Of a stretch of DNA of 64,000 nucleotides, positions 1 through 64,000 are shown in pieces. A program made the position numbers and the translations under genes. The notes beneath the pieces are model-generated. The model saw nothing but the letters and a program-made list of their open reading frames with translations. It did not search any database and was not told where the DNA came from. This DNA comes from Candidatus Bathyarchaeota archaeon (GTDB taxonomy: Archaea > Thermoproteota > Bathyarchaeia > Bathyarchaeales > Bathycorpusculaceae): contig JAOZHV010000044.1 of assembly GCA_026014725.1 (NCBI GenBank), positions 92,272 to 156,271 of the forward strand, written 5' to 3'. Position 1 is the stretch's first letter. Each line of letters opens with the position of its first letter.

Positions 1-404
1 GGTCTGAGTAGTTTTGCATGTGCTGCGGTTTTGACTTTGCTTATTAGTTCAGTTTGTACTTTAGGTAAATCAATTGAGATTGAACCTGAGGGTTTTAAGA
101 CGTAATCTATGGCGCCGTACTCGAGGGCTTTTAATGTTATATCTGCTCCTTCCTTAGTTAAACTGCTTAACATGATAACTGGAGTTGGATGGTCAGTCAT
201 GATGTGTCTTAGTGCTGTTAGACCGTCCATTTTCGGCATTGCAACATCCATTGTTATGACGTCTGGGTGAAGCTTGGGTATTGCTTCGAGGGCATCTAAA
301 CCATTGCATGAAGTGCCAACAACATTAAGTTGTGGGTCGGTAGCTAGAATGTCGCTTATTATTCTTCGCATGAAAGCTGAATCGTCAACTACGAGCACAC
401 GCAT
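1..404 (-). CDS. cheB: CheB chemotaxis methylesterase, N-terminal receiver part (cut by window edge)
   Basis: This is a response-regulator receiver domain that continues off the left edge, with about 134 residues visible. It opens with RVLVVDDSAFMRR; the likely phosphoacceptor is Asp53 in ITMDVAMPKMDG. The later run VIMLSSLTKEGADITLKAL and the YVLKPSG lysine are typical of CheB rather than CheY. In the CheB family this domain controls a C-terminal esterase that removes methyl groups from chemoreceptor glutamates; that half lies outside the window. The ATG at 404 follows a strong AGGAGG. It is the last visible gene of the leftward chemotaxis operon; cheA, not seen here, would be expected further left. 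Confidence 0.9.
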   Translation of the reverse strand, partial: MRVLVVDDSAFMRRIISDILATDPQLNVVGTSCNGLDALEAIPKLHPDVITMDVAMPKMDGLTALRHIMTDHPTPVIMLSSLTKEGADITLKALEYGAIDYVLKPSGSISIDLPKVQTELISKVKTAAHAKLLR

Positions 405-451
405 ATTTGCGCCTCCTGGTAATTAAAAAAAGAAAAGATGGATAGATGATT

Positions 452-958
452 TTATTGTTGAGTTGTTTGTGTTATTACATCGGTGTTCATCGTCATTTCT
501 ACGTTTTCGTCCTCATCAGCGGCGAGCTTCTTGAGGTCTAGGATTACTATTAGTTGTTGACCTTTTTTGCCGATACCTTTGATGAAGTTTGATGATTCAT
601 CCATTGATTTTGTGATTGCTGGTGTTTCTTCAATGTCTGATTTTGATAGCATCACTGCGTCTTCTACTGCATCCACCACTATGCCTTTAGCGCTTGATTT
701 GTTTTCAATGATCAACATTCGACTATGTTGGTCGATTTCTTTGGGTGTCATGCCTAGTTTTATCCGCAGATCAACGATGGTGGTCACCTGTCCCCGGCGG
801 TTGGTTACCCCCAAAATATACGGGGGTGCGCCGGGGAAAGGGGAGATTTCACCCACGCGGGTGATTTCTCGGATTTGTTCTATGCTGGCACCGTAGTGCT
901 TGTCGTCGAGTTTGAAGATGATTATTTGTTGTTTTTCAATGTCCTTTGTGCTACTCAT
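452..958 (-). CDS. cheW: CheW chemotaxis coupling protein
   Basis: A 168-residue CheW-domain protein, the adaptor that links chemoreceptor tips to the kinase CheA. It shows the family's beta-barrel pattern: an N-terminal IIIFKLDDKHYGASIEQIREI strand-helix, then PYILGVTNRRGQVTTIVDL and a late strand ending in LIVILDLKKL. A short acidic and Thr/Gln-rich tail follows residue 150. The gene lies 28 bp after the chemoreceptor gene and about 50 bp before cheB, consistent with one leftward transcript. No CheA-like domain is fused to it. Confidence 0.93.
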   Translation of the reverse strand: MSSTKDIEKQQIIIFKLDDKHYGASIEQIREITRVGEISPFPGAPPYILGVTNRRGQVTTIVDLRIKLGMTPKEIDQHSRMLIIENKSSAKGIVVDAVEDAVMLSKSDIEETPAITKSMDESSNFIKGIGKKGQQLIVILDLKKLAADEDENVEMTMNTDVITQTTQQ

Positions 959-985
959 TTTTTGTGTCTCCTTGGATGTGGCTAT

Positions 986-2998
986 TTAGAGCTTGAATTT
1001 GTCGATTTCTTTCTGCAGTTGAGATGCTACTTCAGAGAGTTTGCCTGATGTCTGTGCGAGTTGGTTCATGCTTGCTGCTTGTTGCTCCATCGCTGAGGAG
1101 TTTTCTTCGCATGCTGATGCTGATTCTTCAGAGATTGCTGAGACTTCATCGATTGCTTTAACAACTTGTTCCACTGCTAGGACTCCTTGTTCGACACCTT
1201 TGCCTACGTCAGTGAGCATTGTGTTGATTTTATCTATGGCCTCTGCAACGCTCTTTGTGCCATCTATTGCTGCTTTAACAGTTGCTGCGCCTTCGGTTGC
1301 TTCTACAGTTGATTTTTTGGAGACCTCTAGTGCTTCTTCGCCTTTCTTTTTGACCTGAGACACTGACACTAGCGTTTCGTTTGCTGCGTTACTTGACTGG
1401 TCGGAGAGTTCTTTTACTGCATCTGCGACTACTGCAAAACCGCGTCCTGCTTCTCCAGCTCTTGCTGCTTCAATTGCTGCGTTGAGTGCAAGCATTTCGG
1501 TTTGAGATGCGACGTCTGTGACCATGTTGGCTAGTTCGCCTATTTTTGCCAGTGAGGCATGCATTGATTCAACTGTTTGGGCTGTGTTCATCATGACATT
1601 TTGCATGTTCTCGATGGATGTGCTTGCCTTGCCGCTGTCTTTTTGGATTTGCCGCATGATTTCTGTTGATTGTTCACCGAATTTCATTCCTTCTGCCGCT
1701 GTTCCGCCTGTTTGTTGTAAAACGCTCGATAATGTGTTTACGTTCTTGGACACTTCTTGAGCAAGATTCGTCAGTTTTTGTGCGCCTTGAGCTATATTTT
1801 GTGTGGCTGTAGTGACTTGTTGCATTCCTGCATTAACTTCTTGAGCTGTAGAACCTACTTCTTGACTCATAGAAGCAACGGTTTCTGCACTGGTTTTGAC
1901 TTTTGCAACTAAGTCTCTTATTGCCGTGACCATGTTCTTGAATGCGCCTGCGACTTCTCCTATTTCGTCTTTGGTAACTTTTGCCTGCATTGTGTGGCCA
2001 AGGTTTCCTTCTGAAATTATTTTCGCGTCTTCAATTAATGCTTTGATAGGATTCTGGAACGAGCGAATAATCAAGTATGCGACTGGTATGCTGATGCTGA
2101 TTGCGGCTACAGCGAACCCTATGACCATTATGTTGGACATTGCTTGTACTGATGCTGCATTTACTACTGCCTGATTTCGAAGTAGCTCTGCTCCGCCATA
2201 GTATTTGTCTGCTTGGTTAGCGTTTCCTAAAACAATATTTCCTGCCTCCGTCATTGCGGCGTCAGCTTCTGCTTTTGCCTGTTCAGCTTCATTATATTTG
2301 TAGCCCATAGCTTTGTAGTTTAAAAAGTCCGTCTGCAATGTATTTGCATCAGTGCTTAATTGTCCCATGCCTGAAGTCATGCTTACCAACGTTGCTATCT
2401 CTCCCTCTGTTTTGGCTAATGCTGCTATCTCGGCGGCCCATGTTGCTTCTCCTGGATCTTTCATGTAGTATACGCCTAAAGGTCTCATAGCTGCGATTGC
2501 GCCTTCGACTACATCGGCTTGCACATAAACCTCACTGCCCATCTCTGCGCCGCTCTTTATGGCGGTCATCAGTGTGTTGAAGCTTTCACCAGCTTTTTTC
2601 CACACTGTTAGTGTAGAATCGCATGTTTTCTGTGCTGCGACAAATGCGTCGAATGCGGCTTCGTAATCGGTCAAGCCTTGTTCTACATCCTTAACAAGTG
2701 CTATAGTTGCTCCATCGACTGCCATTGTTTTTATTTTAGCACAGAGATCTCTGGCTTCTTTTATTGCTGCTTTAGTTGTGTCTATGTATGCTGCATCGCT
2801 TGTTAACATATAGCGCTTTTCTTCACCACGTGCGTCCAAAAGTTTTACCTGAATCTGGTCTGAGTTATCTACTAGTTCTGAAGTGGTAGCTAATTGACCC
2901 ATGTTTATGTAGCTTATAACTGAAATTAGCGTAGTCAAGATCAGAACTACTGCAAAGCCTATTACAAGTTTTTTACTGATTTTCAAGTTTAATCTCAT
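986..2998 (-). CDS. mcp: Methyl-accepting chemotaxis protein (transmembrane chemoreceptor)
   Basis: A 670-residue chemoreceptor. An N-terminal membrane helix (about residues 11-31) is followed by a long helical, Ala-rich extracytoplasmic domain, a second membrane helix near residues 288-312, a HAMP linker and a cytoplasmic signalling coiled coil. The hairpin tip is nearly canonical ([19 protein letters not shown] then [13 protein letters not shown]), so it should dock CheW and CheA. The periplasmic-side domain is helical and shows no recognisable PAS or Cache fold, so the ligand is unknown. Gln/Glu-rich stretches around the tip could be substrates for the CheR, CheB and CheD encoded next to it. 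It is embedded in the che operon. Confidence 0.94.
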
Positions 2999-3126
2999 TT
3001 TTTTTCCTCCGGTGTGGGGTGTTTTTTAGCAGTTATTTTGAATGAAAAACTATAATCCCGTGTGTGAGTTGCTCGTTATACAAACCGCTTGGTGTAAGTC
3101 GCAGATTGTACAAACAATAAAAGAAG

Positions 3127-3975
3127 CTAGTTTGCTGGTTTAATGTGTACTCGGCATTGAATATCTAGGGGCTTGAACCGTTTGGCTGGTTCTCCACTAA
3201 GCGACTCAGTTTTTCCCATCACGAAGTACCCGCCAGGTCTTAGAACATTAAAAATGTTCATGTGGATGTGTTGCTGGCCTTCTCTTGAGAAATAAATCAT
3301 GACGTTGCGGCATAATACCAAGTCAAGGTTTTGGTAAGCAAATTGTTTCATTAAGTCGTGAACGCCAAATTTAACAAGTGCTTTCACGGAGTCTTTAACC
3401 CTAAACAAGTTGCCCTCTTTGAGGAAATATTTGCTTATCATCCATCTTTCTACGCCCTCCAGATTATTGGCGCCGTAAACGCCTCTGACGGCATCTGCCA
3501 AAGTTTCCCTGTCAACGTCGGATGCAAAGATTGTTACTTTACAGTTATACTGACGTTGTTCAATAAGTTTGAGGGCTAACATCGCCAAAGAATACGGTTC
3601 CTGTCCGCTTGAGCATCCAGCGCTCCAGATTCTAACAGTTGGTTGGACAAACAGAGTGGGAAAAATGTTCTTTTCGAGAAACGCGTAAACATCTGGGTCT
3701 CTAAAGAAAGTTGTATAGTTGATAGCTAGATTTTTAAGTAGTAAATCGAACTCGCCTGGATTTTTATTTAAGTAATTTACGTATTTGCTGTAGGTTAAGG
3801 TTCCTGTCTCTTTGAGGCGGATATCAAATCTCCTTCGAACATATTCCTCTCGGTACCCATTACAATTTAGCCCTAACTTATCGTTAACCATCTTTTTTAA
3901 GCGCTCAAACGCTGCTTTCTCAAATACATCAGTTGCTGTTACCACCACGGGTGAATCGGCGTTTGTAGTTAACAT
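3127..3975 (-). CDS. cheR: CheR chemoreceptor methyltransferase
   Basis: A 282-residue SAM-dependent methyltransferase that adds methyl groups to chemoreceptor glutamates. Residues 20-90 form the helical CheR N domain (EEYVRRRFDIRLKETG, then NLAINYTTFFRDP), and the catalytic domain carries the SAM motif IWSAGCSSGQEPYSLAM near residue 120 and LDLVLCRNVMIYF near 220. The length is normal for the family. It follows cheC by 19 bp and is separated from the receptor gene by 128 bp that hold no gene. Confidence 0.95.
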   Translation of the reverse strand: MLTTNADSPVVVTATDVFEKAAFERLKKMVNDKLGLNCNGYREEYVRRRFDIRLKETGTLTYSKYVNYLNKNPGEFDLLLKNLAINYTTFFRDPDVYAFLEKNIFPTLFVQPTVRIWSAGCSSGQEPYSLAMLALKLIEQRQYNCKVTIFASDVDRETLADAVRGVYGANNLEGVERWMISKYFLKEGNLFRVKDSVKALVKFGVHDLMKQFAYQNLDLVLCRNVMIYFSREGQQHIHMNIFNVLRPGGYFVMGKTESLSGEPAKRFKPLDIQCRVHIKPAN

Positions 3976-3994
3976 TTTTACACTTCTTTACATT

Positions 3995-4672
3995 TTACGG
4001 GGCATTTTCAACTAGGACCTTTGATTTCTCTAACAATAGCTTCTCGAGGTCGGGGCTGGGGAAGAACAGCATCATGCATTTTGAGATTTGCGCTGTTGTC
4101 GTAAAGGAGATGTCAAAGATTACGGTTCGCTTGTACATCATGGAATTTTTAACTAGAAGTTCGTCCAAAATGGCGTCAAATGCATCTACTATCCTAATTG
4201 GTGGTGCCGGAACCAGCGTCATGGATATGAAGTCTGAAATTGCACTAAGAAAAGAACCTACTATAATGTTGGCTAACTCCTCAACTGCTGATGCTTCCAA
4301 CACAGGGTCTAGGTCATCAACAGATGGTGCCATGGTCATCATGGCGGCAACTTTTCTTGCCTCTTCTGCTTCAAGCATTACCAGTATGTCGCATTCGGGT
4401 CCTACTGCAAGCCGAATGTAGAGTGCTGTTGTAGGCATTTCATGCAATCCAAATAGCTTAGGCAAGAGGTGTGCTGGGGCATCGTGGATTCTAGGCACAG
4501 TAATAAAGACTTGTTGTTGTAGGATGTCTGATAGAGCAGTTGCAGCGTGTCCAGCTCCTATGCTTGCTAGCTCTGAAAGTATTGCTAAATCTAATGATTC
4601 ATTTGAGTGACTTGTGTTCCCTATACTTTGGCTTTCTATATGCCCAATTTTATTCTGGATATTAGTTTTCAT
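3995..4672 (-). CDS. cheC: CheC family CheY-P phosphatase
   Basis: A 225-residue CheC-type protein. Two related helices carry the phosphatase-type Glu/Asn signature: ELASIGAGHAATALS at about residues 35-49 and EELANIIVGSFLSAIS at about 130-145. CheC dephosphorylates CheY-P and is a partner of CheD in archaea and Gram-positive bacteria. The first signature has His where many CheC proteins have Asn (GAGHAA rather than GxGNAA), while the second keeps ELANI. Its ATG overlaps the end of cheD by 4 bp, supporting translational coupling. An N-terminal extension of about 25 polar residues is unassigned. Confidence 0.9.
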   Translation of the reverse strand: MKTNIQNKIGHIESQSIGNTSHSNESLDLAILSELASIGAGHAATALSDILQQQVFITVPRIHDAPAHLLPKLFGLHEMPTTALYIRLAVGPECDILVMLEAEEARKVAAMMTMAPSVDDLDPVLEASAVEELANIIVGSFLSAISDFISMTLVPAPPIRIVDAFDAILDELLVKNSMMYKRTVIFDISFTTTAQISKCMMLFFPSPDLEKLLLEKSKVLVENAP

Positions 4673-5235
4673 AGTTGTTTTACTTCTCCGTTTAAGAGGC
4701 GGACAATCACCCGTCCTGTGGTAGCGTTAAAAGTGACTTTGCGTCCTTGCGTTCCTGCAACATCCTCTCCTAGTAGAGGTATCTTGTTTAAGCGAAGTGC
4801 GTTTTTGACAGCTTCTATGTTTTTTGTGCCGATTGCCAAGCTTTGTTGTCTTATGTTAGGGAACATGTTGGCGCCTCCTGCGATTTTGGCTGACAACACA
4901 CAATCCGTTCTTGAGTTTTTGATGGCTTTTGTGAGAGCAGGAACCGCTGTGTCAGCGAACTTTGCTGGTAAGTCTTCTTGAGGGAAAACGTCTGCTTGTG
5001 GAAGCATTACGTGAGCCATTCCTCCCATTCTGCTTGATGAGTCGTATATGCAAATAGCTATGCAGGAGCCAACGCAGGCGACTAAGTGTACTGGTCTATT
5101 GTCAACTTTCATTTCAGCCATATCAACACGAATTTCTTCTAAGTCTTCCTTGTTTGCAACCTGAGCGTCTTCGGTTACACAAACACTTTGCTTGCTTTTT
5201 GTTTGAATGGTTGAAAACATTTTTGTGCTTGACAA
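4669..5235 (-). CDS. cheD: CheD chemoreceptor glutamine deamidase
   Basis: A 188-residue CheD. The catalytic Cys is Cys58 in ACVGSCIAICIYD and the His is His75 in GGMAHVMLP; the 17-residue spacing equals that of Thermotoga CheD (C27/H44). The Thr six residues before the Cys in that protein appears to be Val52 here. CheD deamidates specific receptor glutamines and binds CheC. An N-terminal stretch of about 45 residues precedes the domain. It lies 27 bp after cheY and overlaps cheC by 4 bp. Confidence 0.92.
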   Translation of the reverse strand: MSSTKMFSTIQTKSKQSVCVTEDAQVANKEDLEEIRVDMAEMKVDNRPVHLVACVGSCIAICIYDSSSRMGGMAHVMLPQADVFPQEDLPAKFADTAVPALTKAIKNSRTDCVLSAKIAGGANMFPNIRQQSLAIGTKNIEAVKNALRLNKIPLLGEDVAGTQGRKVTFNATTGRVIVRLLNGEVKQL

Positions 5236-5262
5236 TTTGGTGCTTTCCTTTCGGTTGTCGTT

Positions 5263-5634
5263 TTAACCGATGTATTTGGCGAGTACTTCTATGACTTTTT
5301 GTGGTTGGAAGGGTTTGATTACGAAGTCTTTTGCTCCTGCCTTTAGCGCTTCGGTTATGAGTGATTGTTGCCCCATGCTACTACACATTACCACTTTTGC
5401 GTCTGCGTTTGTCGTTATTATTTGCTTTAGTGCTTCAATGCCGTCTTTTGCTTTTGGTGTTGGTGGCATGACTATGTCCATGAGGACTAAGTCTGGTTTT
5501 GTGTTTTGGTATTGATTGATGGCTTCTTCACCGTTTGATGCTTCTGCTATCACTTCGTGTCCTCCTTGCAGGACAATTTTTTTTAGGACAGCTCGCATGA
5601 ACGATGCATCGTCTACTAATAGAACGCTACCCAT
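5263..5634 (-). CDS. cheY: CheY chemotaxis response regulator
   Basis: A 123-residue stand-alone receiver domain: acidic pair in LLVDDASFMR, phosphoacceptor Asp53 in LVLMDIVMP, and the lysine in DFVIKPFQP. The open frame extends 23 codons upstream, but the ATG at 5634 is preferred because it is preceded by AGAGG and the receiver fold starts there. Between MP and the usual DGI there are six residues (PTPKAK) instead of two, a small insertion next to the active-site loop. First gene of the leftward che operon; in motile archaea CheY-P acts on the archaellum through CheF, which is not seen in the window. Confidence 0.93.
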   Translation of the reverse strand: MGSVLLVDDASFMRAVLKKIVLQGGHEVIAEASNGEEAINQYQNTKPDLVLMDIVMPPTPKAKDGIEALKQIITTNADAKVVMCSSMGQQSLITEALKAGAKDFVIKPFQPQKVIEVLAKYIG

Positions 5635-5763
5635 TTTTTTTGCCTCTGTTTGTAATGCTGAGATGGTTCTGTAGTCATAAAAGTATTGTGTAGTAATATA
5701 CACGATTTGATGACATTATCGGTAACCATTACAGTATGGAATTAGAATAAAACTAAAAGATAA

Positions 5764-5892
5764 CATGAAAAGTATGCCTTTTTCATGCACTGATTTGGTA
5801 TTCATATTCGGATTACGAATCTAAAATCCTCAAAATTAAGAGCACTCGGTCATAAGGCTATAGTATCTAAAATCAAAATTAGAGATTCGTAA
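5764..5892. promoter_or_regulatory. Divergent cheY / TrmB-type regulator control region with inverted repeats
   Basis: Two sets of inverted repeats lie between the divergent genes. CATGAAAA at 5764-5771 pairs with TTTTCATG at 5780-5787. TTACGAATCT at 5813-5822 is matched exactly by its reverse complement AGATTCGTAA at 5883-5892, ending 14 bp before the regulator start. ATCTAAAATC also occurs twice (near 5819 and 5858). The layout suggests an operator for the adjacent TrmB-type regulator, with possible looping; this is inference from symmetry and position. Confidence 0.45.
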
Positions 5893-5906
5893 ACGGTAGA
5901 ACTAAC

Positions 5907-6788
5907 ATGGAACTCGCAATGCACAAACCCAACTGCCAAAATAACAGAAACCAGCGATACACACAAACAACTCACGAAAAAAGCGTTACCGACGAAACAC
6001 TATCCACAATCGAGCAAACCCTTGAAAGTTTTGGCTTACTAAAAAATGAAGTCAAAATATACCTCAGCCTCGCAGACGCAGAACCACAAAGAGCAAAAGA
6101 CATATGCAATATGATAAAAATCCACCGCACTGAAACCTACCGTATACTGCACCACTTAGAAAAGAAAGGTTTAGTTTACGCTATCTTGGGAAAGCCCCTA
6201 AAATTTGCAGCCGTGCCCCTCGATCAAGCCATAGACATACTTGTTGAAACCCAAAAAACCAAAATACAGATGCTTCAAAATCAAAAAGAAGAACTCGTTG
6301 ACCTCTGGGCTTCAATTCCTAAAAAGCGTCTTCAAGCAACAACCAAAGAGCTTTTTCAAAAGCTTGAGGGCGAACAACAGATCATTCTTAAGGCAAACGA
6401 GGTTTTAGATAAAACTCAAAAAGAGTTACAAATGTTCATTAGCGATGAGTACATTGCGGAGCTTTACTACGGTAACTTTTTTGATAAACTAAAGAACCTG
6501 CGTTCCAAGCTTGAGGTTACTTTTGTAACTGTTGCTTCTCAGAGAAGTCAGTATTTTCTTGAAAAAATTAAGTGGCCAAAAGAGCGGCTTATAATCGTGG
6601 AGCGCCAGCGTCTTCCAGGTTTCATTATATCCGACAGACGTGAGCTAATTGTTGCCTTCGATGAAGAGGTATCTTCGGATGAGTTTGGGCACAAAAAGAA
6701 GGGCAAGAATGTGGCGATTTGGACCAATTATGGCGCTGTGGTGTCGATTTTTGGCATGTTATTCTTGAAACTCGGCGTGTCAGTTTAG
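5907..6788 (+). CDS. TrmB-family transcriptional regulator
   Basis: A 293-residue TrmB-type regulator. Residues about 32-105 form the winged helix (TLESFGLLKNEVKIYLSL, then RTETYRILHHLEKKGLV and the wing GKPLKFAAVPLDQAI). A coiled segment (about 110-150) and a C-terminal alpha/beta domain with alternating strands (VTFVTVAS, LIIVER, ELIVAFDEE) follow, as in the TrmB effector domain. TrmB proteins control sugar and other metabolic genes in archaea; the ligand here is unknown. A second ATG four codons in (5919) could be the true start. It is divergent from the che operon, so it could regulate chemotaxis genes or itself. Confidence 0.85.
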   Translation: MELAMHKPNCQNNRNQRYTQTTHEKSVTDETLSTIEQTLESFGLLKNEVKIYLSLADAEPQRAKDICNMIKIHRTETYRILHHLEKKGLVYAILGKPLKFAAVPLDQAIDILVETQKTKIQMLQNQKEELVDLWASIPKKRLQATTKELFQKLEGEQQIILKANEVLDKTQKELQMFISDEYIAELYYGNFFDKLKNLRSKLEVTFVTVASQRSQYFLEKIKWPKERLIIVERQRLPGFIISDRRELIVAFDEEVSSDEFGHKKKGKNVAIWTNYGAVVSIFGMLFLKLGVSV

Positions 6789-6804
6789 TCGTGACACTGA
6801 TAAT

Positions 6805-7188
6805 TTAATGGTCTGTCAATAACGGGAGTTCTTCTGGAAAAATGGTGCCGATTTCAACGTTGGTGCCTCGTTGATGTTTGAGTTTGATTGAATCGATGTA
6901 TTCTTGTGATAACCTGTCTGGTTGAGGTGCTTGGTAAGCGAGACCTATTTTATTATGTAGTTTTTTTAGGATTTGCTCTTTAAGAGCTTGCGCGCCTAAT
7001 CCAAACATCATGTCCAATGCATCGGCAAAATCGCTGATTCGGTTTGGGATTTCACTTTTTTCTATGCTGAGGCTTTTGAGGTACGCAAACACGGTGTTTT
7101 TAATCGGGTTGCCTAGAGAACAAAAGACTTCATCGATTGTTTCTAATAGCACTTCATCAAATCTCGGTCCTTTGTCTTGTTTTTTCAT
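6805..7188 (-). CDS. Small protein resembling the archaeal NitrOD5 signalling domain
   Basis: A 127-residue soluble protein. Residues 10-80 have the pattern LLETIDEVFCSLGNPIKN, then SEIPNRISDFADALDMMFG and LKEQILKKLHNKIG, which resembles the small helical NitrOD5 output domain found alone or attached to two-component proteins in Thaumarchaeota and relatives. The C-terminal 45 residues look unstructured. In other archaea such proteins are thought to act in signalling or transcription, but the function is not established. Convergent with the TrmB-type gene; stop codons are about 15 bp apart. Confidence 0.7.
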   Translation of the reverse strand: MKKQDKGPRFDEVLLETIDEVFCSLGNPIKNTVFAYLKSLSIEKSEIPNRISDFADALDMMFGLGAQALKEQILKKLHNKIGLAYQAPQPDRLSQEYIDSIKLKHQRGTNVEIGTIFPEELPLLTDH

Positions 7189-7388
7189 GTGTTGGCGTCC
7201 CTGATGTTTGCGTAGGAAGTTACTTGTCGGTTAGAGTCAATAAATGTTGTGAAGTGAGCGTAGTTAACATTTCGAAACTGAATAAATTGATATGGACTTC
7301 AGCGATTGTATTCTTTTCTATAGTTTGATAGGTGCCAACATTTCCTGAAGCGTATTTTTCAACGAGGAATTCTCAGGTGTAGCAAGAG

Positions 7389-7715
7389 TTATAAACTCTT
7401 GGGGATTTTCTCACCCGAAGAGAGTTTGGTAGCGAAGGCAAAGCAGCCTTGTTCGCCACATTTTTTGTAGGCAATTCTTGGAAGATACTGATAGAGCTTT
7501 ATTGCATCAAGGTTGTTTTTTGCTTCTGCTATTGTTGCGGGTGGTGATCCGTGCATTTTGAAGTAGCCCCTGAGCAAGTTGACTATAGCTGTCCTTAATT
7601 TTGAAGACTCAGCTGTTTTTCTTAGATTAAAAACAGATGCAAATAAAGGGAACTTTGGGGGTAGGGCAAAAGGTTCAAGTTTTATTTTTTGATTGGTGAA
7701 GCAGTGATTCCGCAT
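7389..7715 (-). CDS. Small protein with a degenerate Fe-S (PF04060-like) motif
   Basis: A 108-residue protein. Its last 37 residues (YLPRIAYKKCGEQGCFAFAT, then KLSSGEKIP) match the shape of the four-Cys Fe-S domain seen in acetyl-CoA synthase/CdhD-type proteins, but only the second and third Cys remain; the first is replaced and the protein ends before the fourth. The first 50 residues are Pro- and Leu-rich and unassigned. The proposed start overlaps the HMA gene by 34 bp, so a later start (for example Met54) is possible. It probably shares a transcript with the HMA gene and may accept metal or electrons in the same pathway; that role is inferred. Confidence 0.6.
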   Translation of the reverse strand: MRNHCFTNQKIKLEPFALPPKFPLFASVFNLRKTAESSKLRTAIVNLLRGYFKMHGSPPATIAEAKNNLDAIKLYQYLPRIAYKKCGEQGCFAFATKLSSGEKIPKSL

Positions 7716-7918
7716 TTGCCGATTTCTTTTTTGATAGTGTCTGTTGTGACAAGGGAAGAATCAAAAGTTATTTTTAGCCAGTTAGAGATTGGATTGATGT
7801 TGTAGGTTTTTATTCCTTTTAGTGCTTTTAGGCGTTTTTCTACGATTTTTGCTTCGCAAGAGCAACCCATGCCTTCGAGTTTGAAAGTTACTTCTTGGTC
7901 TTTACTTGGGGTTTCCAT
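7682..7918 (-). CDS. Small heavy-metal-associated (HMA) domain protein, CSC-type
   Basis: A 78-residue single HMA domain (ferredoxin-like fold). The metal loop reads EGMGCSCEAKIVEKRL, so the usual GMxCxxC is reduced to Cys19-Ser-Cys21. The ATG at 7918 is chosen over one five codons earlier because it follows GAGGAG. The domain aligns end to end with the N-terminus of the divergent ATPase at 8069 (EGMEDQKEAQIIERKL), which has no cysteines. The pair looks like a duplicated domain in which the soluble copy kept the thiols and may deliver metal to the pump. It is transcribed leftwards with the Fe-S-like gene. Confidence 0.85.
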   Translation of the reverse strand: METPSKDQEVTFKLEGMGCSCEAKIVEKRLKALKGIKTYNINPISNWLKITFDSSLVTTDTIKKEIGKCGITASPIKK

Positions 7919-7935
7919 TGTTTTTCTCCTCAATC

Positions 7936-8045
7936 TATTTCAATGCTCTTTGAAATACTTGGCTTTGCTTAAATATCTTTTGCAGGTTTTAGGCGGTAAT
8001 GTATTTATAGTTGCTCTAAAGGGTATTTCAATACAATTTGAAATA
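7936..8045. promoter_or_regulatory. Two identical 22-bp operator palindromes in the divergent HMA / P-type ATPase promoter
   Basis: TATTTCAA-N6-TTGAAATA occurs at 7936-7957 and again at 8024-8045, with perfect 8-bp arms. A TATA-like box for the ATPase (TATTTATAG, 8002-8010) would place its start near 8030, inside the right palindrome; a box for the HMA gene (ATATTTAAG on the minus strand, 7971-7979) would place its start near 7945, inside the left one. A half-site TTGAAATA also lies at 10554-10561 just before the ArsR gene. This is a good candidate for the operator of that ArsR protein. Confidence 0.7.
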
Positions 8046-8068
8046 GGTTCTGTGGAGCAAGGGAAAAA

Positions 8069-10201
8069 ATGGAAACCGCCAAAATCCGAATAGAAGGAAT
8101 GGAAGACCAGAAAGAAGCCCAAATAATAGAACGAAAACTAAATGCCTTGTCAGGAATAAGCGACCTTAATATCGACACTTCAACCCAACAAATCAACTTC
8201 ACATACGACACAACCATAATCAATCTCCAAGACATCATACGATCAATCTCAGAAACAGGCATGAAAGCCCAAATTATCCGTTCCAAAAGCAAATTCAGCG
8301 CTTGGTGGAAAGAAAAACAACAACTAGCTCTCATAGGATGCGGAATCACCTCCATTGCAACCTACCTCCTTGGATTAACAATAGTTCCACAAGAGTACAC
8401 TTTCATTGGATACATAATCGCAGTGCTAATCGGCATATACTACCCCGCAAGAAAAGCATTAATCGCCCTGATGAACCTAACAGCAACTATACACCTTCTG
8501 ATGCTGATCGGTTCCATCGGTGCCCTAGTACTGGGTATGTGGGCTGAAGCAGCCATTCTAATCTTTGTTTACTCATTAGGAGACGTTCTTGAATCATATG
8601 CCGTCGATAAAGCAAGAGGTGCCATCCGTTCACTCATGAATTTAGCGCCAAAACAAGCACTTGTCCGAAAGGATGGCAAAGAAAAACTGCTTCCTGTCGA
8701 AGAAATCAATCCCGGAGACATAGTCATTGTAAAACCCGGCGAAAGAATCCCCGTAGATGGAACAGTCCAGAACGGTTCCTCATTTGTAGATCAATCTACA
8801 GTAACAGGAGAATCCTTCCCAGTGTCGAAAAATGTCGGAGACATGGTTTTTGCTGGAACGATTAATCAGAACAGCTTCATCGAAGTACGCGTCGACAAAT
8901 CTGCCGACGAAACCATGTTATCAAAAATTATCTACTCAGTTGAAGAAGCTCAGGCAAAGAAAATCTCCTTCCAACGCTTCTCTGACAAATTCTCAAACAC
9001 TTATACACCAGCCATGTTTGTACTGGGCATTTTGGTCGCTGTAATTCCACCTTTATTTTTTGGGGCTGAATGGATGCCTTTTATCCTTAGAGGCTTGGTT
9101 GTGTTTGTCGTTTCTTGTTCGTGCGGATTAGCGCTGTCGGTACCAGTTGCTGTTGTAGCAGCAATGGCTAATGCCGCTAGAAGAGGGGTCGTGTTTAAGG
9201 GAGGCGCCTATTTTGAGGCAGCAAAAAAAGTCAAAGTAATCGCCTTTGACAAAACGGGCACACTAACCATCGGTAGGCCCGAAGTCACTGATGTTATCAG
9301 TATCGGCAGCCAATCTGATAGGGACCTGTTAAAGCTTGCCTCAGGCATCGAATGCAGATCAAGTCACCCACTGGCAAATGCGATTGTAAGAAAGGCCAAG
9401 GAAAATGGCATAGCAGTCGAAGCCAACTTAGAAGACTTTACGGATGTCGCTGGAAAAGGCGTTAAAGCCAAGGTCGAGGGAGCTCAATGTTTTGCTGGCA
9501 ACGCCCGCTTCGTGCAAGAAAACGAAATATCAATCCAGGAATACCAAGATAAAATCGCCCAACTTGAGAACCAAGGAAAAACCACAATACTCGTAGGCCA
9601 AGATGGCAAGCTATTAGGCATAATAGCGATTGCAGATGCTCTAAGACCTGGTGCCAAAGAAAGCCTAAATATCATGCGTGAGCAAGGAACCCGAACGGTA
9701 ATGCTAACAGGTGATAACGAAAGAGCCGCAAAAGCAATCGCCGCTCAAGCAGGCGTAGATGAATACTATGCCCAGCTACTTCCAGAAGACAAGGTTAGAG
9801 TCATCAAAGAACTAAAAGAAAAATACGGTTCAGTGGCAATGGTTGGTGACGGAGTAAACGATGCCCCTGCAATGGCTGTGTCTAATGTTGGCATAGCAAT
9901 GGGTGCAGCCGGAACAGACGTTGCCATTGAAGCAGGCGACATTGTGCTAATGTCTGATGACCTTTCAAAATTAAACTACGTTCGAGACCTAAGTTCAAAA
10001 ACTGTAAATAATATCAAAGAAAACATTGCTGTTTCACTGATAAACATCGCCTTTATGGTTGCCGCTGCTCTACTAGGCTACTTAGGTCTCGTTACGGGCT
10101 TATTGCTAAATGAAATCAGTGCTTTGCTAGTAATCGGAAATGCTTTAAGACTGCTCACTACCAAAAATAAGTTTGAGGAATCACGCAAGAAACAGCAGTA
10201 A
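8069..10201 (+). CDS. P1B-type heavy-metal transporting ATPase with CSC membrane motif
   Basis: A 710-residue P-type ATPase with an N-terminal HMA-like domain without cysteines (1-70), membrane helices, actuator loop with TGESFPV, phosphorylation motif DKTGTLT (Asp394), the P1B-specific SSHPLA, and GDGVNDAPA. The body resembles the Zn/Cd ZntA-CadA group (GDVLESYAVDKARGAI). The transmembrane metal motif is Cys350-Ser351-Cys352 in VVSCSCGLALSVP instead of CPC/SPC/TPC, and the last helix has Glu682 in NEISALL where ZntA has Asp. The substrate cannot be assigned. Divergent from the HMA gene, convergent with arsR, and preceded by palindromes. Confidence 0.92.
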   Translation: METAKIRIEGMEDQKEAQIIERKLNALSGISDLNIDTSTQQINFTYDTTIINLQDIIRSISETGMKAQIIRSKSKFSAWWKEKQQLALIGCGITSIATYLLGLTIVPQEYTFIGYIIAVLIGIYYPARKALIALMNLTATIHLLMLIGSIGALVLGMWAEAAILIFVYSLGDVLESYAVDKARGAIRSLMNLAPKQALVRKDGKEKLLPVEEINPGDIVIVKPGERIPVDGTVQNGSSFVDQSTVTGESFPVSKNVGDMVFAGTINQNSFIEVRVDKSADETMLSKIIYSVEEAQAKKISFQRFSDKFSNTYTPAMFVLGILVAVIPPLFFGAEWMPFILRGLVVFVVSCSCGLALSVPVAVVAAMANAARRGVVFKGGAYFEAAKKVKVIAFDKTGTLTIGRPEVTDVISIGSQSDRDLLKLASGIECRSSHPLANAIVRKAKENGIAVEANLEDFTDVAGKGVKAKVEGAQCFAGNARFVQENEISIQEYQDKIAQLENQGKTTILVGQDGKLLGIIAIADALRPGAKESLNIMREQGTRTVMLTGDNERAAKAIAAQAGVDEYYAQLLPEDKVRVIKELKEKYGSVAMVGDGVNDAPAMAVSNVGIAMGAAGTDVAIEAGDIVLMSDDLSKLNYVRDLSSKTVNNIKENIAVSLINIAFMVAAALLGYLGLVTGLLLNEISALLVIGNALRLLTTKNKFEESRKKQQ

Positions 10202-10205
10202 GGCT

Positions 10206-10544
10206 CTATATCGAGCTACCTTTTTCTGTTATCTTGTATATTTTCCAGTTCTTCTTTTTATAAGAGCTTATCAGACCTGCTTCTTCTAGAACCATAAGAT
10301 GATAAGAGAGCCTAGAATCAGAGATTTTCATTAGGACTTTTATGACGCATGGACATAAGTCACATTGACGGATGGCTTTTAGAATTGTTAGTCTTGTTTT
10401 GTCTGAAAGAATTCTGTACAGTTTGACCTCTTGGTTGATTTCCTCAGAATTGATAGCTTTTTTTATGCGGTCTAATCCGCCGATTTCGTCAATAGCTTCC
10501 TTGACTTCTTCGGGGTATTCAACATCTTTGTTTTTGTCTGCCAT
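10206..10544 (-). CDS. ArsR/SmtB-family metal-responsive repressor
   Basis: A 112-residue winged-helix repressor from the ATG at 10544; a TTG three codons earlier (10553) could also start it with a nearly leaderless message. The HTH reads LSDKTRLTILKAI, then SDSRLSYHLMVLEEAGLI and the wing KKKNWKIYKITEKG. Between helices lies QCDLCPCVIKV, a three-Cys cluster at the place where ArsR-type sensors have ELCVCDL, so it should bind a thiophilic metal. It ends 4 bp from the convergent ATPase gene. It is the best candidate reader of the TATTTCAA-N6-TTGAAATA palindromes. Confidence 0.9.
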   Translation of the reverse strand: MADKNKDVEYPEEVKEAIDEIGGLDRIKKAINSEEINQEVKLYRILSDKTRLTILKAIRQCDLCPCVIKVLMKISDSRLSYHLMVLEEAGLISSYKKKNWKIYKITEKGSSI

Positions 10545-10617
10545 AGTGCTCAATTGAAATATAGTTATCCGTAAATAAAAGTGTAGATTTAATTTTATTT
10601 AGGAAAAACGAATAATG

Positions 10618-10725
10618 GTTACAATAAATCTATGTAAGGTTTTAAAATTTCCCTGACTGTTTTGCTTATGTTAAGTGGGTGCTACGGGCAGGATTCGAAC
10701 CTGCGAACCCCTGCAGGAAAGGATT
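10618..10725 (-). repeat. Partial tRNA-Leu(CAA) 3' half plus flank (att-like direct repeat, copy 1)
   Basis: This segment aligns without gaps over 108 bp to 11223-11330, with about a dozen differences, nearly all in the flank. Positions 10680-10725 correspond to the tRNA 3' exon (end of anticodon stem, variable arm, T arm, acceptor 3' strand) and differ from the complete gene at one base. The match stops at the exon 2 / intron border of the complete tRNA. Together with the second copy it brackets the toxin-antitoxin genes, like attachment sites of an element inserted at a tRNA 3' end. It lacks a 5' half, so it is not a complete tRNA gene. Confidence 0.85.
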
Positions 10726-10731
10726 ACTGCT

Positions 10732-10992
10732 TTATTTATCGTAGACTTTTTTGCGGTGACCAACGGTTCTGATGATGACGGTTTGATCAGAAACTTGGTA
10801 GATAATTCTGTAATCGCCCACGCGAAAGGATTTAAGGTCGCTTAAACGCCCCACTAACTGTTTACCAGCATGTGGCTTGTTTTCTAAAATCTTGCGTTCT
10901 TTTAGTATTCGAATTTGCGTCTGCCTATCAAACTGCTTGAGATTCTTTACGAATTCCTTAGTGAAGATTAGTTCAAAGCTCTTTTTCATCAA
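10732..10992 (-). CDS. RelE/ParE-family toxin
   Basis: An 86-residue protein of the RelE/ParE fold, small ribosome-dependent mRNA nucleases or gyrase toxins. Signature parts are FVKNLKQFDRQTQIRILKER, then GRLSDLKSFRVGDYRIIYQV and RTVGHRKKVYD; the basic C-terminus fits RelE-like nucleases. The start overlaps the antitoxin stop by 20 bp, standard for coupled expression. The stop lies just 7 bp from the truncated tRNA copy. Nuclease activity is inferred from family. Confidence 0.88.
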   Translation of the reverse strand: MMKKSFELIFTKEFVKNLKQFDRQTQIRILKERKILENKPHAGKQLVGRLSDLKSFRVGDYRIIYQVSDQTVIIRTVGHRKKVYDK

Positions 10993-11203
10993 TGCTCAGC
11001 TCTTGGAGCATTTCTTTAAAGCTTAACACTTTGCCTTCTTTGAGGTCTTTGCGGCTTCTGTCAATGCTTTTCATCATTTTCTCGTCGCTCAGAACATCAA
11101 GTGTTTCCATAAGTTCTTCAACGACTGTGCGGAGCTTTGGCAGTTCCTCAGCTATAACTTTGAGGTTTTTCTTATCTTCGTCGGTGAAAACTGCTTCAAC
11201 CAT
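10973..11203 (-). CDS. Antitoxin partner of the RelE-type toxin
   Basis: A 76-residue acidic helical protein (EELPKLRTVVEELMETLDVL, then SRKDLKEGKVLSFKEMLQEL) ending in an acidic tail. The segment KDLKEGKVLSFKEML matches the C-terminal neutralising region common in RelB-like archaeal and bacterial antitoxins of RelE/ParE systems. It is upstream of and overlaps the toxin gene. No clear ribbon-helix-helix is visible, so autoregulatory DNA binding is uncertain. The pair is the only content of the interval between the two tRNA-derived repeats. Confidence 0.82.
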   Translation of the reverse strand: MVEAVFTDEDKKNLKVIAEELPKLRTVVEELMETLDVLSDEKMMKSIDRSRKDLKEGKVLSFKEMLQELSIDEKEL

Positions 11204-11222
11204 CCAATCACCATTCTTGATA

Positions 11223-11330
11223 GTTACAATAGACCTATGTACGGTATTAAAATTTCCCTAAATGCTTTGTCTATATTATGTTGGTGCTACGGGCAGGATT
11301 CGAACCTGCGAACCCCTGCGGGAAAGGATT
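11223..11330 (-). repeat. tRNA-Leu 3' half plus flank (att-like direct repeat, copy 2)
   Basis: The second copy of the 108-bp repeat. It includes the real 3' exon of tRNA-Leu(CAA), the CCA and about 60 bp downstream. Distance between equivalent positions in the two copies is 605 bp. The flank contains a shared TTAAAATTTCCCT block. See the copy at 10618-10725 and the corresponding finding. Confidence 0.85.
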
Positions 11331-11402
11331 TCCCATCAGGCGCCATTTGTCAAAGCGTCGATCTTGAGTCCTTCACCTTTGACCTGGCTTGGTTACCGTA
11401 GC
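11282..11402 (-). tRNA. tRNA-Leu(CAA) with canonical intron
   Basis: Read on the minus strand, the acceptor GCTACGG (from 11402) pairs with CCGTAGC, followed by discriminator A and an encoded CCA (to 11282). D stem ACC/GGT, T stem GCAGG-TTCGAAT-CCTGC and a long class II variable arm identify a Leu type. The anticodon stem AAGGA/TCCTT closes a loop CTCAAGA, anticodon CAA, only if about 33 nt after position 37 are removed, which is the standard archaeal intron site. A TA module and a second 3' half lie downstream. Confidence 0.93.
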
Positions 11403-11458
11403 ACACGCTTTAGGCTACAGACTTTTCGTTTTTCCTTCTTATTAATGATTTGCCGTGG

Positions 11459-13240
11459 CTAGAGGGTTTTTTCTAAATCCGCTACTAGGTGTTTTAGGAA
11501 TTTTATGCCGCTGTTCCAGAAGCTTGGTTCCTCAACGTTTAAGCCGACGATTTTTGCAATGCCCAACGGTGAGGTGCTGCTGCCTGCGCTGAGGGCTTGT
11601 TTTAGTTTGGGCACAAACGTTTTGCCTTCCTGTTGATAGTGTTCATACAGCGCGTAGACGAACATTTGGGCGTAGACGTAGGGGTAATTGTAGAAGCGGT
11701 AGTTCGCCATAAAGTAGTGGGGTTTCATGGTCCATTCGGCTTGCATTTCTGGGAGCCATGTGACGGCGTCTCCGTAGATGCGGTCGCGGGCGGTTGTCCA
11801 GTGGTTGCAGATTGTTTGGTAATCGAGGAACTCTTCGTTTTCGATTGCGTTGTAGAGTGATTGTTCGAACCATACGCGTGCGGTGACTTGAAATGTGGTT
11901 ATGCCTGCTTCGTCTAGGACATGGCAGAGGACAGCTCTTTTTTCCGCCTGCGTTTTTGCCTGTTCCAAGAGCAGGTCAGTTAGGAGGAGTTCGCCAAAGA
12001 TTGAGGCGGTTTCTGCCACGATGGAGGGGACGCTCATGTTTAGGAGTGTTTGGCTTCTTGACGCGTACCAGTCATGCGTGGCGTGTCCCAACTCGTGTGC
12101 CAGCGTGAAGGTGTCGTTTAGTGTGCCGTTGAAGCTTTGCAGGATGAAGGCGGATTTACCGTTGTAGTAGCATGCGCAGAATGCTCCGTTGCGTTTGCCA
12201 AAACACGGCGTTGCGTGGATGCGGCGTTTTTGGAAGATTTCCTGTGTTGCGTTTGCGTACTGTGTGTCAAAGCGACTGTAGGCTTCTGTGACTAATTCCT
12301 GTGCTTGTTGGAAGGTGAATTTGAGTTCTGGCGTGTTTGGCAGTGGGGCTACTATGTCGTGGTTGCCGAGCACGGGGAGGTTCATGAGTTTGGCTTTGAG
12401 TTTTAGGTAGTGCTGGTATGTGTTTGTGTTTTCTTGGATGGTTTTTAAGAGGTTGTTGATTATGTTTTGTTGGGTGTCGTTGCTGATTAGGCTGGCTTCC
12501 ATGGGCGATTGGTATTTTCTGCGTTTTGATACGGTTACCCAGTCGTTGCATATGCTTCGCAGGGCGCTTGAGAAGATTTCGCCGTCTTTGCCTAGTACTC
12601 CGTAGATGGCGCGGTTGGCGGATTCGCGTGTGGCACGGTCGGGGTGGGGCAAAAGTCCGTTTGCTTCTCCGTAGCTGAGCGTCTTTTTTTCGCCCAGAAC
12701 TGTGACTTCAAAGAGGCGTGTGTTTAGCCATTTGCTTTGCAGTTCTTCCCACGCGTTGACGCCGAACTGGTCTTTCTCAATGATAAGTTGCTCTTCGACT
12801 TCGCTGAGTTGATGTTCGACTCGGCGGTGCACGCGCTCTAACATGTGCTTGTAATTCGCCAAAACGGGCTCTTGGATGAGTTCAGGTTTAGCTTTTACCA
12901 GTTTGCCCAGTTCCAGCGAGAAGAAGGCTAGTTGTTTGCCGATTTTGGCTTCCAGCTTGTTTATCCTATCGTTTAGTGCCTGCGTTTCTGGCAGGGTCAT
13001 GTTTGCTGAGAAGCAGAGGCTAGAAAACAGTGTAATGTCCTTAAACTTTGCCTCAAAAGTTTCTACCTCTTGCAGGCACCGTAGCAAGCCTTCGGGTGTT
13101 AGCTGGGCAATTTTTTCACGGTACGCCTTCTCGAACGCGTCCGTCATGGCTGTGGCTTGTGCGATGGCTTGGTTGATTTTTGGGTCGGTTGCGCAGGAGA
13201 AAAGTTCGGTTAAGTCCCATGTAACTTGTTGCGTGGTCAA
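11459..13240 (-). CDS. pepF: M3-family oligoendopeptidase F
   Basis: A 593-residue zinc metallopeptidase of the M3B PepF group, which cleaves short peptides in the cytoplasm. The zinc site is His382-Glu383-Leu-Gly-His386 in LAHELGHATHDWYASR, with the third ligand expected in the helix around SIVAETASIFGELLL. The N-terminal helical domain begins with WDLTELF, typical of the family. The start is TTG at 13240 preceded by AGAGG. The minus-strand gene follows the tRNA promoter region and is a stand-alone transcription unit. Confidence 0.95.
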   Translation of the reverse strand: MTTQQVTWDLTELFSCATDPKINQAIAQATAMTDAFEKAYREKIAQLTPEGLLRCLQEVETFEAKFKDITLFSSLCFSANMTLPETQALNDRINKLEAKIGKQLAFFSLELGKLVKAKPELIQEPVLANYKHMLERVHRRVEHQLSEVEEQLIIEKDQFGVNAWEELQSKWLNTRLFEVTVLGEKKTLSYGEANGLLPHPDRATRESANRAIYGVLGKDGEIFSSALRSICNDWVTVSKRRKYQSPMEASLISNDTQQNIINNLLKTIQENTNTYQHYLKLKAKLMNLPVLGNHDIVAPLPNTPELKFTFQQAQELVTEAYSRFDTQYANATQEIFQKRRIHATPCFGKRNGAFCACYYNGKSAFILQSFNGTLNDTFTLAHELGHATHDWYASRSQTLLNMSVPSIVAETASIFGELLLTDLLLEQAKTQAEKRAVLCHVLDEAGITTFQVTARVWFEQSLYNAIENEEFLDYQTICNHWTTARDRIYGDAVTWLPEMQAEWTMKPHYFMANYRFYNYPYVYAQMFVYALYEHYQQEGKTFVPKLKQALSAGSSTSPLGIAKIVGLNVEEPSFWNSGIKFLKHLVADLEKTL

Positions 13241-13382
13241 GGTTTGTTGCCTCTTTTATGATAGGTTGCGGATGGGTTATTTTGAGTTTTGCCCGTTAGT
13301 TTTATGCTTTTTTGAGGGTTAGCGGGAAAAGGTTGCGTAGAGGCTAAGGTTTTAGCTCTTTTTTGGTGCATTACCGTATCTT

Positions 13383-13433
13383 CATATTTGAATGCTATTA
13401 GGATATCTATGCAGAAACCTATAGGGGGTAGGT
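13383..13433 (+). repeat. Dispersed G-run repeat, single P unit
   Basis: About 50 bp of the pattern CATATTTG...CTATTAG...CTATGCAGAAACCTATAGGGGGT. The core CCTATAGG is palindromic. The same unit occurs as tandem pairs at 22501-22614 and, inverted, at 36177-36288. This copy lies alone in the 280-bp gap between pepF and the methyltransferase gene, where I see no other gene. Confidence 0.75.
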
Positions 13434-13519
13434 TACCACGGTGCTTAATACAAATCAAGTTAACGCAGAAAACCGCAAAAAGGTTAAAACGCAAAGCCAG
13501 ATGATTACTGTAGGAGCGC

Positions 13520-14404
13520 ATGTTAACCCAGCACAAAATAATCTTAGGCAACAGCCAACACATGACTGAACTAGCCGACGGCAGTGTGCAGTTGATGGTG
13601 ACTTCGCCGCCTTACCCCATGATACAAATGTGGGACGAACTCTTCTGCAAAACTGACCCAAAAATTGCGGAGCTGTGGCAGAAGCTAAAGGCTGACGGCA
13701 ACGAAGCGGTTGTGCGGCAAATCTATGATGCTATGCATGAGAACTTGGCGACGGTTTGGAGAGAAACCCACCGAGTCCTATGCGACGGGGGCATAGCAGC
13801 CATAAACATCGGCGATGCCACACGCACAGTTAACGGCAAATTCCAGCTTTTTCCAAACCACGCGCGTATTATGGAAGAGTGTGATAAAATCGGCTTCACG
13901 ACCCTGCCCTATATTTTGTGGAAGAAACCCACGACCAAACCCACCTACAAGGGCAAAGGCGCATTCTTGGGCTCAGGGTTCTTGCCGCCAAACGCCTATG
14001 TCACACTCGACTGCGAATTCATCCTGCTCTTCAGGAAAGGGAAACTTCGTAAATTCCAACCCAAAGACGCACTCCGCTACGAGAGCGCCTTCACCAAGGC
14101 TCAGAGGAATGAGTGGTTTAGCCAAATCTGGGCGTTTAAAGGCATACGGCAAACCGCAAGCGAACTGGAACGCAGAACCGCCGCGTACCCCGAAGAAATC
14201 GCGGTGCGCCTAATCAAAATGTTTAGCATCAAAGGGGACACAGTTCTAGACCCGTTTCTTGGCTCAGGGACAACGACAAAGATTGCCATGCAAAACGAGC
14301 GCAACAGCATCGGCTATGAAACCGACACGCGGTTGCTTTCTGTGATTCAGAAAAAGATAAGCGCCAACAAAGAAAGCCCTGCTGTGCAGATAATAAAACG
14401 CTAA
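13520..14404 (+). CDS. Site-specific DNA methyltransferase (N4-cytosine / N6-adenine beta type), orphan
   Basis: A 294-residue amino-methyltransferase. Motif IV is near the start (VTSPPYPMI, about residue 30), with SPPY favouring N4-cytosine methylation, and motif I is near the end (DPFLGSGTTTKIAM, about 240-253), followed by GYETD. This order is the beta class. A target-recognition region lies between. ATG at 13520 follows GGAG. No restriction endonuclease or specificity gene is adjacent, so it is a solitary methylase; recognition sequence unknown. Confidence 0.9.
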   Translation: MLTQHKIILGNSQHMTELADGSVQLMVTSPPYPMIQMWDELFCKTDPKIAELWQKLKADGNEAVVRQIYDAMHENLATVWRETHRVLCDGGIAAINIGDATRTVNGKFQLFPNHARIMEECDKIGFTTLPYILWKKPTTKPTYKGKGAFLGSGFLPPNAYVTLDCEFILLFRKGKLRKFQPKDALRYESAFTKAQRNEWFSQIWAFKGIRQTASELERRTAAYPEEIAVRLIKMFSIKGDTVLDPFLGSGTTTKIAMQNERNSIGYETDTRLLSVIQKKISANKESPAVQIIKR

Positions 14405-14499
14405 GCAACTAAATTATTTACTTGTTAAAGCTTTAACCCTTGTTAATAGTAAAAATATATAAGTTTTTTAAATAATAAAACCATAGCTGGAATTGAACT

Positions 14500-15727
14500 A
14501 TGAGAAGTAAACATACCTTTTCATTTTTACTTATTTTTTTTACTAATAATCACAGTTCTTAGCACCATAAATGTTGCCAAGTCTCAAGGTGGAACAAATG
14601 TATCGGGGATAATTGCCGCAGATACGACTTGGACAGAAGTCAATAGCCCATACACCTTTACAGGAAATGTTTTAGTTAACAATGTAACATTAACAATTCA
14701 ACCTGGCGTAACAGTCAATTTTAACGGCTACTTTTTGAGAATAAACGGAACTTTAGATGCTAGAGGTTCATCAGATAAAAAAATTAATTTCGTCATAAGC
14801 GGTTCATCAGATAGTCAATCAGCAATTCAATTTGTGGCTGGCAGCACGCCATGGAATGAACAAACTCGATCAGGCTCAATAATGGAAAATGCAATAATTA
14901 CCTCGACATGGGGTCCAACTCCAGCAATTCAAATAAATAATGCAGAACCAAAAATTAATAACAACACCATCTTTGCAGGAAGCGCAACTGCCATTCAAGT
15001 CACATCGTTTGGTCTCCCATACGGGGTATCATCAACAACATCGCCTGTTATCTCCAATTGTACAATTCACACAAATGGTTACGGTATAGAACTTGACTTT
15101 TGTAACGCGACCATCTGCAATAACAATATAAATTGTGATTTTGGAATTGGCACAGGTGGTGGTTACGGTTCAATCTGCGGTAATGTTATTTATGGTTCAA
15201 TTATTGGGATTCATTCCTATGACACAAATATAACAATTCAAAATAACCTTTTGGTTAACAATACTACCGGTATCGAACTTGGTCATTATGATGCTTGGTG
15301 GGAGCATAATTCGAAGGCAGTTTTAGTAAACAATACGTTCTCAAATAATTCTCATGCCTTACAAATAAACGGACAATTAAATCCTATAATAACTTACAAT
15401 AATTTCCTAAACAATCAATATAACGTATTTTTGAAATTTGAGCCTCCATCGTCATACAGTAGTTCGGACATTAATGCTACCTACAACTGGTGGGGAACAA
15501 CAGACACACAAACAATTAACCAGACAATTTATGATTTCGACAACGATTTTACGTTAGGCACAGTTACCTTTGTTCCTTTTTTGACTTCGCCAAACCCTGA
15601 TGCCCCAATCATTCCAGAACTTTCGTCTTTCGTTCTTGTGCTTTCAATAATTGTTGTTTCAATCTTTGCTCTCGTATCTAAGAAGAGGCAAGCCTCCAAA
15701 TCGGTTAAGCCTCTCTCGCCCCTTTGA
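14500..15727 (+). CDS. Secreted parallel beta-helix protein with C-terminal anchor, frameshifted at T8
   Basis: From 14501 onward the frame ending at 15727 encodes a right-handed beta-helix (many short repeats such as NNTIFAGSATAIQV and NCTIHTNGYGIELDF) and ends with PELSSFVLVLSIIVV plus a basic tail, a membrane anchor. No good start exists in that frame, but ATG 14500 in the neighbouring frame gives MRSKHTFSFLLIF and runs into a stop at 14560. Removing one T from the T8 run at 14534-14541 joins them into a normal signal peptide. The product is probably a surface protein acting on glycans or adhesion, inferred. The break may be an assembly error, phase-variable slippage or decay. Confidence 0.72.
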
Positions 15728-16009
15728 GAATTTTAGCCATATACCTTTTATTTTGAGCAACCGCTTAAGTCATAGTGATGAAAAAGCAGCAACTTAGAGA
15801 CAAGACAATGGTTGATGTTAAAAAAACTAAACAATACACTTTTGATACGCTACCTGAACCAAAAACAAAACAGAGCTCAATCAAAAAATCCTGTTTTTCA
15901 TTCCCACCTTTATCTGACGATTGCTTGTTCGTATGCAGAAGGGCAGTTTGTTTATGAGGTATACACCTCGACTATGACATTATAGCTCGACGGCTAATAA
16001 TACATTTTT

Positions 16010-17000
16010 CTAGAATGTTGATATGTACTCGCGGAAAACGGGAAATATTGGAATAGGTCTAATAATATGCATTTCAGTCTTTGTAACGCCAGGCATGTCT
16101 GTAAGCTGGTCTTGAATTGATAATAATTGATCAACATCTTTTATCATGGCTTCTACTAATAAGTCAAAATTGCCACTGGTCTGAACAATTAAAACTATGT
16201 CTGGGATTGTGCAAATTTTTTCTACCACTGAAATCACATCGCTTTGAGACCCAAATGCCAAATAAAAAGTGGCTAAACCGTGGTACCCAAGTTTTGCTGT
16301 ATCAAGCTGAATTGAGACCTTAACTATGCCTTTTTCCTTTAGTTTTCTGTATCTTCTTGCAATAGTATCTGTTGAAACCCCAATTTCCTTAGCCAGTTTT
16401 CTAAAAGAAACTCGACCATCGGCTGAAAGTTTTTCAATTATGCATCTATCAGTTTGGTCAACCTGTTTAGTTCCCTCTGATTTATATAGTGTTACATAAC
16501 CGTTTTTTTCTACATTATCTTTGCTCGGCATTTTCTTCGTCGGAACTATTGCCAAGTTTTCTCTAATATTTCTTATACCAATCCAGATGTAGGTTCTTAT
16601 GTCTGAGACTGAAGGAATTTTTCTAATCCTTTCTTTTAAATTTTCTAATCCTTCTATTTGCTCCATTGTTGCGACTGCATTTACCTGCGATTTTCCAACT
16701 GTCAGCCAAGCGGAATGGATATTCGGCATTTTTTGTACATACTTTACGGTTCGATCTGCTAGATGCGGTTCGATCTTGAATGTAATGTTGCCAACTATGT
16801 TATACCCTATGCTGGGGTAATACAGTTGAATAGATGAACCAACAATTATGCCAGCGTCTTCGAGTTCTTTAAATCGTTTCCATATCATGCTATCTGATAT
16901 TTCTAATGCTTCTGCAATTTCGCTAAAATTTTTTCTGCCGTCTTTTAGTAATTCTTTGATTATTTTGACGTCGATGTTATCGATTTTTTTCGTTATGCAA
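16010..17000 (-). CDS. Lrp/AsnC-family regulator with two HTH-ligand units
   Basis: A duplicated Lrp-type protein: an N-terminal HTH plus alpha/beta domain, and a second HTH (DRCIIEKLSADGRVSFRKLA, then DTIARRYRKLKEKGIV) plus ligand domain. The uninterrupted ATG-started part is 16010-16888, but codons upstream encode the missing half of the first HTH (DNIDVKIIKELLKDGRKNFS, then EIAEALEISDS). No ATG, GTG or TTG lies in frame there. Dropping one A from the A7 run at 16984-16990 links to TTG at 17000, downstream of a TATA-like TATTTAAAT. The Lrp family senses amino acids or similar small molecules. Confidence 0.8.
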
Positions 17001-17174
17001 ACCTGACTTGATGTTTTCTGAAGTCTAATTTAAATAGTTTCCGTTTTATTTTTAGCATTATTTTCTGACAAAAAAACAATTTTACCTCTTAATAAATTGA
17101 TTTTATCAGAAAATTTTATCATATTTCAAAAATCTTAAATATGCTATCGATAGACTAGAAAATAGGGAAAAAAA

Positions 17175-19730
17175 TTGAAATTGATAAAAATAACTTCAAT
17201 TTCTAAAACGATTATTTTGCTTCTGATGCTGACTATTATTGCAACATCTCTGCCCATTGTCAGTTCTCAAAATTTCATCACAAAAAGGACTTATGCTTAC
17301 ATAGGTGCTACACCAAATCCGGTAGGTGTCGGTCAAGAGACTTTGATTCACGTTGGAATCACAGACAGCTTGGAAATCGTAACAGACGGCTGGACAGGTT
17401 TGACGGTGACCGTGACTAAACCAGATGGAACCACCGAAACTTTGGGTCCATTCAAAACTGACTCGACAGGTGGCACAGGAACCGTATACATCCCCGAAAC
17501 GCAGGGTACATACAAACTGCAGACTCACTTTCCAGCACAAAATTACACTTGGACAATGCCTCCAGTTTTCAACCCTGAACTCGGCGGCAAAACCGTTTTG
17601 TACCAAGCAAGTGACAGCGAGATAATAGACCTTATAGTAACTGCTGAGCCTCAACAGGTTTGGTCTGGTATTCCTCTCCCGACAGAATACTGGAGCCGCC
17701 CAATAGATGCGCAGTTAAGGGAGTGGGCAACAATTTCAGCAAACTGGCTTGCCTACCCAACTAATTTAGTCGCACCTTACAATGATAACGCCCCAGAGAC
17801 CGCGCATATCCTGTGGGCAAAACCGCTCACAACAGGAGGATTAGCTGGAGGGTCACTTGGGGAGCATTCATTTGAAAGTGGAGATGCATATGAAGGCAAA
17901 TTTGGTGATTGGGAAAGCGCAGAATGGGGCGGAGGAAGCGCGGTAATTATCAATGGGATTCTCTATTACAACAGGTACACATATCGGTCGATTCTGCCAT
18001 ACTTCTTTGTACCATCAATGTGGAACCAGCAGGGAATTGTAGCTGTTGATCTGCGCACTGGTAACGAATTATGGTTCAGAAATAACACTCGATTAACCTT
18101 TGGCCAAACACTCTATTGGGACTCATACAACTACCACGGCGTCTTCTCATATCTTTGGGAGATAGTTGAAAGCATGGATTTCGCAACCTTCACTGTAAAA
18201 CATACTTGGAATGCTTATGATCCATTTACTGGTGAATGGGCTTACAGCATAAGCAATGTGCCTAAAGGCAACAGATTATACGGTCCAAACGGTGAAATCT
18301 GCATATACGACGTCAACTTGGCCCAAGGCTGGATTGCTTTATGGAACTCAACCAAAGTTATCGCTTCCGAGGGCAGCTGGGGCTCTGCTGCTAATATTCA
18401 AAAGACCTTCGACGGTCAAAACGGCTACGTATGGAACAAAACTATACCAAGAAACTTGCCTGGAAGTGCCACTGGAACCTTCCCAACAATGACCACTTTT
18501 CTCGAAGACATTCTTGTAGGTACCAATGCTGGCGGATTTACTTTCGTAGGAAATGACCCTGTCTCAATATGGGCAATAAACCTCAAACCAGGACAAGAAG
18601 GCACCTTGCTATATAACAAAAACTGGACGCGGCCACACGCAGATTTAACATTAAGCTTTGCTGCTTCAAGTTCAGAAGATAGAGTTTTCACTCTATGGGC
18701 AAAAGAAGAAAGAACACACTACGGCTTTAACATGGATACAGGAGAAAAAATTTGGGGTCCAACTGCGCCGCAAAAGTATCTTGACATTTTTGGCATGCAT
18801 ACAGCCTTCGCTTATGGAAAATACTACTCAGTTGGCATGAGCGGAAACGTTTATTGTTACAATGCCAAGACAGGTGCGCTTCTATGGAATTACAGTTACC
18901 GCGACCCGTTAAATGAGGTTCTATGGTCAAATGATTGGTCTATCCGACCGCTGTTCTTTGCTGATGGGAAGCTTTACCTAGGTCAGACTGAGCACTCACC
19001 TGTTAATCCTTTGCCTCGCGGTGCTCCTTTCATTTGTCTTGATGCAGAAACCGGTGAAGAAGTTTGGTCAATTGCTGGTGCGTTCCGACAAACGGATTGG
19101 GGTGGACGCGCTGTAATCGGTGACAGCATAATAGCAACTATGGATACATATGACCAACGCGTCTATGCTATAGGCAAGGGTCCGAGTGCAACAACTATCA
19201 ATGCACCAGATGTATCTATTACCCTTGGAAAGTCGGTAATGATCAAGGGCACTGTGACTGACGTATCTGCTGGCACAAAAGATTCCTCAGTGATGGCGCG
19301 CTTTCCAAATGGAGTCGCAGCAGTATCTGATGAGAGCATGAGCGCGTGGATGCTATATGTATATAAGCAGTTCCCACGCCCAACAGACATTGAAGGAGTA
19401 ACAGTCACCTTAAGCGTCATTGACTCCAACAATAACTATCGAGAAATCGGAACCGCTACAACTGACGAGGACGGATTCTTCAGGTTCTCATGGGCACCAG
19501 ACATTCCCGGTCAATTCACACTTTATGCATCATTTAGCGGTACTAAATCATATTGGCCTTCGCATGCTGTAACCGCGTTCACGGTTGACCCAGAACCGAC
19601 CGCATCCCCATACCCTGAAGTTAATTTGCCTCCAACTGAAATGTACTTCGCCATCTCAACAATCGCAATAATCATCTCAATAGCAATAGTAGGCCTAATC
19701 GTCGTGATACAGCTCAAGAAACGACCATAA
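17175..19730 (+). CDS. Secreted PQQ-like beta-propeller protein with Ig-like domains and membrane anchor
   Basis: An 851-residue exported protein. Signal peptide in residues 1-32; an Ig-like strand domain (about 33-125); a central beta-propeller with PQQ-type blades (for example AVDLRTGNELWFRNN, NAKTGALLWNYSY, LDAETGEEVWSIAG); another Ig-like domain near 690-800; and a final membrane helix (MYFAISTIAIIISIAIVGLI) with basic tail. The TTG at 17175 is preceded by AGGG. Similar propellers are common on archaeal cell surfaces, but substrate or partner is unknown and real PQQ binding is not implied. It is divergent from the Lrp regulator, which could control it. Confidence 0.88.
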   Translation: MKLIKITSISKTIILLLMLTIIATSLPIVSSQNFITKRTYAYIGATPNPVGVGQETLIHVGITDSLEIVTDGWTGLTVTVTKPDGTTETLGPFKTDSTGGTGTVYIPETQGTYKLQTHFPAQNYTWTMPPVFNPELGGKTVLYQASDSEIIDLIVTAEPQQVWSGIPLPTEYWSRPIDAQLREWATISANWLAYPTNLVAPYNDNAPETAHILWAKPLTTGGLAGGSLGEHSFESGDAYEGKFGDWESAEWGGGSAVIINGILYYNRYTYRSILPYFFVPSMWNQQGIVAVDLRTGNELWFRNNTRLTFGQTLYWDSYNYHGVFSYLWEIVESMDFATFTVKHTWNAYDPFTGEWAYSISNVPKGNRLYGPNGEICIYDVNLAQGWIALWNSTKVIASEGSWGSAANIQKTFDGQNGYVWNKTIPRNLPGSATGTFPTMTTFLEDILVGTNAGGFTFVGNDPVSIWAINLKPGQEGTLLYNKNWTRPHADLTLSFAASSSEDRVFTLWAKEERTHYGFNMDTGEKIWGPTAPQKYLDIFGMHTAFAYGKYYSVGMSGNVYCYNAKTGALLWNYSYRDPLNEVLWSNDWSIRPLFFADGKLYLGQTEHSPVNPLPRGAPFICLDAETGEEVWSIAGAFRQTDWGGRAVIGDSIIATMDTYDQRVYAIGKGPSATTINAPDVSITLGKSVMIKGTVTDVSAGTKDSSVMARFPNGVAAVSDESMSAWMLYVYKQFPRPTDIEGVTVTLSVIDSNNNYREIGTATTDEDGFFRFSWAPDIPGQFTLYASFSGTKSYWPSHAVTAFTVDPEPTASPYPEVNLPPTEMYFAISTIAIIISIAIVGLIVVIQLKKRP

Positions 19731-19766
19731 CATCATACCAAAATAAGCTACGCTAACAAACCTCTC

Positions 19767-19784
19767 TTTTTTTTTTAAAAAAAA
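19767..19784 (+). terminator. T10-A8 run downstream of the PQQ gene
   Basis: Ten Ts followed by eight As lie 37 bp after the stop codon of the propeller gene. Archaeal RNA polymerase terminates on U-rich tracts, so this is a plausible terminator; no strong GC stem is needed or seen. The rest of the 270-bp gap to 20001 shows no gene. Confidence 0.5.
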
Positions 19785-20000
19785 TCAATAAAAAAATGCG
19801 TTTAGAAGGCTCAACCAAGACAGCATAGTAATTTTTTGCCTGAGGAAAAAAGCTGTATGAGTAGCTTGAAAGAAACAAGCGCCAAGAAATAGACAGCAAA
19901 GGGACATTGGTGAAATAATGTTCAAGTTCCTGCTTCATTTTAGTGTTTTTCAATCATTAATAAAAATTTATTAGCCACCTGTTCTGAATAGAAGTAAACT

Positions 20001-20723
20001 ATGAAGCACCTAAACAAAATTTTCGCGATATTGTTAATTGTAACTATAATAGCTGCTGCAACGCCTTTTGTCCTGTTAAAAACAGAATCAGATATAATTC
20101 AAGTAACACAAGAAATCAGGCTTGGAGAAAAAAACGCTAAACCACAATCACCACCAGGAAAACCGGTCCCAAACAGCCCAGATTACAAACTATCCATAAA
20201 CAAAGCCAAAACAGACATACCAGTTACCTTCACAGTATACGCATCCTATGATGGGCTTGAAGTAAAATTCATAACAAACGCAATCGCGTCAGCCGCTCAA
20301 ACGTGGGATGATGCAACATCAGTAAACCTGCTATTAGATTACAACAATCCAGTCGTAATAGGTACAGGCACAGCGAAAGTCGAATTAAATGGGGAAAACG
20401 CTGTATTCTTTGCAGACTATTCAGATAGCAACGTTATTGCAATGGCTTCCTATTGGTACAGCCGAGTTACTAAGGAAATACTCGAATGTGATATACTGTT
20501 CAATACAGATTTTCAGTGGGGAGACGCCTCTATTAATCCGTCAATAATGGATTTACAAAACATTGCAACACATGAAATAGGACACTTCTTTAATCTAGCC
20601 GACATATACGACACATCAAAGAATACTCTAACAATGTATGGAATATCATGGGAAGGAGACATCCAAAAAAGAGACCTTGAACCGGGAGACATTGCAGGAA
20701 TCAAAGCTGTCTTTGGCCAATAA
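20001..20723 (+). CDS. Secreted matrixin-like zinc metalloprotease
   Basis: A 240-residue exported protein with a signal peptide (KIFAILLIVTIIAAATPFVL) and a compact metzincin-type domain. The zinc helix is His191-Glu-Ile-Gly-His195-FFNLAD201, followed by a possible Met-turn in LTMYG. The matrixin pattern has His at the third ligand position; here it is Asp201. The ending DIAGIKAVFG resembles the C-terminal helix of bacterial and archaeal matrixins. Likely a cell-surface or secreted protease. Convergent with the histidine kinase gene, 49 bp away. Confidence 0.82.
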   Translation: MKHLNKIFAILLIVTIIAAATPFVLLKTESDIIQVTQEIRLGEKNAKPQSPPGKPVPNSPDYKLSINKAKTDIPVTFTVYASYDGLEVKFITNAIASAAQTWDDATSVNLLLDYNNPVVIGTGTAKVELNGENAVFFADYSDSNVIAMASYWYSRVTKEILECDILFNTDFQWGDASINPSIMDLQNIATHEIGHFFNLADIYDTSKNTLTMYGISWEGDIQKRDLEPGDIAGIKAVFGQ

Positions 20724-20771
20724 GCAATCCCTATCTTTTTCTTACTCAGCCACTAAGCAATATTGGTTAAC

Positions 20772-21824
20772 TTACAACTTACCACTTGGTAATGTAACGG
20801 TAAACGTTGTTCCTTTATTTAGGGTGCTAGTTACAGTAATTTTGCCGCCATGTGCCTCAACGATACGTTTACATATAGACAACCCAAAACCCATACCTTG
20901 AGCTTTAGTGGTGAAGAGCGGCGTAAAAAGTTTTGACATAACCTCATCAGACATACCCTTCCCAGAATCTTTAAACATAAAATCAACATTATCTCCGTTT
21001 GCACGGCTGCTTATCTCAAGCGTTCCACCATGCGGCATCGCTTCAAAGGCGTTCATTATAAGATTAGTAAATACTCGCTGAATCTTTGCTGCGTCAACTA
21101 GCATCAATGGTAAACTTTGAACGTTAACTGAGATGACTATTCCTTCGGGGGGTTTAATCGACAATCTCAAATAGTCAATTAAAGATTTCGGAGAATATTC
21201 CTCAAGCTCCAAGCGCAATTCACGGCTGTAATCAAGCAAATCCTCAACTATTTTATTTGAATACTCAATTGACTTATCCAGTATAGCAAGCATTTCATTA
21301 CCTGTTTCATCCAAGGTAGCTTGCCTTTTCCTTAGCAAATACACAGCATTCTTCATGGATGTAAGTGGATTACGTAAATCATGCCCAATCATCCCTGCTA
21401 ATTCACCAATAGCCGCTAACCTCTCAGATTTTAGAAGTTGCTTGTGCGCCTCTTCAAGTTGCTTTGTCCTTTCCGAAAGCAATGAGTCCAATTCCACGGC
21501 TGAGCGTTCTAACTTCTTTTCCAGTTCCTTTTTTTCAGTAATATTTTCGATTATGAATGCAAAATGCTCTTTTTTTGGGCTGAAAACATAACACGAGAAC
21601 CACCTATCCGAATTGTACATTAACTCGAACGTTTGGCTCTTTCCTGTGAGGGCAACTTGACTGCATATCTGGAAAAGCTCTGGATGTTTCTTTATTAGTT
21701 CTGGGGTTGCTGTACTAGCGCTCTTGCCAACAATTTCAGACTTTTTAATTCCAGATAATCGTTCAATGGCATCATTAGCTTCAAGATAAATAAAATCAAC
21801 GGGTTGCTCGTCTTTAAAAATCAT
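20772..21824 (-). CDS. PAS-domain sensor histidine kinase, C-terminal part of a frameshifted gene
   Basis: A 350-residue segment with a PAS domain (about 1-105), a coiled linker, the HisKA phosphoacceptor in IGHDLRNPLTSMKNA, an N box in FTNLIMNAFEAM, G1 in DSGKGMSDEV and G2 in GMGFGLSICKRIVEAHGG. All catalytic motifs are intact. No membrane helix, so a cytoplasmic sensor. The reading frame continues upstream through the ATG (GFAYCK precedes it), and the preceding PAS linker lies in other frames: one missing A at 21843-21845 and another at 21968-21970 separate it from the 21889-22347 fragment. No partner response regulator is adjacent. Confidence 0.9.
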   Translation of the reverse strand: MIFKDEQPVDFIYLEANDAIERLSGIKKSEIVGKSASTATPELIKKHPELFQICSQVALTGKSQTFELMYNSDRWFSCYVFSPKKEHFAFIIENITEKKELEKKLERSAVELDSLLSERTKQLEEAHKQLLKSERLAAIGELAGMIGHDLRNPLTSMKNAVYLLRKRQATLDETGNEMLAILDKSIEYSNKIVEDLLDYSRELRLELEEYSPKSLIDYLRLSIKPPEGIVISVNVQSLPLMLVDAAKIQRVFTNLIMNAFEAMPHGGTLEISSRANGDNVDFMFKDSGKGMSDEVMSKLFTPLFTTKAQGMGFGLSICKRIVEAHGGKITVTSTLNKGTTFTVTLPSGKL

Positions 21825-21888
21825 TTTACAGTATGCAAACCCTTTAAAAGGTTCTCAAAAAGCAAACGATATTTTTCTTCACTATTTT

Positions 21889-22347
21889 TTAGCCTCTCTT
21901 CAATTTTCTTTCGTTCAGATATGTTTCTAATGATGTCGATGAACCCGATTCTTTCGCCAGATTCATCTTTATGATGGCTTTTGTTATCTCTACAGGTACT
22001 TCAAACCCTTTTTTTGTTAAGACAGTGAATTCGTCAAATTTCCCTTCTCCTGTAGTCAGACATTCAATTGAGATGCGCATTGCCTTCTGGCGGTCTTTCT
22101 CAGCAAGGAAGTCCAGAACATGCTTCCCCAACAAATCGTTTTTATCATCACTCCCATAGATTTTCAAAACGGCTTCGTTAACATAAGAAATGAAGCCATC
22201 TAAATTTGTGAGAATTATCCCGTCTAAAGATAAGTTGACAGCAAGCCTAAATACTGGTTCTTGGAACACGTTTGGTTGCCCGTTTTCCTGCCTTTTAACC
22301 TTTAATCCCTTAGCTGGGCTTCCTTGGTTCTTACTTCCAATAGCCAT
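21889..22347 (-). CDS. N-terminal PAS part of the same frameshifted histidine kinase
   Basis: A 152-residue fragment. Residues 30-125 are a PAS domain (LSLDGIILTNLDGFISYVNE, then GKHVLDFLAEKDRQKAM and TKKGFEVPVEITKAIIK). After IIK the frame gives nonsense, whereas the next frame reads DESGERIGFIDIIRNISERK, the normal PAS C-terminus, then KNSEEKYRLLFENLLKG leading towards the downstream kinase. Adding one A at 21968-21970 and one at 21843-21845 would give a single kinase of about 525 residues with two PAS domains. Whether the breaks are real is open. Confidence 0.85.
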   Translation of the reverse strand: MAIGSKNQGSPAKGLKVKRQENGQPNVFQEPVFRLAVNLSLDGIILTNLDGFISYVNEAVLKIYGSDDKNDLLGKHVLDFLAEKDRQKAMRISIECLTTGEGKFDEFTVLTKKGFEVPVEITKAIIKMNLAKESGSSTSLETYLNERKLKRG

Positions 22348-22783
22348 TCAGTACACTTTCTAGTTAACAAACGGCTCGTGAATAAAGTAACTTTTGGATT
22401 CTAAATAAGAATTATGAATACATGCTGATTAAATATGCTGTCGTCTAAGAAGAAAACATTTCCAAGTTGCGGCTGTTTTAAGACTAAACGAATAGCGACT
22501 ATATTTGTATCCTAATATTCAACCTATGCAGAAACCTATAGGGGGGTCTATGTTTTTGCGGGCATATTTGTAGTCTATTAGAGGTTCTATGTACAAACCT
22601 ATAGGGGGTTAGGTGCTATTGATGCTTTTTCAAGCCAAAAGCATGCTAAAAAATTTGTGACCCATCGAGAGAAAGGGTAGCGGATAAACAACTTCACTTT
22701 AACTATCCCTCCCCTCTTATGAAATACCATTCCTCGCGTGTTTTAAATAGCCCTTCACATGAATTAAATTTCAGGTAAAACAA
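22348..22783. other. 436-bp gap holding a tandem repeat pair and the zinc-ribbon promoter region
   Basis: The gap between the kinase gene and the small zinc-ribbon gene contains the tandem P-unit pair (22501-22614), then TTCAAGCCAAAAGCATGCT (about 22629-22647), which also occurs at the 36-kb locus. I see no convincing open frame on either strand. Confidence 0.6.
22501..22614 (+). repeat. Dispersed G-run repeat, tandem P-unit pair
   Basis: Two units, 22501-22552 and 22563-22614, share ATATTTG...CTAWTA...CTATG...AAACCTATAGGGGG and lie head to tail. They resemble the single unit at 13383-13433 and the inverted pair at 36177-36288. In both pair loci the second unit is followed by TTCAAGCCAAAAGCATGCT. 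Function unknown. Confidence 0.8.
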
Positions 22784-22957
22784 ATGGATATTGTAAAAGA
22801 TAGAACAGGCGAAACTTGCCCATTTTGTGGAAAAGGAAAACTTTACCCTGAAGGTAAAGCAGGATTTACTGAACCCCTTGAAAAGCCTCAATATGGACTC
22901 AGCGAAGCATTCACAGATTATGAATGTGATAAATGCCACAAAAAACAAGTTCCATGA
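22784..22957 (+). CDS. Small zinc-ribbon protein
   Basis: A 57-residue protein with two CxxC knuckles, CPFC near residue 12 and CDKC near residue 49, plus acidic and aromatic residues between. ATG at 22784 follows AGGT. It resembles small archaeal zinc ribbons of unknown function. It sits inside the repeat locus, between the tandem P pair and the D element, and is absent from the otherwise similar 36-kb locus. Confidence 0.7.
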   Translation: MDIVKDRTGETCPFCGKGKLYPEGKAGFTEPLEKPQYGLSEAFTDYECDKCHKKQVP

Positions 22958-23090
22958 AAATTAGTTCTTCGAAAAGCCCTAAGTCGACAAATATCAAAAC
23001 CTCTGCCAAATTTTCTAATGATAGCACCTAACAGACGAAAGTCTACATGAACCCCAAAACAGACAAAGACTTTACAGAACCCTTGTAAGT

Positions 23091-23172
23091 GCTTTTTATA
23101 GGGGGATAGGGGTAGCTGGAGAGCAACAACAAACCACGACCATTGGTAGTATAAATAAGGGGGTATAGGTTT
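23091..23172 (+). repeat. Dispersed G-run repeat, D element
   Basis: The element reads GCTTTTTATAGGGGGATAGG, then GGTAGC, then GAGAGCAACAACAAACCACG, then ACCATTGGTAGTATAAATAAG followed by GGGGTATAGG. Related copies are at 35924-35999 (inverted) and, for the first 45 bp, at 52627-52670. TTTTTATA and TATAAATA resemble archaeal TATA boxes, so the element may carry a small transcription unit; this is inference. Confidence 0.75.
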
Positions 23173-23516
23173 CCCAGAGACGTTGAGAATTAGGCTTTTG
23201 CGTTGTTGTTTTATTGCTTTTTTAATGTGTTTTTTGAGTGGTCAAATTGCTTATAGGCAAGCACTATTCGGTATTTTAAGTGTTAAAAAAAGCTAACTAA
23301 GCCAAACTCGAGGTGAAAAGACGGCTAAAACCAACCTTACTTTTGGGCGATTCACGTAAACCCACTCCACAGGCAAACCCAAAAAACATCACAACCGCTT
23401 CCCTGCCGCAAAACACCAATTACACCGCACAACGCAACTCAACAAACAAAAATTAAACCAACAACTCTACGAAACTTTAACAACCCTACACTTTACAACC
23501 AATACACATAAAAAAG

Positions 23517-23524
23517 TTTATATG
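23517..23524 (+). promoter_or_regulatory. TATA-like box for the rpoB operon
   Basis: TTTATATG lies in the A/T-rich sequence before rpoB. An archaeal start about 25 bp downstream would give a leader of roughly 130 nt containing a strong GGAGG and a short open frame. Confidence 0.45.
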
Positions 23525-23609
23525 ATAGGTACGTAGCATGTGTTTGTGCTCTTAGAAAAGTTAAAACCCTTTTTCAAATCGGATGTCCAACCTCGGAGGA
23601 ATTAAAAAA

Positions 23610-23675
23610 TTGAAAACCCCCACTCAACTAAACATAATTATCAACTCACAAACAACAAACTCACGGGAGAACTAA
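23610..23675 (+). CDS. Possible 21-residue leader peptide upstream of rpoB
   Basis: TTG at 23610 sits 8 bp after a strong GGAGGA and opens a 21-codon frame (starting KTPTQLNIII) that stops at 23675, four bases before the rpoB GTG. The Shine-Dalgarno is better than the one directly before rpoB (GGGAG). It could be a translated leader coupled to rpoB or a chance frame; no homology recognised. Confidence 0.3.
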   Translation: MKTPTQLNIIINSQTTNSREN

Positions 23676-23679
23676 AAAC

Positions 23680-26600
23680 GTGACCACAACCACCCAAAAA
23701 ATCCAAAAAGAAGACATCCACTACCTCCTCAAAACATTCTTCAACGAAAAAGGCCTAGTACGCCAACACCTCGACAGCTACAACGAATTCATCGACCACG
23801 GACTCCAAGAGGTCGTTGACGAAGTAGGCGAAATCCCCATAGAAGTCCCAGAAAGCCCCTACAAAGTCAAACTAGGCCAAATCTGGGTAATCGACCCACA
23901 ATCACGCATAACAGGACCATACGCAACTGAAGTAGATGGAACAAAACACGAAATCTACCCCATGGAAGCACGCCTAAGAAACTTGGCGTACGCAGCCCCC
24001 ATCGCGCTGGAAATGACCCCAGTCATCGATGGCAGGGAACAAGACACCGAACTCGTCTACATCGGCAACATCCCAGTCATGCTCAAAAGCAAACTCTGCT
24101 TCCTCAGCCAACTCAGCAGAGAAGAACTCATAGCAGCAGGCGAAGACCCAGACGACCCAGGAGGATACTTCGTCGTAAACGGCTCCGAACGAGTCATCGT
24201 CGCCATGGAAGACCTCGCACCAAACCGCGTAATCGTCGACATAGATGACAAAGGCACAGCGCCTGTTTATCAAGCAAAAATCTTCTCAACAACAGTCGGC
24301 TTCAGAGCCCGCATAGAACTCAAACTCAAATCAGACGACGCAATCTACGTCACCATGCCAGGAGTCCCAACAGAAATCCCCTTCGTTGTCATCATGCGCG
24401 CACTCAACCTAGAAAAAGACAAAGACATCGCCGAAGCAGTCTCACTCGACCCAGACATCCAAACCCAACTTGCAGCCTCATTCGAAAAAGCAATCGGTGT
24501 AGACACACCCCAAGATGCCATCCTCTTCATCGGCAACCGCGTTGCACACGGACAAGTCGAAGAATACCGACTCCAAAAAGCCGAAACCGCCCTAGACAAA
24601 AACTTCCTCCCCCACCTAGGCAGAAGCGACAAAAACCGCAAAGAAAAAGCCATATTCCTCGGCGAAATGGCATACCGCGTCATCCAACTAAAAATGGGCA
24701 GACGCCAACCAGATGACAAAGACCACTTCAAAAACAAACGACTACGCCTCGGAGGGCCACTCCTAGCAGACCTCTTCCGCGTATCATTCCGCAACCTCAC
24801 ACGCGACATAAAATACCAACTCGAACGCATCGGCGTAAAAGGCCCAATCATAACCGTCTCAGCCGCAGTCCGCCCCGGAATCATAACCGAACGATTCCAA
24901 CATGCTCTGGCAACAGGCAACTGGGGCAGAGGCAGAGTCGGCATCACCCAACTCCTCGACCGAACAAACTATATTTCAACCCTAAGTCACCTGCGCAGGC
25001 TTCAGTCACCTTTGAGCAGAAGTCAACCGAACTTCGAAGCCAGAGACTTACACCCAACACACTGGGGAAGACTATGCCCAAACGAAACCCCTGAAGGCTC
25101 AAACTGTGGCCTAGTCAAAAACCTAGCACTATCAGCATCCATCGCAGTCGGCGTAAACCCTGATAAAATTAAACAGTTACTTTTCGAAATGGGTACTGTA
25201 CCCGCCTACGAAGCCAGCACTGATTTACGGATTTCAGGCGCCAAAGTTTTCGTTGATGGAAACATCATTGGATACTGCAACAACCCGAAAGAAATGGTTG
25301 AATCATTCCGCCAAAAAAGAAGATCAGGCGAAATATCCACCGAAGTTAACATAACATACTTCTCAAAGCAGCAAACAGAAACCGAAGAAGTTCACGCTAA
25401 CTGCGACGAAGGCAGAGTCAGACGCCCACTCATAATCGTAGAAAACGGAGTTCCAAAGCTCCAAAGCAAGCACTTTGAAAAAATCGGTTTAGGCGAATGG
25501 ACATGGGAAGACCTCATCAAAAACGGTCTAGTCGAATACCTTGACGCTGAAGAAGAGGAAAACGCTTACATCGCAATATCCTACGACGAAGTCAAACCTG
25601 AAAACACCCATGTTGAAATCGCAACTTACACAATTCTTGGAATCTGCGCCTCAACCATTCCCTACCCAGAGCACAACCAGTCACCACGCAACTCCTACCA
25701 AGCAGCAATGGCAAAACAAGCTCTAGGCGTTTACGGCACAAACTTCCACCACCGAGTTGACTCGCGTTCACACATACTGCATTATCCGCAAGTACCCATG
25801 GTTGAAACCGAGCTTATGGAAGTCATGGGCTACAAGCAACGCCCCACAGGACAAAACTGTGTCGTCGCAGTCCTAAGCTTCGAAGGCTACAACATGGAAG
25901 ACGCCATCATATTCAACAAAGCCTCAATCGAAAGAGGCCTAGCACGCTCAACCTTCTACCGCATCTACGAAGCCGAATGCCGCCAGTACCTCGGTGGCTT
26001 AAAAGACCAATTCAGAGTTCCAGAGCCGGGTACACGTGGATACCGCGGAGAACAATACTACCGCCTGCTTGAACCCGACGGCATCATCAGCCTTGAATCT
26101 CAAGTTGTTGGCGGAGATGTTTTGATCGGCAGAATTAGCCCGCCAAGATTCCTCGAAGAATACAAAGAATTTGAAGTCAAAGGGCCTTCTATGCGTGACA
26201 CCTCAATTGATATGAGACCATCGGAAACAGGAATTGTTGACGGCATATTCATTACTGAATCTGGCGAAGGTAGTAAACTCGTTAAAGTCAGAGTCCGAGA
26301 TCAACGTGTCCCAGAACTCGGCGACAAGTTCGCAAGCCGGCATGGACAGAAAGGAGTCATCGGCTTGATTGTTCCGCAAGAAGACATGCCCTTCACAGAA
26401 GATGGCATAGTTCCAGACCTGATAATTAACCCGCATGCTATTCCCTCAAGAATGACCATCGGCCAATTCATCGAATCGCTCGCAGGCAAAGCCGCAGCCG
26501 CAAGAGGCAAACCAGGGGACGGCACACCATTCTCAAACGAAGGACCAGACGAAATCCGCAAGAACCTAGTAAAACTTGGCTTTAGCCAAACAGGAAGCGA

Positions 26601-27057
26601 AGTTTTCTACAACGGAACCACCGGCGAGAAATTTGTCGCAGACATCTTTGTCGGTATAGTGTACTACCAGAAGCTTCACCACATGGTTGCTGACAAAATC
26701 CATGCCAGAGCTCGCGGTCAAGTGCAGATGCTGACAAGACAGCCAACTGAAGGACGTGCCCGCGGTGGTGGTCTCAGATTCGGAGAAATGGAGCGAGACT
26801 GCCTCATTGGTCACGGAGCTGCCATGCTTTTGCGTGACAGGCTGTTGGAAGAATCTGACAAGTACACGCTCTACATTTGCGAGAATTGTGGGCAAATCGC
26901 TTACTTTGACATGAAGCAGAGGCGTTATGTCTGCAAGATATGTGACGAGAAAGCAAAGATTGCGCCAGTAATCGTGTCCTACGCTTTCAAGCTTTTGTTG
27001 CAGGAGCTTCAGAGCTTGTGTATTACACCCAAATTACGCTTAAAGGAGAAGGCTTAA
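23680..27057 (+). CDS. rpoB: DNA-directed RNA polymerase subunit B (unsplit)
   Basis: A 1125-residue archaeal RpoB carrying both halves that methanogens encode as separate B'' and B' genes. Recognisable blocks are ESPYKVKLGQIWV, the fork/hybrid-binding NETPEGSNCGLVKNLALSA, the GYNMEDAIIFNKAS active-site segment, the GDKFASRHGQKGVIG region and the C-terminal zinc ribbon CENCG...CKIC. The GTG start at 23680 is preceded by GGGAG. It overlaps in spacing with rpoA (one base between stop and ATG), forming the core transcription operon. Confidence 0.98.
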   Translation: MTTTTQKIQKEDIHYLLKTFFNEKGLVRQHLDSYNEFIDHGLQEVVDEVGEIPIEVPESPYKVKLGQIWVIDPQSRITGPYATEVDGTKHEIYPMEARLRNLAYAAPIALEMTPVIDGREQDTELVYIGNIPVMLKSKLCFLSQLSREELIAAGEDPDDPGGYFVVNGSERVIVAMEDLAPNRVIVDIDDKGTAPVYQAKIFSTTVGFRARIELKLKSDDAIYVTMPGVPTEIPFVVIMRALNLEKDKDIAEAVSLDPDIQTQLAASFEKAIGVDTPQDAILFIGNRVAHGQVEEYRLQKAETALDKNFLPHLGRSDKNRKEKAIFLGEMAYRVIQLKMGRRQPDDKDHFKNKRLRLGGPLLADLFRVSFRNLTRDIKYQLERIGVKGPIITVSAAVRPGIITERFQHALATGNWGRGRVGITQLLDRTNYISTLSHLRRLQSPLSRSQPNFEARDLHPTHWGRLCPNETPEGSNCGLVKNLALSASIAVGVNPDKIKQLLFEMGTVPAYEASTDLRISGAKVFVDGNIIGYCNNPKEMVESFRQKRRSGEISTEVNITYFSKQQTETEEVHANCDEGRVRRPLIIVENGVPKLQSKHFEKIGLGEWTWEDLIKNGLVEYLDAEEEENAYIAISYDEVKPENTHVEIATYTILGICASTIPYPEHNQSPRNSYQAAMAKQALGVYGTNFHHRVDSRSHILHYPQVPMVETELMEVMGYKQRPTGQNCVVAVLSFEGYNMEDAIIFNKASIERGLARSTFYRIYEAECRQYLGGLKDQFRVPEPGTRGYRGEQYYRLLEPDGIISLESQVVGGDVLIGRISPPRFLEEYKEFEVKGPSMRDTSIDMRPSETGIVDGIFITESGEGSKLVKVRVRDQRVPELGDKFASRHGQKGVIGLIVPQEDMPFTEDGIVPDLIINPHAIPSRMTIGQFIESLAGKAAAARGKPGDGTPFSNEGPDEIRKNLVKLGFSQTGSEVFYNGTTGEKFVADIFVGIVYYQKLHHMVADKIHARARGQVQMLTRQPTEGRARGGGLRFGEMERDCLIGHGAAMLLRDRLLEESDKYTLYICENCGQIAYFDMKQRRYVCKICDEKAKIAPVIVSYAFKLLLQELQSLCITPKLRLKEKA

Positions 27058-27058
27058 C

Positions 27059-30000
27059 ATGGCACAGGAAGAATTAATCCACAAAGTAGTTGATGAAATC
27101 TCATTCGGACTAATCTCACCAAAAGACCTAAGAAAACAATCAGTCGTTGAAATCCAAACCCCAGACACATACGACGAAGACGGTGCACCAATCACTGCTG
27201 GCTTAATGGACGGCAGACTAGGAACGCTGGAACCTAGGCAAAGATGCAAAACATGCGGCAACACTGCCATCCGTTGCCCAGGACACTTTGGCCACATTGA
27301 ACTTGCTGTACCAATCGTGCACATTGAATTCACAAAAATTATTTTTGACCTCTTAAAATCAACTTGCCGTACTTGCGGTCGGATTCTCCTCTCTGAGGAC
27401 GCTGCCAAAAAAGCACGACAGAGAATTGAGCGGTTCAATGAGCTTTTGGGAACTATCCCTGATGAAGTTTACAAGGAAATCATGGCTGAAATCAAAGCTA
27501 AACAATGTCCCTACTGCGCATCTGTGCAGTACAAGATAACTTTTGAGAAGCCAACCAAATTCATAGAGCAAACTGAAACGGGCTCTGAACCATTAACACC
27601 CAGCATGATACGAGAAAGGCTTGAACGTATTTCAGACGAAGACCTTGAAATTTTGGGCTTTAACCCGAAGGTTGCACGCCCAGAATGGATGGTATTGCAG
27701 GTTTTGCCTGTTCCGCCTGTGTATGTGCGACCATCAATCACTCTTGAATCAGGTATCCGCTCTGAAGATGACTTAACACACAAGCTCGTAGACATTATAC
27801 GTATCAATCAACGTTTGAAAGAAAACATGGAAGCAGGCGCACCAACACTCATCATACAAGACCTCTCTGAATTACTGCAGTATCACGTTACCACTTACTT
27901 TAACAATGAAGCTTCAGGTATCCCGCCAGCTAGGCACCGCAGTGGCAGAGCCCTAAAAACCCTGTCGCAACGGTTGAAGGGCAAGGAAGGACGCTTCAGA
28001 AGCAACCTTTCAGGCAAACGTGTCGACTTTTCTGCACGTACCGTTATCTCACCTGACCCGAACCTTGACATAAACGAGGTCGGAGTTCCAATAGATGTTG
28101 CTATGCGGCTTTCTGTTCCAGAAAAAGTTACTGCTTGGAATATTGAGGAAATGAAGAAACTTGTCATTAACGGTCCAGAAAACTATCCAGGCGCACTCTA
28201 CATCATCCGCCCAGACGGCAAACGCATCAGGTTAGAATTCGTGGTTGACCGAACCAAAATTGCTGAAGCGGTCGAATTAGGATTCATTGTTGAACGGCAT
28301 CTCAAAAACGGTGACATCGCCATCTTTAATCGACAGCCATCACTCCACCGCATGTCAATCATGGCTCACTATGTCAGGGTTTTACCATACAAGACGTTCA
28401 GAATGCACTTATGTGTGTGCCCGCCTTACAACGCAGACTTTGACGGAGACGAAATGAACCTTCACGTTCCACAAAGCGAAGAAGCAAGAACAGAATCACT
28501 TCTGCTCATGCAGGTTCAAGATCAAATCTTATCTCCCAGATTCGGTGGGCCAATCATCGGCGCTATCAGAGACTTTATCACTGGCGCATACTATTTCACA
28601 AGGAAAGGCAATTACCTAACCAGAGGCCAAATTGACAGGCTGCTTACAACAACCAACTATACAGGCGATTTACCAGAGCCAGAAATCACAGAGCCAGTGC
28701 CTATGTGGTCAGGCAAACAAATATTCAGTCTCTTCTTGCCGAAAACGCTCAATTATGTTTTGAAGGCAAACATTTGCCAAGGTTGCGCAAAATGTGAAGA
28801 GCAAGAATGCAAGCACGACGCATATGTTGTCGTTAAAAATGGGCAACTCGTCTCAGGCATCATTGACAGGCGCTCAATCGGCTCTGAGCAATCCGAAAGC
28901 TTACTTCACAGAATCATCAAAGATTACGGCACTCAGGCAGGACGAGAATTCCTAAACAACATAACTCACATGCTTAAAACGTTCATTTCAATGAGGGGCT
29001 TTAGCTACACCTATGACCAACTGGTTCTTTCGCCCAAGGCTCGTAACCGCATGGCAAAAACCATGGATCGCATACAGAAAAAAATCGATGAACACATCGA
29101 AAACTACCGCAACGGAACCCTTCCACGTTTGCCAGGGCAAACACTCGAAGAATCCTTTGAAATCTATGTTATGCACGAACTAGCAACAGCCAGAGACGAA
29201 TCAGGCAAAATAGCAGACGACGACTTTACCTTAGAAAATGCAGGCATTGTCATGACAAGAACTGGTGCAAGAGGCTCAAGCTTAAACATCGGTCAAATGG
29301 CGGCTTGTGTTGGTCAACAATCCGTCCGAGGCAAACGTATTCTCAGGGGATATGCAGACCGTGCACTTCCCCACTTCACACCTAATGACCCACGACCAAG
29401 AGCCAGAGGGTTCGTCTACAACTCCTACCAAACAGGCTTGGATGCGATAGAATTTTTCTTCCACGCTATGGGTGGCAGAGAAGGTCTAGTTGACACTGCC
29501 GTTCGTACACAACAAAGTGGTTACATGCAGCGAAGGCTAATTAACGCACTTGAACACATCCGACTGGAATATGATAGTACTGTTCGTGATTCAGCAGGGG
29601 ACATTATTCAGTTCCGTTATGGCGAAGATGGTGTTGACCCAGCAAAAAGTGACCACGGAAAAGCCGTCAACGTTAGTCGACTTATTGAACAAATCAAAAT
29701 TGGTCAAGAAAAAGGCGAGATAGCTTCAGCTGACTTCATCAAAAAGCAACTCAAAGCTGTAGAAAACCAACTAACACCTATATTACTAAACCAATTAAAA
29801 CAAAGTTTTGCCAAAAACAAGCTCACAGAGAAAAGTGTTGAACGTGCAGCGACTCTTACTGCAGAACAATACAAACGTGCTTTGATGGAGCCCGGTGAAG
29901 CAGTAGGAATAGTTGCCGCGCAATCAATCGGTGAACCTGGCACTCAGATGACCCTTAGAACCTTCCACTATGCAGGTGTCAAAGAACAAAACGTTACCTT

Positions 30001-30892
30001 AGGTTTACCAAGACTGATCGAAATTGTAGACGCACGTAGAATTCCATCAACGCCAATTATGACTATCTACTTGACAGGTGAACATGCCAAGAGCAAGGAA
30101 GCGGCAGTTGAAGTTGCACGAAACATCATCTATACTTCGGTTGAGAACCTCGCTTCAGCAATCTACGAAGACCCTGTTCGCGAAGAAATCATAATCGAGC
30201 TTAACAAGCAAATGATGGATGATCGAAACATAACAATGGATGAGCTCAAAGAGCGGTTAGAGTTGCAGAATGCTACTATAACAATAACTGATAATACAGT
30301 GGAAATTAAGCCAAAGAAGGCTGAGCAAATCAAGAGGATGCTTGCAAAGATTCCAGGCTTCCAAGTTAAAGGGGTGCCTGACATTAAACGTGTTCTTGTA
30401 ACCGAAGAGAGTGGCGAATGGGTTATCCGCACTGACGGGTCAAACCTTGCCAAAGTCCTAGAGGTTCCTGGAGTAGACACGTCAAGAACAACCACCAACA
30501 ACATTCACGAAATCGCAAAAACACTAGGCGTTGAAGCGGCAAGAAATGCGTTAGTTCATGAAGCTAAAGGTGTCTTGGAAGATCAAGGCTTAGATGTTGA
30601 TGTGCGTCACGTTATGCTCGTGGCAGACATGATGACCACTACAGGTGATGTCCAGCAAATCGGCAGACACGGAATCAGCGGCAAGAAAGCCAGTGTGCTT
30701 GCGCGCGCCGCATTCGAGATTACTGTGCCTAACATTGTTGAGGCAGCGGTTAAAGGTGAAAGTGATCCTTTGGCTGGTGTGACAGAAAACGTTATAGTTG
30801 GGCAATCAATACCAATCGGCACAGGCTTAGTTGAATTGTACATGTCAACTTTCGAGAAGCAAGCAAAGCAAGGAGGAAAAACAGAAGCATGA
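27059..30892 (+). CDS. rpoA: DNA-directed RNA polymerase subunit A, unsplit (A' and A'' fused)
   Basis: A 1277-residue largest subunit containing both A' and A'', which most archaea encode as two genes. N-terminal zinc sites are CKTCG...CPGHFGH and CRTCG...CPYC; the catalytic loop is YNADFDGDEMNLHVPQ (about residue 460); the trigger-loop/A'' part has EPGTQMTLRTFHYAG and ends with SDPLAGVTENVIVGQ. A single-gene RpoA is known from Thaumarchaeota and some other TACK lineages. The stop overlaps the rpl30e start by 4 bp. Confidence 0.98.
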   Translation: MAQEELIHKVVDEISFGLISPKDLRKQSVVEIQTPDTYDEDGAPITAGLMDGRLGTLEPRQRCKTCGNTAIRCPGHFGHIELAVPIVHIEFTKIIFDLLKSTCRTCGRILLSEDAAKKARQRIERFNELLGTIPDEVYKEIMAEIKAKQCPYCASVQYKITFEKPTKFIEQTETGSEPLTPSMIRERLERISDEDLEILGFNPKVARPEWMVLQVLPVPPVYVRPSITLESGIRSEDDLTHKLVDIIRINQRLKENMEAGAPTLIIQDLSELLQYHVTTYFNNEASGIPPARHRSGRALKTLSQRLKGKEGRFRSNLSGKRVDFSARTVISPDPNLDINEVGVPIDVAMRLSVPEKVTAWNIEEMKKLVINGPENYPGALYIIRPDGKRIRLEFVVDRTKIAEAVELGFIVERHLKNGDIAIFNRQPSLHRMSIMAHYVRVLPYKTFRMHLCVCPPYNADFDGDEMNLHVPQSEEARTESLLLMQVQDQILSPRFGGPIIGAIRDFITGAYYFTRKGNYLTRGQIDRLLTTTNYTGDLPEPEITEPVPMWSGKQIFSLFLPKTLNYVLKANICQGCAKCEEQECKHDAYVVVKNGQLVSGIIDRRSIGSEQSESLLHRIIKDYGTQAGREFLNNITHMLKTFISMRGFSYTYDQLVLSPKARNRMAKTMDRIQKKIDEHIENYRNGTLPRLPGQTLEESFEIYVMHELATARDESGKIADDDFTLENAGIVMTRTGARGSSLNIGQMAACVGQQSVRGKRILRGYADRALPHFTPNDPRPRARGFVYNSYQTGLDAIEFFFHAMGGREGLVDTAVRTQQSGYMQRRLINALEHIRLEYDSTVRDSAGDIIQFRYGEDGVDPAKSDHGKAVNVSRLIEQIKIGQEKGEIASADFIKKQLKAVENQLTPILLNQLKQSFAKNKLTEKSVERAATLTAEQYKRALMEPGEAVGIVAAQSIGEPGTQMTLRTFHYAGVKEQNVTLGLPRLIEIVDARRIPSTPIMTIYLTGEHAKSKEAAVEVARNIIYTSVENLASAIYEDPVREEIIIELNKQMMDDRNITMDELKERLELQNATITITDNTVEIKPKKAEQIKRMLAKIPGFQVKGVPDIKRVLVTEESGEWVIRTDGSNLAKVLEVPGVDTSRTTTNNIHEIAKTLGVEAARNALVHEAKGVLEDQGLDVDVRHVMLVADMMTTTGDVQQIGRHGISGKKASVLARAAFEITVPNIVEAAVKGESDPLAGVTENVIVGQSIPIGTGLVELYMSTFEKQAKQGGKTEA

Positions 30893-31194
30893 TAGATATT
30901 GATAAAGCGTTAGCATCAGCAGTGAAAACAGGTAAGGTGTCCTTTGGAACCAATGCTGCATTGCAGAACGCCAAAACAGGCAAAGCTAAGATGATAGTTT
31001 TAGCCGCAAACTGTCCAAAAGAGTTAAAAGAAAAGATAGAATACTATGGTGAAATCTCTAACGTCCCCGTGATAACATACAAAGGTGACTCAATGGATTT
31101 AGCGGAAGTCTGCAACAAACTTTTCATTATTTCAGCTTTAACCATCCGTGAAACTGGGGACTCAGATATTCTCAAAATAACTGAACAACAATAA
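30889..31194 (+). CDS. rpl30e: Ribosomal protein L30e
   Basis: A 101-residue L7Ae/L30e-fold RNA-binding protein. It shows the K-turn-binding pattern GKVSFGTNAALQNAKTGKAK, then MIVLAANCPKELKEKIEYYG and VPVITYKGDSMDLAEVCNK. Its place between rpoA and the NusA gene is a conserved archaeal arrangement and marks it as the ribosomal L30e rather than L7Ae. The ATG overlaps rpoA. Confidence 0.95.
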   Translation: MIDIDKALASAVKTGKVSFGTNAALQNAKTGKAKMIVLAANCPKELKEKIEYYGEISNVPVITYKGDSMDLAEVCNKLFIISALTIRETGDSDILKITEQQ

Positions 31195-31216
31195 AAAAAT
31201 AAATGGAGGAAAAAAA

Positions 31217-31654
31217 CTGACAACTGGCATAAAAATCACCTGCGACGAAATGCGATACATAGCTTTATTTGAAAGCATAAGCGGCGCCAGCGTGAAAGAC
31301 TGCATAATCGACGAAGAACAAGAACGCGCAATCTTCATAGTCAACCAAGGCCAAGTGGGCGTTGCCATAGGCAAAGGCGGCAGAAACATCCATACCCTTG
31401 AGCGCATGACAGGCAAAAAACACGAAATCATCGAATACAGCGAAGATCCCGTAACATTCATGAAAAACGCCCTAAAACCTGCAGCAGTCCGAGAGATACG
31501 GGTTACCGAACGCACCGATGGCAAAAAAATGGCAGTCATTACAGTCAACCCTAAAGACAAGGGCGTCGCAATAGGTAAGAACGGCAAGAACGCCGAACGT
31601 CTGCGCTTTTTGGCAAAACGATACTTTGACATTCAGAACGTAAGCATCACCTAA
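31217..31654 (+). CDS. nusA: Archaeal NusA-like KH transcription factor, probable CTG start
   Basis: A 145-residue two-KH-domain protein; GKGGRNIHTLERMTGKK and GVAIGKNGKNAERLRFLAKR carry the KH GxxG loops. The archaeal protein consists only of KH domains and acts in transcription with RNA polymerase. The first in-frame ATG (31250) would cut off the conserved first strand IKITCDEM. CTG at 31217 gives a complete N-terminus and lies 6 bp after a perfect GGAGGA, so a rare CTG start is likely. In many archaea rps12 and rps7 follow; here they do not. Confidence 0.93.
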   Translation: MTTGIKITCDEMRYIALFESISGASVKDCIIDEEQERAIFIVNQGQVGVAIGKGGRNIHTLERMTGKKHEIIEYSEDPVTFMKNALKPAAVREIRVTERTDGKKMAVITVNPKDKGVAIGKNGKNAERLRFLAKRYFDIQNVSIT

Positions 31655-31784
31655 GTTACGCCTTCGCTGGCTAACTGGGCGATGACACGTTGTGTTCATC
31701 GATTATTGTTGAACCTAAATATATCAAAGCCTAGATACTGCTCTAAGCATTTTAGGCTTTTACCAAAATAATGTTTCAAAGGGT

Positions 31785-31826
31785 TTAGTCAAGAAACCTT
31801 TACTAAATTTAGTCAACAAACTTTAA
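31785..31826. promoter_or_regulatory. Two copies of a TTAGTCAA-type operator upstream of a PQQ gene
   Basis: TTAGTCAAGAAACCTTTACTAA (31785-31806) is an imperfect palindrome, and a second copy TTTAGTCAACAAACTTTAAC follows at 31808-31827. Both resemble the palindromes at 43346-43365 and 43379-43400 and the one at 37223-37255. Position 50-90 bp before the start codon suits a promoter operator. Confidence 0.55.
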
Positions 31827-31877
31827 CGAGAACCGTTTTATTTCAAAGCTTATTCGGTTGTAAGTGGTGACGACCGA

Positions 31878-33383
31878 ATGAAAAATAAAAAAGGCGTTAT
31901 CTTTTTTGCTACTTTAACCTTATTGTTGACTACCGCATTGTTATGCTTAAACCCTGTTGAGGCAAGCACACAAAACATCTCTGGTGACTGGCCAATGTTT
32001 CGTCATGACCCACAGCACTCTGGGACCTCTTCTGAGACCGGGTTGCTTTGGTGTTTTGACACTGGCGATAAAGTACGTTCGTCTGCCGCAGTTGTTAACG
32101 GCGTTGTGTATGATGCCTCAAATAACGGTTACGTTTATGCTTTTGACGCGTTCACTGGCAGTGTAATTTGGCGATATAATAGTGGAAGTCAGGTAGAGTC
32201 GTCTCCTGCAGTGGTTAATGGTGTTGTGTACATTGGAATCTTATGGGATGGTCAACACGGCTACATCTGCGCTTTAGATGCTGCTGATGGCTCGTTAATC
32301 TGGCGATTTACAACTAACAGCGGAGTTGAGTCCTCTCCGACAGTGGTTAACGGAGTTGTTTACATTGGCACATATTCTGGTTACGTTTACGCCTTGAATG
32401 CTACTAATGGTGCCAAAATCTGGTCTTACCTTACAGGAGACTTTGTATTTTCTTCTCCTGCAGTGGTTGACGGCGTCGTCTATATCGGTTCGGGAGACGG
32501 CTACGTCTATGCCTTGGGCGCTGGCGATGGCGCATTGATCTGGTCATTTTGCACCGGAGGCGCTGTCTATTCCTCGCCAGCAGTTGTTGACGGTGCTGTC
32601 TTTGTTGGTTCACATGATTGCTATGTGTACGCATTGAGGGCTTGTGATGGCTCTTTAATCTGGCGCTACCGTACTGGCGGCTTTGTCGATTCGTCTGTTG
32701 CTGTTGCAGGCGGTAAAGTTTATGTTAATTCTGGTGACGGCTTTGTTTACGCTTTGAGCGCTGATGAGGGTTCAAAGTGCTGGTTGTTTAGTAATCCGTA
32801 TGCTATGGCAAACTATTCAAGTTATGTGTACTCGTCTCCTGCAACTGTTGGCAATACCGTTTACGTTGGTTCACGCGACGGCTACATCTTTGGTTTGAAC
32901 ACTCGCAACGGCTCATTAGTTTGGGCCTATCGCACTGGAGGGTTCATATTTTCTTCGCCCTCAGTAGCCAATGGTGTGGTCTACCTTGGCTCGTTTGACG
33001 GAAAAATCTACGCGATAAGCACCGCAATTACCCCATCCACTACTCCACCACCTATTCCTATCCCCCAACTGACGGCAACTCCCTCACCAGCGCCGATTTT
33101 AACGTCTGCACCTGCGTCGACAGTCATACTCACTGCTGCTTCCACCCCCGCGGCTACTGAAGACCCAGAATCAGACAATTCAGGTCAAAACTTAACGACA
33201 AAGTCAACTCGGGTGATTCCAACTCAACCGATAACAAATCCAATACTCGAAGAGTCGTGGATTGGAAACTTTGTTCTCTTAGGCATAATTATCGCGACAG
33301 CCATCATAGCAGTGGTGTCCTTGTTCCGCATTTTCAGAATAAGCAAGGAAGGTATCTTTAATCCAGCAGAAGGCGACAATTAA
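31878..33383 (+). CDS. Secreted PQQ-like beta-propeller protein with membrane anchor
   Basis: A 501-residue exported protein with a signal peptide (GVIFFATLTLLLTTALLCL), eight regular propeller blades of about 40 residues built on the unit SSPAVVDGVVYIGSGDGYVY, then a Pro/Thr-rich stalk (about 380-440) and a final membrane helix (NFVLLGIIIATAIIAVV) with charged tail. Blade repeats have the AxDGxxxW Trp docking pattern. Likely a cell-surface protein; ligand unknown. Directly downstream of the nusA block but with its own promoter region and operator-like palindromes. Confidence 0.88.
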   Translation: MKNKKGVIFFATLTLLLTTALLCLNPVEASTQNISGDWPMFRHDPQHSGTSSETGLLWCFDTGDKVRSSAAVVNGVVYDASNNGYVYAFDAFTGSVIWRYNSGSQVESSPAVVNGVVYIGILWDGQHGYICALDAADGSLIWRFTTNSGVESSPTVVNGVVYIGTYSGYVYALNATNGAKIWSYLTGDFVFSSPAVVDGVVYIGSGDGYVYALGAGDGALIWSFCTGGAVYSSPAVVDGAVFVGSHDCYVYALRACDGSLIWRYRTGGFVDSSVAVAGGKVYVNSGDGFVYALSADEGSKCWLFSNPYAMANYSSYVYSSPATVGNTVYVGSRDGYIFGLNTRNGSLVWAYRTGGFIFSSPSVANGVVYLGSFDGKIYAISTAITPSTTPPPIPIPQLTATPSPAPILTSAPASTVILTAASTPAATEDPESDNSGQNLTTKSTRVIPTQPITNPILEESWIGNFVLLGIIIATAIIAVVSLFRIFRISKEGIFNPAEGDN

Positions 33384-33498
33384 CAGATAAAGATAGACCT
33401 TGAGTAGCTACTGAAGAACATGCTAACCTGCCCTTTTTTTCTAATTTCTTATGTAAAATTTAAAGCTTGATTATACATAATATTGTGAGTTGGTTGGC

Positions 33499-34785
33499 AT
33501 GGCGGACTCACACGAAGAAGAAATCTACTCTATCATGTTCGCTTCACTTAAGCATCCAGTTAGGCGCAAAATTCTCCGTATGCTCGGAAACAAATCCATG
33601 ACATTTATGGAAATGGTTGAAGAACTTGGAGTTTCTAGTCCCCATCTGACTTATCACCTTGAAAGCCTAGGCGAACTAGTTTCAAAATTGGATAATGGCA
33701 AGTATAAGCTGTCAGCGTTTGGCTTAGCCACCGTGAGCGCCATGAAGGGTGTAGAGGATGTTCGTGAAGTTGAGCCTAAACGTAATCAGACTAATTTTAA
33801 GGGGAAAGCAATTTTTGGCATGATGCTGGCGACGATTGTGCTTTTGGCAAGCGTATCCGTTTTTCAATTTGCCACCATAAACCAGCTTTCCAGCTCTCAA
33901 CAAGCGCTTTTGGAAGAAAACCAGCAATTGGTGGCTTGGGGTGTAGGTACTGACAAAATGGCTAATTTTGTGAGAAACATAACTCACATAGATACTAGAC
34001 GATACACCATTTCCTTGCTAAGTAGCACAGTACAGTGGCGGACTGATTTAGGCGGAGTCTCTGAAGAAGAATCGCAGTATTCTTTCAAAAGCAGCACCAG
34101 CAATTTGAATATTGATTTACGGTTTAGGAACGGTCACTTCTCACGGTATGAGCTTACTATGATTGAGAGTTATCCTATTTTTACTCAAGTTGAACCTTAC
34201 GATATTTTACAAAACGCTAGAGGTATCCTTGCCCGATACAGAGTCTATTCAGGCGATGCGTACCTGACAGAAATGAGCGACCTTTTAGCCACCGTTAACG
34301 AAACTCGCAACTTGGCCATAACTAAGGGTAATATGAAGTTGGAGATAACTGTTTCAGGGAACACTGTTGTGCTGTTTTGGATGTATACAGAGAATAACAT
34401 TGATTATCAAGCTAAAGGCTTGCAAATGACTTTTCAAGGTAACGTTTTAACGACCATGAGTGATGGCTATTTCCTCTACACTAAAGGAGATGATGGCATG
34501 ACTGTTACGGCAGAACAGGCAGTGAATATTGCTAAGAATTACGTTAAAACGTTGACTTGGACTATTGAGGGAAAACAGGTTTCTGGATTTAATGTTTTAG
34601 ATACGCCTTTGTCTGTTCAGCTTGTTCCTCATACCCGTAGTAACTCTGTAGCACTGATACCTTATTGGTATGTGAAGTTAAGTCTTGACAGAATTTACGT
34701 GGGAGGCATAAATGAAGTTGCAATTGGAATCTACGCTGACACAGGTCAGGTATCGGATGTACAAATGCTAAGCGGAGCAGCATAG
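33499..34785 (+). CDS. Membrane-anchored winged-helix regulator with extracytoplasmic sensor domain
   Basis: A 428-residue one-component regulator. Residues about 10-85 are an ArsR-like winged helix (SLKHPVRRKILRMLGNKSMT, then HLTYHLESLGELVSK), residues 107-127 a single membrane helix (AIFGMMLATIVLLASVSVF), and the remaining 290 residues an outside domain with a short coiled start and beta-rich repeats (EQAVNIAKNYVK suggests a PepSY-like fold). The frame can start at TTG 33490; the ATG at 33499 is preferred. This architecture would link an external signal directly to DNA binding; target genes unknown. Confidence 0.82.
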   Translation: MADSHEEEIYSIMFASLKHPVRRKILRMLGNKSMTFMEMVEELGVSSPHLTYHLESLGELVSKLDNGKYKLSAFGLATVSAMKGVEDVREVEPKRNQTNFKGKAIFGMMLATIVLLASVSVFQFATINQLSSSQQALLEENQQLVAWGVGTDKMANFVRNITHIDTRRYTISLLSSTVQWRTDLGGVSEEESQYSFKSSTSNLNIDLRFRNGHFSRYELTMIESYPIFTQVEPYDILQNARGILARYRVYSGDAYLTEMSDLLATVNETRNLAITKGNMKLEITVSGNTVVLFWMYTENNIDYQAKGLQMTFQGNVLTTMSDGYFLYTKGDDGMTVTAEQAVNIAKNYVKTLTWTIEGKQVSGFNVLDTPLSVQLVPHTRSNSVALIPYWYVKLSLDRIYVGGINEVAIGIYADTGQVSDVQMLSGAA

Positions 34786-34900
34786 ACGCATAAGCGCTAC
34801 ATGTAGAGCGGTTGAACTTTGGCGATTGGTTGTTTAGATGCTTCGCTATGAGCTTTTACTTTTAACTGTTTATTTTGGATTAAGTTGCGTTAAGTTGTCT

Positions 34901-35218
34901 TTAGACGATATGGGTTTGTATTGTGCTTTTTTGAATGGTGCTGCATGTTTTTAGGAGTTGAATTAATTCGTTGTGTCTTTTTAGGAAGTCTATGCCGTTC
35001 TTGGTTATTACATAAATTTCTACGTCGCCGTTGCAGGTTAAGGAAATTAATTTTTTATTTAATAGGTATGGTAAGTAATCGTTTAGCTGTGTAAAGCTCA
35101 GGTTGGCTTTGTACATTATTTGAGTTTTTCGTGCACCCTTTTTTGTAATTTCAAGAATTTTTGCCATAATTCCAAATTGGTCTCTGCGCTTTGTTTTACT
35201 TGCTAGCGTTGCTTTCAC
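34901..35218 (-). CDS. Archaeal winged-helix protein (HTH_45-like)
   Basis: A 105-residue DNA-binding protein. The pattern RDQFGIMAKILEITKKGARK, then TQIMYKANLSFTQLNDYLPYLLNKKLI and a wing ending in YVITKNGIDFL fits the short archaeal winged-helix family PF14947. It starts at an ATG followed by a basic segment. Similar to the protein at 53969-54310. Ligand and targets unknown. Confidence 0.82.
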   Translation of the reverse strand: MKATLASKTKRRDQFGIMAKILEITKKGARKTQIMYKANLSFTQLNDYLPYLLNKKLISLTCNGDVEIYVITKNGIDFLKRHNELIQLLKTCSTIQKSTIQTHIV

Positions 35219-35399
35219 TTCTCCTTTCTCTGTAAAGTATGAGCTAGTGTGTCTTGTGTCTTATATCTTTTATCATATTCCATATTTTAACATTGTTCTT
35301 GCATCAATCGTGCCTAAGTGTTCAGTTATACTAGCGGCATTTGCGATGCGGAATAGAAAGCCTTTATTGCGTCCGCGAGAAAAACACCACGTGATTGGT

Positions 35400-35900
35400 A
35401 TGATAGTTGGCGTAATCTCGGATACACATGATAATTTACCTCTTGTAGAGCGAGCCGTGCAAACTCTAAATGAGCAGAAGGTCGGTTTAGTGCTTCATGC
35501 TGGCGATTACGTTGCGGGGTTTGTTATCCCAAAATTCAAGGCATTAACCTGCAAGCTCGTTGGTGTCTTTGGCAATAACGATGGAGACCATGAACTATTA
35601 AAGAAACGCTTCAGCGAAACCAGCAATTGCACAATTCATGACAGGTTTGCAGCAGTAACGGTGGACGGCAACTATAGAGTTGCTTTGCTTCATGGCGATG
35701 AAGTTGAACTGCTTAATGCGTTGGCTGACAGCGGCTACTTTAACGCTATAGTGCATGGACATTCTCACTTGAAAGGTATACAACGCAGAGGCAAAACCTT
35801 GATGATTAACCCTGGCGAAGTCTGTGGGTACCTGACTGGAAAACCCACAATTGCATTGCTTGATACTGTGAAGCATGAGGCAGAGATAATTGAACTCTAA
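35400..35900 (+). CDS. MJ0936/YfcE-type metallophosphoesterase
   Basis: A calcineurin-like phosphoesterase of about 166 residues. Motifs: GVISDTHDN, LHAGDYV, GNNDGDHE, LLHGDE and VHGHSHLKG, providing the two-metal site of the YfcE/MJ0936 group (broad phosphodiesterase activity in vitro). The open frame extends upstream to 35247, but those residues are not part of the fold; ATG at 35400 (or GTG at 35391) is the likely start. It ends next to the inverted repeat locus. Confidence 0.88.
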   Translation: MIVGVISDTHDNLPLVERAVQTLNEQKVGLVLHAGDYVAGFVIPKFKALTCKLVGVFGNNDGDHELLKKRFSETSNCTIHDRFAAVTVDGNYRVALLHGDEVELLNALADSGYFNAIVHGHSHLKGIQRRGKTLMINPGEVCGYLTGKPTIALLDTVKHEAEIIEL

Positions 35901-36384
35901 CTCGAACAAGCCTCACGAAAACTATAGACCCCCTTATTTATACTATAAATGGTCGTGGTTTGTTGCTCTGCCACTACCCCTATCCCCCTATAAAAAGCAG
36001 TTTGGATGTTGGGTTACAGTGGCGGTTTTACTACGACCATCAGGCGCTGGCTGGCGCAGTCTTAGCAGTTTTTACCACGACCAACCCCTGTGAAGGCAAC
36101 AGTTAACCGTAATGGTCGTAGTAGCCAATGGTCGCAGTAAAAACAGCATGCTTTTGGCTTGAAAATGCACCAACACGATAGACCCCTCTATAGTTTCTGC
36201 AATGAGTTTCTAATAGGCGGCAAATAGGTTCGCGCAACCTACCCCTCTATAGTTTCAACATAGAACCACTAATAGCATCCAAATATGCTCGCCAAAGACT
36301 AAATTTTCTTCTATTACGTGATGGATAGGCATATTGGTGAGTTTAATGCCAATAGAAAGCGGAAAGTCTCAAATCAACAGTATA
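35901..36384. other. 484-bp gap filled by the inverted repeat locus
   Basis: The gap holds D element, GGTCGT-type repeats and the P-unit pair, all in the orientation opposite to the 22.5-23.2-kb locus. The short frame at 35890-36093 is only a run through the repeat and is not accepted as a gene. Confidence 0.6.
35924..36288 (-). repeat. Dispersed G-run repeat locus, inverted (D element plus P pair)
   Basis: On the minus strand: P unit 36288-36237, P unit 36230-36177, the shared TTCAAGCCAAAAGCATGCT (about 36167-36149), a spacer with several ACYACGACCAT motifs in both directions, and a D element (35999-35924) with TTTTTATAGGGGGATAGGGG and AGTATAAATAAGGGGG. The 22.5-23.2-kb locus has the same order but carries the zinc-ribbon gene and about 300 bp more between pair and D. 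The CGACCAT repeats could fold into hairpins. Confidence 0.8.
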
Positions 36385-37170
36385 TCATTTGAGTGCGTTT
36401 TTCTTCCTTATACGACTAACTCCTTCCGCAATAGCAACACCCACAAAAGAATAGAACAAGCCAGGAAAAACTATCTGTAGCAAACTCAATGGGATAACCA
36501 CAAAAGATGATTTTGACCAAGAACCCATTCCTCCATCTGGGAGCGTAATGTTTCCTGAACTGATTGTTGGGCTAGTTTGAATCTTGGCTTCGGCTAAAAC
36601 GTTAACATTGAAAATTATGATAATAATCAATACCGCAAGAAGCATGGCAAATGCAAAGAGTGAAGATTTGAATAAATCGTATATATCATGCGAGTTGGCT
36701 CTTTTTACAGTTAACCTCCACATTACAGCACCAGGCACTACAACGCCAAAGATTCTCACCAAAAGCACAAGCCCAAAGAAGAGAGGAATAGCTTTCAAAT
36801 TCATCGACGCTAAAACATAAAAAGTCCAAAAAAATGGGTTACCCATGGTTACTACAAACCCAGCGAACCCAATAAGCAAAGCATCAAACCCGCGCAAAGG
36901 TGATGCCTCTTCTTTCTTTTCCTTAAACGTTTCTAGAAATTGCGCAGCCAAACGACCTTTCTCAGTTAGTAAGTACCGACCGCTTTCATCTTTCTCTATT
37001 AAATCAGCGAGAATTTTTAGGTGGTAATTAAATTTCCCAGTGTTTGCGGCTTGAACAGCCCCCATTAGGTCCATGTAAGACAAGTTTTGACCTCTGTTTA
37101 AGGCTAAGACGATTTTGCGGCGGATAGGGTGTTTGAGAACATCTTGAAAGGTTTCAAAGCTCACACCCAT
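36385..37170 (-). CDS. Winged-helix regulator with C-terminal membrane domain
   Basis: A 261-residue protein: ArsR-like winged helix at residues 5-75 (LKHPIRRKIVLALNRGQNLS, then GKFNYHLKILADLIEKDESG) followed by about four to five membrane helices (LLIGFAGFVVTMG, FYVLASMN, IPLFFGLVLLVRIFGVVV, SLFAFAMLLAVLIIIII, IPLSLLQIVFPGLFYSFVGV). The layout is common among archaeal one-component regulators, with the membrane part sensing. A TTTGACTAA-N15-TTAGTCAAA palindrome lies about 55 bp upstream, possibly autoregulatory. Confidence 0.8.
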   Translation of the reverse strand: MGVSFETFQDVLKHPIRRKIVLALNRGQNLSYMDLMGAVQAANTGKFNYHLKILADLIEKDESGRYLLTEKGRLAAQFLETFKEKKEEASPLRGFDALLIGFAGFVVTMGNPFFWTFYVLASMNLKAIPLFFGLVLLVRIFGVVVPGAVMWRLTVKRANSHDIYDLFKSSLFAFAMLLAVLIIIIIFNVNVLAEAKIQTSPTISSGNITLPDGGMGSWSKSSFVVIPLSLLQIVFPGLFYSFVGVAIAEGVSRIRKKNALK

Positions 37171-37222
37171 AGACTAACTACCTTTACTACCCGTTAAGTT
37201 TGAATTTGGCAATTTAAGATTA

Positions 37223-37255
37223 TTTGACTAACCTGTTAATCAAAAATTAGTCAAA
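37223..37255. promoter_or_regulatory. TTTGACTAA-N15-TTAGTCAAA palindrome
   Basis: Perfect 9-bp arms at 37223-37231 and 37247-37255 lie upstream of the winged-helix membrane protein. The TTAGTCAA core matches sites at 31.8 kb and 43.3 kb. Confidence 0.5.
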
Positions 37256-37340
37256 GCTTTGTTATAGATAATCAGTGTATAAGGTTCTATTTTGTTTATT
37301 AACCACCATGCAAGAAAGGCAGGTTGTTCTAAAACAAAAA

Positions 37341-37381
37341 AGTGGGGAGTTTACGGTTTTCCGTATTTTTCTTCCACTTTA
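37341..37381 (-). terminator. Nested hairpin with T run, likely terminator of the acr3-side transcript
   Basis: On the minus strand AAAGTGG pairs with CCACTTT and an inner TACGG pairs with CCGTA across a 4-nt loop; the outer stem is followed by further Ts. It would stop leftward transcripts that come through the acr3 gene and the possible RNA. On the plus strand the inner hairpin is followed by five Ts as well, so it may be bidirectional. Confidence 0.4.
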
Positions 37382-37427
37382 TTTTTTTCGGGCAGGTCAA
37401 GTCTGAGCCTTATTGTTGTTGCGGCTC

Positions 37428-37497
37428 CATCTAAGCGATGTTTTTAGCGCTGCAGATCCATATCGCCGTTTGAAACCTGCTGCTCATAGCTTAGATG
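37428..37497. ncRNA. Candidate structured RNA segment (unidentified)
   Basis: CATCTAAGC (37428-37436) is exactly complementary to GCTTAGATG (37489-37497), enclosing 52 nt; further related GCATCTAAAGC and palindromic ATGCATT blocks lie to 37600. The segment does not match tRNA, 5S, SRP RNA or RNase P RNA patterns that I can recognise. Strand and ends are unknown; a decayed gene is the alternative. Confidence 0.25.
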
Positions 37498-37697
37498 CCA
37501 ACATAATGCATGTTCAGCCCAGTGAGGCAAAGTCTTAATCGCACACTAATCTTTCGCTGTTTGGATTAGCACGCTTCTATGCCTCAATGCAATGCATCTA
37601 AAGCTTGCTCCTTGACCTGCAATAACCTACTCTGCATCCGCCTCGTATATAGTTTGTGACAAATCTGGCACAGGGCTGCACAATAATGTTCCATTTG

Positions 37698-38741
37698 CTA
37701 CAAACGCTTTTTTCTTGGGAAATATTTACGAGTTCTCAAGCCAAGCTTTACCAGCGAAAGCATCAAGGGCACCTCTAAAAGTGGACCAATCACGGTGGCT
37801 AGCGCTGCTCCTGAACCGATTCCGTAGAGAGTGACTGCCACCGCGATGGCGACTTCGAAGTGGCTACTGCTACCAATGATGGTGGTATCAATGGCGCTCT
37901 CGTACTTCCATCCTAAAAAGTAACCCAGCGGATACGTCCAACCAATCATTATGACGTAGTGTAGCAGGTTGGGTATGGCGAGGTAACCGACGAGAAGCGG
38001 ATTGTTGAGAATTGTTTGTCCTTCAAATGAGAACAAAACAATCAATGTTAACAGTAACGCAACGATGGAAATTTTACCAACAATTGGATTATATTTATCC
38101 TTGAACCATTCCTCACCTTTCTTTTTGATGATCACCCGCCTCGATATTGCCCCTGAAGTGACAGGTAACGCAATAAACACTAAAACGCTAATAGCGATTA
38201 AATCCCACGGCACTGGGATGCTACTAACGCCCAAGTAGAGTGCGGCAAGCGGAGCATACAGCCCAAGCATAAGCAAAGCGTTAAACGCGGTATTTATGAG
38301 TCCTTGAGCCATGTCGCCTCTGGCTAGATACATCCACCACATAACCATCGCCGTGCAAGGCGACAAGCCCAGAAGAATCAAACCTGCAATGTACTGGGGG
38401 TTGCCAGCGAAAAACGTGTTTGCCAAAAAAGTCATCAGTGGCGGAGCGATAACCCAGTTAGCAATTATCGTGACAAGAAGCGGCTTTGGATTTCTTGCAG
38501 CCTTTTTCACATCACTAAACTGTATGCCGACAACGGTTGGATACATCATAAAAAACAAAAGCACACCAATGGGGATTGATAGCTGTGCAAACTTTAACGA
38601 ATCCATAAACTCGCCAAAGGCGGGAAAGAACCTGCCCACAAGCAAACCCACCACAATGCAGATTGCTATCCAAAGCGTAAGGTACTTTTCCCAAAGCCCC
38701 AACGACAACTCTTTCTTTAAGTGCTCCTCTTTTGGTTCCAA
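37698..38741 (-). CDS. acr3: Acr3-type arsenite efflux permease
   Basis: A 347-residue, ten-helix membrane protein of the Acr3 (BART) family that exports arsenite using membrane potential. The fourth helix has the conserved Cys in LLGLSPCTAMVMWWMYLARGD, and the C-terminal part has SSHFEVAIAVAVTLYGIGSG, the Acr3 TM9 signature with Glu. It lies directly after arsR (one-base gap between genes), so the two are co-transcribed leftwards. Confidence 0.95.
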   Translation of the reverse strand: MEPKEEHLKKELSLGLWEKYLTLWIAICIVVGLLVGRFFPAFGEFMDSLKFAQLSIPIGVLLFFMMYPTVVGIQFSDVKKAARNPKPLLVTIIANWVIAPPLMTFLANTFFAGNPQYIAGLILLGLSPCTAMVMWWMYLARGDMAQGLINTAFNALLMLGLYAPLAALYLGVSSIPVPWDLIAISVLVFIALPVTSGAISRRVIIKKKGEEWFKDKYNPIVGKISIVALLLTLIVLFSFEGQTILNNPLLVGYLAIPNLLHYVIMIGWTYPLGYFLGWKYESAIDTTIIGSSSHFEVAIAVAVTLYGIGSGAALATVIGPLLEVPLMLSLVKLGLRTRKYFPRKKRL

Positions 38742-38742
38742 A

Positions 38743-39087
38743 CTATTCCTCTCCTGAAGGACTACAACACATCTGTTCCATAACCTCTTTCTGCAACGTG
38801 CTAATGAAGTCAGGAGTTAAGGCATCAACCGCTTTATACACCCGCGCATCAACGATAGAGTACATTCTTTTTGTTCCGTCCTTGCGGCACCTGATTATTC
38901 CCGCATCCCGCAGAATTTTTAGATGACGAGAAACAACTGGCTGAATCAAATTGAGGTGGGGCACTATTTCGCAGACGCATTTTTCGCCGTCACGCAAGAA
39001 CGCAAGTATTTCGAGTCTGTCTGAGGCTGAGAGGGCATGGAATATTTGAGCTTTGAATCTGAGTTGAGCTGCTGCTTGTTGTGCCAT
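38743..39087 (-). CDS. arsR: ArsR arsenic-responsive repressor
   Basis: A 114-residue winged helix: LSASDRLEILAFLRDGEKCV, then CEIVPHLNLIQPVVSRHLKI and RKDGTKRMYSI. The sensor motif EKCVCEIV matches ArsR's ELCVCDL, so arsenite binding to the cysteines is expected; two more Cys occur near the C-terminus (QMCCSPS). First gene of the arsR-acr3 unit, with a strong palindrome immediately upstream (39094-39116). Confidence 0.95.
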   Translation of the reverse strand: MAQQAAAQLRFKAQIFHALSASDRLEILAFLRDGEKCVCEIVPHLNLIQPVVSRHLKILRDAGIIRCRKDGTKRMYSIVDARVYKAVDALTPDFISTLQKEVMEQMCCSPSGEE

Positions 39088-39093
39088 GGTTCG

Positions 39094-39116
39094 AAATATT
39101 GTTTATAACAATATTT
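39094..39116. promoter_or_regulatory. ArsR operator candidate AAATATTG-N7-CAATATTT
   Basis: Perfect 8-bp arms lie 7 bp before the arsR ATG and between the divergent units arsR-acr3 and 39175. The arms match the palindrome at 40604-40623 and, imperfectly, 43079-43102. An extra AAATATTT half-site follows to 39125. Confidence 0.65.
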
Positions 39117-39174
39117 AAATATTTGCATAGAAGAGTTGTTTTACAAGCGTCCAAAAGATACCAAGTGATAAAAG

Positions 39175-39498
39175 TTGACTGAGGGGCACATCAGAATCAG
39201 AAGCTTCGAAGAATTCAAACAGGCAGTCGCCGAAAAGAAGCCCGCTTCAATCGTGTTCATCCTTGAACAAAACGGCTTCTCACAAAACAAAGAACTCTCC
39301 ACCCTAAAACTCATAATGCTCCACGACAAACGCTACTACATCTTCTACGACTTCCCAAAAGGCGAAAACCTAAGACAAACGGGTATACCATTGCATCCTG
39401 ATAAGAAAGGTATCCTAAATTTAGATGAGGATGAAGTCAAGGCTTTTCTGAAAAAACAGTTTGCAAATCTAGAAGTTTACTCGTTCTGGACAATGTAG
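39175..39498 (+). CDS. Conserved-looking small protein of the arsenic region, unknown function
   Basis: A 107-residue soluble alpha/beta protein starting at TTG. Features: FEEFKQAVAEKKPASIVFIL, then LKLIMLHDKRYYIFYDFPKG and DEVKAFLKKQF. No cysteines or catalytic motifs recognised. Divergent from arsR and followed 15 bp later by a ferredoxin gene, so it probably belongs to the arsenic response. Confidence 0.75.
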   Translation: MTEGHIRIRSFEEFKQAVAEKKPASIVFILEQNGFSQNKELSTLKLIMLHDKRYYIFYDFPKGENLRQTGIPLHPDKKGILNLDEDEVKAFLKKQFANLEVYSFWTM

Positions 39499-39513
39499 GC
39501 AAAGGTGGTTTGA

Positions 39514-39801
39514 ATGGTTGAAAGAGCATTTCACGGCGTTCCCAGATGTATGATACCTTGGTATCCAATTATCAACTATGAAAAATGTGGCTCCTGTGGA
39601 AAATGTGTGGAATACTGCAAGCATGGTGTCTATGGCTTTGAGGAGAAACAAGGCAAAAGAAAACCCTTCGTAAAAAAAGCTGACAACTGCATTGTATACT
39701 GTAACTGTTGTGACGCCGTATGCCCCTCAGGCGCCATTAGCCATCCTTCAAAACTGGAAACAGGCAAAATCATCAGCAAACTAAGAAAAAAAATGGAATA
39801 A
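39514..39801 (+). CDS. 2[4Fe-4S] ferredoxin-like protein, arsenic-region copy 1
   Basis: A 95-residue protein. The first cluster motif is CGSCGKCVEYCKHG after NYEKC; the second is CIVYCNCCDAVCPSGAI, with C-x3-C-x2-C-x3-CP spacing instead of C-x2-C-x2-C-x3-CP. N-terminal VPRCMIPWYPIINYEKC parallels VPREKIPWDPQIDYKKC in the copy at 40649. Presumably an electron carrier for reactions in this region (for example arsenate reduction), inferred from position. Start ATG after AGGTGG. Confidence 0.88.
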   Translation: MVERAFHGVPRCMIPWYPIINYEKCGSCGKCVEYCKHGVYGFEEKQGKRKPFVKKADNCIVYCNCCDAVCPSGAISHPSKLETGKIISKLRKKME

Positions 39802-39817
39802 AGAACCAATCAATCGC

Positions 39818-40573
39818 TTAGACGCGATTAATATTTTCTTTATTGTGTGTTAACCCTTTACTATACAATGCGTAGACGCCTTTTTCTCTGACCGGAGGCA
39901 TTGCTTTTTGTGCTAAGACTTCCAAGGATTCGACGATTTCAGGCAGAAGCTTTGCTGGAATGCCAATGAACATATGTTCAGGCGGGGTATCGGTAGCTTG
40001 GCGACACCCATAACAGCCAGGAGTCATATTTATTTCGCCAGTTATGTAAGGCACAGTTGTCACATCAACGCATTCAGCTTGGAAAATGGATGAGTTAAAG
40101 TTAAGCCGCCCGCCTTCCTTAAAATTTCTAGCTAAACCAATCCACATTATGTGTTCAGGAATGCTCTCTATAATGACGACATCTGGCTCCATTGGGAAAT
40201 CTCTTAGAGGCCCTGCAACAACAGCTTTCGTCGTGCCCTCCTTTATTCTTGGCATCATACGCATCGTCTTAGCTGCTGCTTCCTTGTTTGCGAATAATCC
40301 GAGGGTACACAGCATTTCTCCTGTTGAGATTTTTTCTGCCAATGACCCTAGTCCTAAGGCTGCTTTTGCTGCTGGACACGCCAACTTTTCAGCGTTTAGT
40401 ATTAAAGTTTGTCCTTTTCTGGCTAGCATAAGAAACTGGCAGTAACGGCTATTTTGAGTCGGCAATCTGATGTTGGGCAAGGGGTCTTCAGTTTTGATGA
40501 TTTTTATGGCTAATGGCGGAGAACCTAAGCCCAAGATTTTTTCGATTTTTTGACTGAGAATTTGGTTTTCCAC
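39818..40573 (-). CDS. DUF169-family protein
   Basis: A 251-residue protein of the DUF169 family (PF02596), common in anaerobic archaea and bacteria without a settled function. Typical pieces are LGSPPLAIKIIK, CQFLMLARKGQTLILNAEKL, then ACPAAKAALGLG and the Cys-containing TPGCYGCRQATDTPPE. Several conserved cysteines suggest metal or thiol chemistry. GTG start at 40573 follows AGGGTGA. It faces away from ferredoxin 2, sharing the 40604-40623 palindrome. Confidence 0.88.
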   Translation of the reverse strand: MENQILSQKIEKILGLGSPPLAIKIIKTEDPLPNIRLPTQNSRYCQFLMLARKGQTLILNAEKLACPAAKAALGLGSLAEKISTGEMLCTLGLFANKEAAAKTMRMMPRIKEGTTKAVVAGPLRDFPMEPDVVIIESIPEHIMWIGLARNFKEGGRLNFNSSIFQAECVDVTTVPYITGEINMTPGCYGCRQATDTPPEHMFIGIPAKLLPEIVESLEVLAQKAMPPVREKGVYALYSKGLTHNKENINRV

Positions 40574-40603
40574 AGATTCACCCTGTAGATTCAGTCTATT
40601 CAG

Positions 40604-40623
40604 AACAATATTTAAATATTGTT
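40604..40623. promoter_or_regulatory. 20-bp perfect palindrome AACAATATTT/AAATATTGTT between DUF169 and ferredoxin genes
   Basis: A self-complementary 20-mer that also supplies a TATA-like ATATTTAAATAT for both directions: predicted starts about 26 bp away fall just before the GTG of each gene. The arms equal those of the arsR operator candidate at 39094, suggesting ArsR control of both units. Confidence 0.65.
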
Positions 40624-40648
40624 ATATTTAGTAATAGTAATAAAGGTT

Positions 40649-40942
40649 GTGAAGAAAACGGCTGAAGAATCATATGAGGGAGTTCCTCGCGAAAAAATAC
40701 CTTGGGATCCACAAATAGACTATAAGAAATGTATTGCCTGTGGGAAATGCGTTGACTATTGCCATGTTGGTGCTTTCAAGTTTGAAGAAAAAGACGGCAA
40801 AAAGAAAACTGTAGTAAACCCAAACAAATGCATTGTATTCTGCAGAGGTTGCGAAGACATCTGCCCTGCTGGTGCAATTTCGCATCCGTCAGAAGAGGAA
40901 ACGCAAAAAATAATTGACGAACTCAAAAAAGCTAAAGCGTAA
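40649..40942 (+). CDS. 2[4Fe-4S] ferredoxin-like protein, arsenic-region copy 2
   Basis: A protein of about 97 residues from GTG 40649 (frame open to 40619). Motifs: KKCIACGKCVDYCHVGAF and KCIVFCRGCEDICPAGAI, the latter with C-x3-C-x2-C-x3-CP spacing as in copy 1, and the same tail SHPSEEETQKII. AGG before the start is close, so initiation may be nearly leaderless. Forms a unit with arsC, whose TTG follows 38 bp later. Confidence 0.87.
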   Translation: MKKTAEESYEGVPREKIPWDPQIDYKKCIACGKCVDYCHVGAFKFEEKDGKKKTVVNPNKCIVFCRGCEDICPAGAISHPSEEETQKIIDELKKAKA

Positions 40943-40980
40943 TACCAACCCAAACACTATCACTGGACAGTGAAGCGTTT

Positions 40981-41382
40981 TTGAAAAAAATCTTGTTTGT
41001 CTGCGTTGAAAATGCAGGCAGAAGCCAAATGGCAGAAGCATTCGCCAAAAAATACGGCAAAGACCAGTTTGATGTTTCCAGCGCCGGCAACAAACCCGCA
41101 GACAAGGTGAACCCAGTAGTGGTTGAAGTCATGAAAGAGAAGGGCATCGACATTTCAAACAACAAGCCTAAAATGATAACCGCAAAGATGGCAATGGACG
41201 TAGACTTAATTGTAACTATGGGCTGCAGCGCTCAAAACCTTTGCCCAGGTCCATTCTTTAAGCCAGTGATAGACTGGGCGCTGGAAGACCCAAAAGGGAA
41301 GCCTATAGAAAAAGTTAGAGAAATACGTGATGAAATAGAGCGAAAAATCCAGAACCTGATAGCTGAAAACCTGAAAAGTTAA
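40981..41382 (+). CDS. arsC: Arsenate reductase, low-molecular-weight phosphatase fold (thioredoxin-type ArsC)
   Basis: A 133-residue ArsC of the LMW-PTP class. The P-loop is Cys8-VENAG-Arg14-Ser, and Cys82 and Cys88 in MGCSAQNLCPGP are placed like the disulfide-relay cysteines of the Staphylococcus enzyme (10/82/89). The general acid is in VIDWALEDP. It reduces arsenate to arsenite for export by Acr3. TTG start. No thioredoxin gene is adjacent; the neighbouring ferredoxins may feed a reductant, which is speculative. Confidence 0.94.
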   Translation: MKKILFVCVENAGRSQMAEAFAKKYGKDQFDVSSAGNKPADKVNPVVVEVMKEKGIDISNNKPKMITAKMAMDVDLIVTMGCSAQNLCPGPFFKPVIDWALEDPKGKPIEKVREIRDEIERKIQNLIAENLKS

Positions 41383-41404
41383 TAGATAGAAGGTAAGCAA
41401 GAAA

Positions 41405-41581
41405 ATGAAAGTTTACATAGGAATGAAAGAGAAAACAGCACCTGAAATCTTTGAAGCAGAAAACCAGCCCACCAAGCAAACGCACCCAAAATACGATTTC
41501 GTGTATGGTCCTTTTAGAACCTTTGATGACGCGAAACGATATATTGATGCTATGGGCGGACTAGCTTGCGGGGAAGGCTAA
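41405..41581 (+). CDS. Small unknown protein downstream of arsC
   Basis: A 58-residue protein starting ATG after AAGGT: KVYIGMKEKTAPEIFEAEN early, and YDFVYGPFRTFDDAKRYIDA late. It has the compact strand-helix look of a small conserved domain. One Cys near the C-terminus. It probably belongs to the ferredoxin 2-arsC unit; the stop overlaps the stop of the convergent membrane protein gene by 4 bp. Confidence 0.65.
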   Translation: MKVYIGMKEKTAPEIFEAENQPTKQTHPKYDFVYGPFRTFDDAKRYIDAMGGLACGEG

Positions 41582-42159
41582 ACCAATTTTTTTCCAAGCT
41601 CAGCACCTGTCTGTGTTTTGTGACGCAAGAAAGCTCTTGCAACTAATGGAACTATTAACCCTGCAAGCACTCTTGGTATAAAGATTAACAAGGCACCAGA
41701 GGCATCCCCACCAAGAATAGGGGAGAATTGGCTGGCAACAGAGAGCAACAGCGACCCCGCAAGCCCAGCTATAATCCCTGCCAGCGCCATGTGGCGGTAA
41801 CTGCTTGAACGTTTACCTAAAGCCCCCGCAATATAACCTATCAGCATAGCGCTAACAAGATTACTCAATAAACTTATGTCACCGCCACCTTGAGCGGCAT
41901 AAAGTTGATCCGAGTAGTAGAGCGCATAAAGGCTGCCTAAAATAAATCCTGTTGCTCCGCCAGCCCATTGATTCCAAATTAATCCGAGCAGCATGGGGAT
42001 GCTGACAACGACAATCGCTTCTAGCAAGGTATACTTGAGTCCTATAAGAGCTGGTGATGATGCCAACGAAACGCCAACAATTAAGAATGCAACCAAGGTA
42101 GGGATAACTACACCGAATACTGCGTCAACTACTTTGCCCTCTATCAAACCATTAAACAA
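41578..42159 (-). CDS. Membrane protein of unknown function, paralogue A
   Basis: A 193-residue protein with five to six membrane helices (VIPTLVAFLIVGVSLAS, EAIVVVSIPMLLGLIW, MLIGYIAGALG, MALAGIIAGLAGSLLL, LIFIPRVLAGLIVPLVA). It shares the core LGLxWNxWAGGAxGFxxGSLYxLY and the AMLIGYIAGALxKRS segment with the protein at 42423-43046, so they are a duplicated pair. No transporter family recognised. Between the two lies a small Cys-rich gene. Confidence 0.78.
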   Translation of the reverse strand: MFNGLIEGKVVDAVFGVVIPTLVAFLIVGVSLASSPALIGLKYTLLEAIVVVSIPMLLGLIWNQWAGGATGFILGSLYALYYSDQLYAAQGGGDISLLSNLVSAMLIGYIAGALGKRSSSYRHMALAGIIAGLAGSLLLSVASQFSPILGGDASGALLIFIPRVLAGLIVPLVARAFLRHKTQTGAELGKKLV

Positions 42160-42237
42160 GATTTCTCAGCTCAGTACCTTTTTGAAGTAAAAGCTTAATT
42201 AGCCTTTTGAGAATAAATCGCCATTTACAAGTTATAT

Positions 42238-42408
42238 TTAGCTTAGCGTTCCTTTGATTGCGTCAGCTTTCAGCCTCAGAAAATCCATCGCGTCTTCAAA
42301 ATCAAGACAAGAATCACCGTATTTCTCAGGGCTTTTCAAAGTGCAGTGCCCCTCTTTCCAGTTTATACAAGTATTCTGGTTACAAGAAGGATAATCCAAC
42401 AGCAACAC
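42238..42408 (-). CDS. Small Cys-rich protein
   Basis: A frame of about 56 residues (GTG at 42408, or TTG 42399) between the two membrane-protein genes. It reads LDYPSCNQNTCINWKEGHC, then TLKSPEKYGDSCLDFEDAMD and FLRLKADAIKG. Four Cys in a C-x4-C-x6-C-x13-C layout and the acidic helix CLDFEDAMDFLR suggest a small metal-binding protein. It is in the same direction as both neighbours, likely one transcript. Confidence 0.5.
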   Translation of the reverse strand: MLLLDYPSCNQNTCINWKEGHCTLKSPEKYGDSCLDFEDAMDFLRLKADAIKGTLS

Positions 42409-42422
42409 ACCAACTAAATACT

Positions 42423-43046
42423 CTAGGCGGCGTAATCTTTAGGTTTTTTGTTTACGCCCATGCCGTACCAGAAGAACACTTTAGCAATCACAGGAATCAA
42501 GACTCCGCAAAGAATTCGGGGCAACACGTTAAGCAGAAAACCATCCCAACCAGTCACCACGTTTGAGGGCGAAAGCTGAAAAATCCCAAAAAGCAACACT
42601 CCGCCGATGGCTGTTGCGATTACCCCAGAGATGGCCATTCTGCGGAAGTCTTCGGAACGCTTGTTTAACGCTCCAGCCATGTAGCCAATCAGCATGGCGC
42701 TAAGGGTGTAGGCAAGCAGTATGGTGCCAACGCCAAAGTGGAATCCTGAGGTTCCACCTCCCCTGAACTGGTCTGCCCAATACAAAGAGTAGAGGCTGCC
42801 CATCAAGAAGCCTGAAGCGCCGCCTGCCCACCGATTCCAAACCAGCCCAAGCAGAAGCGGCACAGCCACGATTACGGTGAGTTCGAGGATTTGCATGGTG
42901 ATTCCTATTATGAATCCTGTGGACTCGGAAAAACCAATCAGTGAGTTAAGCACTGAGATGCCAACGATGGCTAAGACAACAATTAAGGGGGCGACGATTC
43001 CGTAGAGTATGTCAGTTTTTTTCCAATCTTTCCAGCTGAGGCTCAA
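42423..43046 (-). CDS. Membrane protein of unknown function, paralogue B
   Basis: A 207-residue protein with five to six membrane helices, paralogous to 41578-42159 (LLGLVWNRWAGGASGFLMGS and LYSLYWADQ). The first segment has polar WKDWKKTD before the first helix. Upstream at 43079-43102 is an imperfect copy of the arsenic-type palindrome, so expression may respond to ArsR. Substrate unknown. Confidence 0.78.
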   Translation of the reverse strand: MSLSWKDWKKTDILYGIVAPLIVVLAIVGISVLNSLIGFSESTGFIIGITMQILELTVIVAVPLLLGLVWNRWAGGASGFLMGSLYSLYWADQFRGGGTSGFHFGVGTILLAYTLSAMLIGYMAGALNKRSEDFRRMAISGVIATAIGGVLLFGIFQLSPSNVVTGWDGFLLNVLPRILCGVLIPVIAKVFFWYGMGVNKKPKDYAA

Positions 43047-43078
43047 ATTATCACCAAGTTAGGTAGCGAGTTAAGTTT

Positions 43079-43102
43079 ATAGTAATATATGAATATTGCT
43101 AT
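43079..43102. promoter_or_regulatory. Imperfect ATAGTAATAT-N4-ATATTGCTAT palindrome
   Basis: The 10-bp arms differ at one position. The ATATTG core matches the arsenic-region operators at 39094-39116 and 40604-40623. Lies 33 bp upstream of the paralogue B start. Confidence 0.45.
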
Positions 43103-43199
43103 AGTTTTGCTTTTGCATTCAAAGAAACAGCTGAAAAATCAAGCGCAAATATTTATGAGTAAGAATCATTTTGGATAACACCGCAACTCACTGTTGCAG

Positions 43200-43312
43200 G
43201 CAGGGGTCGCCGAGCATGGTCAAAGGCGTAGAGCCGCCTTAAAAAGCGTCGCGCATGCTTCAGGAGCCTATCCTGTAGAGGTTCATGGGTTCAAATCCCA
43301 TCCCCTGCACCA
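43200..43312 (+). tRNA. tRNA-Leu(CAG) with probable noncanonical intron
   Basis: Acceptor GCAGGGG pairs with CCCCTGC; discriminator A (43309) and CCA (43310-43312) are encoded. D stem GCC/GGC and T stem ATGGG-TTCAAAT-CCCAT are clear; the variable arm is long. Without an intron no anticodon stem forms. Removing about 25 nt (AGCCGCC...GCGCAT) between positions 29 and 30 yields stem TAGGC/GCCTA with loop TTCAGGA, anticodon CAG. The exact splice points and BHB shape are not certain. A TATA-like AATATTTATG lies about 45 bp upstream. Confidence 0.88.
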
Positions 43313-43345
43313 CTTATTTTTGGTCACTACCTCCTTAGCAAGTTC

Positions 43346-43400
43346 TAGTCAAGAAACTTTGACTGGGTATCATTTTCGTTTGTCAAGAAACCTTGACAAA
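43346..43400. promoter_or_regulatory. Two TTAGTCAA/TTTGTCAAG-type palindromes before the polyferredoxin gene
   Basis: TAGTCAAGAAACTTTGACTG (43346-43365) and TTTGTCAAG-AAAC-CTTGACAAA (43379-43400, perfect 9-bp arms) stand 33 bp apart. The central GTCAAGAAAC is shared with 31785-31806. Together they suggest cooperative repressor or activator binding about 110-160 bp before the polyferredoxin start. Confidence 0.6.
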
Positions 43401-43506
43401 AAAGGCTTTATGGCGATATCAGTAAACACAACGCGGAACAAAATTGGTGCTAAGTGCTCAAAGTTGCTGTCTCAAATGTTTAGGGGCTGTTTGAAAAAAT
43501 ATATGA

Positions 43507-45165
43507 ATGATGAAGCCGTATGGGAGAGCATGGGTGTGGTTGGCTATTAAACAGCGAATCTTCCTCTCCTTACTCGTAGGAGTCCTAATCGCTGTAAGCG
43601 TTCTTAGCGTAGTGTACATTGAACCAGTCAACTCTTGTTATGGCCCCCACATAACCTCAGAGATCGACAGAAACTACGTTTACATAAACGAAACCGTCAC
43701 CGTAACAGGGCAGGTTTGTCCTGCAGAAGAAAACAAAACAATCAGGGTTGCCTTTACAAGACCAGACTACACCTTCATCGAACAGTATGTTCTAACCGAC
43801 CCAGAAACAGGAAATTTTTCAGTCACTCAACAGCTTGACATGGTCGGCTACTGGAACATTTTTCCCATTCACGGGCACATATGCGACAGACTATTCGCCG
43901 AAGTAACAGACCCCACTAATCCAGAAGCAACAGCGCCGACACCTAACCTGCCAGCGATGAAAGTTAACTATTCTGTAATTGCGGCAGCCGTGGCTTTCCT
44001 TAGCGTTGGAACAGTCGCGTTAGTAGCGGGAAGAAAAAACAAAACAAGAAAAATCAGTTCTTTGAGATTGTTTGTGCAGATTGGGTTTATTTTTTTCATT
44101 TTCTTCGGCATCTTTATCGACCACCAACGCCTACCCGTGCCTGCAGAGCAAATAGCGCCACATGAAGCCTTAATCGGCAACAACGTGCTTGGCGTATCGA
44201 TGCCTGATGGGATTCCGATGCCGTTTTTCGGATGCTACTACCCATGCGGAAAAACCGTAACTTGCGCTCTGTGGGAAATCCAATCCTACATTTACCCCTT
44301 CTTTGATGTTGGACGCGGGTGGGGAGTAAACTACGACTCGCCAGGCATTTTGCGGTTGACAGTTGTTTTCGGCGTTATCATCTTGGCGGCAGTAGTGCTG
44401 GGGCGGTTCTTCTGCGGCTGGATTTGTCCCTTCGGCTTATATGTTGATTTGATGACTCGCCTAAGAAAAGCCCTCAGAATTAAACGCAGGGAACTCTCCG
44501 AGAAATTTAACGGTAAATTCCACCAATTAGGTTACGTCATATTGGCAGTCATAATTATTCTAAGTGTGCTTTTCGCTTCTCAAACCTTAACTGGCACCCA
44601 GCTTGTGGCTGGAACTGAAAAAGGCGGTTTTGTCTATCAGTACTTTTCAGCGCCGTTCTGCCAAGTCTGCCCCATGAAACCACTGTGCATGCTTTCGCAG
44701 ACAAGCGTTGGATTGCTACGTACAGAGTGGATTTTTGAAACCACCACAGGCGACTTTTATCAACTGGGCTTTTACGTAACCTCACTTAACCTCATCATTC
44801 TAGGCATAGTTACATTGGCAGCGTTCTTTGTTCGCCGCTCATGGTGCAGAATCTGCCCACTCGGCGCCCTAATCGCGCTGTTTAACAGGTTCCCGCCCTT
44901 CAAGTGGATAAGCGGTGTGCGCTTGAATAAGGTTGAAGAGAAATGCACCAAGTGCGGCGTGTGCAAGCGTGTTTGCCCAACCCAAGTTACGGAAGTGTAT
45001 GAGCAAAAGAGCGGTGATGTTGCAAGTTCACAGTGCATCTATTGCCTGCGCTGTGTCGAAATGTGTCCCTATGAGGATTGCTTGCAATTCAAGTTTGCAG
45101 GGAAAACGGTTTGCAAATCAAGGAACTGGTTAAATGACTCAAACAGTTTAAAGGTGATTGAGTAA
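43507..45165 (+). CDS. Membrane polyferredoxin (NapH/NosR-like) with outside Ig-like domain
   Basis: A 552-residue membrane iron-sulfur protein. A first helix (IFLSLLVGVLIAVSVLSVV) leads to an external domain with Cys pairs (NSCYGPHI, GQVCPAEE), then membrane helices with the inner-face motifs FFCGWICPFG and RRSWCRICPLGAL typical of NapH/NosR/CcoG-type electron carriers, FCQVCPMKPLC, and a C-terminal 2[4Fe-4S] domain (CTKCGVCKRVCPTQ, CIYCLRCVEMCPYEDC). It probably carries electrons between quinone or ferredoxin pools and an outside or membrane reaction. Stop and next ATG overlap (TAATG). Confidence 0.88.
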   Translation: MMKPYGRAWVWLAIKQRIFLSLLVGVLIAVSVLSVVYIEPVNSCYGPHITSEIDRNYVYINETVTVTGQVCPAEENKTIRVAFTRPDYTFIEQYVLTDPETGNFSVTQQLDMVGYWNIFPIHGHICDRLFAEVTDPTNPEATAPTPNLPAMKVNYSVIAAAVAFLSVGTVALVAGRKNKTRKISSLRLFVQIGFIFFIFFGIFIDHQRLPVPAEQIAPHEALIGNNVLGVSMPDGIPMPFFGCYYPCGKTVTCALWEIQSYIYPFFDVGRGWGVNYDSPGILRLTVVFGVIILAAVVLGRFFCGWICPFGLYVDLMTRLRKALRIKRRELSEKFNGKFHQLGYVILAVIIILSVLFASQTLTGTQLVAGTEKGGFVYQYFSAPFCQVCPMKPLCMLSQTSVGLLRTEWIFETTTGDFYQLGFYVTSLNLIILGIVTLAAFFVRRSWCRICPLGALIALFNRFPPFKWISGVRLNKVEEKCTKCGVCKRVCPTQVTEVYEQKSGDVASSQCIYCLRCVEMCPYEDCLQFKFAGKTVCKSRNWLNDSNSLKVIE

Positions 45166-46103
45166 TGAAAAAAACAAGCTTTACCAAAAAACTGATACTT
45201 ACTGTTCTTTGTATTGCTGTTTTGACAATGCCCATTCTTCTAAAACCAGCGAATTCGCAAGATATTTTGCAGACAATTTTCATACGCGCCGACGGCACTG
45301 TCTCGCCTGAAACGCCGCTTATTCAGCGAAGCGGAAATGTCTACACCTTTACAAGTGACATTAATGCTGCCATCAAGATACTCAAAAGCGACATAGTTAT
45401 CGATGGCGCAGGCTACACGCTTCGCGGACCATATGACGGAACACAGAAGGGCATTTGGGACGTGGGCAGTGGACCAGACCAGATGCCTGAAAATGCAGAG
45501 TATGAATACACGCTTGGCATAGACATAGGCGACAAAAAAGTTCAAGGCGTACTCATAAAGAACGTTAACGTGAAAAATTTTAGCATAGGCATGTACATTT
45601 GGACGCAAAACAACACAATAATGGATAACGCCGTGTCAGAATGCATTGTGGGGATAATGATTTCAGGCTCAGACTGCACGGTGATTCGAAACTACATTGC
45701 TAACAACAAGCAAGGTCTCTTCTTTGGCTTCAACGGCGACCCAAACCAAATACCTACCGACATAATAATCGCGGAAAATAGTTTTGTGGGCAACGTTATG
45801 CAGCTTAACGGTTGCATGTGCGAGGAATACCCAGAGGACGAGGAGCCGCACGCGTGGGATAATGGGCAGAGAGGCAATTACTGGAGCGACTATAACGGAA
45901 CCGACACTAACAATGACGGCATAGGCGACACGCCCTACGTCATAGACGTCCAAAACCAAGACCGCTATCCGTTGATGCAGAATCCTGCTAAGCTGCCAGT
46001 TCCAACACCGAAATTTCCATTTGAGGTTGTAGTTCTTGTTGTCTTAGCGCCCGTGCTTGTGGTTGTTGCTTTCTTGGTTTTGAAACGAAGGAAAAAGGCT
46101 TAA
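45165..46103 (+). CDS. NosD-like secreted beta-helix protein with membrane anchor
   Basis: A 312-residue exported protein with a signal peptide (LTVLCIAVLTMPILLKPA), a right-handed beta-helix of NosD/CASH type (GIYIWTQNNTIMDNAVSEC, then GIMISGSDCTVIRNYIANN), the frequent archaeal ending YWSDYNGTDTNNDGIGDTPY, and a C-terminal helix (VVVLVVLAPVLVVVAFLVL) with basic tail. NosD of nitrous-oxide reductase systems is a periplasmic assembly factor; here no nosZ is present, so a role in assembling or binding something for the coupled polyferredoxin is only suggested. Confidence 0.87.
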   Translation: MKKTSFTKKLILTVLCIAVLTMPILLKPANSQDILQTIFIRADGTVSPETPLIQRSGNVYTFTSDINAAIKILKSDIVIDGAGYTLRGPYDGTQKGIWDVGSGPDQMPENAEYEYTLGIDIGDKKVQGVLIKNVNVKNFSIGMYIWTQNNTIMDNAVSECIVGIMISGSDCTVIRNYIANNKQGLFFGFNGDPNQIPTDIIIAENSFVGNVMQLNGCMCEEYPEDEEPHAWDNGQRGNYWSDYNGTDTNNDGIGDTPYVIDVQNQDRYPLMQNPAKLPVPTPKFPFEVVVLVVLAPVLVVVAFLVLKRRKKA

Positions 46104-46160
46104 GCGTGCAACGTCACTTTTTTATTCTCAGCGTTCAAGTAAAGTTAGAGGGTTTGATGT

Positions 46161-46736
46161 TTGAAGGTTGTTGGTTTTAACGGAAGCGCAAGAAAAGACG
46201 GCAACACTGCCCTCTTGATTCGTCGAGTATTTTCAGTTCTTGAAAGCGAAGGCATCCAAACCGAACTGGTGCAGCTTGCGGGCGAGCAGATTCACGGTTG
46301 CATGGCGTGCGGTACCTGCCGAAAAGTCAAAAACATGGAATGCAAGATTGTAAAAGATAACGTTAACGCATACATTAAGAAGATGGTTGAGGCAGACGGC
46401 ATAATTCTTGGTTCACCCACTTACTTTTCGATGATGTCTCCTGAGTTGAAAGCTCTCATTGACCGCGCAGGATACGTTGCCAGAGCCAACGGCGACCTGT
46501 TCAAACGTAAAGTCGGCGCTGCGGTGGTTGCGGTGCGCAGGGCAGGTGGAATCCCCACTTTTGACGCCATTAACCATTTTTTCCTAATCAGCCAAATGAT
46601 TGTGCCCGGCTCATCCTACTGGAACGTGGGCATTGGCTTGGGCAAGGGCGATGTTGAAAAGGATGAGGAGGGCATGAAAACGATGGATGACTTGGGGAAA
46701 AACATGGCGTGGCTAATCAAGAAAATAAAAACCTGA
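46161..46736 (+). CDS. Iron-sulfur flavoprotein / NADPH-dependent FMN reductase family
   Basis: A 191-residue flavodoxin-fold protein: [19 protein letters not shown] is the FMN phosphate loop; [15 protein letters not shown] gives closely spaced Cys typical of archaeal iron-sulfur flavoproteins (Isf); [20 protein letters not shown] is the flavin-binding loop. TTG start after AGAGG. Downstream of the polyferredoxin and NosD-like genes in the same direction, so an electron-transfer partner is plausible. Confidence 0.88.
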
Positions 46737-46746
46737 AGAAGCGTCT

Positions 46747-47424
46747 TTAAGATTGCATAGCGAGTTCTACGCCTGGGATTCGTTTTTTCTCGTAAACTAT
46801 ATCCATTACTTTGGAAAATCCAGTAATCCATACCAGATAAATGAGGCCGATTAGAATCCAAACGGGCAAAACCTGCATCGTTTGAAATATAATTGTGCGT
46901 CCTGCACCGACTATGTCCATGAGACCTACATAGGATAATACAGCCGTGCTTTTTGTTAGAGAACAGAATTCATTCGTCCAAGATGGGATTACTATCCTAT
47001 AGGCCTGTGGCAGAATTACATGGCGAAGTGTCTGGAACCTTGACATTCCTACTGACATGCCCGCGGCCATTTGATCGTCAAATATTGTTTGCATTGCACC
47101 TTTAATGTAGCCTTTTTGGTAACCTGCACTATTTAATCCGAAAACCAAGAAAGCCAACAAGTAATGGTCAATCTGAACGTTAAGTATAGCTGGCACCGTG
47201 TATACCGCTATAAATAATTGAACAAACAGTGGGCTTCCTCGGAAGAATTCAACGTAAACTGCGATTGCTCCCCGTATGAGTTTTCCTCCATAAATATCCC
47301 CTATTGCCAACAAAGTTCCCAATATTAATCCAAGAGCTACACCGAATAGCGTGATCTCTATGGTCAGAGTTAACCCTTGTATGATATCGAGGTAATATCG
47401 GGGGTCTAAGAGGAACTCAAACAT
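46747..47424 (-). CDS. Polar amino acid ABC transporter permease (2 of 2)
   Basis: A 225-residue HisM/GlnP-type permease with about five membrane helices and the EAA-like loop SAGYQKGYIKGAMQTIFDDQ then MAAGMSVGMSRFQTLRHVILPQ. Ends the four-gene leftward operon (binding protein, permease, ATPase, permease); 4 bp from the ATPase gene. Confidence 0.92.
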   Translation of the reverse strand: MFEFLLDPRYYLDIIQGLTLTIEITLFGVALGLILGTLLAIGDIYGGKLIRGAIAVYVEFFRGSPLFVQLFIAVYTVPAILNVQIDHYLLAFLVFGLNSAGYQKGYIKGAMQTIFDDQMAAGMSVGMSRFQTLRHVILPQAYRIVIPSWTNEFCSLTKSTAVLSYVGLMDIVGAGRTIIFQTMQVLPVWILIGLIYLVWITGFSKVMDIVYEKKRIPGVELAMQS

Positions 47425-47428
47425 TCAA

Positions 47429-48211
47429 CTATTCCCTTGTAGTTCGCTTAATGATTCTCGTCATGAACTGTTTGGCACGATCAGTATTCGGAGCATTGAA
47501 GAATAGTGACGGCGGTCCCGTTTCAATCACATGACCTTCATCATAAAATATCATTTCTTCCGCGACTTCCTGAGCAAAAGGCATTTCATGACTAACGATA
47601 AGCATTGTTGTGCCTTCTTTCGCTAAATCCCTCAGCGTATCGATTACTTCACCAGTAAGTTCTGGGTCTAAGGCGGAAGTGGGTTCATCAAGCAGTATAA
47701 TATCAGGGTTTCGAGCTATCGCTCTCGCTATTCCCACTCTTTGAGCTTGTCCGCCTGACATTTGGGATGGATATTTGTATATGCAGTCATGAACTTTCAC
47801 TTCTTCTAAAGCGGCTAAGGCTCGTTTGCGCGCTTCTTCTTTGGGCAACTTGAGCACTTGCCGAAGCGCCAACTCCACGTTGCCTAAAGCTGTGAGATGC
47901 CTAAACAAGTAAATATGTTGGAAAACAAAGCCAATTCTGGCACGGGCTTTGTTTAAGTCAACGCCTTTCTGTGTTAAACATTGGTCGCCAAGGTAAATTT
48001 CTCCTTTATCAGGTATTTCAAGCATTGCAAGACAACGTAAAAAAGTACTTTTTCCTGAGCCACTGGGGCCAAAAATCAGTTTAATGTCACCCTTGCGGAT
48101 TTGTAGCGAGACGCCTTTGACTGCTTCAACTAATCTTAGGTCTTCCTTCTTTTCTCCTTTGATGCGATATGTCTTGTATACATTTTTTGCTTCCATTACA
48201 AAGTCTGTCAT
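47429..48211 (-). CDS. Polar amino acid ABC transporter ATPase
   Basis: A 260-residue GlnQ-type ATPase: Walker A GPSGSGKST, Q loop near FVFQHIYLFRHLTAL, signature MSGGQAQRVGIARA, Walker B IILLDEPTSALDPEL and H loop IVSHEM. N-terminal 15 residues carry a short polar insert (RIKGEKKEDLRLVEAV). Powers the adjacent permeases; between the two permease genes with 4-bp gaps. Confidence 0.95.
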   Translation of the reverse strand: MTDFVMEAKNVYKTYRIKGEKKEDLRLVEAVKGVSLQIRKGDIKLIFGPSGSGKSTFLRCLAMLEIPDKGEIYLGDQCLTQKGVDLNKARARIGFVFQHIYLFRHLTALGNVELALRQVLKLPKEEARKRALAALEEVKVHDCIYKYPSQMSGGQAQRVGIARAIARNPDIILLDEPTSALDPELTGEVIDTLRDLAKEGTTMLIVSHEMPFAQEVAEEMIFYDEGHVIETGPPSLFFNAPNTDRAKQFMTRIIKRTTRE

Positions 48212-48215
48212 TTTA

Positions 48216-48869
48216 TTACAGTCCTATCTTTTTCTTTCGTTTATTTCCCCATCTGTCAAGAACAAAAGCGATTGGGAAGGTTAATGCAATATAAATGAGG
48301 GCAGCCAAAACGTAGGGTGTTACTACATCAAGAGTCGAGGCCCTTATATCATTTGATAGCTTCATTACTTCTAGTACACCCCCAAGCACATAGACATAAG
48401 CTGAATCTTTAATGAGCAAAGCATATTCACTGCCCAACCCCGGAGTAGAGTAAGTGAAAACTTGGGGAACCATAATATTCCAAATTGCTCTCCACTTAGA
48501 GAAACCAACCGATGCCCCTGCAATCATTTGTTCATCACCGACGCCATGGATTGCGCCTCTGTAAATTAGAGATTGATTGGCTCCACTTCTAAGCCCTAAT
48601 ACGAAACAAGCTACAAAGAATGGGTTGCCGAATGGAACTGGAAAAAAAGGGCCTAATCCGAAAAAGAATAACAGCATTAGGACTATTTCAGGTATGCCTC
48701 TCCACAGTTTCTCGTAGGCATCAACTACGAAGCCAATTTCTTTTTCATAAATTCTAATAAACGCAAGTGGCAGTCCTACGGCTATACCCATTAAGAAAGA
48801 GATCAGAGAAATGGAAAGAGTTACGGGTACTCCTTCCAAGAGGTAGATTAACTGTTGCCAAACATCCAA
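48216..48869 (-). CDS. Polar amino acid ABC transporter permease (1 of 2)
   Basis: A 217-residue HisM/GlnP-type permease with helices VTLSISLISFLMGIAVGLP, VLMLLFFFGLGPFF and VTPYVLAALIYIALTFPIAF; the coupling loop is SGANQSLIYRGAIHGVGDEQ then MIAGASVGFSKWRAIWNIMVPQ. Forms a heterodimer with the permease at 46747-47424 by family analogy. Confidence 0.92.
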   Translation of the reverse strand: MDVWQQLIYLLEGVPVTLSISLISFLMGIAVGLPLAFIRIYEKEIGFVVDAYEKLWRGIPEIVLMLLFFFGLGPFFPVPFGNPFFVACFVLGLRSGANQSLIYRGAIHGVGDEQMIAGASVGFSKWRAIWNIMVPQVFTYSTPGLGSEYALLIKDSAYVYVLGGVLEVMKLSNDIRASTLDVVTPYVLAALIYIALTFPIAFVLDRWGNKRKKKIGL

Positions 48870-48885
48870 TGGCGATCACGGAAGT

Positions 48886-49719
48886 TTATTCTGCATGCCA
48901 TTTTGCTTTTAATTGGTCCACGGTTCCGTCATAGATCAACTCGGCCATTGCGCCATTTATCTTGTCAAGTAGTGTAGTTGAGCCTTTAGCTGTTAGGAAT
49001 GAGACTGGATAGTATGGGTGCCTATATACAACGTCTGCCGCGATACCTTGTGATTCGAATTCTACAATCCAATTGGTAGTGATTGGTGTTTCAGCATATA
49101 CTGCCTGTACGGATGGGTTTGCGCTGATCATATCTTGGAAGGGTGCTGCTGAGTCACTCCATGTTCTTACGGACACGCCCGCCGCTTGCAACTCTTCCTG
49201 TTGAACGTTTCCGCTTTGTACCCCAACAGTGATACCTAATGTTTTGAAGTCTGCAAGCGAGTTTACGGTTGTTATGCCTTTCGCCGTCATAGTGCTTTTG
49301 AGCATTACTACTTGTCCTTCTGTTGTGCTGTGGGGCAAAGTAAAGGAAACCACTTCTAATCTATCTGGTGTCACTGAGAAGCCACTGACGCCCATGTCGA
49401 GTTGACCATTTTGGACGGAAAGAATAATGTTGTCAAAAGCGGTGTCATGCCACTGAATTGTTAAACCTAGTTTTTCCGCGCAAGCGTTTGCCAAGTCAAC
49501 TTCGAAACCAATGATGTTGCCCGCCGTATCTTTCATTTGGTATGGTGGCCATGTTGGGTCTGTGCCTACCTTTATGACTCCTGTTCTCTGTATGTTTTCC
49601 CAGACTGCGTCTGTTTCTGAAGTTTTTGTTGGCATAATGAATGGGCTCGAGATTAAGCCTACTCCGAATCCTACTACGAGCATTATTACAACTAAAGCTA
49701 CAGTTATTATTTTTGCCAT
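48886..49719 (-). CDS. Polar amino acid ABC transporter substrate-binding protein (family 3)
   Basis: A 277-residue binding protein anchored by an N-terminal helix (MAKIITVALVVIMLVVGFG). The domain has the family-3 marks GVIKVGTDPTWPPYQMKDTA, GFEVDLANACAEKLGL and AFDNIILSVQNGQLDMGVSG. Ligand specificity cannot be read; the aspartate/arginine pattern fits amino acid binding. Met at 49719 is preferred over 49743 because GGGGAG precedes it. First gene of the transporter operon; a TATA-like TTAAATAC lies near 49763. Confidence 0.93.
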   Translation of the reverse strand: MAKIITVALVVIMLVVGFGVGLISSPFIMPTKTSETDAVWENIQRTGVIKVGTDPTWPPYQMKDTAGNIIGFEVDLANACAEKLGLTIQWHDTAFDNIILSVQNGQLDMGVSGFSVTPDRLEVVSFTLPHSTTEGQVVMLKSTMTAKGITTVNSLADFKTLGITVGVQSGNVQQEELQAAGVSVRTWSDSAAPFQDMISANPSVQAVYAETPITTNWIVEFESQGIAADVVYRHPYYPVSFLTAKGSTTLLDKINGAMAELIYDGTVDQLKAKWHAE

Positions 49720-49778
49720 CTTAATTTTCTCCCCAGCCCCCATATTTCAATGCTTTATGTATTTAAGCTTAAGCATCA

Positions 49779-50705
49779 TCAGGGAAATGGCTGATTTCGC
49801 AAAGCTTGGCGTGAATTATTATCTTTAAGGGACACAAGCGCAATAGCAAGAATTATGAAAAGTGCACCAACAGTTGAGAAAACGGTCACAGGTTCTTTGA
49901 GCAAGATGACAGAGGCGATAACGGCTACTACTATTTCAGATAATAACAAAATAGTAGAGGTGGAGGCAGAGAGGTACTTGAGACCTTCCAGCCATAGGTA
50001 GTACGGTATAACCCAGCAGACAACCGCTTGGTACACGATGGCTACCCAAGCCCATGCTGATAGCGCAAAAAAGCCCGGTCCAGACAGAACAGTGAAGGGC
50101 ACGATTGTAAGTAGTGTGAATAGGAGCACCCAAGTCATGAACTGAAAAGTTTCTGTTGTCGACCTCGTAACCATTTTTTTATTATAGAGTATGAAGAGTG
50201 CCCAAGATACCCCTGCAATTATGAGCATCAAGTCAGCCAATAGCTGTCCTTGCGTCATGGTGGAGAAATCCAGATTAGTGCTTACAAAAATGATGCCCCC
50301 TAACCCGAAAAATACGCCAATTATTTTCTTTCTTGAAAACGTCTCGCCAAGTAATCTGGGGCTCAAGATTGCAACCCATATGGCGCTGAGGTTTATGAAC
50401 AATGCCGCTTTAGCCGATGTGGTGTAGGGCATGCCCACGTACTGTAATAGGTAACCTGCCGCATTCACTATTCCCAAGAAAACTATCAGTTTCTTGTTTG
50501 TTATTCTGAAATCTAATTTTCCAAGCACTAACATGACAGCGAAAAGAATAACCGTGGAGAATAAGAAGCGCCAAAACACAAACGCATACGGGTCAATGGT
50601 CGCCAGCCCGATTTTGATGATGGGGAAAGATGTGCCCCAAAGGACGCCTGCCAGAATTGTAAGGAAAACCGCTTTTCCTTTCTTGCTCAGCAGGGGGGAT
50701 GGCAA
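49779..50705 (-). CDS. EamA/DMT-superfamily transporter
   Basis: A 308-residue protein with ten predicted membrane helices arranged as two EamA repeats; the first starts LAGVLWGTSFPIIKIGL, the second LLADLMLIIAGVSWALFILY. DMT proteins export or import small metabolites such as amino acids; substrate not predictable. Start ATG at 50705. Same direction as the ABC operon downstream; a 35-bp gap separates it from the alternative start of the binding protein. Confidence 0.9.
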   Translation of the reverse strand: MPSPLLSKKGKAVFLTILAGVLWGTSFPIIKIGLATIDPYAFVFWRFLFSTVILFAVMLVLGKLDFRITNKKLIVFLGIVNAAGYLLQYVGMPYTTSAKAALFINLSAIWVAILSPRLLGETFSRKKIIGVFFGLGGIIFVSTNLDFSTMTQGQLLADLMLIIAGVSWALFILYNKKMVTRSTTETFQFMTWVLLFTLLTIVPFTVLSGPGFFALSAWAWVAIVYQAVVCWVIPYYLWLEGLKYLSASTSTILLLSEIVVAVIASVILLKEPVTVFSTVGALFIILAIALVSLKDNNSRQALRNQPFP

Positions 50706-50794
50706 CTGTTAGTCTCCTTGCTCTTCTCATAGGCAGGCACCATCAATAAAGCGTTTTTGCTCAGGCGCGCTTGAAAAAATGTTGGGGGGAGGGG

Positions 50795-52411
50795 TTATGC
50801 CATTATCGCTTTGAGGTCTTCGTCGGCTGTTTTGATTGGCATTATGTTGAATTTGTCGACAAGCACCTTTAGTATGTTTGGGGTTATGAATACTGGTAGG
50901 CTGGGTCCTATGCGGATGTCTTTTATGCCTAGGTACAGGAGTGAGAGCAGGATGGCGACTGCTTTTTGCTCATACCACGAAAGTACCAGCGACAACGGCA
51001 AATCGTTGACACCCACATTGAATGCGTTTGCGAGTGCTTGAGCGATTTTTACAGCTGAGTAAGCATCGTTGCATTGCCCAATATCGAGTAGCCGCGGGAT
51101 TTCGTCGATTGTGCCGAGTTCTTTGTCGAAGAAGCGGAATTTGCCGCAAGCCAGAGTTAATATGATGGTGTTGTTGGGTGCCTTCTCCACGAATTCTGTG
51201 TAGTAGCTTCTGCCTGGTTTTGCGCCGTCGCATCCGCCAACTAGAATGAACCTTTTGATGCGACCTTTTTTAACTGCATCGATTACTTTGTCTGCTACGC
51301 TTAACACAGCATTTCTTCCAAACCCAACCAGCACACTTTTGCCCTCAACATCATCTGGGAAGCCTGGCAGTTCAAGTGCCTTATTGATTACCGCTGAGAA
51401 GTCCTTGTTTTCCACGTGGGGCACACCTGGGTAGCCGACTGGTCCGGTGGTGAAGATGTTGCTACTGTAGCTTTCCATGGGTCGTTGGAGACAGTTGGTG
51501 GTCATTAGGATGGCGCCTGGGAACTGAGCGAATTCTCGTTGCTGGTTTTGCCACGCAGTGCCGAAGTGCCCATAGAAGTGCGGGTACGCTTTGAGCTTTG
51601 GGTAACCGTGTGTTGGAAGCATTTCGCCGTGAGTGTAAACTGTTATGCCTTTGCCTCGCGTTTGCTTTAGGATCTCCTCTAAATCTATAAGGTCATGTCC
51701 AGAGACAAGAATTGCTTTGCCCTTCTTGTGGCCCAGCGGCACTTTGGTGGGGACTGGGTGACCATATCTTTCAGTGTTGCCTGCATCAAGCAGTTCCATG
51801 GCTCGGATGTTAATTTCTCCGCATTTGAAAACTAAACCGACGAAATCGTTTACGCCAAGCGACTTGTCCAACGGCGCAGCAAGTCCTTCGTGGATGAAGT
51901 CGAAGACTTTTTGGTCTTTTTTGCCCAAAAGATACGCGTGGTACGTGTAGGCGGAGACACCCTTTAACCCGTATGTTAGTAGCCACTGCAACGAGTGAAG
52001 GTCTGGGTCAATTGTCGTGTCAGATTGTATGCCGTGTTGTTTGCCCTGCGCAATTAAACCCTCCATTGTTTTTTCAAGTTGTAAGTAAGCGGTTTTTGAC
52101 TGCAGTTTCTCTTGAAGATTTTTTTGAAGCTGCTCTGCTTTTCTGAGGTAAGCCACGATTGCATCTGGGTCGAAGTTCACGTTAGTCAAAGTTGCAAAAA
52201 GTGCTTCGGCAGTGAATACATTTGTTGCTTCATCCACCAAACCCGACTGTTTTGCTTGGATAACAAGTTGACTTAATTCTCGCAGTTTGTAAATTAAGAG
52301 GTCTTGGAGGTTGGCGACTTGAGGGGTTTTGCCACAGACGCCCATGACTGTGCATCCTTGCCCTTTAGCCGTTTGTTCACATTGGTAACAGAACATTTGG
52401 TTTTGACTCAT
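50795..52411 (-). CDS. hcp: Hybrid-cluster protein (hydroxylamine/NO reductase, Hcp)
   Basis: A 538-residue hybrid-cluster (prismane) protein. The N-terminal cluster motif MFCYQCEQTAKGQGCTVMGV then CGK has C-x2-C-x8-C-x5-C spacing, as in anaerobes such as Desulfovibrio; ATNCLQRP, VGGCDGAKPGRSYYTEF, TLACGKFRF and IGQCNDAYSA supply hybrid-cluster ligands. Hcp protects anaerobes from nitrosative stress by reducing NO or hydroxylamine. No hcr reductase gene is adjacent. ATG at 52411. Confidence 0.97.
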   Translation of the reverse strand: MSQNQMFCYQCEQTAKGQGCTVMGVCGKTPQVANLQDLLIYKLRELSQLVIQAKQSGLVDEATNVFTAEALFATLTNVNFDPDAIVAYLRKAEQLQKNLQEKLQSKTAYLQLEKTMEGLIAQGKQHGIQSDTTIDPDLHSLQWLLTYGLKGVSAYTYHAYLLGKKDQKVFDFIHEGLAAPLDKSLGVNDFVGLVFKCGEINIRAMELLDAGNTERYGHPVPTKVPLGHKKGKAILVSGHDLIDLEEILKQTRGKGITVYTHGEMLPTHGYPKLKAYPHFYGHFGTAWQNQQREFAQFPGAILMTTNCLQRPMESYSSNIFTTGPVGYPGVPHVENKDFSAVINKALELPGFPDDVEGKSVLVGFGRNAVLSVADKVIDAVKKGRIKRFILVGGCDGAKPGRSYYTEFVEKAPNNTIILTLACGKFRFFDKELGTIDEIPRLLDIGQCNDAYSAVKIAQALANAFNVGVNDLPLSLVLSWYEQKAVAILLSLLYLGIKDIRIGPSLPVFITPNILKVLVDKFNIMPIKTADEDLKAIMA

Positions 52412-52791
52412 TCTTTTACACCTTTACATTTTAATGAGTTGAGTATGCAGATAGCTATTGCCCCGAATATTTTAGGGAAAACAGGTAGCTAAAAGCAGTT
52501 AATAGAAATGTGCAAAAGACCACTAATTAACTTTACTTAAAGAATATTTAGCCTGCAAATCAGTTAAAAGAGCAATAATTGTTGAAAACGTTCAAACAAT
52601 ATAACCCATGAACGGATGCTCGAAACTGCTTTTTATAGGGGGGATAGGGTCTATGACAGAGCAACAACTCATAAAAACCAAGTAATTAAGCATCCAAGCG
52701 CAACCCAACAACTCAGAAGTATTAAATACTAATAACAATCGTATATTCCGCACAGTTATACAGTTAACCAATAAAATGGAGCGTAAAACAA
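52412..52791. other. 380-bp gap with a D repeat and the aldolase promoter
   Basis: Contains the D-element fragment at 52627-52670 and A/T-rich promoter sequence before the aldolase GTG. No gene seen. Confidence 0.55.
52627..52670 (+). repeat. Dispersed G-run repeat, D element fragment
   Basis: CTGCTTTTTATAGGGGGGAT, then AGGGTCTATGACAGAGCAAC and AACTC: matches the first half of the D elements at 23091 and 35999. No P unit or TATAAATA half is visible nearby. Confidence 0.65.
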
Positions 52792-53709
52792 GTGCTTGTA
52801 ACAAACAAAGACTTAATGGTTCCAGCAAGAAAAAACGGCTACGCCATCGCAGCACTAAATGTCCAAAACCTAGAAAGCATAAAAGCAGTAGTGGAAGCAG
52901 CAACAGAAGAAAAATCTCCAGCCATCATGCAGATAACACCGAGCGTCATCAAGTACGCTGGACTAGACTACATCACTACGCTAGCCAAAACAGCCGCACA
53001 AACCGCAACCGTGCCACTAGCCATACACTTAGACCACGGAGAAGACTACGACACAGCCATCAAATGTATAAACGCAGGCTTCAGCTCAGTCATGATTGAC
53101 GGCTCATTTTTAACCTTTGAAGAAAACATCAAACTAACCAAACGAGTAGTCGACTACGCACACCCAAAAGGCGTCTCAGTTGAAGCAGAACTCGGAAAAC
53201 TCGCAGGCGTAGAAGAACGAAGCGTAGAAGAAAAAGATGCAATCCTAACAGACCCCCAAAACGCCCAAGAATTCGTAGAAAAAACTGGCATTGACACACT
53301 GGCAGTAGCCATAGGCACATCACACGGCGCATACAAATTCAAAAGCCAAGCAAAACTTGACCAAGAACGCCTAAAACAAATCAGCCAAAAAGTAACCATA
53401 CCACTAGTTCTACACGGAGCATCAAGCGTCCCAGCATGGATAACCGAAAAAGCCACAAAATACGGCGCAGCACTAGAAGGCGCAAAAGGCGTCTCAGAGG
53501 ACCAACTCCAACAAGCCATAAAACAAGGAGTAGCAAAAATAAACATCGACACCGACCTACGCCTAGCATTCACAGCCACAGTCCGCGAAGTCCTAACCAA
53601 CAACCCAAAAGAATTCGACCCGAGAAAAATCCTAGGCCCAGCCAAAGACGCCATGAAAGAAGTCGCCAAAGGAAAAATGCGCCTCTTCGGAAGCTCAGGA
53701 AAAGCCTAA
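52792..53709 (+). CDS. fba: Class II fructose-bisphosphate aldolase
   Basis: A 305-residue zinc-dependent aldolase (FBA/ketose-bisphosphate type). It has LAIHLDHGEDYDTAIKCINA, the GFSSVMIDGSF strand, VEAELGKLAGVE, GTSHGAYK, LVLHGASSVP and KINIDTDLRLAFTATVR, which contribute zinc ligands and the phosphate site. Most archaea use FBP aldolase/phosphatase or class I enzymes, so this bacterial-type gene suggests transfer. GTG start. Codon use (A- and C-ended codons) looks like that of rpoB. Confidence 0.94.
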   Translation: MLVTNKDLMVPARKNGYAIAALNVQNLESIKAVVEAATEEKSPAIMQITPSVIKYAGLDYITTLAKTAAQTATVPLAIHLDHGEDYDTAIKCINAGFSSVMIDGSFLTFEENIKLTKRVVDYAHPKGVSVEAELGKLAGVEERSVEEKDAILTDPQNAQEFVEKTGIDTLAVAIGTSHGAYKFKSQAKLDQERLKQISQKVTIPLVLHGASSVPAWITEKATKYGAALEGAKGVSEDQLQQAIKQGVAKINIDTDLRLAFTATVREVLTNNPKEFDPRKILGPAKDAMKEVAKGKMRLFGSSGKA

Positions 53710-53754
53710 TCAACTCCATTTACCCCTTTATTTTAAACGAAGTGGCATAACGCT

Positions 53755-53964
53755 ATGACTTGTTATTTCCGTCATCTAACAGACGTATTTGAGAAAGCTG
53801 GAATAAAAGTTACACGAGACAATCGAAAGGAACTGGGCAGAATAATGCATGACCTTGCAGGTGAAGCTGATTGCCCAGCGGTTTGGAAACAAATCAAGAA
53901 ACGCCTAGCAGAAGACCAAGAAGGATTCATTGCCCAGTTAAAGACAGCTTGGGATGACCGATAA
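53755..53964 (+). CDS. Small conserved protein downstream of aldolase
   Basis: A 69-residue protein: MTCYFRHLTDVFEKAGIKVT, then KELGRIMHDLAGEADCPAVW and KQIKKRLAED. The YFRHL start and CPxxWK motif resemble a small archaeal family of unknown function. The Cys near residues 3 and 41 may be functional. 45 bp after the aldolase gene. Confidence 0.75.
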   Translation: MTCYFRHLTDVFEKAGIKVTRDNRKELGRIMHDLAGEADCPAVWKQIKKRLAEDQEGFIAQLKTAWDDR

Positions 53965-53968
53965 ACTG

Positions 53969-54310
53969 CTAGGGCTTAAGTTCGTCAAGCAAATCGTTTA
54001 GTTGCGCAAACAGTTCCAAGAAGCGGTAGCCCTTTTGTGTGGTAGTGTATTTGTTCGCCTTATTAGCAAGCAATCCCTGAGCAACTAAAGCATCAATATG
54101 AGTTTTCAACTGTGCATAATTGAGGTTGGCATTATACATTACGCTAGTTTTAGTCTTCTGCTGCTCACAAAAAAGCAAAATCTCAGCAATAATATCAAGC
54201 TTGCCTCTCCTAGAACCCTTAAACCCACTCGGTTCTCTTCCATACCTAAGCAAAGCAAACTTACGTTCATGCGAGTTAAACTTAGCTGACCCCGAAAAAC
54301 TATTACTCAA
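53969..54310 (-). CDS. Archaeal winged-helix protein (HTH_45-like)
   Basis: A 113-residue regulator similar to 34901-35218. Core: RRGKLDIIAEILLFCEQQKT, then KTSVMYNANLNYAQLKTHID, ALVAQGLL and a wing YTTTQKGYRFLELF. The N-terminal 35 residues are basic and polar. Convergent with the small gene before it (4-bp gap); targets unknown. Confidence 0.82.
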   Translation of the reverse strand: MSNSFSGSAKFNSHERKFALLRYGREPSGFKGSRRGKLDIIAEILLFCEQQKTKTSVMYNANLNYAQLKTHIDALVAQGLLANKANKYTTTQKGYRFLELFAQLNDLLDELKP

Positions 54311-54443
54311 AAGCCTTTCACTGTTTTGATTAGTAGATTCTTACCTCTTAAACGCATGTGGCTGTACGCAAACAGCAACACTCAAACAAAACAGCGCTGA
54401 CTCACCTTAACGCTTTTAATAACCAAACACAACTAAAAGAGAA

Positions 54444-54881
54444 GTGAAAACACAAATGAGCCAACAACTCCAAATCTTCTCAGATGGCGGCGCAAGAGGC
54501 AACCCTGGACCAGCAGCAGTAGCCTTCATAGCACTAAACGAGAGAGGCGAAACCGTAAAGGCGGATTCACGTTTCATAGGAATTCGTACCAATAACCAAG
54601 CAGAATACGAAGCGCTTTTGATGGCGCTAAAGTTTGCCGCAGAACAGGGAGCACAAGAAATCGTTTGCCACCTCGACAGCGAATTAGTCGTAAAACAGCT
54701 AAACGGACAATACACCGTAAAGAATTATCAACTGCAACAACTCTGGCAAAAAGTGCAGGAAGCTAAGAGAATTTTCAAAAAAATCTGCTTTGTAAATGTT
54801 CCACGAACCAATCCGCAGATACAAAGAGCAGACACGCTTGTGAATATAACTCTTGATGAACAAGCAAAAAAGTGCCCCTAA
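54444..54881 (+). CDS. rnhA: Ribonuclease HI
   Basis: A 145-residue RNase HI that cleaves RNA in RNA-DNA hybrids. Catalytic carboxylates are in FSDGGARGNPG (first Asp), NNQAEYEALLMAL (Glu), CHLDSELVVKQLNG (Asp) and QRADTLVN (last Asp). The basic handle of bacterial enzymes is short, as in the Sulfolobus type. GTG at 54444 or ATG at 54456 could be the start. Confidence 0.93.
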   Translation: MKTQMSQQLQIFSDGGARGNPGPAAVAFIALNERGETVKADSRFIGIRTNNQAEYEALLMALKFAAEQGAQEIVCHLDSELVVKQLNGQYTVKNYQLQQLWQKVQEAKRIFKKICFVNVPRTNPQIQRADTLVNITLDEQAKKCP

Positions 54882-54934
54882 ACTAAAGGCTTTATAACAA
54901 ACCATATAATCCTAAAGTCAACAGTGAAAAGAAC

Positions 54935-55321
54935 ATGTTTGTACACACAAGCATTCGCACAAGTAACATGGAAAAATCCATCGATTTCTACTCTCGCCTT
55001 CTGGGCTTAAAGCTTCAGAGTCGCCGCGAAATCAAACAGAACAACGCTGAAATTGCATTTCTGCAAGATGCAGAGGGCAAAGGTTGCACGCTTGAACTCA
55101 CATTCTACCGAAACCAAACTAAGTTCAGCCAGCCTGAATATGAGGAGCGGTTGTTTGACCATTTAGGCTTCGAAGTAGCTGACATGGAAAAAACCCTCTT
55201 TGCCATGCGCAAGGAAAACGTAACCATAACCGATGAACCATTCAAACTAAATCCAAACACAACCATAGCATTCATCGAAGACCCAGACGGCACCCTAATT
55301 GAACTAATCGAACGAAAATAA
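54935..55321 (+). CDS. VOC-family protein (glyoxalase-like)
   Basis: A 128-residue protein with two beta-alpha-beta-beta-beta units: FVHTSIRTSNMEKSIDFYSR, then DHLGFEVADMEKTLFAMRKE and IAFIEDPDGTLIELIER. Metal ligands are expected at His3 or His4, Glu and His/Glu in the second half. Could be lactoylglutathione-type lyase, methylmalonyl-CoA epimerase-like or another VOC enzyme; the substrate is not clear. Confidence 0.88.
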   Translation: MFVHTSIRTSNMEKSIDFYSRLLGLKLQSRREIKQNNAEIAFLQDAEGKGCTLELTFYRNQTKFSQPEYEERLFDHLGFEVADMEKTLFAMRKENVTITDEPFKLNPNTTIAFIEDPDGTLIELIERK

Positions 55322-55326
55322 CCATT

Positions 55327-55764
55327 CTACTCATAAAACTTAGGTCTCGCTCTTTTGCTGTACTCCTCAATAGCTTTAGCTCTTTCCTCTTCCTCTTTGT
55401 CACGCTCTTTTGCTTCTTTCTCCGCTGGTTCAGCAACCGTCTTGTCAAAATCACCATCAATATTCCTGTAACGACCCTCAAGCGCTGTAATGTAAATTTT
55501 GAAATCATCAATTGTGCTTTCCGCTTGCCTGTGTGATGTATGAACTTGCTCTGACAAGAGAATTATTAGGTCTAACATGCTTCTTAATGTCTGTTTATCG
55601 CTTTCTGGCGCTTGGTCGTAGTACCGCTGAAAAACACTCAACAGATCCATAAACATGTCATCAACTTCTCTAGTCTCCCGCTTAAACAGATTCTCAGAAG
55701 TCAACGACTTAGTTTTCAGATAAAGCATGAGATTCTTTAGAACAGCGGCATCGCCTTGAGACAA
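55327..55764 (-). CDS. Helical protein of unknown function with charged C-terminal tail
   Basis: A 145-residue protein starting at TTG. Residues 1-95 are helical (LKNLMLYLKTKSLTSENLF, DLLSVFQRYYDQAP, LDLIILLSEQVHTSHRQAE), and the tail is a Lys/Glu-rich coil (EPAEKEAKERDKEEEERAKA). No family recognised. Convergent with the VOC gene. Confidence 0.65.
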   Translation of the reverse strand: MSQGDAAVLKNLMLYLKTKSLTSENLFKRETREVDDMFMDLLSVFQRYYDQAPESDKQTLRSMLDLIILLSEQVHTSHRQAESTIDDFKIYITALEGRYRNIDGDFDKTVAEPAEKEAKERDKEEEERAKAIEEYSKRARPKFYE

Positions 55765-55855
55765 AACAAAAAACCCAAATTTACTAGAGTTGTTGCGTTT
55801 AAGTTATATTTTTTGGTCGAAAGCAACAATGGCAAAACTAGTCCACGTAAAACAA

Positions 55856-58342
55856 TTAAGCGTAGGGATAAACTTGATACTTGAAAGCATTCTGGAAGTC
55901 ACTTAGACTTACATCATGCTCCAACCTGCATCTAACGATTTTCTGACCTTTCGGTGCAAGGTCAAAAAAATTATCACAAAACCTTCCCACTAACCCCTCT
56001 AATTCCAAATGTACCGCTTTAGCATAAACAGAAGATACCAATGAAATCTCAAAGGTCCTTTCGGCAACTTTGTTAAGTTTTACTACGATTTGTTGCTCTG
56101 GTAGCCTAAAGTCTTTGGGGTCAACCACAGTTTTCAAATCCTCATACAAAACAACGCCATCTTCCTCAAGCTTTACCAATAACACACAATCATCAGTCAA
56201 AGGAAGCTTATCCAAAGCAGACTCAAAAACCAAAAGAGACCTATAAGCTGAAACGACTGTTGTTGTTCTCTCAGCATACAAGAGTTCACCATTAAACCTA
56301 ATGACCTCAAACTTAAAAGTCAAGTTCAATTCTTTCGCCGTTTCATTTACAATATAACCATAAACCTTGCCGTCTCTAACAATTAAAGGTGCTATGACAG
56401 GCTGAAAAGCGCGCTTAACAAAAAAATACGCTGCCTTCGGATTCAAGCCGTAATCAATCAAGCTCCAGCTTACCGCGGGCCAGCAATCATTGAGTTGCCA
56501 AATTAGACATCCGCTAGTTTTGAACATGCGACTTCGCCAAAAAGCAACAGCCGTTTTGAGTGCTTCACCCTGATTCAACTGTGCGTAACGAACAAAGCGC
56601 CTAAAATCATCAGGCACGGGATAATGCAGTGAAAGCAATTTCTTTAGTATTCTAATACCATCAATTTGCTTTTCATGCGCCAAAAAAACAGGCGAATCAA
56701 CCCGCAGATTGGTACCCAAATACTCATCTAAAAGCTTCAGCGAAGGCGGCGCTTGCCAACCAAACTCGGTTAAGAAACGTCCCTTGTCTTCAAGGTAAGC
56801 GGGGTAATCCGTTTCCTTGCTCCAGACAACCCAGTTATGCCTCGAACCTTCGCGCTCGCTGTTGGGTTCTTCTCCGCCGTATGGGGTACTAGGTCGGTAA
56901 GGACGCGTGCCATCAAGCCTGCTGAGACCCTCTGGTAAAATCTCATTAAATATTGGCAACCCAAGAGGTTGTGTTCTGTCCTTCCAAAGGCTAAGGTGCT
57001 GCCACTGTATCTCATTGTTGCCACACCACACAACAATGCACGGATGCCCGCGTAACCGCCGCAGAACTTCTTCCGCTTCTCTTTTCGCTTCCTGCAAAAA
57101 CCAGTCTTCTTCAGGGTAAGCCGCGCAAGCATACATAAAATCCTGCCAAATCATAATCCCCAGCTTGTCACACATATAATAAAAAACGTCATCCTCATAC
57201 ACACCCCCGCCCCAAACTCTGAGCATATTAATATTCGCTTCCACCGCCAGGCCAAGGAGTTGCTTGTAGCGTTCTGAAGTAACTCTGGGAAGAAAAGAGT
57301 CTGCTGGCACCCAATTAGCACCCTTGCAGAAAATCTTCAAACCATTAACCACAAAAATGAAACACCTGCCTTCCTCATCAGGCTCCTGCAAAAGCACCAC
57401 GCTCCTAACGCCACACTTGGCTGTTGCCTTATCCAAAAAAGAGCCGCTACTGTACAACTCAACGGAGACATCGTAGAGGTTTTGCGCACCATACCCTTTT
57501 GGCCACCACAACTTTGGCTCAGCAATTTCCACTTCACTTTCGAGAGAATCATGCCCTGCATCAGTCTGCTTGATTACCTGTTGTTCAATTCTCTGCCCAA
57601 AGCCCTCCACAACAAACTTGGCCTCGACACAACAAGCAGTAGCCACATACACATCAACGGCTATCTTGACTTTTGCTTTCTCTTCTGAAACCTGCATGGG
57701 CAAGGCTGCCAAAAATCCTATCTTTGCCTTATCGTAAGCAACAAGCCGTGCGCCGCGCCAAATTCCAGCAGTCGGCAAAGTAGGCCCCCAATCCCACCCG
57801 AAAGCGTACTGAGCTTTACGAACGTAAGGTCGAGCCGAACAGTTCTCAGCATGCAAGCAACCGTACTTGCCGCTGTATTTCCTCTCCAGTTCTAAAGCAA
57901 CCGTATAAATTGGTTTAAACCTAACAGCAATAACATTCTTGCCCTCTCTGAGGGCTGTTTTGATGTTGAACCGCCAAGGCGTAAACATGTTATATGCTTC
58001 GCCGACCTTGATTCCGTTCACCCAGACAGCGGCAAAGGTGTCTAAGCCATCAAAAACAAGCTCGACCACGCCTTTCTTTGGCACTTCAGGCGGCAAATCT
58101 ACTTGTTTGCGGTACCACCATTCCTTTTCAGCCACCCATGCAACATCCTTTTCGTTTTCACCTTGAAAAGGGTCAGAAATGATGTTGTTCGCCATCAAAT
58201 CGGTGTGCACGGTTCCAGGAACATGCGCTGGAAACCAATCATCATCATTGTATTCAAGCGTATGTGCTCCTAACTGTTCGCCGTTGAGGTTGGAGAATCC
58301 TTTGAAAACCCAAAAGCCATCTAATGACAACTCAAAAAACAT
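55856..58342 (-). CDS. Beta-mannosidase, glycoside hydrolase family 2
   Basis: An 828-residue GH2 enzyme of the beta-mannosidase branch. The N-terminal jelly-roll (WWYRKQVDLPPE, then FDGLDTFAAVWVNG), Ig-like domain, TIM barrel with acid/base Glu in CIVVWCGNNEIQWQ and likely nucleophile Glu in GRFLTEFGWQAPPSLK. WRGARL and CKGANWVPADSFLPR are typical. ATG at 58342 preferred over TTG 58363. No signal peptide, so it works in the cytoplasm, hydrolysing beta-mannosides (substrate inferred). Suggests use of mannose-containing glycans. Confidence 0.92.
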   Translation of the reverse strand: MFFELSLDGFWVFKGFSNLNGEQLGAHTLEYNDDDWFPAHVPGTVHTDLMANNIISDPFQGENEKDVAWVAEKEWWYRKQVDLPPEVPKKGVVELVFDGLDTFAAVWVNGIKVGEAYNMFTPWRFNIKTALREGKNVIAVRFKPIYTVALELERKYSGKYGCLHAENCSARPYVRKAQYAFGWDWGPTLPTAGIWRGARLVAYDKAKIGFLAALPMQVSEEKAKVKIAVDVYVATACCVEAKFVVEGFGQRIEQQVIKQTDAGHDSLESEVEIAEPKLWWPKGYGAQNLYDVSVELYSSGSFLDKATAKCGVRSVVLLQEPDEEGRCFIFVVNGLKIFCKGANWVPADSFLPRVTSERYKQLLGLAVEANINMLRVWGGGVYEDDVFYYMCDKLGIMIWQDFMYACAAYPEEDWFLQEAKREAEEVLRRLRGHPCIVVWCGNNEIQWQHLSLWKDRTQPLGLPIFNEILPEGLSRLDGTRPYRPSTPYGGEEPNSEREGSRHNWVVWSKETDYPAYLEDKGRFLTEFGWQAPPSLKLLDEYLGTNLRVDSPVFLAHEKQIDGIRILKKLLSLHYPVPDDFRRFVRYAQLNQGEALKTAVAFWRSRMFKTSGCLIWQLNDCWPAVSWSLIDYGLNPKAAYFFVKRAFQPVIAPLIVRDGKVYGYIVNETAKELNLTFKFEVIRFNGELLYAERTTTVVSAYRSLLVFESALDKLPLTDDCVLLVKLEEDGVVLYEDLKTVVDPKDFRLPEQQIVVKLNKVAERTFEISLVSSVYAKAVHLELEGLVGRFCDNFFDLAPKGQKIVRCRLEHDVSLSDFQNAFKYQVYPYA

Positions 58343-58539
58343 TAGCTGCCACTGAAATACCAATAACGACCTAAACTAATAATCTTAACTTTGAACAGTG
58401 AACATGTGTGATTTTTAGCATGGACTTAGGGCTTTTTAGTGGTATACAGGCGGAGACATCATCGTAATCTTAAAATAATTGGAAGGACTGATGTGTTAAC
58501 GAATTCACAAATTAGGTAAGATTAATAGAAGGAATGAAA

Positions 58540-59844
58540 ATGAGCAAAAGCGATAAACCCCACTTAAACCTCATCATCATGGGGCACGTTGACCATGGAA
58601 AATCAACAACCACAGGACACTTACTATACCAAGCAGGCGCCATCGACGAGAGAACAATCAAAGCCTTCGAAGAAGAAGCTGCAAAAATGGGCAAAGGAAC
58701 ATTTAAGTTTGCATGGGTTCTCGACAACCTCAAGGAAGAACGAGAAAGAGGTGTCACAATTGACCTTCGGTTCCTACAGTTCCAAACCAAGAAATACAAC
58801 TACACAGTCATTGATGCACCAGGTCACCGAGACTTCGTCAAAAACATGATTACTGGCGCAAGCCAAGCAGACGCTGCCGTCCTCTTCTGCTCAGCTAAAA
58901 AAGGCGAGTTCGAGGCAGGCATCGGTCCAGGTGGTCAAACAAGAGAACACGCGTTCTTAGCATTCACGCTAGGTATTCGTCAACTCGTTGTTGCAATTAA
59001 TAAAATGGATGATATCACCGTTAACTGGAACAAAGACCGCTATGAGGAAATGAAGAATGAAATTTCCAGAATGGTTCGCATGGTCGGATTCAAAGTTGAA
59101 AAAATCAACTTTGTACCAGTTTCTGGTTGGACAGGCGACAACCTGATAAAGAAAAGCGACAAAATGCCCTGGTATACAGGTCCAACGCTGATTGAAGCAT
59201 TAGACTTACTGGAAGTCCCAGCTAAACCAACTAACAAGCCATTACGTATTCCAATACAAGACGTTTACACTATCACAGGCATCGGAACAGTCCCAGTGGG
59301 CAGAGTTGAAACAGGCGTTCTCAAACCTGGTCAAAACCTAGTCTTTATGCCCTCAAACAAGACTGCGGAAGTTAAATCAATCGAAATGCACCACACCTCA
59401 ATCCCAGTTGCAGAGCCAGGCGACAACATCGGCATGAGCGTAAGAGGCATAGCCAAAAACGAGGTTCACCGCGGAGACGTCGCTGGTCCAGTTGACAACC
59501 CGCCAACCGTAGCGAAAGAGTTCATTGGTCAAATTATCATCATCTACCACCCAACAGCAATCGCAGCAGGATACACACCAGTACTACACTATCACACAGG
59601 ACAAATCGCATGCAGATTCACAGAACTTCTAAAGAAAATTGACCCACGCTCAGGCCAAGTAACTGAAGAACACCCGAGCTTCCTCAAAACAGGGGACGCA
59701 GCTTGGGTCAGATTGGAACCACTGCATCCTATCGCAGTAGAGCCCTATCAAGAATTCCCAGAGCTCGGACGCTTCGCAATCAGAGACATGGGTACAACAG
59801 TAGCTGCCGGCGTCGTCAAAGAAGTCACTAAAAAGGGTCCATAA
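58540..59844 (+). CDS. tuf: Translation elongation factor 1-alpha (aEF-1A)
   Basis: A 434-residue GTPase delivering aminoacyl-tRNA to the ribosome. G1 GHVDHGKSTTTGHLLY, switch region ERERGVTIDLRF, G3 DAPGHRDF, G4 NKMD, and the domain III end VAAGVVKEVTKK. ATG 58540 is used rather than 58534 because AAGGA is properly spaced only for the second ATG. rps10, which often follows in archaea, is not present; the next gene is 170 bp away. Confidence 0.97.
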   Translation: MSKSDKPHLNLIIMGHVDHGKSTTTGHLLYQAGAIDERTIKAFEEEAAKMGKGTFKFAWVLDNLKEERERGVTIDLRFLQFQTKKYNYTVIDAPGHRDFVKNMITGASQADAAVLFCSAKKGEFEAGIGPGGQTREHAFLAFTLGIRQLVVAINKMDDITVNWNKDRYEEMKNEISRMVRMVGFKVEKINFVPVSGWTGDNLIKKSDKMPWYTGPTLIEALDLLEVPAKPTNKPLRIPIQDVYTITGIGTVPVGRVETGVLKPGQNLVFMPSNKTAEVKSIEMHHTSIPVAEPGDNIGMSVRGIAKNEVHRGDVAGPVDNPPTVAKEFIGQIIIIYHPTAIAAGYTPVLHYHTGQIACRFTELLKKIDPRSGQVTEEHPSFLKTGDAAWVRLEPLHPIAVEPYQEFPELGRFAIRDMGTTVAAGVVKEVTKKGP

Positions 59845-59954
59845 ACCCTTACACTTTATTTTTGTCGTTGTTTATTGTTTTAAAATAATAGTTTTTAGTT
59901 ACTGATAAATTACATTGTTTTCTATTCATCGTGTCAAAGAATAGTTGTTGTATA

Positions 59955-59980
59955 GTGACAGTCACAATTCTATATATGCC
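59955..59980 (+). promoter_or_regulatory. Palindrome GTGACAGTCAC and TATA-like box upstream of a small gene
   Basis: GTGAC-A-GTCAC (59955-59965) directly precedes TCTATATATGCC (59969-59980), a TATA-like box. Transcription would start near 60000 and reach the ATG at 60015 with a short leader containing AGGTG. Confidence 0.4.
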
Positions 59981-60014
59981 ATGGTAGAGAGTGGCTTAAA
60001 TAAGGTGTAGCTTA

Positions 60015-60164
60015 ATGAATTCCCAAGAGGGGAAACTGAACCGATTTCTCCAAAATATAAAGTTGAAAGATGAAAGCTTGGAGAACGTTTCACTGAAGGA
60101 TGTACCTTTGGAAGATAGGCGAAAGGAAGCAGAAAAACCGCTGTTCTTAACCAGATATGAATAG
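60015..60164 (+). CDS. Possible 49-residue small protein
   Basis: ATG at 60015 follows AGGTG by 8 bp, with a good TATA-like box upstream. The product is charged (KLNRFLQNIKLKDESLENVS, then DVPLEDRRKEAEKPLF), looks soluble, and has no recognised family. It is convergent with the gene ending at 60186. Supported by promoter and RBS only. Confidence 0.45.
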   Translation: MNSQEGKLNRFLQNIKLKDESLENVSLKDVPLEDRRKEAEKPLFLTRYE

Positions 60165-60185
60165 TAAAATGGAGTCGTCGGCTTT

Positions 60186-61538
60186 TCACTCTATAGAATA
60201 GATGTTCTGGTAGCGGGTAGCCGCAGGAAACTCGGAATCACTGAAAACAATGTCTACCTTTAATCCATGCTCTTTGAGGGTTGCTTGCATTAACTCCCAT
60301 ATCCGTTGGGTTTCTTCGTCAGCTTTGAAGATTCCCCAAACCTTGTCTTCTGCCCAGCGGGTTCCCCAACCATAATTTTTCGGGAATACCACTGCGAACT
60401 CAGCTTTGAGTGACCCTTGAGTTACTTGAGAATTCTCAACTACGTCATGCCAAAACAAATTGAGCGCTTGAAAATGTTCGTCCTGCATTGTGCCGTAAGT
60501 GCCTGCTTCTGAGTCATAGTAGTTGAAACTGACAAAGTATTTTGCTCCACACTCATAGGATGTTTTAAGTTGATTAAAAATCTCGGTGCCGTTGTCAAGG
60601 TACGGTGGCGTTTGATATTTCCAAGTAATGAATACGCCCCAATCTTTTTGCTGTGTATTTGCGGCTCCGCGCATAAGCGATAGTTGCTGAGTTACGCTAA
60701 GATTCCATCCAAGTTGCCCCAGCACCACATCATAGCCAGCCAGATAGTCAAACCAATATAACCCATAATCTGAAGTAAACACCTTAGTCAAGTTCTTTAG
60801 GAACTCTATGTTATCTTTATCGCGGGCGCAGAACCTTTGGGCAGTCTCGTCTATGTCTTTGAATGGTCGTATATTTTGGAGTTGTTGATATGTTTGGTAG
60901 CTAAAGCCGTTAGGTACTGATCTGATAACCTTGACAGTGCCATTGGCGTAGAATAATGCCTCACTGTTTATGTCTGAACCGCTGTTAGCTGGAGCAGGTT
61001 CTGATAAAAGTATGTTGCCGTCAAGTTGATAATTAATGACTATGCCATCAGGTTTTTTGACTACTATGTCGCCGTACTTGGTCTTTGTTATGGAATCGCC
61101 AGTTGCTACATCCTCATATTCTACGTAGTCGTCTAGCATTTTGCCGCCTGGTTCATCACCATAATAGACTCCTAACAGGTGGTCTCCCCATTTTGCTTTA
61201 GCAGACTCAAGCCAAACTGAAAATGACTCTTGAATAAGCACTCCAAAATATGGCAAAAAGTACATTCCAGCGGCAACCGCGTAATCCCCCAATTCATTAA
61301 CGCTCGCCAAATCTCTTTGAAGTAGACCTGATTGCAAAACAAAGAGATTCGTGTAGCCCTTAACTTTGTCTATTAACTGTTTTCCTTGGGCGACATTGTC
61401 TCCGCAGTACGCTATTCCAACATACGCTGTGGGTGTTTTAGGCTTGGGCGAGAAGTTGTAACCAGTGAGCAGTAACCCAGAAAGCAATACTATAACAATG
61501 ACAAAAACAGCTACAACCCCAATGTAGGTTTTCTTCAT
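60186..61538 (-). CDS. Secreted or membrane-anchored TIM-barrel-like protein of unknown function
   Basis: A 450-residue protein with an N-terminal helix (GVVAVFVIVIVLLSGLLLTG) acting as signal or anchor. Segments such as GDHLLGVYYGDEPGGK, DYGLYWFDYLAGYDVVLGQL and FVSFNYYDS have the look of a glycosidase-type barrel with acidic residues at strand ends, but I cannot name the family. No clear lipobox. Start ATG at 61538. Divergent from the large surface gene at 61772. Confidence 0.75.
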   Translation of the reverse strand: MKKTYIGVVAVFVIVIVLLSGLLLTGYNFSPKPKTPTAYVGIAYCGDNVAQGKQLIDKVKGYTNLFVLQSGLLQRDLASVNELGDYAVAAGMYFLPYFGVLIQESFSVWLESAKAKWGDHLLGVYYGDEPGGKMLDDYVEYEDVATGDSITKTKYGDIVVKKPDGIVINYQLDGNILLSEPAPANSGSDINSEALFYANGTVKVIRSVPNGFSYQTYQQLQNIRPFKDIDETAQRFCARDKDNIEFLKNLTKVFTSDYGLYWFDYLAGYDVVLGQLGWNLSVTQQLSLMRGAANTQQKDWGVFITWKYQTPPYLDNGTEIFNQLKTSYECGAKYFVSFNYYDSEAGTYGTMQDEHFQALNLFWHDVVENSQVTQGSLKAEFAVVFPKNYGWGTRWAEDKVWGIFKADEETQRIWELMQATLKEHGLKVDIVFSDSEFPAATRYQNIYSIE

Positions 61539-61771
61539 TTCCTGCCCTCAAACCTGTGATTATTCATCTGGCTTACTAGATAAATTTTCTTCCAATACGG
61601 CGTATTTAGCATTTATCAGACAATTTAGATTATTACCTTTGATCAATACAAAAAGCAAGCAATTTCATCAGAAATCCTCCAGTTTTGAGCACAACGATGC
61701 CTTAAACTCAATAGTTAGCAATCGTAAATGTTAATAAGCGCTAATCACATTATTGCCCAAGGTGTAGGTAC

Positions 61772-64000
61772 ATGTTAAAACATAACATGAAAGTCTTTTT
61801 AATTCTCGCTCTTCTGCTATCACTTGTTATTCCAGCTTTCATGTCATCCGTTTCATCTTCAAGCGGTTTTATCAGAATAAACAGCAAAACCGCAAGTACT
61901 CCCGGTCAACAGGTACAAGCAGGAGAAAACGTGAACCTTTACTTTGGAGGCGTAACTTGGTCAGGTGAACAATTTTGGTTGTTCCTGAGCACTGATGGCT
62001 CACCACAAATGTCAGGAAGTGTATATACACCAATATTTTCAGTCTACGATGTCGCTGATGCAACAACAACTCATGTGTATAATGGCACTAATGGGGTTTG
62101 GGTTACTGGTGGTAACTGGGTTAACGGAACCATACCGTTGACTTCAAGCGGAGGCAATCATTACATCAAAGCAGTCGACCAAATTGGCTCGGCAGTTGCT
62201 GTAACAGATACATACATCGTTATCACCCCCATACTTTATGATTCAACACTAACCGTTTCACCCTCTTCGGGGCCAGGCGGCGTTCCAATTACCTTCACGG
62301 GTTCTAACTACCCACCTGGGCAACCAGTCACAATTTCATATCGTGACCCAACCTTTGGCACATGGCATTATTTGACATCAGTGACCGCTGACTCGACGGG
62401 AAAAATTTCGGTAACTTCGGAAGCTCCTGATTTAAAGAAAGCTATGGGCGCTTATGACTCTTCGGAAATATACACTGAAATTTCCTATCGCGCAGAGCGA
62501 AGTAATTACATTTATGGCTATGCCAATTACCTACAATATCAGCGAGGGCTAAAACAAGTTGGTAATTCAGTTGCCTACGGATTGTACGGTAATGGCACAA
62601 ATTTAGTTTCAAATGTTAGAGTTACGCCTGACGATGAAATTGTAATCTCCGGTAAGTGGTTCCACTCTAATGATGCAATTTACATCCGCTGGGATGGTGT
62701 CAACGTTGTTGGCACCGTCACAAGCGATCAGTGGGCGACGGCGAATATCATTGGAACAACGACTGCTAATTCAAACGGAGCGTTCAGTACCTCTGTGACC
62801 ATTCCAAACGCAAATGCAGGTGAACATTATGTTGCGGTTGAAGATTCTCAGACCCGTGTCATCGTTAAAATCTCTGTGTCTTCTGCCTCATTGCAACTCA
62901 CGCCCTCATCTGGTCCAGGTGGGGCAATAGTACAATTCACGGGTTCAGGTTACCCAGCCTCAACACCTGTTACAATTTCATACCTCGATTCTTTCTTTGG
63001 CGGATGGAACGTTTGGACTACTACAACTTCAAACTTGCAAGGTCAAATTTCCGTTTCAACAGAAATCCCTGACTTGATGAAAACTTCTAATGGTGAATTT
63101 GCGAACGCTTCCTCAACGCTCTCATTTAGAACAGAAGTCGGCGGAGTTCCGCACTCTTATGTCGATTATACCCAGTTCTGGAGAGGATTAAGTCGAGTAG
63201 GAAACCAATTTCCAACCTACGGTCTGTACGGTAACGGTACAAATCTGTCCTCAAGCGTAAGTGTTGCGCCTGGAAGTAGCTTGGTGATTTCTGGCAATTG
63301 GTTCCATCCAGGCGTCGTTTATGTGCGTTTTGATGGTTTTAATGTAGTGGGCACAGTCACAGGGGACGAATGGTTAAACGCTCAGGTCATCGGTACAACA
63401 ACCGCCAGCACCTCGGGCTCCTTCTCAACAACCGTTACCATTCCATCAGCCAGCGGCGGGCAACACTTTCTAGCGATTGAAGATTCCCAAACTAGGCTGA
63501 TTGTTATAATAAACGTTAATGCCCCAGTAGTTGAACCTACCCCAACTCCAACTCCTACTTTGGCACCGACTACTAGTCCTAGTCCAACTCCAACAGGTAC
63601 TCCTGCTCCAACTGCTTCGCCAACACCAACCCCGATACCTACAGCAAATCCTTCTCTGCCAACACCTACTATTGATGTTTCCTGCAAGAGCAGTGCTGTA
63701 GGGAACGGTTTTAAAGTTGAAATCAACGGCGAATTAGCACTCAATGGAGCCCCTCTTGTAGACCATCCAGTCCTAATCTCCTACAGTGTAACAGGCGGCA
63801 CTGAATGGAAAAGCTTGACCTTAGTACGGACGCTCTCCAACGGCGGTTTTTCAGCCGTTTGGATACCTGATGTCACAGGCGATTTCCTAGTTAAAGCCAC
63901 AGTAGAAGCGACATCAACGATTAATACTGCTACAAAAACTGTTAATCTTGCCATTACACCTGACCCTGAAAATAACTTGTTTACCATTAATTCTAACTCG
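61772..64000 (+). CDS. Large repeated surface protein (5' part, runs off window)
   Basis: 743 residues visible and still open at 64000. Signal peptide (VFLILALLLSLVIPAFMSSV), a first beta domain, then two repeated units of about 200 residues beginning SPSSGPGGVPITFTGSNYPP and TPSSGPGGAIVQFTGSGYPA, each with GLYGNGTNL and NWFHxxxxYxRxDGxNVVGT. A Pro/Thr/Ser-rich stalk (PTPTPTPTLAPTTSPSPTPT) follows around residue 590, then another Ig-like domain. Probably an S-layer-associated or adhesion protein. AAGGTG precedes the ATG. Confidence 0.85.
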   Translation, partial: MLKHNMKVFLILALLLSLVIPAFMSSVSSSSGFIRINSKTASTPGQQVQAGENVNLYFGGVTWSGEQFWLFLSTDGSPQMSGSVYTPIFSVYDVADATTTHVYNGTNGVWVTGGNWVNGTIPLTSSGGNHYIKAVDQIGSAVAVTDTYIVITPILYDSTLTVSPSSGPGGVPITFTGSNYPPGQPVTISYRDPTFGTWHYLTSVTADSTGKISVTSEAPDLKKAMGAYDSSEIYTEISYRAERSNYIYGYANYLQYQRGLKQVGNSVAYGLYGNGTNLVSNVRVTPDDEIVISGKWFHSNDAIYIRWDGVNVVGTVTSDQWATANIIGTTTANSNGAFSTSVTIPNANAGEHYVAVEDSQTRVIVKISVSSASLQLTPSSGPGGAIVQFTGSGYPASTPVTISYLDSFFGGWNVWTTTTSNLQGQISVSTEIPDLMKTSNGEFANASSTLSFRTEVGGVPHSYVDYTQFWRGLSRVGNQFPTYGLYGNGTNLSSSVSVAPGSSLVISGNWFHPGVVYVRFDGFNVVGTVTGDEWLNAQVIGTTTASTSGSFSTTVTIPSASGGQHFLAIEDSQTRLIVIINVNAPVVEPTPTPTPTLAPTTSPSPTPTGTPAPTASPTPTPIPTANPSLPTPTIDVSCKSSAVGNGFKVEINGELALNGAPLVDHPVLISYSVTGGTEWKSLTLVRTLSNGGFSAVWIPDVTGDFLVKATVEATSTINTATKTVNLAITPDPENNLFTINSNS

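Follow-up and report, generated by a model that had tools for sequence, protein, structure and literature searches.

Integrative elements of the SSV type (suicidal-integrase elements) reside in archaeal tRNA genes and are recognized by a split integrase; they target the tRNA 3' end, leave a duplicate of that end on the far side and keep the tRNA intact (review PMC8371274). Integrated elements of Thaumarchaeota, including cryptic ones, use tRNA targets with or without introns, and arrays through re-use of one target site are known among these multigene elements (PMC6563490). The unit described here, a toxin-antitoxin pair (TA1) bounded by a copy of tRNA-Leu(CAA) exon 2, shares target, duplicate and intact tRNA with the SSV-type elements, a true member of which sits at the same tRNA in one relative, G007. 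However, TA1 is a two-gene unit of about 603 bp without an integrase, a replication gene or an int(N) or int(C) fragment, and it is old and apparently vertical. RelBE and ParDE type II modules have the same RelE/ParE-superfamily toxin and small overlapping upstream antitoxin gene, but the TA1 antitoxin has no named family and tRNA exon 2 forms the border of the unit. Chromosomal integrons hold TA cassettes, small promoter-bearing units that lie between repeated recombination sites. In contrast, the TA1 sites are tRNA exon 2 and not attC, and neither an integron integrase nor an array was shown.

The window, a 64,000-nt stretch, is part of contig C44 in a draft genome of 2.56 Mb (G000). At the locus, read along the minus strand, an M3 peptidase gene is followed by tRNA-Leu(CAA), the antitoxin promoter, antitoxin A1, toxin T1, the exon-2 copy, a copy of the promoter segment and an ArsR regulator gene. 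The M3 peptidase gene (11459-13240, minus strand) was assigned with Pfam and by comparison with relatives, where it is a conserved neighbour. The ArsR-family regulator (10206-10553, minus strand; Pfam HTH_5) is a neighbour outside the unit. The intron-containing tRNA-Leu(CAA) gene (11285-11402, minus strand) was detected with Rfam (RF00005, 43.9 bits, E 1.5e-7). Exon 1 (11363-11402), the intron (11330-11362) and the 45-nt exon 2 (11285-11329), all on the minus strand, were read from the sequence, and the spliced tRNA folds as a cloverleaf with the loop CUCAAGA and the anticodon CAA. ARAGORN reported no tRNA at the locus, which was not counted as evidence since the gene has an intron.

A gap-free direct repeat of 111 nt with 87% identity was recovered mechanically at 10615-10725 and 11220-11330, in agreement with the first-pass annotation, which had described a repeat of the tRNA 3' exon plus about 60 bp of flank. 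It is composed of two things, a near-perfect tRNA exon 2 (44/45) and a more diverged promoter segment (52/65, 13 differences). The exon-2 copy (10680-10724, minus strand) begins 7 nt past the toxin stop codon and starts at the intron/exon-2 border, as had been noted. Flank A, the 3' flank of the tRNA (11220-11284, minus strand), carries the antitoxin promoter TTTAGGGAAATTTTAATACC at 11243-11262. Its copy, flank B (10615-10679, minus strand), lies upstream of the ArsR gene with no antitoxin behind it, and the promoter motif is changed to TTTTAAAACC. At up to 3 mismatches, the only exon-2 sequences in the window genome were the two at the locus and one match on contig C26; the latter is of a type present once in most genomes and is probably another tRNA gene.

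Two genes only lie between the repeats, toxin T1 and a small overlapping ORF upstream of it, antitoxin A1. The earlier statement that an intact tRNA stands at one end, with nothing but a RelE-like toxin and its antitoxin in between, is supported by Rfam, Pfam, TIGR02385 and the ORFs. As had also been noted, there is no integrase in the unit; no integrase remnant was found between the repeats either, and the PF00589 matches of this genome are on other contigs. Toxin T1 (10732-10992, minus strand, 86 aa) is, by its sequence, a RelE/ParE superfamily protein, scoring above the curated cut-offs of Pfam ParE_toxin (44.5 bits, cut-off 23; E 2.3e-11) and TIGR02385 RelE_StbE (32.5, cut-off 27.9). RelE3 (3bpq) is a weak sequence relative in the PDB, and T1 is predicted to be an mRNA interferase. 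Antitoxin A1 (10973-11203, minus strand, 76 aa) matched no family in Pfam or NCBIfam and hence no known antitoxin type there. Its homologues in five relatives are 72-84% identical, and the position of the gene and its conservation beside T1 suggest an antitoxin role. The toxin on contig C154 of G003 is 72% identical to T1.

We compared the surroundings of tRNA-Leu(CAA) wherever a match existed among 31 Bathyarchaeota relatives of the same genus (32 genomes in all, every one a draft MAG). Upstream of the tRNA, many relatives carry rpoB and an adenine-specific DNA methyltransferase gene. The downstream content is highly variable and includes TA1, a solitary antitoxin A2, AAA ATPases, a PIN toxin, a MobA relaxase, RhuM, radical SAM and others, often followed by the M3 peptidase gene. 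The window genome, G006 and G011 carry TA1 with both A1 and T1 at the tRNA. G022 has A1 alone at the tRNA, G015 has a decayed A1-T1 stretch with an exon-2 copy, and G003 has TA1 with a decayed exon 2 on a contig other than that of its tRNA locus. A marginal case is G013, with A1 beside the M3 peptidase gene and a 13-nt tRNA end upstream whose score was reached by 29 of 1000 shuffles. A clade of nine genomes (G001, G002, G008, G010, G019, G020, G026, G027 and G031) has no TA1 at the tRNA where this is readable; closer TA1 homologues, about 40-58% identical, are located elsewhere in these genomes.

In G011 and G017 an exon-2 remnant is followed by a further antitoxin homologue, A2. It is 30-48% identical to A1, and none of the A2 genes examined has a recognizable toxin after it. 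An exon-2 remnant proposed between A1 and A2 of G022 was rejected, as 174 of 1000 shuffles scored equally well, and none was found in the spacers of G024, G009b and G018. The antitoxin tree, read without the rows of G028 and G002 (wrong frame), joins A1 and A2 weakly (89), and the two stand separate from relatives encoded elsewhere in the genome. Solitary A2-like genes after tRNA-Leu are located at L040 3412-3660, L058 3811-4059, L056 8102-8353 and L052 7613-7852; they lack a recognizable toxin, often lie beside the M3 peptidase gene and have the same promoter motif in front. The M3 peptidase gene itself is upstream of tRNA-Leu in the window genome (11459-13240), G003 (L055) and G017 (L052). 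Most relatives that keep it nearby have it downstream, which suggests that a local rearrangement has taken place across this tRNA.

The 3' end of tRNA-Leu(CAA) is a genuine integration hotspot in the genus. G007 carries a 6.8-kb element after the tRNA (L044 3448-10392 on G007:C2), at whose far end a 26-nt T-arm plus acceptor end is repeated as GCAGGTTCGAATCCTGCCCGTAGCAC. The gene of its tyrosine recombinase (Pfam E 1.7e-18) begins in the frame of the tRNA; the N-terminus that it lacks, MSIKIREPTKTVSRKAGSNPARST, lies at the opposite element end (attR), again in that frame. One reading frame thus joins MSIKIREPTKTVSRKAGSNPARST at attR with the 322-aa integrase at attL, as expected of an attP within the integrase gene that is split by integration, and on this basis the element is of SSV type. 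It also carries an FRG gene, a GmrSD-like gene and a weak Rep_1 match, and its integrase had no relative in IMG/VR. To the right of the element end there is a C-terminal integrase fragment related to an integrase-like gene on contig C69 of G009, and the adjoining DNA matches DNA after a tRNA-Leu on that contig. The G009 gene (G009:C69 L036 1198-2748, 516 aa) is convergent with tRNA-Leu, overlaps its 3' end and gives weak Phage_integrase and Phage_integr_3 matches. C69 was considered as a simple empty site for the G007 element and rejected, since it has its own integrase beside the tRNA. Taken together, G007 and G009 indicate that different elements have stacked at tRNA-Leu(CAA). A larger integrase-bearing element at this tRNA, which the first-pass annotation had proposed to look for in related genomes, is therefore present in G007, and G009 has its 516-aa integrase-like gene beside the tRNA. 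We found little literature on such elements in Bathyarchaeota, for which the hotspot and its SSV-type element are documented here.

The first-pass annotation had likewise proposed to look for an empty site, and an exact one was found. Counted from the promoter through antitoxin and toxin to exon 2, the unit is 605 bp long in the window genome, against 603 bp in G006 and 602 bp in G011. In G011 the 602 bp lie between the tRNA and A2; in G018 A2 comes directly after the tRNA. Over 330 bp, the DNA that follows the exon-2 copy of G011 aligns with the DNA that follows the G018 tRNA at 77% identity. By comparison, the 330 bp behind the tRNA of G011 itself reach 58%, and the M3 peptidase genes of the two genomes are 82% identical. 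G018 is the nearest sampled relative of G011 and its sister in the M3-peptidase tree (SH-aLRT 100); it differs from G011 upstream of the tRNA. G018 is thus an exact empty site for the unit of G011; none was available for the window species itself. Conservation of the arrangement in all relatives with no empty site, which would have spoken against a mobile origin, does not hold.

The junction between toxin and exon 2 in the window is homologous in G006, G003, G015 and G011. Between the toxin stop codon and exon 2 lie 7 nt in three genomes (that of the window, G006 and G003) and 5 nt in G015; together with the near-equal unit lengths, this makes the junction look like one ancestral event. At four-fold sites, the divergence of TA1 (A1+T1) is 1.04 versus 0.92 for rpoB between the window genome and G006, and 0.65 versus 0.74 between the window genome and G011. 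A1 and rpoB distances correlate positively, although this is weak and suggestive with six taxa (Mantel rho 0.42, p 0.067). Given the rpoB-like divergence and the junction common to several species, TA1 is probably old, mainly vertically inherited and repeatedly, hence patchily, lost; this falls short of proof.

We somewhat favour the view that the TA pair resides at an integration hotspot as a non-mobile passenger, bounded by exon 2 and removable through the repeats. Its likeliest origin is an ancient integration event in the 3' exon of the tRNA, which would have left exon-2 copies on both sides, comparable to attL and attR; the integrase part of the founding element would have been lost later. 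Integration as the founding event is our inference, and no integrase or remnant is present inside any TA1 unit. The divergence data support that the unit has since been inherited mostly within one clade of the genus. Exchange between the exon-2 repeats could then delete the unit precisely and leave an intact tRNA, the state seen in G018, while a RelE-type toxin, judged by its family, would penalize deletion by post-segregational poisoning. Unequal exchange, the opposite outcome, could duplicate the segment that follows exon 2 and so give rise to flank B and possibly to A2 in relatives. If this is correct, what an integration or duplication leaves behind at a tRNA gene can be reduced to a two-gene TA unit and persist across a genus, with the tRNA exon as a hinge for precise loss or local duplication. 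The locus would also be a natural test case for whether addiction modules of archaea stabilize segments that lie between direct repeats.

The flank part of the repeat has a different meaning from the exon part. The motif TTTAGGGAAATTTTAATACC, common to the flanks of both repeats, precedes most A1 and A2 genes of relatives, which identifies the repeat flank as the antitoxin promoter rather than a piece of an att site. The flank of about 60 bp that the first-pass annotation had included in its att-like repeat is a second copy of this promoter. The exon-2 copies of G006 and G015 are without such a flank. This window-specific flank copy is best explained by tandem exchange at exon 2: flank B would be the residue of unequal exchange between exon-2 repeats, after which the second TA was deleted.

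The same observations can be read without any integration, and for the original event a remnant of a larger element and a tandem duplication are both candidates, as the first-pass annotation had it. A pure tandem duplication, which we regard as possible though distinctly less probable than the passenger view, would have an ordinary rearrangement place the TA operon after the tRNA and then duplicate the segment from exon 2 to toxin. The exon-2 copies would be duplication joints, and site-specific integration would never have been involved. A2 following an exon-2 remnant in G011 and G017, the grouping of A1 and A2 apart from relatives elsewhere, flank B as a copy of flank A and a TA unit without an integrase all agree with it, and the weak joining of A1 and A2 (89) fits it just as well. 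Against it, the readable junctions (window genome, G006, G015 and G003) begin at the exon-2 border of a tRNA that is an integrase target, and A2, at its low identity to A1 and without a toxin, shows no recent simple duplication.

The exon-2 copies are preserved to different degrees. Identity to the tRNA is 44/45 in the window and 43/45 in G015, but about 32/45 in G011 and 33/45 in G003, and of the five copies beside TA1 three show decay, which is partial in G006 and strong in G011 and G003. With the junction age taken as about 0.37-0.52 substitutions per site per lineage (rpoB four-fold sites), a neutral copy as old as the species splits is expected to retain about 28-32/45, and one mismatch or none would arise with a probability of 2e-8 to 3e-6; this calculation assumes four-fold sites as the clock and a single junction age. 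The window and G015 copies must therefore have been kept by gene conversion or exchange with the tRNA gene, or by selection on the copy. The toxin and antitoxin of G015 are broken remnants, which argues against selection acting through the toxin. A younger exchange in the window lineage, as proposed for flank B, would also refresh the exon-2 copy.

Continuing exchange with the tRNA gene that keeps the copies alike is part of a broader and rather unlikely reading, namely that exon 2 is a standing recombination site of a small TA cassette array, whose units are gained and precisely lost while the toxin guards against loss. If true, this would be an integron-like system on an essential tRNA that works without an integrase or with one supplied in trans.

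A minimal TA element that was mobile until recently, integrated at tRNA-Leu in trans by a foreign integrase, is improbable. The att-like ends, the exact empty site, the patchy distribution of TA1 and the occurrence of integrases in all 32 genomes would suit it. However, divergence like that of rpoB, a single shared junction and the three decaying exon-2 copies speak against the recently mobile form of this idea. No near-identical TA1 copies in different species and no extrachromosomal form were found, nor was a TA1 copy found on viral contigs, where exon 2 had no match and the toxin had one weak RelE-like match (34% identity). The first-pass annotation had raised other combinations of tRNA 3' halves with TA genes in the clade, but a T-arm scan of 60 TA loci gave no association with other tRNAs; TA relatives in the genus are almost never near a T-arm, with distant ones only in G028 and G031. 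About equally improbable is that the exon-2 copy is kept for an RNA role, as the 3' UTR or a tRNA-like hairpin of the toxin mRNA or as an alternative tRNA-Leu 3' exon: the window and G015 copies are indeed far above the neutral level of about 30/45, the latter with its toxin and antitoxin broken, but in G011 and G003 the copy has decayed beside an intact TA1, the fold of the copy is unremarkable (z -1.5), and gene conversion from the tRNA explains the preservation equally well.

Several other features were seen at tRNA-Leu and elsewhere in the genus. Two adjoining ORFs in G015 (L045 7291-9164) resemble one split AAA/OLD-type ATPase gene, inserted between tRNA-Leu and the dead TA1. Directly downstream of tRNA-Leu in G012 lies a MobA/MobL relaxase gene (L043 4072-5601), which suggests a mobilizable element. 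Several genomes of the genus contain many copies of dispersed short repeats that resemble a tRNA-Arg 3' half, TTTTGGGTTCAAATCCCATCGGACCCGCC, and of related CCCATCGGAC units (G003:C154 L059 4450-5480; L301, L302, L308, L313 and L314); these may represent att footprints or else a small family of repeats.
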